DNA of 29,849 nt from a virus. The position numbers were made by a program, and so were the translations under genes. The notes beneath the pieces are model-generated. The model searched no databases. It saw only the letters and a program-made list of their open reading frames with translations, and was not told where the DNA came from. The DNA is taken from IMG/VR virus record IMGVR_UViG_3300043775_003636, positions 1-29,849 of that record. One strand, 5' to 3'. Shown piece by piece: positions 1 through 29,849 of the stretch (the stretch's first letter is position 1; the number at the start of each line of letters is the position of its first letter).

Positions 1-466
1 TACCAATTTTACCAATTTCTGTGGTAAGTGAAGTGTTTAACATAAGAACACCTTGCTTTGACCATCTTGCTAAATCTGGATCAAATGTTGTTACATCTTT
101 TTGTTCATTGTAAACAGTTTTGTTTATGTTTTTAAAAATGTAACGTAAAGATGCTTCTGGTTTTCTTGTGTTTCCACATGAAAAAGCAATACCATCAGCA
201 ACACCTAATTGAGGATAAGGATCTTGCCCTATCATTATTACATTAGTACTGTCATATGGGCACTCCATGAATGCTCTAAAAACTTGTTTTAATGGTGGTG
301 TGAATCTTTGACCATCAGCTACACAATTTTCGAGTACTTTTATAATGTGTACAAAGTCTTCTGACAATAGAAAACCTTTCAACACATTATGCCATCCGGA
401 TGGTTTTAACATGTCATACATCTTAGATGCATATTCTTCTGACGTTAATTTTTGAGGATTTGACAT
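1..466 (-). CDS. ung: Uracil-DNA glycosylase, family 1 (3' end cut off by window)
   Basis: This enzyme removes uracil from DNA and starts base excision repair. The visible 155 residues read from ATG at 466 leftward off the window edge. The water-activating loop GQDPYP is at residues 80-85 (Asp82 is the catalytic base). It is followed by the uracil-pocket segment with AFSCG and PEASLRYIF, then the W..QGVLMLNTSLT stretch, all in family-1 order. Family members have about 220-230 residues, so the C-terminal HPS-type leucine loop is simply outside the window. It diverges from the gene at 508, and the promoter of that gene overlaps its start. A dUTPase lies 3.4 kb away, so the phage appears to control uracil in DNA by two routes. 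The identity is firm. Confidence 0.95.
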   Translation of the reverse strand, partial: MSNPQKLTSEEYASKMYDMLKPSGWHNVLKGFLLSEDFVHIIKVLENCVADGQRFTPPLKQVFRAFMECPYDSTNVIMIGQDPYPQLGVADGIAFSCGNTRKPEASLRYIFKNINKTVYNEQKDVTTFDPDLARWSKQGVLMLNTSLTTEIGKIG

Positions 467-481
467 TATTGTATATATTTG
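451..481 (+). promoter_or_regulatory. Bacteroidota-type promoter for the gene at 508
   Basis: TTTG at 451-454, then 19 nt, then TATATTTG at 474-481. This fits the TTTG-N19-21-TAnnTTTG consensus of the primary Bacteroidota sigma factor. It lies 26 nt before the ATG at 508, with an A/T-rich TTAATTAATTAATTA leader and no Shine-Dalgarno. The -33 box lies inside the 5' end of the divergent ung gene. Short motifs occur by chance in AT-rich DNA, so this is a moderate call supported mainly by its position. Confidence 0.55.
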
Positions 482-507
482 TATATTAATTAATTAATTA
501 TAAAGTT

Positions 508-855
508 ATGACAAAAGAAAACACAAAAAATTCTTCTGAATCAACAATTGAAATTATTGAAGACAATGCTATTGTAAACATTAAAATTAGCACTTCTTTT
601 TTTCAAAGACTGCAAATGGTTTATTTATCATTAATAAAAGATAAAAAACCAGAAGATATTCAAAAATTTTTAGAAGAAGTAAAAACAGAAAAGATTTCAA
701 GTGAGGAAAATTACAATGTTGAAACACTATTAATTTTACTGTCTGAATTTCAAAAAAATGCTAAAGCAGAAGGTTTTACAAGAATTGTAACTCAAGATGA
801 ATTACAAAAAATAAACCAAGAACGTTTTGCGCAACAAGAAAAAGATCAAAAATAA
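508..855 (+). CDS. Hypothetical protein, 115 aa, only plus-strand gene
   Basis: I do not recognise this protein. It is soluble and charged, with a Ser/Thr/Asn-rich first 15 residues, a predicted beta-rich segment (IEIIEDNAIVNIKIS) and then mainly helical sequence ending in a Gln/Lys-rich tail. It is the only gene in the window read rightward and has its own promoter-like sequence. Its last 10 nt overlap the 3' end of the opposing gene at 846-1223. The separate orientation suggests different timing or control from the leftward block. Confidence 0.75.
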   Translation: MTKENTKNSSESTIEIIEDNAIVNIKISTSFFQRLQMVYLSLIKDKKPEDIQKFLEEVKTEKISSEENYNVETLLILLSEFQKNAKAEGFTRIVTQDELQKINQERFAQQEKDQK

Positions 856-1223
856 AAGCCTACAATATTACCAATTTCTATGCATATTTGTATAGCATCT
901 GATAATTCTGTTTTACTACATTCAGCAAAACTTTTATATTGTTTAGAAGCAGGATCGTAAAGTCCTGCTTTTTCTTTTACAGTAGCTTTCATTTCTTCAA
1001 AAGTATGTCCTGTAAATCTTGCCAAATCTCTAATAGAAGCGTGTACTTTTGCTAATTGTCCAATAGTTTTATCATCTTCATCTGATAGTTTAGTGATATA
1101 TAATTCTATCATTTCACCATCAGCAAGATCCGTTTTAAACTGATTGTACAACGCAGCATCTGCGCTTGTTAGTGGTTTTAATTCACCATTATGTTTTCCA
1201 AATTTAACGGTTATATTCTGCAT
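846..1223 (-). CDS. Hypothetical protein, 125 aa, at the end of the helicase operon
   Basis: I do not recognise this protein. It begins with a short beta-like segment (MQNITVKFGKHNGEL). The rest looks helical, with a motif-like ARFTGHTFEEMKATVKEKAG and a C-terminal segment ELSDAIQICIEIGNIVGFYF. Its start overlaps the end of the helicase by 20 nt, so the two are probably co-translated, and it may be an accessory to DNA metabolism (inference from context only). Confidence 0.75.
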   Translation of the reverse strand: MQNITVKFGKHNGELKPLTSADAALYNQFKTDLADGEMIELYITKLSDEDDKTIGQLAKVHASIRDLARFTGHTFEEMKATVKEKAGLYDPASKQYKSFAECSKTELSDAIQICIEIGNIVGFYF

Positions 1224-2313
1224 CTTTCCAAGTTATTTTTGATTGGTCTAAATCACTTAATGCACTAATTGTCCATTCTGTATCAACAGTGTCTTTATAT
1301 GCAAGAATATGTATAATAGACTGCTGATCTGGATTAAGTCTTAATAATCTACCAATACGCTGATTACTTTTACGTTCATTACTATACGAGTGCATGATAA
1401 TTCCATACTTTAAATTTGGAATATTTACACCTTCATTTAATTGTTGAACACATGACAAACAGTTAAATATTCCTTGTTTAAATGCTTGCAAGTTATCCTC
1501 ACTATTAACATTCTTACTATGATAGCTGTTCTCACAAACTCGATCTGCTTGATCAGTGTTGTTACAGAATACTATACATTTGTCATCAACATGCTGCAGT
1601 AAATGTTTTGCATAATTTTCTTTAGTAGGATATTGCATTAATCCTTGCATACGCAATATGCGTAATTTTTGTTTTGAACCAATAGAAAATTCTTTATCTA
1701 TGGCGTTTGTCCAATAATTGTAATGGTCGCGCTCAGAAGTCATAAAAAATCCACCATTTTTCTTGGTGACTTTGTATGTTTTTTGGGTAGATAATGGTAA
1801 TAAATGTACAACTATACGATAATCATTAAGTATGTTATCATCAATTGCATCGTCTGTTATGTATGAATACACAATTGGACAATATCTGTCAACCATTATT
1901 CCTTTTTCTGATGTTGCGTGACGCGGTGGTGTTCCTGATAATCCTAATATTTTACCGTGGTAAAAAAGAAGATAAGTTTCATGGGTGTACAAAAGATTAT
2001 GACACTCGTCTAGGTAAATACAATCATACTCAACATTTTGTTTTGTTAAGGATAAATACGTAGTAAACTTGATGTGTATTAATAAATGCTCTAAACCAAA
2101 TTTATAAGCATCTTCTTTCCATGTTTCAAATATGGAAAGTTTTGGTGCAACAACCAGAAAACTTTTTGCACCATTGTTAAATTCTTTTTGCATGTGTTGT
2201 AAACCTATATAAGTTTTACCAACACCCATTGAAACACCTAACGTACAACGATGAACTCCTTCTGTGGCAAATAATGCTTCACGTTGGATTTCTTCACGTT
2301 TATTTTGTTTCAT
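1204..2313 (-). CDS. SF2 DEAD/DEAH-type helicase
   Basis: An ATP-dependent superfamily 2 nucleic-acid helicase or translocase, 369 aa. Seen in order: Walker A GVGKT near residue 32; motif II DECH near residue 103; motif III-like SGTPP near 127; an ATP-linked C-terminal half with CIVFCNN (motif IV region), LNEGVNIPN (motif V) and QRIGRLLR (motif VI). The organisation resembles UvsW/RAD25-like phage helicases used in recombination or replication-fork processing, but is shorter (about 370 versus 500 aa) because it has no extra N-terminal domain. It overlaps its upstream neighbour by 14 nt and its downstream neighbour by 20 nt, so it belongs to a coupled leftward operon with an HNH protein. The helicase call is strong. 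The exact pathway is not determined. Confidence 0.92.
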   Translation of the reverse strand: MKQNKREEIQREALFATEGVHRCTLGVSMGVGKTYIGLQHMQKEFNNGAKSFLVVAPKLSIFETWKEDAYKFGLEHLLIHIKFTTYLSLTKQNVEYDCIYLDECHNLLYTHETYLLFYHGKILGLSGTPPRHATSEKGIMVDRYCPIVYSYITDDAIDDNILNDYRIVVHLLPLSTQKTYKVTKKNGGFFMTSERDHYNYWTNAIDKEFSIGSKQKLRILRMQGLMQYPTKENYAKHLLQHVDDKCIVFCNNTDQADRVCENSYHSKNVNSEDNLQAFKQGIFNCLSCVQQLNEGVNIPNLKYGIIMHSYSNERKSNQRIGRLLRLNPDQQSIIHILAYKDTVDTEWTISALSDLDQSKITWKDAEYNR

Positions 2314-2560
2314 TAGTTTTTTTCTTTCTGTAAGTATTATGTTTAGGAAACTCTGTTTTTGTGTTTTGGAGTTCTTCTTTTGAAACAGGTTTGTAGTCTT
2401 CCTTGTCTATCCAGTAAATGTTTAATAACACTTTGTCAAAAAACCTTGTTATAAAATTAGGTTTATCTTGTGACCATAATAATAATCCTGCTCCTTTTTG
2501 AGCATCTTTTTTATTGGCTGCACCAATAATATAAAATCCAACGAATTTTTTGTTATCCAT
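2300..2560 (-). CDS. Hypothetical protein, 86 aa
   Basis: Not recognised. The N-terminal half (KKFVGFYIIGAANKKDAQK, then LLLWSQDKPNFITRFFDKVLLNIYWID) looks like an alpha/beta globular domain. The C-terminus is a Lys/Thr-rich basic tail. It sits between the HNH protein and the helicase, overlapping both (8 and 14 nt), so it is translated with them. Confidence 0.75.
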   Translation of the reverse strand: MDNKKFVGFYIIGAANKKDAQKGAGLLLWSQDKPNFITRFFDKVLLNIYWIDKEDYKPVSKEELQNTKTEFPKHNTYRKKKTNETK

Positions 2561-2966
2561 TATTTAATCTGTTAAGTGAAAAATTTAATTCTTTTGCTTC
2601 TATAGGATGAAGCTCTATGTAAGTATGACATGATCTGCATACAGATAACCATGTTGTTTTGTCAAGATAATATGGTCCTCTTCCTTTTTTATGATGCACA
2701 TCTGTACTTTGAAGTGTGCAATTTTTTAATCTAGCTTGACATCCTGGGTGTAAAGATAAAAAATCTTTTCGCATGATAGAATATAATTTATCAAGCGGAT
2801 CTTGTTTATCTGATTTTGGTTTTATTGGTTTAAGTACCTTTTTTGGAAGAGGTTGTGATTGGTTTTTAAACCAACAACTTTTGCAATATTTATTGCCATC
2901 GTGGTTTTTCCATATGATTTGTTCTGTATCGCAAGCATTACAAATCTTTTTTTTTGGTTGTAACAT
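2553..2966 (-). CDS. Zinc-ribbon HNH endonuclease-like protein
   Basis: A probable metal-dependent DNA endonuclease of 137 aa. The N-terminus has a zinc ribbon (CNAC near residue 9, CKSC near residue 28). A basic proline/lysine linker follows. The C-terminal half has an HNH-like pattern: C..RLKNC, DVHHKKGRG, then WLSVCRSCHTYIELHP. The HH pair and the following CxxCH supply the beta-beta-alpha metal fold. Comparable proteins are common in Bacteroidota phages and may process DNA. It does not lie inside another gene, so it need not be a homing enzyme. It overlaps the next gene by 8 nt. Confidence 0.8.
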   Translation of the reverse strand: MLQPKKKICNACDTEQIIWKNHDGNKYCKSCWFKNQSQPLPKKVLKPIKPKSDKQDPLDKLYSIMRKDFLSLHPGCQARLKNCTLQSTDVHHKKGRGPYYLDKTTWLSVCRSCHTYIELHPIEAKELNFSLNRLNNG

Positions 2967-3254
2967 TTATTGTTCTAAGTTATCATAATCGATGTAATCA
3001 TCATCGTATAACTTTTCTTCTGGAAGAATAGTAGTTAAATCTTCTAAATCTTCTTCTGTGAAATCTTCTTCTGACATTTCTTCAAGTTCTTCTGGACCAG
3101 ACGGACCATGTTTTAATACACTGAATATAAAAGGATCATTAAATTCTTCACCAAAGTTATACGCAACTAGTCCTTTAAGCTCCTCATCGGTCATTCTTAA
3201 ATACTGTTCTATCGACATTTCGACACTTTTACCGTTTGGTAATTGGTATATCAT
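2967..3254 (-). CDS. Hypothetical acidic protein, 95 aa, first gene of operon
   Basis: Not recognised. Highly acidic, particularly the last 40 residues (EELEEMSEEDFTEEDLEDL and a DDDYIDYD stretch). The first 25 residues carry a YQLPNGKSVEMSIEQYLRMTDEE segment suggesting a small folded domain. It is the first gene of the leftward block that includes the HNH protein and helicase, 1 bp before the HNH start. The upstream intergenic region carries repeats that may regulate it. Confidence 0.78.
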   Translation of the reverse strand: MIYQLPNGKSVEMSIEQYLRMTDEELKGLVAYNFGEEFNDPFIFSVLKHGPSGPEELEEMSEEDFTEEDLEDLTTILPEEKLYDDDYIDYDNLEQ

Positions 3255-3382
3255 TTTAGTTGCACATTTATTAATGTACTAAACTACCAATAATTTTCCA
3301 GTAAAACTATCAAATTGGAGGTTCTGAGAAAATATTTTCTACTATAACGCTATGATTACGTCACTTTTTTTCCAGTAAAATT
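3255..3382 (-). promoter_or_regulatory. Intergenic control region with direct repeats and a palindrome
   Basis: A 128-nt gap upstream of the leftward operon. It holds two exact copies of TTTTCCAGTAAAA (3294-3306 and 3368-3380) and, between them, a perfect 14-bp palindrome AGAAAATATTTTCT (3327-3340). No ORF was seen. The arrangement suggests operators or a promoter for the gene starting at 3254, but no binding factor is known. Confidence 0.5.
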
Positions 3383-3757
3383 TTACAATTCTGCGCTATC
3401 TGCGTATTTATTTATAAAATCGTCAAACGACATTGTTATGCTATTTGTAATATACTTTTCAAAAGATGATGAAATTTTAATTGTTTGGTGAACTGTGTCA
3501 AGAGATATCAACATTTGTATATCCATGTAAAGTTGTGTTCCAATACCAAATCCATTTTCATTATCCCAATCTTCTACAGGAATCATTTTACAAAAAATCA
3601 TTCTTGCAAGGTAATCAGGATCATCCCATCTTACATTTTTAGAAAGAACATTATTAACAACATTTATTAAATCATCTGCTGTTGAATGTGTATACAAGTA
3701 TATTCTTCCATATGGACCTATAATTTCAACTTGTCCTGTATTATAACTTGTCACCAT
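3383..3757 (-). CDS. Hypothetical protein, 124 aa
   Basis: Not recognised. It starts with a beta-rich segment (TGQVEIIGPYGRIYLYTHS). A predicted helical region follows, with LINVVNNVLSK and an acidic EDWDNENGFGIG stretch. Its ATG overlaps the stop of the 49-aa gene just upstream (ATGGTGA), which indicates translational coupling. The operator-like gap lies directly downstream. Confidence 0.75.
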   Translation of the reverse strand: MVTSYNTGQVEIIGPYGRIYLYTHSTADDLINVVNNVLSKNVRWDDPDYLARMIFCKMIPVEDWDNENGFGIGTQLYMDIQMLISLDTVHQTIKISSSFEKYITNSITMSFDDFINKYADSAEL

Positions 3758-3900
3758 AAAATATTAATTCCAAATTTAAACCATAATATTTTTATGTACA
3801 GAGAATAATTAAAATGAGAAAGTACAGGTTCTTTTTTTATAAAAAAACCTATACCAAACTCACTTCCATTTATTTTACAAATTCTTTGACTTTTCATCAT
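3751..3900 (-). CDS. Hidden small gene between dUTPase and 3757 gene, 49 aa
   Basis: A 49-residue protein starting at the MMKSQRIC segment, overlapping the 3' end of the dUTPase gene by 26 nt and the next start by the ATGGTGA junction. After the overlap it reads INGSEFGIGFFIKKEP, then SHFNYSLYIKILWFKFGINI. That is a compact alternating hydrophobic pattern typical of a short beta-rich phage protein. The reading frame continues upstream inside dUTPase, but that part is only a shadow. An A/T-rich inverted repeat inside this gene looks like a terminator but is explained by the FFIKK codons. Confidence 0.6.
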   Translation of the reverse strand: MMKSQRICKINGSEFGIGFFIKKEPVLSHFNYSLYIKILWFKFGINILW

Positions 3901-4318
3901 TTGTAGTTGTAGAACCAAATCCTCCTTCACCTCTTTCTGTTTCTGATAATTCAGATACTTCTTCAAACGTAATTTGTGGATAAGGAAGAATGATTAATTG
4001 AGCAACTTTATCACCCATTTGATACAAGTTACCATCTTCTAAGAAACTAAATTTTAACATGATTTCACCTCTGTATCCTGAATCAATGACTCCAACACTG
4101 TTTCTTAAATGCATATCGTATTTAGAAATACTACTTCTTGGAAATACTAATCCGACATATCCTTCAGGAATTTCTACAGCTAATCCTGTATGAATTACAG
4201 CATTACCGTATGAATCTTTTTCAATACTTATTGCAGTAAGATCCATTCCTGCATCTCCATGTTTAGCATAACTTGGTATTTCTACTAAATCATGCAGTTT
4301 TTTAATTTTAACTTTCAT
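3875..4318 (-). CDS. dut: dUTP diphosphatase (trimeric dUTPase)
   Basis: Hydrolyses dUTP to dUMP and pyrophosphate, which keeps uracil out of DNA and feeds dTMP synthesis. All five motifs of the homotrimeric family are present: AGMDL at 23-27, PRSS at 60-63, GVIDSGYRGEI at 76-86 (Asp79 is the catalytic Asp), GDKVAQLIILP at 102-112 and the C-terminal P-loop-like RGEGGFGSTT at 129-138. The length of 147 aa is normal. I chose the MKVKIKKL start at 4318 because it begins the conserved fold. An upstream in-frame ATG at 4363 would add 15 residues that overlap the terminator of the preceding gene. Confidence 0.96.
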   Translation of the reverse strand: MKVKIKKLHDLVEIPSYAKHGDAGMDLTAISIEKDSYGNAVIHTGLAVEIPEGYVGLVFPRSSISKYDMHLRNSVGVIDSGYRGEIMLKFSFLEDGNLYQMGDKVAQLIILPYPQITFEEVSELSETERGEGGFGSTTTNDEKSKNL

Positions 4319-4343
4319 GTATTTTTTTTTTACAATATTAAAC

Positions 4344-4385
4344 AAAAAAATATTACGAACCAAGAATTTTATATCCTGGTTCGTA
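4344..4385 (-). terminator. Rho-independent terminator
   Basis: A perfect 9-bp stem, TACGAACCA (4354-4362) with TGGTTCGTA (4377-4385), followed in the minus-strand RNA by A then seven U (4344-4350). It lies just downstream of the 84-aa gene and before the dUTPase start, so it separates two transcription units or attenuates read-through. Confidence 0.85.
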
Positions 4386-4393
4386 AGTACTTG

Positions 4394-4648
4394 TTAATCA
4401 AATACAAATGATACTGTATTATTAAAAGGATTAAACTCAACTTGGTTGAATTTATAATACACATCTTCAGGAAGTTTAATTATATCATGCTCCTCGTGTG
4501 TAATTGTTGCTTCTTTAGCAACATTAAATTTAATAACACTATTTTCTAAGTGTTCATACTGCATCTGTTTATCAGAAACAACAGCATGAGTATTAGCAAA
4601 ATCACCTGATGCTAATACAATTCGATTGGATTTTAATTGTGTTGCCAT
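4394..4648 (-). CDS. Hypothetical protein, 84 aa
   Basis: Not recognised. Beta-strand-like segments (NRIVLASGDFANTHAVV, VIKFNVAKEATI, VEFNPFNNTVSFVFD) suggest a small beta-sandwich or similar fold. It overlaps the previous gene by one base (TAATG-like junction), and a strong terminator follows it. Confidence 0.78.
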   Translation of the reverse strand: MATQLKSNRIVLASGDFANTHAVVSDKQMQYEHLENSVIKFNVAKEATITHEEHDIIKLPEDVYYKFNQVEFNPFNNTVSFVFD

Positions 4649-5349
4649 TATGTTTGAGATTGAATTAATGAACTGTATGTTTTATAATCTAAATGATATG
4701 GAGTACATTCTTCTGAATCATGATTTGCAGCTACAACAAAAATGTCACCTTGTCTATAAATAGCTTTTGGATTGGTAATTCCAATTCTACATGTCCAAGC
4801 AATTGCTTCTAATGCAGATTCTTTTTCACCAACTTCACGTGGTACATATAACCAATAATTTCTACCGGTAGATGTACAAGTACATTTAACAGCATAAACA
4901 GAACTGTTTTTACGTTGCCATTCGCTAATAGTACTACCAAATAATTTATAACCATCAATTTTGTAAAGTGTGTACCTGTCAAGACCTGTTTGAAGATACT
5001 CTTTTCCATCAGCATCCCATCTTCTGTTGTTTAATACAACATCTTTCATGTCCAATAATTCTGGTTCTACAGATTCAAAGATTTTTTCTACACCAATAGT
5101 GTCAAAATACAGTCTTCTTTTTTCTGTATTATCTTGCTCAAAGGCCTCTGATATTTCAAGAGGTTTTATTTCAGACCACACTGTAGAAACGTAATCTCCA
5201 AATTCTTCAAGTGATTCATAAATAATCACATTTTTGAAAAATTCGTCAAAAGAAGAGTATGCAGTTTTCCATACTCGTAATGCTTCATTAAGCTCTATAC
5301 CTCTTACGTTTCTTACTGTAAAAGTATAATTTTCAAATTTATTCGTCAT
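4648..5349 (-). CDS. Hypothetical protein, 233 aa
   Basis: I cannot assign a function. The C-terminal half is the most structured part: KCTCTSTGRNYWLYVP, then AIAWTCRIGITNPKAIYRQGDIFVV and YHLDYKTYSSLIQ. The RQGDI stretch is seen in phage proteins of unknown function. The N-terminal half is acidic and helical. It overlaps the downstream gene by 1 nt and the upstream gene by 11 nt. Confidence 0.8.
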   Translation of the reverse strand: MTNKFENYTFTVRNVRGIELNEALRVWKTAYSSFDEFFKNVIIYESLEEFGDYVSTVWSEIKPLEISEAFEQDNTEKRRLYFDTIGVEKIFESVEPELLDMKDVVLNNRRWDADGKEYLQTGLDRYTLYKIDGYKLFGSTISEWQRKNSSVYAVKCTCTSTGRNYWLYVPREVGEKESALEAIAWTCRIGITNPKAIYRQGDIFVVAANHDSEECTPYHLDYKTYSSLIQSQT

Positions 5350-6022
5350 CTGTTTCGTTTTCTAATCGTTCTTTTAAATCAATTGTTATTCCGTTTTCTG
5401 AAGTTTCATATGTTGAATAATTAATCATAGATATTTCAAAAATGATAACATCATTTTCTATTTTTAGTTCATGTCTTTCTGCAAGTTCATGTGTACTAAA
5501 ATAATTAATATCTACATGTTGAAAATCTTGTTTAATTTTTTCTAAAATTGCTTTTGAGATTTCTTCTTCAAGTTCTCGCAATTCAGGACTAATAAAACCA
5601 TTTACAATATTAAATATTACTTCTACTCTAAAGTCATCCTCATAATTACCTTCAATGTTATATTCAATACTATCAAAACCTAATGATTTTGATATAGGAA
5701 ACTGAAAAGGATCTTCAAATTTTGTGTTTTCCCAAGAATCTTCTGAATAATAATCAACACCTTCAAAACATTTTGTATCAGCATTATAAATAGCTTCACC
5801 ATTTGCTGAAAATTCACCTGCCCAAGAACCATAATCAAGAGTGCTGTACATCATATCTACAAGCGCTTCAATTTCTTCACCTCCAGCTTGTTCATCATCA
5901 ACTTCAAAATATACCCATCCTGAATCTCCTCCTCCTTCCCAACAAATTTTTATTTCTTTACCTTCTTCAACTTGTTTGTCACACCAATCAATAATTTCTT
6001 TTATGCTAATTACTTTGCTCAT
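5339..6022 (-). CDS. Hypothetical acidic protein, 227 aa
   Basis: Not recognised. Acidic throughout. The start (KVISIKEIIDWCDKQVEEGK, then KICWEGGGDSGWVYFEVDD) looks like a folded beta-rich domain with conserved Gly/Trp residues. The centre has aromatic and acidic residues (YYSEDSWENTKFEDPF). It overlaps both neighbours (11 and 17 nt), so it is part of a coupled run. Confidence 0.8.
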   Translation of the reverse strand: MSKVISIKEIIDWCDKQVEEGKEIKICWEGGGDSGWVYFEVDDEQAGGEEIEALVDMMYSTLDYGSWAGEFSANGEAIYNADTKCFEGVDYYSEDSWENTKFEDPFQFPISKSLGFDSIEYNIEGNYEDDFRVEVIFNIVNGFISPELRELEEEISKAILEKIKQDFQHVDINYFSTHELAERHELKIENDVIIFEISMINYSTYETSENGITIDLKERLENETDDE

Positions 6023-6422
6023 GATTTTCTAATTTTGCGTCTTTACTAAATATATAATCTGATTTTTCTTCTTGTATTGCTTTCAATACTTTACGACCTT
6101 CACCTGGCTTATACATCCAGTTTTGTTGTGTCATGTTGTCAAGATAATCTTTGATAGTAGGAATAAATCCTATATCTTCTATACAATGTTGTTCACCAAT
6201 TGCTCTTACAGGAACCATTTTCCCATCAGAATTAATAATATAAGTGCCAAACTTTTCTTCACACCAGAATATGCCTTCTGCGTGATGTCTTAATGCTCTA
6301 TGACGCATGTCTGGATAGTGCATTTTTGTTTCGTCAAACCAATTGTGAATAGCGAGGTAGTCATCAACGTGACCACCCCACTTTTTTTTACTCGAAATTG
6401 AGTGATGCAAAGGATGTGACAT
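6006..6422 (-). CDS. DUF6915-family protein
   Basis: Belongs to a widespread phage and bacterial family of unknown function. Diagnostic features are seen from the first residue: HPLHHSIS, KKWGGHVDDYLAIHNWFDE, then RHRALRHHAEGIFWCEEKFG, VPVRAIGEQHCIEDIGFIP and a WM.KPGEG end. The many invariant His residues suggest a metal site (inference). Length 138 aa is close to the family norm. It overlaps the downstream gene by 17 nt. Confidence 0.82.
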   Translation of the reverse strand: MSHPLHHSISSKKKWGGHVDDYLAIHNWFDETKMHYPDMRHRALRHHAEGIFWCEEKFGTYIINSDGKMVPVRAIGEQHCIEDIGFIPTIKDYLDNMTQQNWMYKPGEGRKVLKAIQEEKSDYIFSKDAKLENHEQSN

Positions 6423-6424
6423 AA

Positions 6425-6604
6425 CTAAAATATTTTTATGTTAAGGTCGTCAACAACCATCCATTCGCAATTACTATCTAAAACATAATTGCCATCTTCG
6501 TCTGTAAAATCTTCTGGAGATTCCCAAACATTTTCGTCATAAGGATAAACTGTAACAGTTTTTTCACCATGATCAAGTACTACTAATTTTTTAGTTACTT
6601 GCAT
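6425..6604 (-). CDS. Hypothetical acidic protein, 59 aa
   Basis: Not recognised. I chose the start MQVTKKLVVLDHG at 6604, one base after the DUF4314 gene ends. The longer in-frame ORF from 6673 would read through 68 nt of that gene. Features are a beta hairpin-like KLVVLDHGEKTVTVYPYDE and a Trp/Asp-rich tail. It sits just upstream of the DUF6915 gene. Confidence 0.72.
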   Translation of the reverse strand: MQVTKKLVVLDHGEKTVTVYPYDENVWESPEDFTDEDGNYVLDSNCEWMVVDDLNIKIF

Positions 6605-6605
6605 A

Positions 6606-6794
6606 TTAAAGTATTTTGTATTTATCTTCATCAGGAATAAGTCCAAGAGTGGAACCATTTTCCCAATCAACATGAATTATTCCAATGTCGTCAACTCTTG
6701 TTATAACACCTTTTGTACCTGGTTCAGGTGCTTGATCATCATACATGTAGATTAATTCTACACGCTTACCTACTAATTCTTGATTATTTTTCAT
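6606..6794 (-). CDS. DUF4314-family small protein
   Basis: A 62-aa protein starting MKNNQELVGKRVELIYM at 6794. It has the DUF4314 signature: G.RVELI.M.DD, PGTKGVITRVDDIGIIHVDW, ENGSTLGLIPDEDKY. The family is a small SH3-like beta-barrel found in phages and mobile elements, with no established role. The longer ORF from 6878 is not used because those residues are Gln/His-rich shadow sequence overlapping the neighbour. Confidence 0.85.
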   Translation of the reverse strand: MKNNQELVGKRVELIYMYDDQAPEPGTKGVITRVDDIGIIHVDWENGSTLGLIPDEDKYKIL

Positions 6795-7068
6795 TTGGTT
6801 CTGGTAATGCTGGTGTATTTTCTTTAATGTACTGTACAGCAAACTCAGTTGCTGATTGAATTGCTTTTGCTGTTGCAATCCATAATTGCCAATTTGATTG
6901 TGAAGTGTTCATGAACACAAAATCTTTTTTCATAGCGCTTGGCATTATGTTAAAAGTTTTACTTCTTACATCAACACTTAATCTGATTCTTGCATTTAAT
7001 TCTCTTCCTTCACTGTCTGTGTAAGGTTCAGTAAAGTCAAAATCTACGTTTACAATTTCTTTATTCAT
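6784..7068 (-). CDS. Hypothetical protein, 94 aa
   Basis: Not recognised. The first half is beta-rich (IVNVDFDFTEPYTDSEGREL, then ARIRLSVDVRSKTFNIMPS). The second half is helical (NWQLWIATAKAIQSATEFAVQYIKE). This two-part pattern suggests a small domain. It overlaps the DUF4314 gene by 11 nt and starts 3 bp after its upstream neighbour ends. Confidence 0.78.
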   Translation of the reverse strand: MNKEIVNVDFDFTEPYTDSEGRELNARIRLSVDVRSKTFNIMPSAMKKDFVFMNTSQSNWQLWIATAKAIQSATEFAVQYIKENTPALPEPNEK

Positions 7069-7071
7069 CGC

Positions 7072-7344
7072 TTAAAAACTTTTTTTGTATTTATTAATAA
7101 TTTTTTCTTCAATTTTTTGTTGCTCAATCAAATGTCTAAATGGTTTTTTATCAGTCCATGCAATTATAAAATCTTTAGGTTTCATATCATCGTTATCTAA
7201 CAAGTTTGTTTGAAATTCCGTACGTATTTCAAAAGGATAATTTCCTTCTACATACTCGTCTTGATCACCATCATCTCTGCGATAATTACCTGCATGAATA
7301 GTAATGATAAGAATCTCATCGTCAAAACTAATTTGCTTTTTCAT
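7072..7344 (-). CDS. Hypothetical protein, 90 aa
   Basis: Not recognised. Beta strands at the start (ISFDDEILIITIHAG), a central Asp-rich loop (YRRDDGDQDEYVEGNYP) and a Lys-rich helical tail. It overlaps the upstream gene by 17 nt. Confidence 0.75.
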   Translation of the reverse strand: MKKQISFDDEILIITIHAGNYRRDDGDQDEYVEGNYPFEIRTEFQTNLLDNDDMKPKDFIIAWTDKKPFRHLIEQQKIEEKIINKYKKSF

Positions 7345-7894
7345 CTTGTCTCATTTTATAAAATTCTTGAAATGCACCAAAAAATCTACCTTTAAATGAT
7401 TTTGGTTTTTCATCATCTTCACTGATAGAATATGGTCTTAATACGATAGCGTCAATTAAGTCGCCATTTTCATTTGCCATTTTACCTTCTCTGATAATTT
7501 CAAATACTTCCATTTCTGATGCATCTGCAGATTCGTATGAAGAAATCATACATTCTATTTTAGGTAAATCTTTCCAGTTGTCAGGAACTTCTGTTACACC
7601 TTCTGGTGATTTTCGTAACCATGCTTCTGAAGAAAAAGAAAAACATACAGGTTCTTTACCTTCTTTTGCAAGCATTGATAACAATGTTGGAATAGATGCT
7701 GCTAAAACGTCTTTTGTTTGATCGTTTTTAAGAAGTTCGCCTGGAACAGGTACTGCAACAATATTCATGTCATCGTTTTTTTCTTTTACAAGAACAACAA
7801 TCATAGGATCAAGTCCTCCTTGTTTGCTAAGCAAATATTGCATCATTTGAACATTTGCTACTTTAAATTCTTTAATGTGATTCTCGTAGTTCAT
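7328..7894 (-). CDS. Hypothetical protein, 188 aa
   Basis: I do not recognise this protein, although its mixed alpha/beta pattern is well formed: MIVVLVKEKNDDMNIVAVPVP, then VLAASIPTLLSMLAKEGKE, VCFSFSSEAWLRKS and EVFEIIREGK. I chose MNYENHIKEF at 7894 as the start. The longer start at 7918 would overlap its neighbour further. It may be an enzyme-like regulator, but there is no motif to say so. Confidence 0.78.
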   Translation of the reverse strand: MNYENHIKEFKVANVQMMQYLLSKQGGLDPMIVVLVKEKNDDMNIVAVPVPGELLKNDQTKDVLAASIPTLLSMLAKEGKEPVCFSFSSEAWLRKSPEGVTEVPDNWKDLPKIECMISSYESADASEMEVFEIIREGKMANENGDLIDAIVLRPYSISEDDEKPKSFKGRFFGAFQEFYKMRQDEKAN

Positions 7895-8138
7895 AACTAA
7901 TAAAATTTTTAATTTCAATTTTCGAATTAAAAAACTCAGGTGTTAGATGTTTTTTCACATCTGCTACATCATTTTCTTTGATGAGGATTTTGCCATATTC
8001 TTTGCGGTATTCTACCAGTTTATTTTCAGGTTTTAATATTCCACACAGTACGTCAGCGTATAGTGCGTGTTCAAAGTATTTTTGAACAACTGATTTTTGT
8101 TTTCTGGTTTTTCTTCTAAAAGGAATTCTTTTTCTCAT
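7872..8138 (-). CDS. Hypothetical basic protein, 88 aa
   Basis: Not recognised. The N-terminus is extremely basic (RKRIPFRRKTRKQKS), followed by a helical domain with ALYADVLCGILKPENK. The basic arm could bind nucleic acid (inference). It is one base from the metallophosphoesterase gene and overlaps the next gene by about 23 nt. Confidence 0.72.
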   Translation of the reverse strand: MRKRIPFRRKTRKQKSVVQKYFEHALYADVLCGILKPENKLVEYRKEYGKILIKENDVADVKKHLTPEFFNSKIEIKNFISYELRESH

Positions 8139-8139
8139 A

Positions 8140-8616
8140 TTACATATAAGGAATTAAATTCATTATTAATCTTGGTCTATAATCAATAACTTCTGCACAC
8201 ACATTGATATATCTTTCATCATCAATGCTGTTTTCATGAACATGTCCGTGAATGTTATATGAATATCGAAACTCAAGTTGTGATGGATGTATTGGACAAT
8301 GTGTTAATATGCACTTTTCTTTGTAATCAATCATACCTGCAACAGAATTCACATGTTGAGCAAGATGTTTAACATGCTGGCGTTGATCATGGTTTCCCAG
8401 AACTACGTTTATGACCCCGTTGAGTCTGTCAAGAATTGCATAGTTATTCTTTTCCATTGTAATATCACCTAATAAATACACAGCATCTCTTTTTGATACA
8501 TGATTATTCCAGGTTTTTACAATGTGTTCATTCATTTCTTCTGCACAAGAAAATCCTCTATGTTTTGCCATATTCTCATGATGAAAATGTGGATCACTAA
8601 ATACAAATGCACTCAT
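8140..8616 (-). CDS. Calcineurin-like metallophosphoesterase
   Basis: A two-metal phosphoesterase of 158 aa. Motifs in order: SDPHFHH at 7-13 (motif I), GD at 50-51 (motif II), GNHD at 74-77 (motif III), THCP at 105-108 (motif IV) and HGHVH at 123-127 (motif V). All the metal ligands are present, so it should be active. Phage relatives are small single-domain enzymes. Substrates may include cyclic nucleotides, RNA 2',3'-cyclic ends or phosphoproteins and cannot be chosen from sequence. It shares one base with the upstream gene. Confidence 0.92.
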   Translation of the reverse strand: MSAFVFSDPHFHHENMAKHRGFSCAEEMNEHIVKTWNNHVSKRDAVYLLGDITMEKNNYAILDRLNGVINVVLGNHDQRQHVKHLAQHVNSVAGMIDYKEKCILTHCPIHPSQLEFRYSYNIHGHVHENSIDDERYINVCAEVIDYRPRLIMNLIPYM

Positions 8617-8969
8617 TATTTTTTGTTTTTAGATTCTAAAAATTCAATTTGTTTATCAAGATGTGTATTTTTTGATGATTCGTTTGAATTGTCAATATAT
8701 TTTCTATCGTCTAGTGCGTTAACCCACCATTGATAAGAATGATAGTTAAGAAGTCGTGCAGTTAATGATCTGCTTGATGTAGCAACAAGAAAATCCTCAT
8801 CGTTTACAAATAAATCGTAATCCCATAAGCCACTTCTTACAATGGTGTCCCTCGCTTTTGTAGAGCAAAGTGTTTTTCCTTTTTTTTCAAAAAGTTTATG
8901 AATATGTCTTTTTTGTTCAATAGAATTGTTTGAATCACTTAAAGCGTCATAAGGTTTAATTTTTTTCAT
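8616..8969 (-). CDS. Hypothetical protein, 117 aa
   Basis: Not recognised. Central features are TLCSTKARDTIVRSGLWDYDLF and SYQWWVNALDDRKY. The end has THLDKQIEFLESKNKK. The peptide THLDKQ followed by a Glu/aromatic helix recurs in the protein at 10640-11200, so the two genes share a module. It overlaps the zinc-binding gene upstream by 14 nt. Confidence 0.75.
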   Translation of the reverse strand: MKKIKPYDALSDSNNSIEQKRHIHKLFEKKGKTLCSTKARDTIVRSGLWDYDLFVNDEDFLVATSSRSLTARLLNYHSYQWWVNALDDRKYIDNSNESSKNTHLDKQIEFLESKNKK

Positions 8970-9162
8970 GAGTTTTTAATTTATATTCTTCATCAAGAGC
9001 TTGATCATAAGAAAAAACCTTTTTACAATTGCCACAAATAAGACCTTCTCCATTTTTAGTATAGCCAATAACTATTTCATTTCCTTTAACATGTTGAATA
9101 CAAGTTTCGCAACCACAAGAATTTTTAGTTTTGCAATATGGACAATTAAAAGATCCAATCAT
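8956..9162 (-). CDS. Small zinc-ribbon-like protein, 68 aa
   Basis: Cysteines are arranged as CPYC (8-11), CGCETC (16-21) and CGNC (43-46), enough to bind one or two zinc ions. The rest is a short beta segment (NEIVIGYTKNGEGLI) and a charged tail. The role is unknown. Small zinc ribbons in phages often act as protein or nucleic-acid adaptors. Confidence 0.72.
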   Translation of the reverse strand: MIGSFNCPYCKTKNSCGCETCIQHVKGNEIVIGYTKNGEGLICGNCKKVFSYDQALDEEYKLKTHEKN

Positions 9163-9165
9163 ATT

Positions 9166-9201
9166 TTATTTGTTTTTAAATTTATTAAACCATTTTAAAT
9201 C
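9166..9201 (-). pseudogene. Remnant of a WF..FKKK tail
   Basis: Between the kinase-like gene and the zinc-ribbon gene, 36 nt encode DLKWFNKFKNK and a stop, with no start. This matches the C-termini of the proteins at 9574-9819 (NEWFEEFKKK) and 9821-10252 (NWFEQFKKK), and the DNA repeats with them. It is probably a leftover from recombination within this paralogue cluster. Confidence 0.55.
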
Positions 9202-9569
9202 TACTTATGATATAAATCTGCTATTTTTTGATTTATTCCATAATCAAGTAAAATATAATTCTTACCTTCCATTCCCCAATTTTCAGTGTTATGTAAATCA
9301 CAGTTACTAAAATCAAACTCAGGAACTTTTGATTTAATACGTCTTACAACTATATTAGGAATTGTTAATAATTCTGTGTCATATCTTTTTTGACATACTA
9401 TACCTAAATACATCCATTTTAATTCTGCTAATGATGTAATATCTTTATATTTATTCCAAATATATTTCTCATTGAGTCCTTGTAGATAACCTCTTTTGTT
9501 TATAGGAATTTTAATGACTATGTTTTTTAAAACAATTACTAATCTTGTTGAGTATTTTAAGGAAATCAT
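9201..9569 (-). CDS. Kinase-like mini-protein, 122 aa
   Basis: It looks like a minimal protein-kinase-fold protein. STRLVIVLKNIVIKIP near the start resembles the beta2-beta3 segment with a VAIK-type lysine. SNCDLHNTENWG resembles the catalytic loop D-L-H-x-x-N-x-G. YILLDYG resembles the DFG position. The spacing is much tighter than in normal kinases (about 120 versus 250 aa), so activity is uncertain. I chose MISLKYSTRLV at 9569 because the upstream residues of the ORF are the tail repeat of the neighbouring gene. Similar short proteins occur in other Bacteroidota phages (recalled, not checked). Confidence 0.65.
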   Translation of the reverse strand: MISLKYSTRLVIVLKNIVIKIPINKRGYLQGLNEKYIWNKYKDITSLAELKWMYLGIVCQKRYDTELLTIPNIVVRRIKSKVPEFDFSNCDLHNTENWGMEGKNYILLDYGINQKIADLYHK

Positions 9570-9573
9570 AATC

Positions 9574-9819
9574 TTATTTCTTTTTAAATTCTTCAAACCA
9601 TTCATTAGGTACTACATTTAATATTGTTCTTTTTTGTTTTTCTCCAATATGTTCTAAAAATCTATATAATAAATTATTTACTTCTTCCTCACTATACAAT
9701 TTCTTGTCTTGTTCTTGTTGCCATTTAGCACCATTAATAAATAACATTCTGTCTATTTGTCTATCTACTCCTGGATATAATCTTTCAGCAACTTCTTCAA
9801 GTGTTTCTTTATTTTTCAT
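9574..9819 (-). CDS. Tandem paralogue A (GAKWQQEQ / YSEEE family), 81 aa
   Basis: Not recognised by function. Contains ETLEEVAERLYPG, NGAKWQQEQDKKLYSEEEV and ends NEWFEEFKKK, all shared with the 143-aa protein next door. The start at 9819 is chosen because the residues before it are the translated tail repeat. It is a diverged duplicate of the C-terminal part of its neighbour. Proteins with this WQQE..YSEEE pattern are typical of Bacteroidota phages, often in several copies. Confidence 0.75.
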   Translation of the reverse strand: MKNKETLEEVAERLYPGVDRQIDRMLFINGAKWQQEQDKKLYSEEEVNNLLYRFLEHIGEKQKRTILNVVPNEWFEEFKKK

Positions 9820-9820
9820 C

Positions 9821-10252
9821 TTATTTCTTTTTAAATTGTTCAAACCAATTAGATACACATACAGGATTTGTTTTAAAACCTGGTCTTTCTTCTTTCCAAA
9901 AATCCATTAACATATTAAATGCTTCTTCCTCACTATACTTATTCTTTTCTTGCTCTTGTTGCCATTTAGCACCTCTAACAAAAGCATCTACTTCATCTCC
10001 ATAATAAGATAATTCAGCATACTTTTTAGCTTCTTCAAGTATTTCTTGTTTTATAAAGTCTTTTGGGTATGATTCATCAACTACTTCCCCTATGTGTAAT
10101 TTAGTTGATAGTTCTTCTTTAATCAGATAACCTTGTTTATCAAAAAATAGTTCATCCCCATTTTCTGAAAATACTTTTGGATATTCTTCAGCAACTTCTT
10201 CAAGTGTTTCTTGTTTAGGTTCTTCTTTTGATAATACGTGTATGTTTTTCAT
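9821..10252 (-). CDS. Tandem paralogue B (GAKWQQEQ / YSEEE family), 143 aa
   Basis: Longer sister of the preceding entry. The N-terminal part repeats ETLEEVAEEYPKVF and has an added beta-rich insert (GDELFFDKQGYLIKEEL). The C-terminal part has FVRGAKWQQEQEKNKYSEEE and NWFEQFKKK. The function is unknown. The start overlaps the end of the upstream gene by 38 nt, which is more than usual here, so the true start could be a few codons downstream. Confidence 0.75.
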   Translation of the reverse strand: MKNIHVLSKEEPKQETLEEVAEEYPKVFSENGDELFFDKQGYLIKEELSTKLHIGEVVDESYPKDFIKQEILEEAKKYAELSYYGDEVDAFVRGAKWQQEQEKNKYSEEEAFNMLMDFWKEERPGFKTNPVCVSNWFEQFKKK

Positions 10253-10442
10253 TTTGAAGTTTTTTAAATTCTCTCAATTGTATATCAAGAGGTGATTCGT
10301 TTTCTTTGTATTCTTTTACTGCATCAACCAAATTACCTAAAGCAACATACTTATTAGCTTCAGACATTAGTTGTGCCATGTTAGGTCTAAAATATGTCAT
10401 ATAAGGACCTGATACTGGGTATTCTGTTTCTTTATTTTCCAT
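10215..10442 (-). CDS. Hypothetical protein, 75 aa
   Basis: Not recognised. The N-terminus is VSGPYMTYFRPNMAQLMSEA, followed by a helix ANKYVALGNLVDAVKEYKEN and a basic tail ending RIIKRRT. It is the first gene downstream of the structured RNA at 10454-10630. Confidence 0.7.
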   Translation of the reverse strand: MENKETEYPVSGPYMTYFRPNMAQLMSEANKYVALGNLVDAVKEYKENESPLDIQLREFKKLQNEKHTRIIKRRT

Positions 10443-10453
10443 AATGGTAAATA

Positions 10454-10630
10454 CTTAACACTGTTTTAGAACAGGAATTGAACCTGATATCTATACATAT
10501 CAATCTTGTCATCTGTCGTTGGATTGTCATTTTCTGAACTGTAAACATCGTTCATACTTCTGCGTTTCACTTGATCTGCTGCAATGATAGAATGTTGTTT
10601 TACCTCTTAAACCACTAAAACAATGTTAAG
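10454..10630 (-). ncRNA. tRNA-like structured RNA with extended 16-bp stem
   Basis: On the minus strand, CTTAACATTGTTTTAG (10630-10615) pairs over all 16 positions with CTAAAACAGTGTTAAG (10469-10454). One pair is U-G, and it would be an A-C mismatch on the other strand, so the RNA is read leftward. Just inside are a tRNA-like D-arm, GTTT-AAGAGGTA-AAAC (10612-10597, with A14, G18G19 and A21 equivalents), and a T-arm, CAGG-TTCAATT-CCTG. Between these arms are 109 nt where a tRNA has about 23, including a hairpin GATAT-GTATAG-ATATC. I cannot locate a credible anticodon arm. It may be a tRNA with an 86-nt insertion or a new tRNA mimic. No protein is encoded here. Confidence 0.65.
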
Positions 10631-10639
10631 TTAATTGGG

Positions 10640-11200
10640 TTAATAATACATTTTTATTCTTTCTTCAAACTCTTTAAGAAGTTGAACACAAGCATCTTTG
10701 TTACTAAAAAATATACCAAACACAAATACTTGTAATTTGTGATGACTTGTTACATAAAGAAATCCTCTTGGATCCGTGTCAAAATCATAACGTATACCGT
10801 ATACACCGTTTTCGTTATTTATTTTATTAGGATCGTAACCAAGATCATAAGCTCTTATCATAATGTCATGATAAAGATTTAATCTATTTGCTATTAATGT
10901 TGCTTTTTCTTTACCTTTAATTAATAAATGTTTAGAACGCCCACTAATAGAAGATTCTGTTACAATAAATCCTGTACTATAATTCAAATTAATAAAATAA
11001 TTTGTTTCTTTTTCAGTTCTATCAATTGATTCTGCATATAACTTGTTGGTAACAATTCTTTGCAAATGATCTTCTTCTACAAAAATACCTTTTTTTTTAA
11101 TGTATTCTAATTGTTTGTCAAGATGTGTGTCTACCGGTGTTACGTCTTGTGGTATCGCAGGTAGCTCTTCATATTCGAAATATCCTGATTCTTCTTTCAT
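10640..11200 (-). CDS. Hypothetical protein, 186 aa
   Basis: Not recognised. The N-terminus holds VDTHLDKQLEYIKKKG, a module shared with the 8616-8969 gene. The remainder is alpha/beta (KHLLIKGKEKATLIANRLNL, then GIRYDFDTDPRGFLYVTSHH and LQVFVFGIFFSN) and ends in a helical tail. The start overlaps the stop of the 48-aa gene upstream. Confidence 0.78.
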   Translation of the reverse strand: MKEESGYFEYEELPAIPQDVTPVDTHLDKQLEYIKKKGIFVEEDHLQRIVTNKLYAESIDRTEKETNYFINLNYSTGFIVTESSISGRSKHLLIKGKEKATLIANRLNLYHDIMIRAYDLGYDPNKINNENGVYGIRYDFDTDPRGFLYVTSHHKLQVFVFGIFFSNKDACVQLLKEFEERIKMYY

Positions 11201-11346
11201 TATGAATAATCTTCAATTATTTTTAAAACATTTTTGCTAACAGTGTTTGTCGCATCAATCCAGATTGATTTTGCAACTTCTTTTTTAACATTTACAAGAG
11301 TGTACAATGCTTCATTTTGTTCCCACCAAATTTCAAATGAATCCAT
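11200..11346 (-). CDS. Hypothetical small protein, 48 aa
   Basis: A short ORF starting MDSFEIWWEQNEALYTLV at 11346 and ending IIEDYS at 11200. It fills the space between the genes on either side exactly. Its stop and the next start share a TAATG junction, which supports translation. The pattern (an N-terminal aromatic helix, then VKKEVAKSIWIDATN) is that of a compact helical protein. Function unknown. Confidence 0.72.
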   Translation of the reverse strand: MDSFEIWWEQNEALYTLVNVKKEVAKSIWIDATNTVSKNVLKIIEDYS

Positions 11347-11347
11347 A

Positions 11348-11857
11348 TTATGATATGTTTAAGGTTTTTTTAAACTTTTCAATTACTTCTTCCCCTTTTG
11401 GTGTTGCCCATAAGTTTGCGTAATACAAGTTTTTTTCTGATTTATCTAACTCTTTTTTACAACAGGCATTTGCACCTTGAGAAGGTTTTAATCCTAAATC
11501 ATGTAGCATACATTTTTCATCTTCAGTAAGAAGTTTACAAGTTCCTGTTGGTATCCATGCTGCATGATGATTATTATCATTATTAGTACCACCAGACAAC
11601 ATTTCTACATCTTTTTCATGAGGATTAGGATTCTTTTGTTGATAGTCGTATAAACTTTTGTTTAGTTCTGCAAATGGTCCATCACCAAGTGTATCTTCAA
11701 TTTTAATTCTACTTTCTGCTGGAGCTCCTGCCCAGTAATCAATGCGCAATTTATCTGCAAATCCTGCATCAATAATTTTGTCAAATTCTTCTGGAGATCC
11801 AAAGCATGGTCTGTTATGACACATTGCCACTCCTTGTTTACATCCTGTACATTCCAT
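11348..11857 (-). CDS. Cysteine-cluster protein (YkgJ-like pattern), 169 aa
   Basis: A probable metal-binding protein. Starts MECTGCKQGVAMCHNRPCFG, with four cysteines in 17 residues. A second cluster near the end reads TGTCKLLTEDEKCMLHDLG followed by ACCKKE. The two cysteine groups and the C..L....C..H pattern resemble YkgJ-type zinc/iron-cluster proteins, but I am not sure of the family. I start at 11857 because the longer ORF would run 95 nt into the previous gene, and its added residues are Lys-rich shadow. It may be involved in modification or redox roles (inference). Confidence 0.72.
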   Translation of the reverse strand: MECTGCKQGVAMCHNRPCFGSPEEFDKIIDAGFADKLRIDYWAGAPAESRIKIEDTLGDGPFAELNKSLYDYQQKNPNPHEKDVEMLSGGTNNDNNHHAAWIPTGTCKLLTEDEKCMLHDLGLKPSQGANACCKKELDKSEKNLYYANLWATPKGEEVIEKFKKTLNIS

Positions 11858-11861
11858 AATT

Positions 11862-12449
11862 CTACATGTTAATGTTATATTTTTCTTTAAAATGTTCTTT
11901 AACAATTTTTTCACCTTCTTTTTGAGAAAGTTGTTTACCATCATTCCAGTATTCAACTTCTAAATAAGGTTTTTCAGGTATCAGGTTTTGAGATAAAAAA
12001 TTAATTTTATAATTTTTAGCTTTTACAAAAGCGAATAAAGGAACTCTGTCGGGATCTTGTGTATTATTAACAAGTAATATATCGTCAAATTTAGATTGTA
12101 ATTTTTCCAAATTAATTTTTGCACTGTATCTTGAAAACGCAAGATAAGGACATACTTTTAAAGAATACAAACCACATTCTTTGTGTACAGGAGCATCATT
12201 AAAAGCTCCATGTTTGTGAAATGCAGAAGCTGGTCCACCAATGAACCATATATCGTTCTCAAGTTTAGTACCACAAACTGTACATTTGCGATGCATTAAA
12301 CATTCAAAAACTTTTTTGTCATCATTTATTTTAAAATAATGAACACCTTCTTTTTCAAGAACAATATATGGCACTGGTAATCCTTTTTCATTAATAAAAC
12401 AATGTTTCTGCATCAACTGTGGTATTTCAACTGTTGTTACGTATTTCAT
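11862..12449 (-). CDS. Zinc-binding hypothetical protein, 195 aa
   Basis: A central domain contains CLMHRKCTVCGTKLENDIWF, then GGPASAFHKHGAFNDAPVH, ECGLYSLKVCPYL. The Cys/His spacing suggests a zinc site formed by CxxC plus H..C..C. Similar sequences occur in phages of unrelated hosts as unknowns. The N-terminus is beta-rich (VEIPQLMQKHCFINEKGLPV) and the C-terminus is charged and helical. It sits 4 bp upstream of the cysteine-cluster gene, and the two may act together. Confidence 0.75.
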   Translation of the reverse strand: MKYVTTVEIPQLMQKHCFINEKGLPVPYIVLEKEGVHYFKINDDKKVFECLMHRKCTVCGTKLENDIWFIGGPASAFHKHGAFNDAPVHKECGLYSLKVCPYLAFSRYSAKINLEKLQSKFDDILLVNNTQDPDRVPLFAFVKAKNYKINFLSQNLIPEKPYLEVEYWNDGKQLSQKEGEKIVKEHFKEKYNINM

Positions 12450-12661
12450 TAATCTTCTTCTAAAAAATCCACTTTAGTTGGAGTTCCTGTCAACTTTTTG
12501 TACTGAACTTGCGCAACAGCAGTTCTGGTGGCTTCACCATACGCTCTTACAGCAAGTAATCCAGCTTTTAAATCTTTAGAAGAATCATATTTTGATGACG
12601 CTTCATCACCAATTTTAATCAATTCTTCTCTTACTTCTTTGATTTTTGTTTTTTTTGCCAT
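12449..12661 (-). CDS. Hypothetical protein, 70 aa
   Basis: Not recognised. Small, basic at the start (MAKKTKIKEVREELIKIG) and helical throughout (LLAVRAYGEATRTAVAQVQYKK), with an acidic end. Its size and predicted helical hairpin suggest an adaptor or nucleic-acid-associated role, without further evidence. It overlaps the next gene by 1 nt. Confidence 0.75.
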   Translation of the reverse strand: MAKKTKIKEVREELIKIGDEASSKYDSSKDLKAGLLAVRAYGEATRTAVAQVQYKKLTGTPTKVDFLEED

Positions 12662-12666
12662 TGTGA

Positions 12667-13281
12667 CTATTTTAAGGAATTAATATTCAAATTGTTTTCT
12701 TTTGCAATTTTTCTTTTTAATAAAATTAAATTTTTGTGATGAACATACATTTCATCAGAAAGATTAGAAACTGTAATTCTTAAAACACCTGCAACATAGT
12801 TTCTTGATACTTTTTTTGTATCTGCTCTTCGTGCAGCAAGAATTTTATCTTTGTGTTTTGTTTGAGATTTTCTTGCAGTTTTATTAAACTTTTCTCTATT
12901 GTTATTTCTCCAATTTGTTGAAATAGTTTTTAATTTTTCTTTGTTATTATTATAATATAAATCACAAGTTTTTTTTCTTGCATTTTTTTTACATTTATTA
13001 CAAAAAAGAGTTTTTAAAGAAGGTGTAAATTTTGTATTACACTTTTTACAAAAAATAAAATTAAAATATAATAAAGTAAGAGTATTTATTGAAAATCTTA
13101 TTACTCCAGTTGTTGTTGTAATATCAACACAATTTCCTTTTAAAATTGTTACAATTTTGTCATTGTATATTTTATCAATTCTTGTATTTGAAACTCTATG
13201 TTTTTTGTAATGTTGTATAACATTTCCATCTTCTCTAATAGAATATTGTTCATTAGTACCTTCAATGAATTTAGTCTCCAT
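12667..13281 (-). CDS. Zinc-finger HNH/homing-endonuclease-like protein, 204 aa
   Basis: The N-terminus (FIEGTNEQYSIREDGNVIQHY) resembles the NUMOD4-like segment of HNH homing enzymes. A zinc finger follows with CKKC near residue 78 and CNKC near 93, then a Lys/Asn-rich helical region (NNNKEKLKTISTNWRNNNRE). MYVHHKNLILLKRKIAKEN near the end resembles a truncated HNH metal loop. The coding sequence is even richer in A/T than its neighbours, as often seen for mobile endonuclease genes. It is freestanding and overlaps its neighbour by 11 nt. It could be inactive. The endonuclease call is probable, not certain. Confidence 0.62.
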   Translation of the reverse strand: METKFIEGTNEQYSIREDGNVIQHYKKHRVSNTRIDKIYNDKIVTILKGNCVDITTTTGVIRFSINTLTLLYFNFIFCKKCNTKFTPSLKTLFCNKCKKNARKKTCDLYYNNNKEKLKTISTNWRNNNREKFNKTARKSQTKHKDKILAARRADTKKVSRNYVAGVLRITVSNLSDEMYVHHKNLILLKRKIAKENNLNINSLK

Positions 13282-13471
13282 TTTCTTTACCGATTAATGT
13301 TTTAGTATTGTATTTGAGTAACAGGATCTTTTCCTGTTTGCCAAATTTTACTTTGATTGCCTCTCCTGGTATAACATTAAGCACTTCACCTGTACCAAAC
13401 TTGGAATGGGCAACCATGTCGCCAATATTGTACTCTGATTCACTGCTTTCTGCTTTTTTACTTTTTGCCAT
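13271..13471 (-). CDS. Stand-alone UvrD/PcrA-type Tudor-like domain, 66 aa
   Basis: The sequence YNIGDMVAHSKFGTGEVLNV followed by KVKFGKQEKILLLKYNTKTL matches the small Tudor-like C-terminal domain of UvrD/PcrA helicases, which bind RNA polymerase. The rest is a short Lys/Ser-rich N-terminal extension. As a separate phage protein it could target RNA polymerase, either recruiting a phage factor or blocking UvrD (inference from the fold alone). CarD-like proteins have a similar fold. Confidence 0.7.
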   Translation of the reverse strand: MAKSKKAESSESEYNIGDMVAHSKFGTGEVLNVIPGEAIKVKFGKQEKILLLKYNTKTLIGKENGD

Positions 13472-13835
13472 TTTTTACAATTTCTATTAATTTTAAAGCT
13501 TCTTGTAAACCAACTTCTAATGCTTCTTCATATTTTAAAAAAGTTTTTGAATTACTATTAGTAGTATTTACAAATTTATTATTTACCATAACATTAAAAT
13601 AGTACTTTTTTTCATTAGTACTCCCAATTTTATTAACCCAAATATCGATATTATGAACTTCTCTTAACCATTTTTGAAGAAGTGATTGAGTTGGTCTATA
13701 AAACACATCATCTAGTGGACCTGTATTAAAACCTTGTGCTATACCTTGTTTATTAAACCAACGAATTTGAGTTATTACAAATCCTTTTTCTTGTGCTAAT
13801 TTAGCAGTTTCAAATGTTATTAATTCTTCTTGCAT
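13458..13835 (-). CDS. Conserved phage hypothetical (TQSLLQKWLRE family), 125 aa
   Basis: Shows a pattern common in Bacteroidota and their phages: ELITFETAKLAQEKGF, RPTQSLLQKWLREVHNIDIWV and a C-terminal YEEALEVGLQEALKLIEI. The function is unknown. The next upstream protein (13820-14248) is a diverged version of the same layout, so this is a tandem duplication. The overlap with that gene is 16 nt. Confidence 0.8.
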   Translation of the reverse strand: MQEELITFETAKLAQEKGFVITQIRWFNKQGIAQGFNTGPLDDVFYRPTQSLLQKWLREVHNIDIWVNKIGSTNEKKYYFNVMVNNKFVNTTNSNSKTFLKYEEALEVGLQEALKLIEIVKNGKK

Positions 13836-14248
13836 AATTCTATTAATTTTTTAAGACATTCAAGTTCTGCTTTTTCATAAGTAGTAAACATACCACTCAT
13901 TTCACAATCTCCGCTTTCTCCTGAATCACAAATATGAGTACCGCCCTTTTCTTGATTATAATGTAGTTCCCACATATAACCACTTGCATTTGAATAAACC
14001 GTATGCACTAAACCATACTTCTCTCTAAACCATCTAAATGCTTGTGAGAATGTAGGAGCTGTACATAAACCTGCTTTTTTAACCATTTGATTGTTTTTAA
14101 ATCCAATCATAGACCAACCACTTTTATTATGTGAAGTTGATAAAGTTGTTTCAACTCCATCAAACACCCAGTATACAAAACAAGGTTCATCAAATCCAAT
14201 TGACTTCATGTCTAAAGCCAAAGTGTAGGGTATAAATTCTTTTTCCAT
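13820..14248 (-). CDS. Conserved phage hypothetical, diverged paralogue, 142 aa
   Basis: Same layout as the 125-aa protein that follows: a start helix (EFIPYTLALDMKSIGF), a central strand block, TFSQAFRWFREKYGLVHTV in the place of the TQSLLQKWLRE segment, and a final YEKAELECLKKLIEL helix. It has an extra Cys/Gly-rich insert (THICDSGESGDCEMSG) that its sister lacks. I chose MEKEFIPYTLAL at 14248. The longer ORF from 14317 adds residues overlapping the HNH gene. Confidence 0.75.
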   Translation of the reverse strand: MEKEFIPYTLALDMKSIGFDEPCFVYWVFDGVETTLSTSHNKSGWSMIGFKNNQMVKKAGLCTAPTFSQAFRWFREKYGLVHTVYSNASGYMWELHYNQEKGGTHICDSGESGDCEMSGMFTTYEKAELECLKKLIELCKKN

Positions 14249-14264
14249 ATTATTGTTTGTCAGA

Positions 14265-14546
14265 TTATCTTCCTTCATATTGCCATAGCACTGCGTTACA
14301 GTAATTATGTACAGCACCTTCAGTCATACCTGTTTTGTGACAATGCTGAAGATGAATTGGGTATTGTAAAAAATTAGGAGGAAACAGTTTCCAAATAATT
14401 GGTTTACTGGTTATTCTTTCTGGAGCTGGTTCATCCAGACTTTCTCCACAGTACATGCATTTATTATCTTGTTCTTTGATGTACTGTAACCTCACTTGTC
14501 TTCGTTGTTGAGGTGACAACTTTGTGTAATCAACTGGTAATTTCAT
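14265..14546 (-). CDS. Endonuclease VII / HNH-like protein, 93 aa
   Basis: Basic helical start (LSPQQRRQVRLQYIKEQDN), then CMYCG near residue 30 and, near the end, HLQHCHKTGMTEGAVHNYCN. The CxxC plus HxH/CxxxC layout and the H.TG...G..H..CN core match the phage recombination endonuclease VII/HNH fold. The catalytic His and the Asn are kept. At 93 aa it is about half of T4 Endo VII, which suggests a single-domain nuclease. It is next to the 760-nt RNA-like region, but no splice-site evidence ties them. Confidence 0.78.
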   Translation of the reverse strand: MKLPVDYTKLSPQQRRQVRLQYIKEQDNKCMYCGESLDEPAPERITSKPIIWKLFPPNFLQYPIHLQHCHKTGMTEGAVHNYCNAVLWQYEGR

Positions 14547-15309
14547 ATGGTTTGTTATTTAGTAGTCAAGTTTTAGAATTGATAATGTGATTTAACGTGT
14601 ATCATTCATCACCAATTCCGCCACCTGACTGTTTGCAATTAATGCAAGAGAATATGTAACAATTTAGCACCCTCTTTCTTATTACATCTTAACTTATAGC
14701 AATAGAGGTCATAATAAGAGTAGGGTCGCGTAGTTAATATTTGAACAATTTTCAATTATACCACATTGGTAATACTAACTACTTGCTGAGAACTCATTAC
14801 GTGAGTAGAGATCCTGATGACTCTCTTTTTATAGGACATTGCTTTCTCAAGGCAACTCACGTTCTAGGATTACTCCTTAGTACTCTATAGGGTTCTTATG
14901 GTTTCCTATTTTCTATCTCTCTGTCAATTCAGGGTTAGTATCTTTATGTAAATATGTAGCGTTTATTTTGCTTTCAACGAGTCATTTATATCATCTCGCA
15001 TTACAAATTTACAAAGGATCAATGTTTAGCCTGTTTTCTATTTCCTTCTTCTCTATGATCGTATAGATACAATCCTCATATAACCCTCAGAAGGTAGGTT
15101 AGTGAATTTAGAGGACATTAAGACCACTCGTACTAATACGAAATTGAATTGCCCCTATTCATCCATTTCATTTGAACGTAATCAAAAGCGTCTTATTTAA
15201 TTCACAAATATTTTTAATCAGATTACCTACTGATTTCCCCTTACAGACAGTCTTGGCTTGTCTTGGACTTCCAGTGCTGTACAACACTTTGACTTAGGGA
15301 GTACTGATG
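14547..15309 (-). ncRNA. Candidate large structured RNA (about 760 nt, no gene)
   Basis: This is the longest non-coding stretch in the window. It is full of hairpins: AATCAG/CTGATT (15216-15235), TCGTA-CTAA-TACGA (15128-15141), a 7-bp stem GATTGTA/TACGATC (15057-15074, with a U-G pair that works only on the minus strand), ACTCA/TGAGT (14792-14806), TTGC/GCAA (14839-14855), TCTTATTA/TAATAAGA plus CCC/GGG (14670-14725) and TTGCA/TGCAA (14633-14647). The strand-specific pairs say it is transcribed leftward. Its length and density are in the range of ornate RNAs such as GOLLD or ROOL, which are known from phages and lie near tRNAs, but I see no homology I can vouch for. Group I core motifs are absent. 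Confidence 0.55.
14564..14630 (-). ncRNA. tRNA-Leu-like element at the 3' end of the structured RNA
   Basis: On the minus strand, AGTCAGG (14630-14624) pairs with CTTGACT (14570-14564). Directly after the first arm is TGGCGGAATTGGT, the canonical tRNA-Leu position 8 to D-loop sequence. The rest does not fold as a tRNA: the D-stem partner is missing, no anticodon arm is evident, and the T-arm is only TTCTAAA-like. It may be a degenerate or fragmentary tRNA-Leu, or a tRNA mimic within the larger RNA. The total is only 67 nt. Confidence 0.5.
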
Positions 15310-15990
15310 CTATGTTAATTTTACTCGATTCTGACCATGTTTACCTTTGTTTAAGATATTCTCAAACGCAATTACATAATCAGCTGATTTTGACAACTGA
15401 GGAACACTAATTAAATTAGTTTTTAATTTTGCTAATTCAGAACGATTCAATTTCTTATATACATTGTTGACAGCTTGTATAAACTTGTAATCTTTGTTAT
15501 AAGGAATAGATGTGCAATTTAATACATATTCTGCAATATCTTCTGCATAAGGATTCATAACAAATAGTTTTCCAAGTCTAATGTCAGAAGTTTTAATTTT
15601 GTTATCTATACATAAAGCAATTGTTGTAGACATTCCAAGATTATATTTTTCTTGGAATTTCAATAATTTTCTATAACAATCAACATGTAAACTTGCATAA
15701 GATTTAATGTAATCAGTTAATGTCCAATTTGTTTGAGTAGAATTTAACTCAATCATTTTTTTCATATAATCACCATCAATAATTTCATAGTGAATTTCAA
15801 TTCCTAATTCTTTTGCAGCAATGAATCTATGTTGTCCATCTACAATTACACCATCTTTTGTGATTAAAACAGGTCTACCAGCAATAAAACCATGTTCTTT
15901 CATTGAAGCTTTAAGTTTTTCTACTGAAGACTGTTTTATTTCTCTGTTGTTTTCAGAAAATGTGAATTTACTATAATCTTTTGTTACCAT
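15310..15990 (-). CDS. ParB/Srx-fold N-terminal domain protein, 226 aa
   Basis: Residues 10-70 form a ParB-like nuclease/CTPase fold: SSVEKLKASMKEHGF, RPVLITKDGVIVDGQHRFIAAKELG. The DGQHR motif is the signature box. The remainder is a helical region without a clear HTH. Phage ParB-like proteins can be nucleases, antirestriction-type proteins or DNA-binding regulators rather than partition factors, and there is no ParA here. It lies 8 bp downstream of the SPFH gene and immediately upstream of the structured RNA. Confidence 0.85.
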   Translation of the reverse strand: MVTKDYSKFTFSENNREIKQSSVEKLKASMKEHGFIAGRPVLITKDGVIVDGQHRFIAAKELGIEIHYEIIDGDYMKKMIELNSTQTNWTLTDYIKSYASLHVDCYRKLLKFQEKYNLGMSTTIALCIDNKIKTSDIRLGKLFVMNPYAEDIAEYVLNCTSIPYNKDYKFIQAVNNVYKKLNRSELAKLKTNLISVPQLSKSADYVIAFENILNKGKHGQNRVKLT

Positions 15991-15998
15991 AACGCTGA

Positions 15999-16847
15999 TT
16001 ATTTAATATTCATCATGAATCTTTCACCTCCGTTTGCAATGTAAGTAGGAACTTTAGAACCGCCATACTTCCAAGCATCAATCCATTGTTGTTGAATCAA
16101 CATAGGTGTAAGAGTAGCTTGTTTAAGTTTATTAGCTTCAGCTTCTGCTCTTGCACGAGTAAGTGTTGCTTCAGCATCTCCTGCAGCAGTTGCAACTTTA
16201 ATTTTTGCTTCTGCTTGTGCTTGTTTAACTCTATTTTCTGCCATTAATGCTTTTTGTACTGCATTATTCTTGGCATTAATAGCATTCTTAAACGATGCTG
16301 GATACTCTAAATTTGTAGTAAATTGATCTAATTCAAATCCTTCTGGTTGCAATTGTTTTCTTAATACTGCTTTTACTTTAGTATCAAATGCTTCACGACT
16401 TGAAATTAACTGATCAGCAGTGTAACTATTTGTTACAATTCTAAATGCTTCTGTAACTGCAGTTTTTAAGAATCCACTTTCAATACCATCTAAATCTTTT
16501 CTATATTTTGCAAAGATTTGAGTAGCTTTATCAGGATTGATTCTGTAGTTTACAATTGGCGATACGTGAAACTCTGATCCATCTTTTGAATTTACTACAA
16601 ACGAGTCTTCTCCTGTATATTCTTTGTGTCGAATATTAATTGGAAATTCTTTAATGCTTGTAGTTATTGGACTGTAAAATACAGTTCCTGTACATTCTGT
16701 AACACCACTAACACCTCTTCCTGTACCAAATTTGTTTACTTTAATACCAATGTTACCTGCATCAATATTTTCACATGACATTACAAATGTGAATAATAAT
16801 AATACAATAACTGCAATAACCCCTGCTTTTAATAAAAATTTGTTCAT
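15999..16847 (-). CDS. SPFH/prohibitin-like membrane protein, possible lipoprotein
   Basis: A 282-aa band-7/SPFH protein. One N-terminal hydrophobic segment (residues 8-24) ends in VMSC, a possible lipobox at Cys25. An SPFH domain follows (SFVVNSKDGSEFHVSPIVNYRINP, AFRIVTNSYTADQL), then a long Ala/Glu-rich coiled coil (NRVKQAQAEAKIKVATAAGD). Such proteins form ring or cage scaffolds at the membrane. Phage homologues exist, with an unclear job. Its start overlaps the upstream two-helix membrane gene by 4 nt, so it is translationally coupled to it and through it to the VWA gene, suggesting a membrane-linked module. Confidence 0.85.
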   Translation of the reverse strand: MNKFLLKAGVIAVIVLLLFTFVMSCENIDAGNIGIKVNKFGTGRGVSGVTECTGTVFYSPITTSIKEFPINIRHKEYTGEDSFVVNSKDGSEFHVSPIVNYRINPDKATQIFAKYRKDLDGIESGFLKTAVTEAFRIVTNSYTADQLISSREAFDTKVKAVLRKQLQPEGFELDQFTTNLEYPASFKNAINAKNNAVQKALMAENRVKQAQAEAKIKVATAAGDAEATLTRARAEAEANKLKQATLTPMLIQQQWIDAWKYGGSKVPTYIANGGERFMMNIK

Positions 16848-17101
16848 CTTTTTTTGTTTTTAGATTTTTTACTTAAACTTTTTTCTTTTAATAAAACAAC
16901 TACTTGGTTGAAGATCATATATGTCCAGAAGGCAAATATGAAAATTGTCATAACAAATAATACTCCTCCTACAAAGAATGACATTGTAGAAGATTTATTC
17001 ATTAACTCAAGACTTGAAGTTGTTGCCCCCAATGTGAAGGCAACAACAATAAGAAATGAAATTAATAAAAACCAAAAATTTTTAATTAACTTGTCTATCA
17101 T
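16844..17101 (-). CDS. Two-helix membrane protein, 85 aa
   Basis: Two transmembrane segments, about residues 8-28 (NFWFLLISFLIVVAFTLGA) and 42-70 (FVGGVLFVMTIFIFAF), and a basic C-terminal tail ending KKSKNKKR, probably cytoplasmic. It overlaps the genes on each side by 1 and 4 nt, so it is translated with the VWA and SPFH genes. It may be the membrane anchor for the module (inference). Confidence 0.82.
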   Translation of the reverse strand: MIDKLIKNFWFLLISFLIVVAFTLGATTSSLELMNKSSTMSFFVGGVLFVMTIFIFAFWTYMIFNQVVVLLKEKSLSKKSKNKKR

Positions 17102-18951
17102 TACATAATAGTTTTTTCTTTGATTAATTTATCAACTTTTTTTGATACATAAGATATCAAATCATTTGGTAAATTTTCAATATTTGTCATTTGAATGAAA
17201 TAATCAAACATTTCATCGCAAGGAACCTCTTCTTCGATTGCAATTTGAATTACTTGGAAACCTAACGCTTGAGCCATTGTGACTTTTTTTCTAGTGTCTT
17301 CAATAGCTTTTTGACCACTATATTCATAAGCATATGGAGCACCATCAGAAATTACAAATATCAAACCTGGATCTGCAGTTTTACTACGAATACGTTTTGC
17401 ACAAGCATAAATTGCATCACCATCTCGATTATTAGCTCTTGCTTTACAAGAACCTAATGCGTAAGGATCCATGTTTACACCTGGTTCACGATAAATTCTG
17501 ATATTACAGTCACCATATCCACTGCTTTCGTCTGCAGTATGACCATAAATGAACAATTGCACATCTTGTTGTTTTTTGAATACTTCATTGATAAAGATTG
17601 CAGCTTGACGTGCTTTTTGCATTTTTGCACCAGAACCCATCGAACCTGATTCATCAATTACAACACCAATGTTAACTTTGTTAGTGGTAACTTGACCAAA
17701 TCTTTCATAAATAGTAGGAACCATTTGTTTTGCTTCAGCAAGTTTGTTAGTGTCCAATCTACCAGAACGCATCGATTTCATACTAAACTGATAATCTTTA
17801 GATTTACGTGCAAATAACTTTGCAAGAACCTGAGCTTTTGTACTATTAATTTTAGTTAAATCTTTAAAATAGTTATCCTTGTTAGAATCAGACTTTTTAA
17901 ATTTAATATTACCTTCGCTAAGAGTACCATCTTTAGAGAAATCATGATTAGAAGGAGGAAGATTTTTCTTTTCTTCCATGTCTTCTGTAAAATCCTGAAA
18001 ATCTTCTTGAAATTCGTCAGAAGGATCACCATCATCAGGATTAACTAATCCTTTCATCATTTGCTTAGCAAGCTCATCCATATCAGATTTACTTGGACTT
18101 GGTGATGGTGTTGGAGCATCATCATCTCCAGGTTCATCTCCTCCGCCTCCAGGTGGTTCTTCTTCTTTCTTATCTTCTGCTTTGATAAATTTATCAATTA
18201 CGCCAGAAAGATAAACTGCCTGTCTGTCACAATCATCAGAAGTTTTTGGAAACCCATTTTTCTTCATGTAACCTTCTATCTGAGAAAGAGGTTTAGCAAA
18301 TTCTTCAACTTCTTCTTCAGTTATATGCGCAGGATATCTAATAAACTTTGCAACAGTTTCTGCAAGACGTTTACCAGCATGTTCAGATGGATCTAATGGT
18401 TCATACGTTTCATCATATTTGTACTGTTTAAACTTTTGTACAAATTTGGAATAACCAGGAAATCTTTCTGCCAACTTCTTGTCAATACGCTCAGTATTCA
18501 AAAGAGTATACATCAATTCACGCATAGTTACATTTTTTGTATTACGCGCATTCATTGTTCTGGTATACTCAGATTTAGTCTGCATTGTAGCAAGAGCTGC
18601 GTTCTGAATAGAAGAGCCATAAAAAGCATCTAACAGCTTTGTATCGTGATTCATATAGTTTCCTTGTTCATCACGCAACATTGCTAATGGTACAGGAACT
18701 GTTATATTATCATTCAAACTTCTTTTGTTTATACTGTGTTCAAGTTTAATGTTCTTTGGAACACCAATAACTCTGAACATAGAACCAATCATTTTTGCTG
18801 CAGAACGAAGATTCTGATTATCTCTTACAAAATAAGAAGAGTAACCTGTTCTACCAGAATCCCAGTCAAATAGTTTTTTACTTGGATCATAAAAAGAGAA
18901 CGCGTCTTCTTCTTTTCTTTTCCACCAGTCTTTTTTGAATTTTAAACTCAT
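17101..18951 (-). CDS. CobT-like von Willebrand factor A protein, 616 aa
   Basis: A CobT/VWA partner of a MoxR-type AAA+ ATPase. The N-terminal ~260 residues are a helical region. An acidic, Gly/Pro/Ser-rich linker follows (EEPPGGGGDEPGDDDAPTPS). A VWA domain occupies about residues 425-610. Its MIDAS motif is DESGSMG near residue 433, with VISDGAPYAYE near 530 as the second metal-linked segment. In cobaltochelatase, CobS and CobT assist CobN. No CobN is visible, so the pair probably serves as a substrate-remodelling chaperone. Its length matches bacterial CobT (about 600-650 aa). It lies downstream of the intron-bearing ATPase gene, with an intercistronic hairpin between. Confidence 0.88.
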   Translation of the reverse strand: MSLKFKKDWWKRKEEDAFSFYDPSKKLFDWDSGRTGYSSYFVRDNQNLRSAAKMIGSMFRVIGVPKNIKLEHSINKRSLNDNITVPVPLAMLRDEQGNYMNHDTKLLDAFYGSSIQNAALATMQTKSEYTRTMNARNTKNVTMRELMYTLLNTERIDKKLAERFPGYSKFVQKFKQYKYDETYEPLDPSEHAGKRLAETVAKFIRYPAHITEEEVEEFAKPLSQIEGYMKKNGFPKTSDDCDRQAVYLSGVIDKFIKAEDKKEEEPPGGGGDEPGDDDAPTPSPSPSKSDMDELAKQMMKGLVNPDDGDPSDEFQEDFQDFTEDMEEKKNLPPSNHDFSKDGTLSEGNIKFKKSDSNKDNYFKDLTKINSTKAQVLAKLFARKSKDYQFSMKSMRSGRLDTNKLAEAKQMVPTIYERFGQVTTNKVNIGVVIDESGSMGSGAKMQKARQAAIFINEVFKKQQDVQLFIYGHTADESSGYGDCNIRIYREPGVNMDPYALGSCKARANNRDGDAIYACAKRIRSKTADPGLIFVISDGAPYAYEYSGQKAIEDTRKKVTMAQALGFQVIQIAIEEEVPCDEMFDYFIQMTNIENLPNDLISYVSKKVDKLIKEKTIM

Positions 18952-18989
18952 ATTTTTTTTGTTTATTAACGGAGTTAATGTATGATAAA

Positions 18990-19025
18990 CCCATCACTAA
19001 TTACCAAATAGTAATTAATGACGGG
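18990..19025 (-). terminator. Intercistronic 15-bp hairpin between ATPase and VWA genes
   Basis: CCCGTCATTAATTAC and GTAATTAGTGATGGG pair fully on the minus-strand RNA, including two G-U pairs that would be mismatches on the other strand. The loop is 6 nt. The following U-tract is weak (TTTATC), so it may attenuate or stabilise mRNA rather than terminate. The hairpin lies 28 nt downstream of the ATPase gene's stop and 39 nt before the VWA start. Confidence 0.6.
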
Positions 19026-19052
19026 AATTTCACACACAATTGCTTGATCCTA

Positions 19053-21455
19053 TTAAAATGCAGCAATAATAGATAAAACTTTACTACGCTCAGAAGTACC
19101 AATACCATCTTCGAAAAGAGGCATGATAACGCTCTGAATAGCATTAGTAAGTTCAAAACCGTCTACTACCAGTCCTGCAGTTTGCAATGTATGACGAACT
19201 GAAACAGGAGTTGATAACTCTTGGTCTTTATATTGTTTTCTAATCTCGTTAGAAACTTTAACAATAGCTTGTGCAGCTTTCTCTTCAACACCTGTACGAA
19301 TCATAAGGATGTTTACCTCATCTGCTTCGCTTGGATAAGAAAGTTCTACAGGGAAGAATCTATCTAACAATGCTCTATCTATTGCATTAGTACCTGAATA
19401 CTCAGAACCAAGGTTAGCAGTAGCAAAGAAAACAGTTTCTGGACCTACAGGAACTTGTCTGTCACAATCTTCGCAAGCAACATCGACTGGTAAATAACGT
19501 CTATTATCCAAACAAGGGAACAAGATATTATTTGCAGCAAGCGGTGCACGGTTCAACTCGTCAAGCAACACAATACCATTTGACTTGATGTGATCAACAA
19601 ATGGTGCAAACTCGAACTCTGAGTGACCTGATTTACCAATTCTATGCACACCTAATAAAGCAGACTGTGCATCCTGAACAGTACCCATATCTTGGATATG
19701 CAATTCTTTGCTCATTGCTTTAGCAAGGTGGTTTAATAATTCAGTTTTACCTGCGTAATGTTATCGTAGTGGCTCTTTATCCTCTACTTCTCATACTTTA
19801 CCATTGTATGAGTTCAGACTATATCATCAACTTTTTACTCACTCAGAGAAAAGTTGTTGGGCGCTCGTGTCAGCTTCATCACCGTTCTGGTGGTATGCTA
19901 TTAGTCGTTGAACCTTCTACACATTCCTGTGTAGCTTGGCTGCTGATTGTCCTTTCATCAATTGATGTTGGAGGAGTTCCAGCAATTCACCCAATTTATA
20001 CTGGACCAGGTATAAATTTGTAATTTCCTATTATTACTACTGAAGATTTTTGTTTGCGATTGGAATACAAGTGTCTTGGAATAGAAAGACTTTTTAACAA
20101 TTCTGAAATACCCAGATGTTGGGTTTTTTCTCCTGTTTCAAGATTTTCAAGAATTATAATTTTTCTTTTTTTAAAAGATTCATATTTTGCTTTCTTTTTG
20201 TACTCAAATTTAGAAATGATTTTTTCTGAATCTGAATATTTTATTTGAAAACCTTTTATCTGTCTTCTTCCAGGACCACCAGATGCTATTCTGGTTACTT
20301 GTCTTGCATTAACATTTAGTTTTTTTGCAAATTCTGTTGCTGATACATATGATTCAATAAAGTTACCTTCTAAATCATACACTTCAATTGCTTTAGCACA
20401 AGAGTTAAGATTTTCTTTGTAGAATTGTTTAAGAGAACTTGAAATTTTCTCTTTTGTTTCTTTTTCTACAATTTGATTTAATCCTCCAATACCTTTGTCG
20501 TTTGCGTTTACTAAGTTTTTTGAAACAGTATATTTATTAATTAAACATCTTTCAACAACATGTGATTCTTTCCAACCATTTACTTTAGTAAGTAATTTGA
20601 TTTTAGGTTCAATGTTATTGTTTAATAATGATTTAATCCAATTGTTTTTGTGTGAACTTTTTTTACCAGGATAATATACAGATTCGTATCTTGCTTTGGA
20701 AATATGTTCAATCAATCGATGTTTCAAAACTTTTTTTGTTGTTCTTCCAATGTATCTTACTTTACAATCACGAGGATCGTATAATACATAAATCTTAACT
20801 TCAGTTGTTTTCATGTGTATATGTTATTTACATAACAAATATACACAAGTAATAGGTCTTATACAAATTTTTAGTTAGTTAATCCAGTTGGTCCGATAAG
20901 AAGAGTATTCTCACCTCTTAACACATTTCTCACAAGTAAATACCAGATGTCTGGTTCGATGTGAAAACCACATTCTTCTTTAGTAGGAACAGGATAGTTT
21001 GCAGCAATAGTACGCTTCAAGTTTGTTCCAGCAGGAAGAGGTTCACCTGCAGTTGGCATAGCAAACTTGGCATCCCAGTCAAATGTATAACCATATGGTT
21101 CATACTTGGTAGCCATTTCTTTTGCTTTATCTACACCAAACTCACTGTGATCAATCATATAATCAATCAAAAAATCAACCATTGGAGTAGAGTCTGGACC
21201 ACTCAATGGGAATACGTCATCACCATAATACATCGCAGTAATATTTTCTTTACGAACGTGTAAATGATCATCTTCTGGAAAATCATATCCATCAGTACAG
21301 AAAACTGTTCCTAATGGAAATTTCAAAATATCACTGATAGGTGCAGTGATTTTAATGTCTTTGACATTGATTGGTAATTTTTTCTCGAAAGATTGACCAG
21401 GTAATGTTTCAATTGCGAAGGATGTACCTTCTAAAAATGCTCTAAATAGGATCAT
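19053..21455 (-). CDS. CobS/MoxR-like AAA+ ATPase, split by a group I intron
   Basis: Two exons: 21455-20882 (574 nt) and 19753-19053 (701 nt), together 1275 nt encoding 424 aa in frame. The join gives Walker A GPTGSGKT at 188-195. Walker B is LLDE (Asp256-Glu257), followed by LNRAP, sensor-like FFATAN near 296 and an arginine-finger-like DRFF. The N-terminal ~180 residues are a substrate or partner-binding extension. Such ATPases act with VWA proteins to remodel targets, and its CobT-like partner is the next gene. Unspliced transcripts end with LTN after GPTG, so no ATPase would be made without splicing. The exon 2 ORF alone has no start of its own that keeps Walker A. Confidence 0.92.
19996..20814 (-). 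CDS. GIY-YIG homing endonuclease in intron, 272 aa
   Basis: Cuts intronless alleles so that the intron is copied in. The catalytic domain begins IYVLYDPRDCKVRYIGRT (residues 8-25), with the GIY and YIG elements degenerate as IYV...YIG and Arg24. A downstream VVERCLI likely gives the catalytic Glu (near 88). The C-terminal half has a NUMOD1-like repeat, AIEVYDLEGNFIESYVSATE, typical of DNA-binding modules in phage homing enzymes. It is read in the same direction as its host gene. Its start codon abuts a strong hairpin at 20816-20847 that could hide the translation start. Confidence 0.92.
   Translation of the reverse strand: MKTTEVKIYVLYDPRDCKVRYIGRTTKKVLKHRLIEHISKARYESVYYPGKKSSHKNNWIKSLLNNNIEPKIKLLTKVNGWKESHVVERCLINKYTVSKNLVNANDKGIGGLNQIVEKETKEKISSSLKQFYKENLNSCAKAIEVYDLEGNFIESYVSATEFAKKLNVNARQVTRIASGGPGRRQIKGFQIKYSDSEKIISKFEYKKKAKYESFKKRKIIILENLETGEKTQHLGISELLKSLSIPRHLYSNRKQKSSVVIIGNYKFIPGPV
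20816..20847 (-). promoter_or_regulatory. Hairpin directly before the endonuclease start codon
   Basis: GTGTATA and TATACAC, with TGTTAT and ATAACA inside, form a nearly complete 13-bp stem around a GTAA loop. The base of the stem ends at the ATG. In T4-type introns similar stems block endonuclease translation on full-length early mRNA. It could also be intron helix P2. Confidence 0.55.
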
Positions 21456-21494
21456 TTGTATAAAAATTTAAGTGTTTACTAATTTATTTTGATT

Positions 21495-22031
21495 TTATAT
21501 GAAGTCGTTGATGTTAAAATTATCATTTTCAGTGTCATCATCTTCATCTTCTGTTATTTTTTTCATGTCTTCCAATTCGCTTTTCATTTTTTTGAATGGA
21601 TTTTTCATGTCCATAAGCTCTTGTTTAAGTTTGCTCATTTCATCAAGATCTCCTGATTCAACTGCTTCATCCATACGTTTTTTGAAACTACGTATTTTAT
21701 CAGCAATCGGTTTTGGCAAATCATTTGTCATTTTTTCAAAATTACTTAATTCTGGATCAACAACTTTGGATTTTTCAGAATGATCATCGTTATAAGGAGA
21801 CAAAGTTGCAAGAATTCTTGTTTTTATTTCTTGTAAAACACTTATAAGATGTTCACACATTGCTATTGTTTCAAGAGGTTTTGCATTTGACATTGTAATT
21901 GTAGACTCAGGAAAACCGTTTTCGTCAGTATCAATAGCAACTACCATATGACTTGTGTAATCTTTTCCGTTAGTTTTAAGATTTTCTTGAATTACTCTAA
22001 GTTCGTTTAATACATTTTTTTGTTTACTCAT
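21495..22031 (-). CDS. Hypothetical coiled-coil protein, 178 aa
   Basis: Not recognised. The N-terminal third looks folded (SHMVVAIDTDENGFPESTIT, then CEHLISVLQEIKTRIL). The C-terminal half is charged and likely a coiled coil (DLDEMSKLKQELMDMKNPF), ending with an acidic tail. It is 39 nt upstream of the ATPase gene and overlaps the preceding gene by 4 nt. It may be a partner of the ATPase (context only). Confidence 0.78.
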   Translation of the reverse strand: MSKQKNVLNELRVIQENLKTNGKDYTSHMVVAIDTDENGFPESTITMSNAKPLETIAMCEHLISVLQEIKTRILATLSPYNDDHSEKSKVVDPELSNFEKMTNDLPKPIADKIRSFKKRMDEAVESGDLDEMSKLKQELMDMKNPFKKMKSELEDMKKITEDEDDDTENDNFNINDFI

Positions 22032-22354
22032 TGCATTTTATTTAAAGTTTCTTTTAATTTTTTAACTGAATCATCACAATCTGTAATTATTTCTACAATT
22101 GGTTTTAATTTTTCAATTACATTACACAATGTTTGATAATAGTCAGTTTGTTTAAACATCTCAACATGTTCCTTTGGAACTTCTTTCATTGCTGTTGCAA
22201 TACCCATTGGAGTTTCAACTTGTTTTGTAACAACGTTCATATCAAGGTTCTTATTAAGAACTTTTAGATAGTTCTCTAACCGATAATAGACTAATATAAT
22301 TTCTTTATTGTCTAGTCCTGCATATTTTTCTGCAGATTGTTTTTCTTTTGTCAT
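22028..22354 (-). CDS. Hypothetical helical protein, 108 aa
   Basis: Not recognised. It is almost entirely helical: LDNKEIILVYYRLENYLKVL, an MGIATAMKEVPKEH segment and a C-terminal VEIITDCDDSVKKLKETL. It overlaps its neighbours by 4 and 1 nt, so it is made together with them. The helical content suggests a small binding or scaffold protein. Confidence 0.78.
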   Translation of the reverse strand: MTKEKQSAEKYAGLDNKEIILVYYRLENYLKVLNKNLDMNVVTKQVETPMGIATAMKEVPKEHVEMFKQTDYYQTLCNVIEKLKPIVEIITDCDDSVKKLKETLNKMQ

Positions 22355-22881
22355 TATAATACAATACTTTCAGGTGATAATTGATAAAAATTCTTTGGTA
22401 AAAGTTTACGTTTAATAAACTCGTTGATAACATCACGTGTGCTGATGTTTAATTTCTTTAGAGTTGCGTTTTTAGGCAATTCTATTAACCAATCAAACTC
22501 TTTTTCACCAATGTTTACATGTGAAAATATTGAATTAACAAGATTAGTTTCGTTCTTGTACAATTTCTTTGCTTTCATTATATGCAATGCTCTACTTGCT
22601 TTATTGTAATCATTTACAATTCTGCTTATTGAAACATGTGATAATGCTGCAATTTGTTCAGGACTATATTCGTTTAGTCCATACATAAGTCTTCTGTACA
22701 TTTCACGCTGAACAAAATTCAAATGAATTCTGTCTGCAGTTTTTTGTACATGTTTTGGTTTGTAATTTGATTGTGATTGATATGTTTTATCATATCTTTC
22801 AACAATCACTTTACCATTTTTGTCAACTGCATATATACCTTGGGCACTTGCAGTAATGGAATTAAATTTGATTTGCTTCAT
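22354..22881 (-). CDS. Possible helix-turn-helix protein, 175 aa
   Basis: Probably DNA-binding. YSPEQIAALSHVSISRIVND (near residue 92) has the layout of a HTH, and TRDVINEFIKRKLLPKNF near the end may be a second one. The N-terminus is a short conserved-looking strand region (KFNSITASAQGIYAVDKNGK). A regulator role fits its first position in the ATPase operon, but the family is not recognised. Confidence 0.6.
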   Translation of the reverse strand: MKQIKFNSITASAQGIYAVDKNGKVIVERYDKTYQSQSNYKPKHVQKTADRIHLNFVQREMYRRLMYGLNEYSPEQIAALSHVSISRIVNDYNKASRALHIMKAKKLYKNETNLVNSIFSHVNIGEKEFDWLIELPKNATLKKLNISTRDVINEFIKRKLLPKNFYQLSPESIVL

Positions 22882-22944
22882 TTTTGAAGATTTTTGTTAT
22901 TTGACATAAAAAGTTTAAATCATACAGAGTTAAATCTGTAATAT

Positions 22945-22976
22945 TTGTCAAAACATCTGCAATTATCTGCAGATGT
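22945..22976 (-). terminator. Rho-independent terminator after the 70-aa membrane gene
   Basis: A perfect 9-bp stem, ACATCTGCA (22953-22961) with TGCAGATGT (22968-22976), followed on the minus strand by TTTTG. It overlaps the stop codon of the gene 22976-23188. A second short hairpin, TACAGA/TCTGTA (22923-22940), follows. The two together probably end transcription before the HTH operon. Confidence 0.7.
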
Positions 22977-23188
22977 TATCTGTAATTATCGTCTTTTTGT
23001 CTATAGATTATCTCATCTAAATCGAAAAAATGTGATGAAACTTTTACAAAAAGAAAATTAATAACGCTAAAAGGTGATAGTATAAACATTACAATGTCCA
23101 TCATAATCAGATGTTCATTTGCTTTTAAACTATCAAGCAGCATAAAATAACCAATTAAGTACGACAATATAATGTATCCTAATATCAT
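22976..23188 (-). CDS. Small membrane protein, 70 aa
   Basis: Two hydrophobic segments, about residues 2-18 (ILGYIILSYLIGYFMLL) and 28-50 (MMDIVMFILSPFSVINFLF), and a charged C-terminal tail with acidic and basic residues. It is the last gene before a terminator. No function is recognised. Such small inner-membrane proteins are common in phages for host modification. Confidence 0.75.
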   Translation of the reverse strand: MILGYIILSYLIGYFMLLDSLKANEHLIMMDIVMFILSPFSVINFLFVKVSSHFFDLDEIIYRQKDDNYR

Positions 23189-23193
23189 ATCTT

Positions 23194-23457
23194 TTATTTT
23201 TTAAAAATGTGTTTTTGTGGTACGGTTAATTCTAGACCATTTAAAATATCATGTTCTTTTGCAAGCTCATATACTTCTTGAGGAGAATCACCACTTATAA
23301 AACAAATAAATCCTTCATGATTTTTACCAATAGCAATCACTTTTGGTGATTTCAAATTGTAAATCCAATCTTTATAAGTGTATTCATCTTGAATATATTC
23401 CAATCCAATTAGTTCTTCTTCGCGCATTTGCATGAATAATTCACTACTCTTTCCCAT
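23194..23457 (-). CDS. Hypothetical protein, 87 aa
   Basis: Not recognised. Helical start (SELFMQMREEELIGLEY), then a beta-rich stretch KVIAIGKNHEGFICFISGD and SPQEVYELAKEHDI. It overlaps its upstream gene by 14 nt. Confidence 0.75.
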   Translation of the reverse strand: MGKSSELFMQMREEELIGLEYIQDEYTYKDWIYNLKSPKVIAIGKNHEGFICFISGDSPQEVYELAKEHDILNGLELTVPQKHIFKK

Positions 23458-23833
23458 CGTCAGCTGGTTTTACATCTTTGATGTGAACTCCTTTGTGAAC
23501 ATTAAAAGTCATATTCACACGTTCAGCACCTTCAGGAAGATCATATTTCTTTAAAATTTCATCTTGAGTTGACTTTGGCATGTCTTTTTGAAGTTCTTCC
23601 ATGAATTCTTCGAAATTTTCTTCTGGAATTGCGTTGAACAAGTTAACAAGATTACGCAATGTCAGTGTATTAGTCAAATCTTCTTCAGTAAGAACATTTT
23701 CACCACATTTTGGACAAGGCGCGTTTAACCATTTAGGATAGTCATCTACTTGAATAGTAGGATCTGTCCAATCACAAGTAGGACTATCACATTGTAATCC
23801 TTTTGATCTTATTTCTATTCTTTGTTGTTCCAT
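23444..23833 (-). CDS. Zinc-ribbon protein, 129 aa
   Basis: A zinc ribbon near the start: C at residues 15 and 20 in LQCDSPTCDW, and CPKCG near residue 40, which together can hold one zinc. A helical segment (LRNLVNLFNAIPEENF) and a C-terminal beta segment (VNMTFNVHKGVHIKDV) follow. It is read as a possible phage adaptor or transcription-linked protein, with no direct evidence. Confidence 0.75.
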   Translation of the reverse strand: MEQQRIEIRSKGLQCDSPTCDWTDPTIQVDDYPKWLNAPCPKCGENVLTEEDLTNTLTLRNLVNLFNAIPEENFEEFMEELQKDMPKSTQDEILKKYDLPEGAERVNMTFNVHKGVHIKDVKPADDGKE

Positions 23834-23835
23834 GT

Positions 23836-24147
23836 TTATACGTTTAAATGTTCTTTTTTTTGAATTGATATATCAGCAACAACATTCATGAACACTCTAA
23901 AGTTTTCAGATGATTCAGGTGTAAATAACAAAGACGTAACAAATACTTTACCACGAACAATGCGTTGATTACCTTCTGGTTGTGCATCTTTAAACATTTC
24001 TTGTTCTTCTTTAGACAACATTCTGACAAATTCTATTACTATAGATTTGTCTTCTTGAGGTGTGTAAATAATTCGTTTGTTGTGCGATCTTGCAACAAAA
24101 CAGTTGTCTTTGTAAGCTGTAATTTTGGTAATAGTTGCTTTATTCAT
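23836..24147 (-). CDS. Hypothetical protein, 103 aa
   Basis: Not recognised. A beta-rich protein: ATITKITAYKDNCFVARSHN, IIYTPQEDKSIVIEFVRML, RIVRGKVFVTSLLFTPE. The start MNKATITK at 24147 is preferred over an in-frame ATG at 24168, because it leaves only an 8-nt overlap with the previous gene. Confidence 0.72.
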   Translation of the reverse strand: MNKATITKITAYKDNCFVARSHNKRIIYTPQEDKSIVIEFVRMLSKEEQEMFKDAQPEGNQRIVRGKVFVTSLLFTPESSENFRVFMNVVADISIQKKEHLNV

Positions 24148-24451
24148 ATAGTTCAGGATAATCGTCACATTCTTTTTCTATTGTGACTTTTGTGTTATAA
24201 AAATAATCAGATAAAATGTGTTTGTCCATCTCAACATCAAATGTTAAGGATTTATCATAGAATTCTAGATCCAGAGTACTGAGTGTTTCATCAGTTTCAG
24301 GATCTATAATTTGACCATTAAGTTGTTCTTGATTATATTCAATAATAAGATTTTCAACTTCTTTATTGTCAAGAGTAATAGATGAGTCCAGGTAATAGCA
24401 TTTTTGTATAATGTTACCCATGCTAATTACTTCATATAAAGTTGCATTCAT
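24140..24451 (-). CDS. Hypothetical acidic protein, 103 aa
   Basis: Not recognised. Acidic, with beta segments (MNATLYEVISMGNIIQKCYY, LDLEFYDKSLTFDVEM). It overlaps the downstream gene by 8 nt and the upstream gene by 1 nt. Confidence 0.72.
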   Translation of the reverse strand: MNATLYEVISMGNIIQKCYYLDSSITLDNKEVENLIIEYNQEQLNGQIIDPETDETLSTLDLEFYDKSLTFDVEMDKHILSDYFYNTKVTIEKECDDYPELYE

Positions 24452-24720
24452 TATTGATATGCAATTCGCGAATTAAGATTCGCATGACATTTTTGTAATA
24501 GCTCATACTCTTCTTCCATTTTACGCATGTCTTTTTCACGTGCTTCAGATAACTTTTTACCAATAGATAGTAAAATTTGATTTTGAGTTTCTGTGTTAAA
24601 GTCGCGTCTTAATAGACGAACTACTTTGTCTGCATAATCTTCATCTTCTTCAGGAATAGGATCAAAAAACAAAGACATATTTGTTTTTGCTTTTTTAAGA
24701 ATAACAATTAGTTTTTCCAT
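24451..24720 (-). CDS. Hypothetical helical protein, 89 aa
   Basis: Not recognised. The second half is a strong candidate coiled coil (SIGKKLSEAREKDMRKMEEE, then YELLQKCHANLNSRI). The first part includes a DPIPEEDEDYADKVVRLLRR segment. It shares one base with its neighbour downstream. Confidence 0.75.
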   Translation of the reverse strand: MEKLIVILKKAKTNMSLFFDPIPEEDEDYADKVVRLLRRDFNTETQNQILLSIGKKLSEAREKDMRKMEEEYELLQKCHANLNSRIAYQ

Positions 24721-24773
24721 TTGATTATTTTTTAATTAAACTTCGATTGTTTACACATTTGTGTTTTTAGTTT

Positions 24774-25130
24774 CTATTTTTCATTACGATTTTTTAAAGT
24801 TTTTTTAGCAATACCCATCATAGATTTGTCATCTGTCTGATATGCTTTAATTAATAATGTAATGTCTCCCATGTCGTACACAGGTATTTGCGCAACTACT
24901 TTTAGAAATTGATCCATTGTATCATACGCATCTACTGTATAACTTTCTTCTTTTATGTAAATTTTGTCATAATATGTTTTTTCAAGAGCTATTAGTTTTT
25001 TCCGAAAATTGTTTACATAATTTAAAAAAGGACCTTGTAGAAACTTTAAAGTAATAGATTCTGTTATATAATTACTCATTATTTGAGCAATTATTATAAG
25101 ATGTACTAATTTGTATTTATCTTGAATCAT
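24774..25130 (-). CDS. Hypothetical protein, 118 aa
   Basis: Not recognised. Helical throughout (YKLVHLIIIAQIMSNYITES, VNNFRKKLIALEKTYYDKIY) and rich in Lys and Tyr. A hydrophobic stretch near the start is too short and polar for a clear membrane helix. It overlaps the previous gene by 4 nt. About 50 nt of A/T-rich spacer follow, with nothing else seen. Confidence 0.75.
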   Translation of the reverse strand: MIQDKYKLVHLIIIAQIMSNYITESITLKFLQGPFLNYVNNFRKKLIALEKTYYDKIYIKEESYTVDAYDTMDQFLKVVAQIPVYDMGDITLLIKAYQTDDKSMMGIAKKTLKNRNEK

Positions 25131-25420
25131 TTTTTAACTTTTTGACGATTTGTTGTTATTAATAGTTCAAAACATGATTTTTCAAAGTTTTGAGCATAAC
25201 GATTTGATTCAGGATGAACACTTTTTACACCATGAAAATAAGGACAACCTTTTTTATCAAAATTAACTTGATCTATTGAAAACCATGTTATTGCTCCAAC
25301 AGGTAATATTTTACATATTTGAGATGGTATGCCTATCCAGTGTGGAGGTTTTACAACAATTGCAAAAACAACATCTAATCCTTTTGGAACAGGTTTGTAT
25401 TTATATTTTTCAGAACTCAT
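25127..25420 (-). CDS. Hypothetical protein, 97 aa
   Basis: Not recognised. Contains VPKGLDVVFAIVVKPPHWIG, then ILPVGAITWFSIDQVNFDKK and CPYFHGVKSVHPES. The loop-rich, strand-forming sequence suggests a small enzyme or binding domain. Its start is 11 nt inside the preceding membrane gene. Confidence 0.72.
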   Translation of the reverse strand: MSSEKYKYKPVPKGLDVVFAIVVKPPHWIGIPSQICKILPVGAITWFSIDQVNFDKKGCPYFHGVKSVHPESNRYAQNFEKSCFELLITTNRQKVKK

Positions 25421-25610
25421 TGTTGTCTTTTAATGATAACCATGCAGAAAAACTGATGGTGAATAAAACAAGTATTGATTGTACAAACCATCCAAAAGCA
25501 GTGTATTGTTCAATGTCAAATGCGTTACCAAACGTAAGAAGTGCTTCTATAAATACTAATAGTATTAGTCCTGCACATATAGAAGCTGTGGTTTTTAATA
25601 TTTTTTCCAT
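25410..25610 (-). CDS. Small membrane protein, 66 aa
   Basis: Two membrane segments, about residues 9-27 (ASICAGLILLVFIEALL) and 40-58 (FGWFVQSILVLFTISFSAW). It is part of a run of very small membrane genes. The function is unknown. A possible frameshifted gene ends 16 nt inside its start region. Confidence 0.78.
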   Translation of the reverse strand: MEKILKTTASICAGLILLVFIEALLTFGNAFDIEQYTAFGWFVQSILVLFTISFSAWLSLKDNNEF

Positions 25611-25761
25611 TTTTGAAAGTTATTAAATTTGTCAGAAAACATAGCATACAAACCATCTCGAGATTGTCCTCGAAATGGTAGTATACTACTAGTTGCGCGT
25701 ATTTGTTAAGTAATTTTTTAGAAAACCAACAAAAAGTACTGTCTTTCCAGCAGTCACCCAT
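25595..25761 (-). pseudogene. Small gene with apparent frameshift
   Basis: Reading from ATG at 25761 gives MGDCWKDSTFCWFSKKLLNK, which looks like a real N-terminus. In the -1 frame the same stretch ends with LPFRGQSRDGLYAMFSDKF and NNFQKWKKY, then a stop 16 nt inside the next gene, also a realistic end. The two frames meet between about 25690 and 25706. No canonical slippery heptamer is seen, so this is either a sequence error, a broken gene or a gene with a non-ATG start. Confidence 0.45.
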
Positions 25762-25795
25762 GTGTAAATTTGTTACTTATCATGAATAGAATGTT

Positions 25796-25883
25796 ACCAT
25801 GTACAATCAGCAACAGTTGACACGATCATTTACACGACCTACATTTCAGGGTTTAAAAGGATTTCATAACAATTGTACATGGT
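25796..25883 (-). ncRNA. Hairpin-closed small RNA candidate (88 nt)
   Basis: ACCATGTACAAT (25796-25807) is perfectly complementary to ATTGTACATGGT (25872-25883), giving a 12-bp closing stem around a 64-nt interior. The interior has a direct repeat TCGTGT and a CAACTGTTG palindrome. It lies between two small frameshifted ORFs and encodes nothing itself. It is not a tRNA by any arm I could find, and hammerhead motifs are absent. Confidence 0.45.
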
Positions 25884-25890
25884 TATATTT

Positions 25891-25987
25891 TTACTTATCT
25901 AAAGAATCAAATTGTTCTTGTAAAAAAAACAATTTTCTCTAAATGTACTTCAAGAGTTTCTTCAGTTTTAAATCTATACTTGCTCAT
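25891..25987 (-). pseudogene. Small coiled-coil ORF with a frameshift at an A8/T8 run
   Basis: Starting at 25987 the frame reads MSKYRFKTEETLEVHLEKIV and then meets a run of eight T on the coding strand (25929-25922). Read on as is, it stops at 25907 after 26 aa. With one T fewer it continues LQEQFDSLDK to a stop at 25891, giving a regular coiled-coil-like protein of about 31 aa. A homopolymer error, a real mutation or programmed slippage are all possible. Its start overlaps the membrane gene upstream by 14 nt, as expected for a real gene here. Confidence 0.5.
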
Positions 25988-26162
25988 GTTTTTCTATCAT
26001 ATAGTTTGCCCATAATATTGTAGACAACAATGTAGAAACAGCAAGAATGAATTTGTACATGTTTTGCGTTGGTTCATCCATATATGTCATATTAATAGCA
26101 AGAGAACAACTCATTGCTATTAATATAAACATAATAGAGAAATAAAATTTCAAATTTTTCAT
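25974..26162 (-). CDS. Small membrane protein, 62 aa
   Basis: Two hydrophobic segments, residues 7-24 (YFSIMFILIAMSCSLAI) and 36-55 (MYKFILAVSTLLSTILWANY), with a short soluble end. The first could also be a signal peptide. It lies in the cluster of tiny membrane genes. No family is recognised. Confidence 0.75.
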   Translation of the reverse strand: MKNLKFYFSIMFILIAMSCSLAINMTYMDEPTQNMYKFILAVSTLLSTILWANYMIEKHEQV

Positions 26163-26168
26163 AATGTT

Positions 26169-26357
26169 TTATTCTTTTAAAGTTCTATAATCAATCCTCA
26201 AATTTTTGTTAGATTCTAAATATTTATCTACCTCTTCATCTGTTTCTAACATAATTTCACCATCAGTGTATTCTTCTAAACATTTTTGAGGTGATGTTGC
26301 AATACTGACAACATCATCCCAACCTAAATCAAAGTTTTTTAAATAATATACTTTCAT
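26169..26357 (-). CDS. Hypothetical acidic protein, 62 aa
   Basis: Not recognised. Starts KVYYLKNFDLGWDDVVSIAT, followed by a Cys-containing helix (SPQKCLEEYTDGEIMLE) and an acidic stretch. It is only 4-6 bp from both neighbours. Confidence 0.72.
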   Translation of the reverse strand: MKVYYLKNFDLGWDDVVSIATSPQKCLEEYTDGEIMLETDEEVDKYLESNKNLRIDYRTLKE

Positions 26358-26361
26358 AATG

Positions 26362-26568
26362 TTATTTATTATCGTTATTGATTAATTTTTCTAACTCACC
26401 ATCAAGTTTAATGGTTCCTACGTGTCTATCATAATCTTTCACTGACACAGAATCATCTGTTACAATGAATTGATATTCTTCATTATGCAAAGGAAAAGAT
26501 GTTCCTGCATAAAATCCACTACCATAACATATTATTGATAGTAGTAGTATAAATACAATCTTTTTCAT
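26362..26568 (-). CDS. Small secreted or membrane-anchored protein, 68 aa
   Basis: The N-terminus KKIVFILLLSIICYGSGFYA is a signal peptide or anchor. The mature part has beta strands (YQFIVTDDSVSVKDYDRHVG). The Cys at residue 14 lacks a good lipobox context (SIICYG), so a lipoprotein is uncertain. Role unknown, probably at the inner membrane or in the periplasm. Confidence 0.72.
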   Translation of the reverse strand: MKKIVFILLLSIICYGSGFYAGTSFPLHNEEYQFIVTDDSVSVKDYDRHVGTIKLDGELEKLINNDNK

Positions 26569-26582
26569 AATTATTAAAGAGT

Positions 26583-26813
26583 TTAACGTGATTCTACTTT
26601 AATCTTATATATTTTATCTGACATACTAGAAGCATCTAACATATCTCTTAACTCTTTAGCAATAGTTTCATGATTACCACCAAATACTTCAATGATATAC
26701 TTTGCTTTACCTTCTTTACTTCCACCAGGAACAAAATATTCTCTAGATGGTTCTGTTGTTCTTCTAATCTTATTATCAGAGGATGAAACATAAAATGTTG
26801 TTGTTGTACTCAT
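26583..26813 (-). CDS. Hypothetical protein, 76 aa
   Basis: Not recognised. Begins STTTTFYVSSSDNKIRRTTE, then EYFVPGGSKEGKAKYIIEVF and a helical KELRDMLDASSMSDK. Its beta-alpha pattern suggests a small compact fold. It stands 33 bp downstream of the 52-aa gene. Confidence 0.72.
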   Translation of the reverse strand: MSTTTTFYVSSSDNKIRRTTEPSREYFVPGGSKEGKAKYIIEVFGGNHETIAKELRDMLDASSMSDKIYKIKVESR

Positions 26814-26846
26814 GTTATTAAGGATTTGCGGTTGAAGAACCTATTA

Positions 26847-27005
26847 TTAAAACATATCTCGAAGACATTCTAATTCATATTCTATAGGATATATTCTAGA
26901 ATAATATTCTTCTTCTGTTATATCTCCATTAGATAACAATGTTTCTAATCTATCTGTTTCATCTTCTAATGCTTTGATCTTATTGTCTACATTAATTACT
27001 ATCAT
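26847..27005 (-). CDS. Small coiled-coil protein, 52 aa
   Basis: An ORF of 52 codons starting MIVINVDNKIKALEDETDRL and ending in YELECLRDMF. The central part (LETLLSNGDITEEEYYSRIY) shows the SHOCT-like pattern of a short helical pair found at the ends of many phage proteins. It has normal codon usage for the window and fills the gap. It may be an oligomerisation or adaptor peptide. Confidence 0.7.
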   Translation of the reverse strand: MIVINVDNKIKALEDETDRLETLLSNGDITEEEYYSRIYPIEYELECLRDMF

Positions 27006-27417
27006 AATGCTGTATATATTTTGTTAGCTGACTGATGATTTTTTTTGTGTTACTGCAGCTTTCATTAATTGTGTTACCGGATCGTTTTTTACATGTTGTA
27101 GATATGTTAAGTAAAAAATCGGGTGGATTTAAAAATCATTCTAAAACAACATATAGTAGTAATAACAATAATAAGAATAAGATATATAGTTGTAATATGT
27201 TCTTGTGTATGTAATTGTTATTGTAACTACTTGTGTATGTGTTTCATAGCGATATAGTGCCAAATTTATAGTGGTTTTGTGAGTTTGAAATTTATACAAT
27301 GATGTTTGGAGGGTGGTTTTCTCACCATCATTCACACCCTCTCAACAATCATTTTACAAACCACTTGTATTTTTATCTATCTGATTATCAATGATTTAAA
27401 AAAACTTGGTCTCAATT
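27006..27417. other. Non-coding stretch with a remnant ORF and an inverted repeat
   Basis: Beyond the entries listed here, I see no credible gene. Minus-strand ORF 27024-27128 lacks a start but reads YLQHVKNDPVTQLMKAAVTQ, then KKSSVS and a stop, so it may be a gene tail left by a deletion. An inverted repeat GAGGGTG (27309-27315) / CACCCTC (27335-27341) encloses a TTTCTCA copy (27318-27324). The rest is very A/T-rich. An ORF of 64 codons at 27141-27335 is Tyr/Thr-rich and looks random. Confidence 0.45.
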
Positions 27418-27467
27418 CTGTATATATAGAGTACAGAGACTATTATCTATACTCTATATATATACAG
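27397..27467 (-). terminator. Long hairpin downstream of the 162-aa gene
   Basis: CTGTATATATAGAGTA (27418-27433) pairs with TACTCTATATATATACAG (27450-27467), a 16-bp stem with a 2-nt bulge and a 16-nt loop. The minus strand follows it with AATTGAGACCAAG and then seven T (27404-27398). The T-run is 13 nt away, so termination is likely but not textbook. It starts 19 nt after the stop of the gene 27486-27974. Confidence 0.6.
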
Positions 27468-27485
27468 AAGAGAAGCTATTTACTA

Positions 27486-27974
27486 TTATTCAGCAGCTTC
27501 TTGACTTAACTGAGCAGTAGCACTAGACTTAACAACTACATTATCGTGTTGTATTAATGTATCTGCTTCGTTTCCACTTGGATCATAGTTAGAGAATCTC
27601 AAGATTCTTTCACCGCCTAATGTAAGTTCGTCACCATCGACACCTGCACGCTTAATAAAACTTGCAATACGAGTTTCATAGTCCACGTTTTTGTTCAATG
27701 TTTCAGCAACATTCTCTGGTAAATCTGATTCAAGATATTCTTTAATCACAATCTTACCAGGCAACAACAAAGATTTATTCGCGTTCACGAATGCCTTTAG
27801 TTGTTCTGTTTTAGCGCGCAATATGCACACTCTTTTGGATTCTCTAATCCAACCATTACTCGCAATAGACATTGCGGTTTGTTCTAACTGAATATAACCA
27901 TATTCAGGATTTTTCTTATAACCTGTTATAAGGTTATTACTTTTAGCATTTGCTACGATTCTAACTTGAGACAT
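27486..27974 (-). CDS. Paralogue 1 of a duplicated phage gene, 162 aa
   Basis: A member of a gene pair in this window. Conserved blocks shared with 29191-29700: GYIQLEQTAMS, GWIRESKR, LPGKIVIKEYLESDLP, NKNVDYETRI, IKRAGVDGDELTLGGERILRFSNYD and QHDN. It is not a family I can name with confidence. The family is common in Bacteroidota phages as a hypothetical protein. A short leader with CTACCTTCCACC precedes both copies, and each is followed by its own hairpin. Such independent units suggest high expression (inference). Confidence 0.82.
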   Translation of the reverse strand: MSQVRIVANAKSNNLITGYKKNPEYGYIQLEQTAMSIASNGWIRESKRVCILRAKTEQLKAFVNANKSLLLPGKIVIKEYLESDLPENVAETLNKNVDYETRIASFIKRAGVDGDELTLGGERILRFSNYDPSGNEADTLIQHDNVVVKSSATAQLSQEAAE

Positions 27975-28012
27975 AGGTAAATAAATTAAGAATTAATACT
28001 GAACTCAGAAGG

Positions 28013-28026
28013 GGGTGGAAGGTAGT
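28013..28026 (-). promoter_or_regulatory. Leader element shared by the two paralogues, copy 1
   Basis: On the minus strand CTACCTTCCACC lies about 40 nt before the start of the 162-aa gene. The same 12 nt occur near 29776-29787 before the other paralogue. As the only obvious similarity between these leaders, it may be a promoter part or an mRNA-binding site. Confidence 0.45.
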
Positions 28027-28040
28027 ATGTAGACAGAGCT

Positions 28041-28325
28041 TTTCTCAGGGTGGTTGTCAACCATTCCTCAGGGTGGCATCGTGTGGTTTGCATTTGCTTT
28101 CCTCAAGTGGTGTATTTTAAATTATTCTCAATACTTTCCTCAGTGTATTGAATTATTCTCAGTGTCGTTTGTCTTCACTCGGGAGCTGATTGCGAATAAT
28201 GTAATAATCAACCCTTGAGAAAAGAAATGTCTTGTGGTTGAGAAAAAACTGTATTACCGAGTGGTTGCATCTTTCCTCACTGGATACAGACAAGGTTGAG
28301 AAAGGATTGACTAACCGTTGAGAAA
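28041..28325. repeat. Array of 11 TTYCTCA-type repeats in two orientations
   Basis: Plus-strand copies (TTTCTCA, TTCCTCA or ATTCTCA) start at 28041, 28064, 28099, 28124, 28137, 28155 and 28273. Inverted copies (TGAGAAA) start at 28216, 28239, 28297 and 28319. Several are 22-25 bp apart, about two helical turns. The left copies are often followed by GGGTGG or GTGG, and the right ones are preceded by GGTTG or CGTTG. The array is non-coding and lies between the two neighbouring genes, with an interior centre near 28180 (CTCGGGAGCTG). It may be an origin, an operator cluster or a binding platform. Confidence 0.75.
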
Positions 28326-28355
28326 AAACTGCTGCTCCATTACAGAGCAACAGTT
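28323..28355 (-). terminator. Rho-independent terminator of the 164-aa gene
   Basis: On the minus strand AACTGTTGCTC pairs with GAGCAGCAGTT (11 bp including one U-G pair, 7-nt loop), followed directly by TTTTTT (28328-28323). It stands 18 nt after the stop at 28373, a textbook arrangement, and its U-tract merges with the first inverted TGAGAAA repeat. Confidence 0.88.
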
Positions 28356-28372
28356 CATCAACTGGGTAGTTA

Positions 28373-28867
28373 TTATCTTCTCTTTCTTTCTCCATCTATC
28401 CACGTGTACAACTCACATTGACCAGTGTACACTTTAGGATTCCCTTCAGAATCTTTCTCAAGGTCAATGTCAAACACATGATGAGTATAAGTATCCTTGA
28501 ATACTTTCTCATCAATCTTTAGAGAACGTGCAGCATCTTCTGCCCAACGATTGTTACTTGCTATATTAGCAGGATCAACCTCAACACCATTCTCAATCCA
28601 ACCTGATTTTTGTTTCATCATGTGGTATGTGAACGATACAGTTTCATTAAACTTGTCGTAACCAGAGCATACAATGTTACGTTTGGTGCTGTCAAAGTTT
28701 TTAGGATTAACAGGTTCAAGAGGTAACTTAGGCGCCTCGTAGATGCCTAATAGTATTTCAACAGCAACTTCAGCATTAGGAGTTGCATGAATGATTTCTA
28801 ATACGCCTTCCATTTGTTCAGCAGTAAATTTAGAAGACAAAGCGATTGTAACAATTGAATTTTTCAT
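28373..28867 (-). CDS. Hypothetical protein, 164 aa
   Basis: I do not recognise this protein. The start reads KNSIVTIALSSKFTAEQMEG, then VEILLGIYEAPKLPLEPVNP. The second half contains FTYHMMKQKSGWIENGVEVD and a C-terminal YTGQCELYTWIDGERKRR. A clear terminator follows it. The A/T-rich sequence TTAATTAATAAAAC is found before its start and before that of the next gene upstream, suggesting shared initiation signals. Confidence 0.8.
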   Translation of the reverse strand: MKNSIVTIALSSKFTAEQMEGVLEIIHATPNAEVAVEILLGIYEAPKLPLEPVNPKNFDSTKRNIVCSGYDKFNETVSFTYHMMKQKSGWIENGVEVDPANIASNNRWAEDAARSLKIDEKVFKDTYTHHVFDIDLEKDSEGNPKVYTGQCELYTWIDGERKRR

Positions 28868-28891
28868 AATGATATTTATTTAAAAGTTTTA

Positions 28892-29125
28892 TTAATTAAT
28901 TTTACATATTTTATAATCGACAGGTTCCATGTCAAGCAAATCAACTGCTTCAGACATTATAAAGTCTCCATTAGGAAACTGGTGTACAACAACCAATCTG
29001 TCTTGGGAAATTAAAGCATAATGTTCACCCATCATAACATGTACAACAGTGAAATCAACAGTAATACTTCCATTTTCAGTATTAAGTTCAAGTGATAATA
29101 CATCACCAAATTTTAAAGTTTTCAT
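28892..29125 (-). CDS. Hypothetical small beta-rich protein, 77 aa
   Basis: Not recognised. Predicted beta-barrel-like: LKFGDVLSLELNTENGSITV, VVHVMMGEHYALISQDRLVV, then VHQFPNGDFIMSEA. Its A/T leader contains TTAATTAATAAAAC, which is also found before the gene downstream. The sequence between it and the next gene upstream holds a terminator. Confidence 0.78.
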   Translation of the reverse strand: MKTLKFGDVLSLELNTENGSITVDFTVVHVMMGEHYALISQDRLVVVHQFPNGDFIMSEAVDLLDMEPVDYKICKIN

Positions 29126-29155
29126 AAAGAGTTTTATTAATTAAGTTATAAAATA

Positions 29156-29177
29156 GAGGGTGCTGTTACACACCCTC
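29156..29177 (-). terminator. Terminator of paralogue 2
   Basis: GAGGGTG (29156-29162) and CACCCTC (29171-29177) form a 7-bp GC-rich stem with an 8-nt loop. The minus strand continues TATTTTATAACTT. It lies 14 nt after the stop of the gene at 29191. The same arms GAGGGTG/CACCCTC occur at 27309-27341. Confidence 0.75.
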
Positions 29178-29190
29178 ATGATTTAGATGA

Positions 29191-29700
29191 CTACAAAGGT
29201 GCATCAGCACTTTCACCATCAAAGTCTGCAGCAGATGCAGCACCTTTAGATGCTCTAACTGCATCAGTATTATCGTGAGCAATCTTACTATCTTCCATAG
29301 TTCCAGATTGATCATACGAAGTGAAGCGAAGGATGCGCTCACCACCTAATGTTAATTCAATACCATCTTTACCAGCACGTTTAATGTATGGTCTGATCTG
29401 CGTTTCGTAATCAACATTCTTATTGAAGCGCTCTCTGAATGAGTCAGGTACGTCAGACTCCAGAAATTCTTCAACATATATCTTACCAGGAACGGTAAGA
29501 GATTTATTCATTGCAATATATTTTTGCAATAAATCAACAGTAGCACGCATTAAAGTGCTACGTTTAGATTCACGTAACCAACCGCGAGCATCAGTGCTCA
29601 ATTCAGTTGAAGATAAAGTAATGTAACCGTAATCACTTTTATTTTTATAAACAGTGATTAATTGACCTTCTTTAGAAGGTACGATTTGAACGTTTCTCAT
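29191..29700 (-). CDS. Paralogue 2 of a duplicated phage gene, 169 aa
   Basis: Sister of 27486-27974. Shared blocks: YGYITLSSTELS, GWLRESKRSTL, VPGKIYVEEFLESDVP, NKNVDYETQI, IKRAGKDGIELTLGGERILR and AHDN. Its end differs (SADAPL versus SQEAAE). The start MRNVQIVPSKEG at 29700 is chosen because it aligns with the start of paralogue 1. The longer ORF to 29835 translates a non-coding leader with two hairpins. No enzymatic motif is seen, and a DNA- or protein-binding role is only a guess. Confidence 0.82.
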   Translation of the reverse strand: MRNVQIVPSKEGQLITVYKNKSDYGYITLSSTELSTDARGWLRESKRSTLMRATVDLLQKYIAMNKSLTVPGKIYVEEFLESDVPDSFRERFNKNVDYETQIRPYIKRAGKDGIELTLGGERILRFTSYDQSGTMEDSKIAHDNTDAVRASKGAASAADFDGESADAPL

Positions 29701-29849
29701 GATAATTATATTTATGAGATTAATAAATGATTTGTCGCACATTGCAGGCAGCGACTCCCTCCTGATTATTGTGGGTGGTGGAAGGTAGCATAACCAGTCA
29801 CGTTTATCGTGACCAGTTATGTAATCCACCAGCAAGACATTTAAAGTCT
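29701..29849 (-). promoter_or_regulatory. Structured leader of paralogue 2
   Basis: No gene is seen here. On the minus strand: a 14-bp stem CATAACTGGTCACG/CGTGACTGGTTATG (29789-29821) containing two G-U pairs that exist only on this strand; the CTACCTTCCACC element (29776-29787); then a 5-bp stem GTCGC/GCGAC (29734-29755). It could be the terminator of a gene beyond the window or a 5' leader that stabilises the mRNA. Confidence 0.55.

Follow-up and report, generated by a model that had tools for sequence, protein, structure and literature searches.

What does a phage keep in 763 nt that hold no gene? The window analysed here is the whole of a 29,849-nt stretch of virus DNA (IMG/VR record IMGVR_UViG_3300043775_003636), with genes lying nearly all on the minus strand. 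A preliminary description of it had pointed to a gene-free region of about 760 nt and had proposed that this region encodes a large structured RNA, possibly related to GOLLD or ROOL, with a tRNA-Leu-like 3' end. The gap itself is real. Between 14546 and 15310 neither strand has an ORF of at least 60 aa, and the next longest gap in the window measures only 363 nt. GC content is 0.34 in the gap vs 0.31 in the whole window. All six frames are closed under the standard code, with a longest open stretch of 62 codons. A hidden coding gene with alternative decoding, which the same description had named as an outcome that would count against an RNA, was rejected: all three kinds of stop codon occur throughout the gene strand, and recoding of stops on this strand opens no gene, giving at most 62 codons.

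We found that the gap has relatives in many phages. A blastn search returned two short colinear pieces in the cultured Cellulophaga phage phi14:2 (Crassvirales), and local alignment with this phage recovered conserved blocks in the same order as in the window. A 17-mer from one conserved block matched 102 stretches in IMG/VR, about 90 of which are homologues, judged from the order in which additional conserved blocks appear. A 19-mer chosen independently from a different block gave 73 matches, 51 of them already found and 22 new, and many of the new loci carry variants of the first block. Capture-recapture suggests some 130 loci in the IMG/VR collection, a number that is not a count of independent lineages because some loci are near-identical, and the diversity of the family is underestimated because homologues were found by exact short motifs. 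Homologous loci and their records are labelled here with L-numbers (phi14:2 is L002); they come mostly from uncultured contigs.

A covariance model, R1, detects the RNA in 26 of 27 and in 15 of 18 records. On the window it scores 92 bits, with a second piece for P1/P2, the window itself being among the model's 39 sequences. Most of the 45 records checked have one RNA place per genome, and tandem copies occur in L130, L133 and L141. The copies are found in different parts of the genome, for the most part on the gene strand. Carriers include phages with relatives of the Crassvirales capsid and terminase and others with neither, on contigs of up to 306 kb; given this spread, the RNA is phage-borne and common to several lineages. 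In 85,000 cellular genomes there were 14 exact matches to the 17-mer, of which one is a homologue, on a 15.5-kb contig, and the other 13 are unrelated; plasmids gave no match to the RNA. Matches in Rheinheimera Barba phages and in Pseudoalteromonas phage HM1 are short, due to chance and negative with R1, and those in Listeria are likewise short chance matches. A search for relatives through the ParB-like neighbour found nothing. Phages phi4:1 (L120:3966-4108) and phi17:2 (L121) have only a P6-like hairpin, GACCCUACUCUUAUUA...UAAUAAGAAAGAGGG, in a short gap (about 143 nt) close to genes for Band 7 and OmpA, and phi4:1 is negative with R1.

Is the conserved element a structured RNA? Folding of the gap as a single sequence gives z = -1.55 on the minus strand, with 1 of 20 shuffles as good, and z = -0.80 on the plus strand. 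The two upstream modules fold at chance level (z = -0.85 and -0.16), the P5-P6 part folds better (z = -2.5), and so does the 3' tRNA-like hairpin (z = -7.1). We therefore regard the comparison between phages as the convincing evidence for structure and folding energy as a weak argument. The hairpins listed in the preliminary description are unremarkable by single-sequence folding, but base pairing is backed by this comparison. For it, 39 distinct cores were aligned, with the variable arms cut at fixed distances from conserved blocks, and pairs were counted against a structure of 42 pairs written from the window sequence. In these cores 92.2% of cells pair, vs 82.5% in shuffles and at most 46.5% with slid partners. 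Both sides have changed in 23 of the 42 pairs (14.1 in shuffles), and 127 cells carry such changes (36.8 in shuffles). Base pairing on the minus strand is thus firmly supported, and compensated helix changes exceed the controls, as in a structured noncoding RNA family. Most of the covariation signal lies in P3, P4 and P4a, while P5 and the outer part of P6 are conserved. P1 and P2 are misplaced by the trimmed alignment, so these helices were checked outside the pair counts, by listing their strands and by inspection only, and their changes are compensated. Wobble pairs also fit the minus strand of the window, as had been claimed from the window alone: columns 61/70 are U-G in 19 of 39 cores and alternate with G-C, A-U and G-U. 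Altogether, the proposal of a large structured RNA gains support from the homologues and their covariation, and from these sequences we conclude that the element very probably represents a new structured RNA family.

The conserved part is smaller than the gap. Comparison between phages defines a core whose near-invariant helices run from P1 to P6; four of them, P2, P4, P5 and P6, bear hypervariable arms (Table 1). The core ranges from about 230 to 460 nt, and the earlier picture of an RNA spanning some 760 nt throughout has to be replaced by one of a 377-nt core plus optional modules. P3 in the window carries an additional inserted hairpin, and the P4 stem appears among relatives as GUGUUG/CAACAC, AUGCAG/CUGCAU and other variants. 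The inner part of P6 is paired in 63% of cells, a low value because the arms differ in register. The proposed pseudoknot is uninformative in the main set since both of its strands are invariant there. The invariance of UUCUCAG is due in part to its presence in the search pattern, and that of UUCUCAGCAAGUAGUUA in the main set holds by construction, UUCUCAGCAAGUAGUUA having served as search pattern. A second motif scan found the wobble-compatible variant UUCUCGG in L126 and L127.

Table 1. Coordinates of the RNA, its parts and its neighbours in the window.
Feature	Position	Strand	Observation
RNA-bearing gene-free region	14547..15309	-	no ORF of at least 60 aa; longest gap in window
ParB-like protein gene, upstream neighbour	15310..15990	-	PHROG 12305, E 8e-24
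Optional 5' module	15212..15308	-	99% identical in L022, 96% in L102
Second optional 5' module	15108..15208	-	related to P2 arm of L004 and L017; 72% identity, 112 columns, E 0.005
Conserved RNA core, type A, P1 to P6	14661..15037, 377 nt	-	order and structure homologous to about 90 loci
P1 hairpin, conserved loop UAAACAUUGA	15014..15033	-	loop near invariant; compensated stem: CTCA/TGAG, GTCG/CGAC, AACC/GGTT
P2 stem GUAAAU/AUUUAC, variable arm	14948..15012	-	relatives: GTAAAT/ATTTAC, GTGAAA/TTTCAC, GTGAAC/GTTCAC
P3 hairpin CUA-GG-AGUAAU-CC-UAG	14864..14938	-	100% of cells paired; both-side changes in 5/5 pairs
P4 stem ACGUGAG/CUCACGU (14862-14856 with 14805-14799), variable arm	14799..14862	-	97% paired; both-side changes in 6/7 pairs
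P4a hairpin UUGC-CUUGAGAAA-GCAA	14839..14855	-	95% paired; both-side changes in 4/4 pairs
Proposed pseudoknot, P4a loop UUGAGAA (14850-14844) with UUCUCAG (14792-14786)	14786..14850	-	invariant in main set
P5 stem GUAGUUA/UAACUAC, variable arm	14730..14782	-	98% paired; one-side changes only
P6 stem ACCCU...AGGGU, variable arm	14669..14726	-	97% paired in outer five pairs
Degenerate tRNA-Leu-like element, 3' side	14564..14630	-	8-bp acceptor-like stem and D-arm motif, z = -7.1
Small endonuclease VII-like protein gene, downstream neighbour	14265..14546	-	Pfam PF02945, PHROG 14729

Between phages the arms vary both in sequence and in length, and they are exchanged: 56 pairs of loci have at least one arm in common and another arm different. 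The P6 arm of the window falls in the same arm cluster as that of L004 while the other arms of the two differ, and L134 has an exact copy of the window's P4 arm. The mosaic is explained by recombination at the conserved core, with selection as a possible driver. In folding, the arms barely exceed chance (mean z -0.06 to -0.62 vs -0.18 for controls). Extra 5' domains are likewise present or absent depending on the phage, and the counterparts of the outermost module in L022 and L102 immediately precede the core on its 5' side. In L033, L049 and L084 the same 3' domain is joined to a second kind of 5' domain (type B), which has a similar UGAGA loop, and in L084 types A and B stand in succession. 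A further conserved noncoding domain, ACCAAUGCU...GACACAGGUUGGUAA, occurs in L034, L036, L044, L048, L064, L086, L091 and L101, in several of them directly upstream of the core. In place of such additions, the window carries its own pair of 5' modules (Table 1).

Does this RNA belong to a known class? The preliminary description had suggested GOLLD or ROOL and a search with the GOLLD, ROOL, HEARO and OLE models; Rfam 15 gives no match to the window region even at E 10, and for L083 the same threshold returns only its tRNA and two chance matches. At gathering score, only tmRNA, tRNA and one GOLLD are called across 29 homologous loci. That GOLLD, in L025, scores 250 bits, serves as a positive control and lies about 1.5 kb from the RNA, within an island that comprises 20 tRNA genes. 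Because both occur separately in this island, the RNA and GOLLD are different genes, and the suggested assignment fails. GOLLD RNA (RF02032) resembles our RNA as a large, ornate, phage-borne RNA of tRNA islands with a conserved 3' part and a less conserved 5' part (PMC12286853), a phage and tRNA-island setting that the relatives share; it differs in that its covariance model gives no match at gathering score, there is no sequence match, and our RNA has a smaller conserved core (about 230-460 nt). ROOL RNA (RF03087) is also phage-borne, large, pseudoknotted and often found near tRNA islands (PMC12286853), but no Rfam match to it was found in any of the 27 records searched, though no control genome gave a ROOL signal either. 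Both GOLLD and ROOL form RNA-only cages (PMC12286853). Phage tmRNA (RF00023) is a pseudoknotted RNA too and neighbours ours in several phages; unlike tmRNA, the core has neither a tRNA-like domain nor a tag reading frame, and Rfam and ARAGORN call only the neighbouring tmRNA. No description of the class was found in the open-licence literature, whose coverage is incomplete, so an earlier description is possible.

Group I introns with homing endonucleases are similar to the RNA in having peripheral loops able to host homing-endonuclease ORFs. Such ORFs, named here from sequence reading, lie in the RNA loops of several relatives: HNH/NUMOD4-like in L005, L008, L041 and L099, GIY-YIG-like in L055, and one on the other strand at about 3840-4330 in L036. 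However, the RNA is not inserted in a gene but stands between complete neighbouring genes, which differ between loci, and the group I model (RF00028) does not match the window core at E 10 or L005, L008 and others at gathering score. Elsewhere in the window, a group I intron was detected at 19790-20068 (minus strand, 90.9 bits), beside a homing-endonuclease-like ORF at 19996-20814 (minus strand; by eye a putative GIY-YIG). The two apparently split an AAA+ ATPase gene into 19053-19715, with AAA_5/CbbQ_C, and 20871-21455, assigned by position only.

The surroundings of the RNA hint at a link with translation. ARAGORN places a tmRNA at most 400 nt downstream in 15 of the 89 loci with enough sequence and upstream in none of the 89; other loci have a tRNA or tRNA-Leu-like element downstream. 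Many of the tmRNA-bearing loci come from one phage clade whose members resemble each other in gene order and in their terminases, so the cases are not independent and the tmRNA neighbourhood is suggestive only. In phi14:2 we located a tmRNA gene at L002:3840-4309 (about 4031-4500 in KC821624), where the record annotates short hypothetical ORFs instead. No protein gene is constantly near the RNA among the loci compared, so no protein partner is indicated. The tRNA-Leu-like 3' end proposed for the window stands in part: only an acceptor-like stem and a D-arm motif (AGTCAGGTGGCGGAATTGG...ACTTGACTA) are present, and the element is degenerate, lacks a T arm and is called as tRNA by neither ARAGORN nor Rfam. 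No tRNA is called in the window at all. A phage and tRNA setting is nevertheless seen in relatives, with intact or variant tRNA-Leu-like copies beside the RNA. Such elements occur, sometimes several in a row, in L083, L055, L039, L061, L100, L017 and L102; their acceptor, D and T parts are constant and the middle is variable, about 20-80 nt.

How might such an RNA work? During infection the RNA would be transcribed along with adjacent tRNA or tmRNA genes, and processing at the tRNA-like element that follows would often define its 3' end. It would fold into a stable particle and act on the translation machinery (tRNAs, tmRNA or the ribosome) while the phage takes over the cell; the core would serve as a scaffold, and the arms would provide contact surfaces that can be interchanged. 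Comparison of the loci establishes a conserved, structured, phage-borne RNA on the gene strand with shuffled arms; its action on translation we infer from the neighbours and from analogy with GOLLD and ROOL. A translation-linked mechanism is a tentative proposal, possible but somewhat unlikely. The statement as a whole, that a trans-acting phage RNA gene outside Rfam, with shuffled arms, acts on the translation machinery, we put not far short of an even chance.

Among rival functions the strongest is that of an anti-defence decoy: the core would be a scaffold that presents the hypervariable arms as baits, these would change in an arms race against RNA-targeting defences of the host, and the tRNA-like elements would follow the same strategy. 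The almost fixed core, the swapping of hypervariable arms among the 56 locus pairs, and the repetition of a constant and variable pattern in the tRNA-Leu-like elements would all fit; yet the arms are weakly structured and may just be loops under no constraint, which ordinary recombination at the conserved core has exchanged, and we consider a decoy unlikely. Also distinctly unlikely is a broader version, in which the four shuffled arms on their invariant scaffold are interchangeable heads that recognise or decoy either host RNA-targeting defences or translation factors, accompanied by tRNA-like elements with constant ends and a variable middle. A selfish, intron-like mobile element, spread by homing endonucleases riding in its loops, would account for the HNH/NUMOD4-like, GIY-YIG-like and other-strand ORFs and for the tandem copies. 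It is nonetheless improbable: the majority of copies have no ORF and usually occupy a single place per genome, the RNA is intergenic and interrupts no gene, group I matches are absent from the window core and from L005 and L008 at the thresholds given above, and the RNA gene may simply offer the endonucleases a conserved target.

Position bears on the remaining readings. The RNA shares the strand of neighbouring genes in most loci, as a cis-acting leader or processing element of a downstream gene would, but those downstream neighbours vary (endonuclease, tmRNA, tRNA and other genes) and begin from about 15 to more than 1000 nt away, and the RNA is large and ornate for a leader, which makes this role quite improbable. 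The setting in phages and tRNA islands, the large size and a 5' part less conserved than the 3' part would suit a GOLLD or ROOL RNA that has diverged very far; we give this almost no credence, given the empty search at E 10, the separate GOLLD gene beside the RNA in L025 and the failure to find ROOL in the records searched. Hardly more credible is an origin, a packaging site or a decayed gene, for although the region is noncoding, hairpin-rich and mostly single-copy, its wobble pairs and compensated changes fit an RNA made from one strand, and the varied places of its copies in the genomes, mostly on the gene strand, speak against an element acting as DNA.

Why does a further phage RNA matter? 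We know of few classes of large phage RNA, chiefly GOLLD and ROOL, and their functions are open. The RNA described here adds a class that is unrelated to these two and has more than 100 examples. Phage annotation misses such RNA genes: the phi14:2 record covers the region, where the RNA would be read from the plus strand at about 2.9-3.4 kb, with three short annotated ORFs, gp007-gp009 (L002:2915-3240), which run opposite to the RNA gene strand and are probably spurious. One example lies in a growable phage, phi14:2 on Cellulophaga baltica, and expression, deletion and structure are therefore directly testable. To our knowledge, neither GOLLD nor ROOL combines a fixed core with hypervariable arms that are swapped, a pattern that may reflect an arms race.
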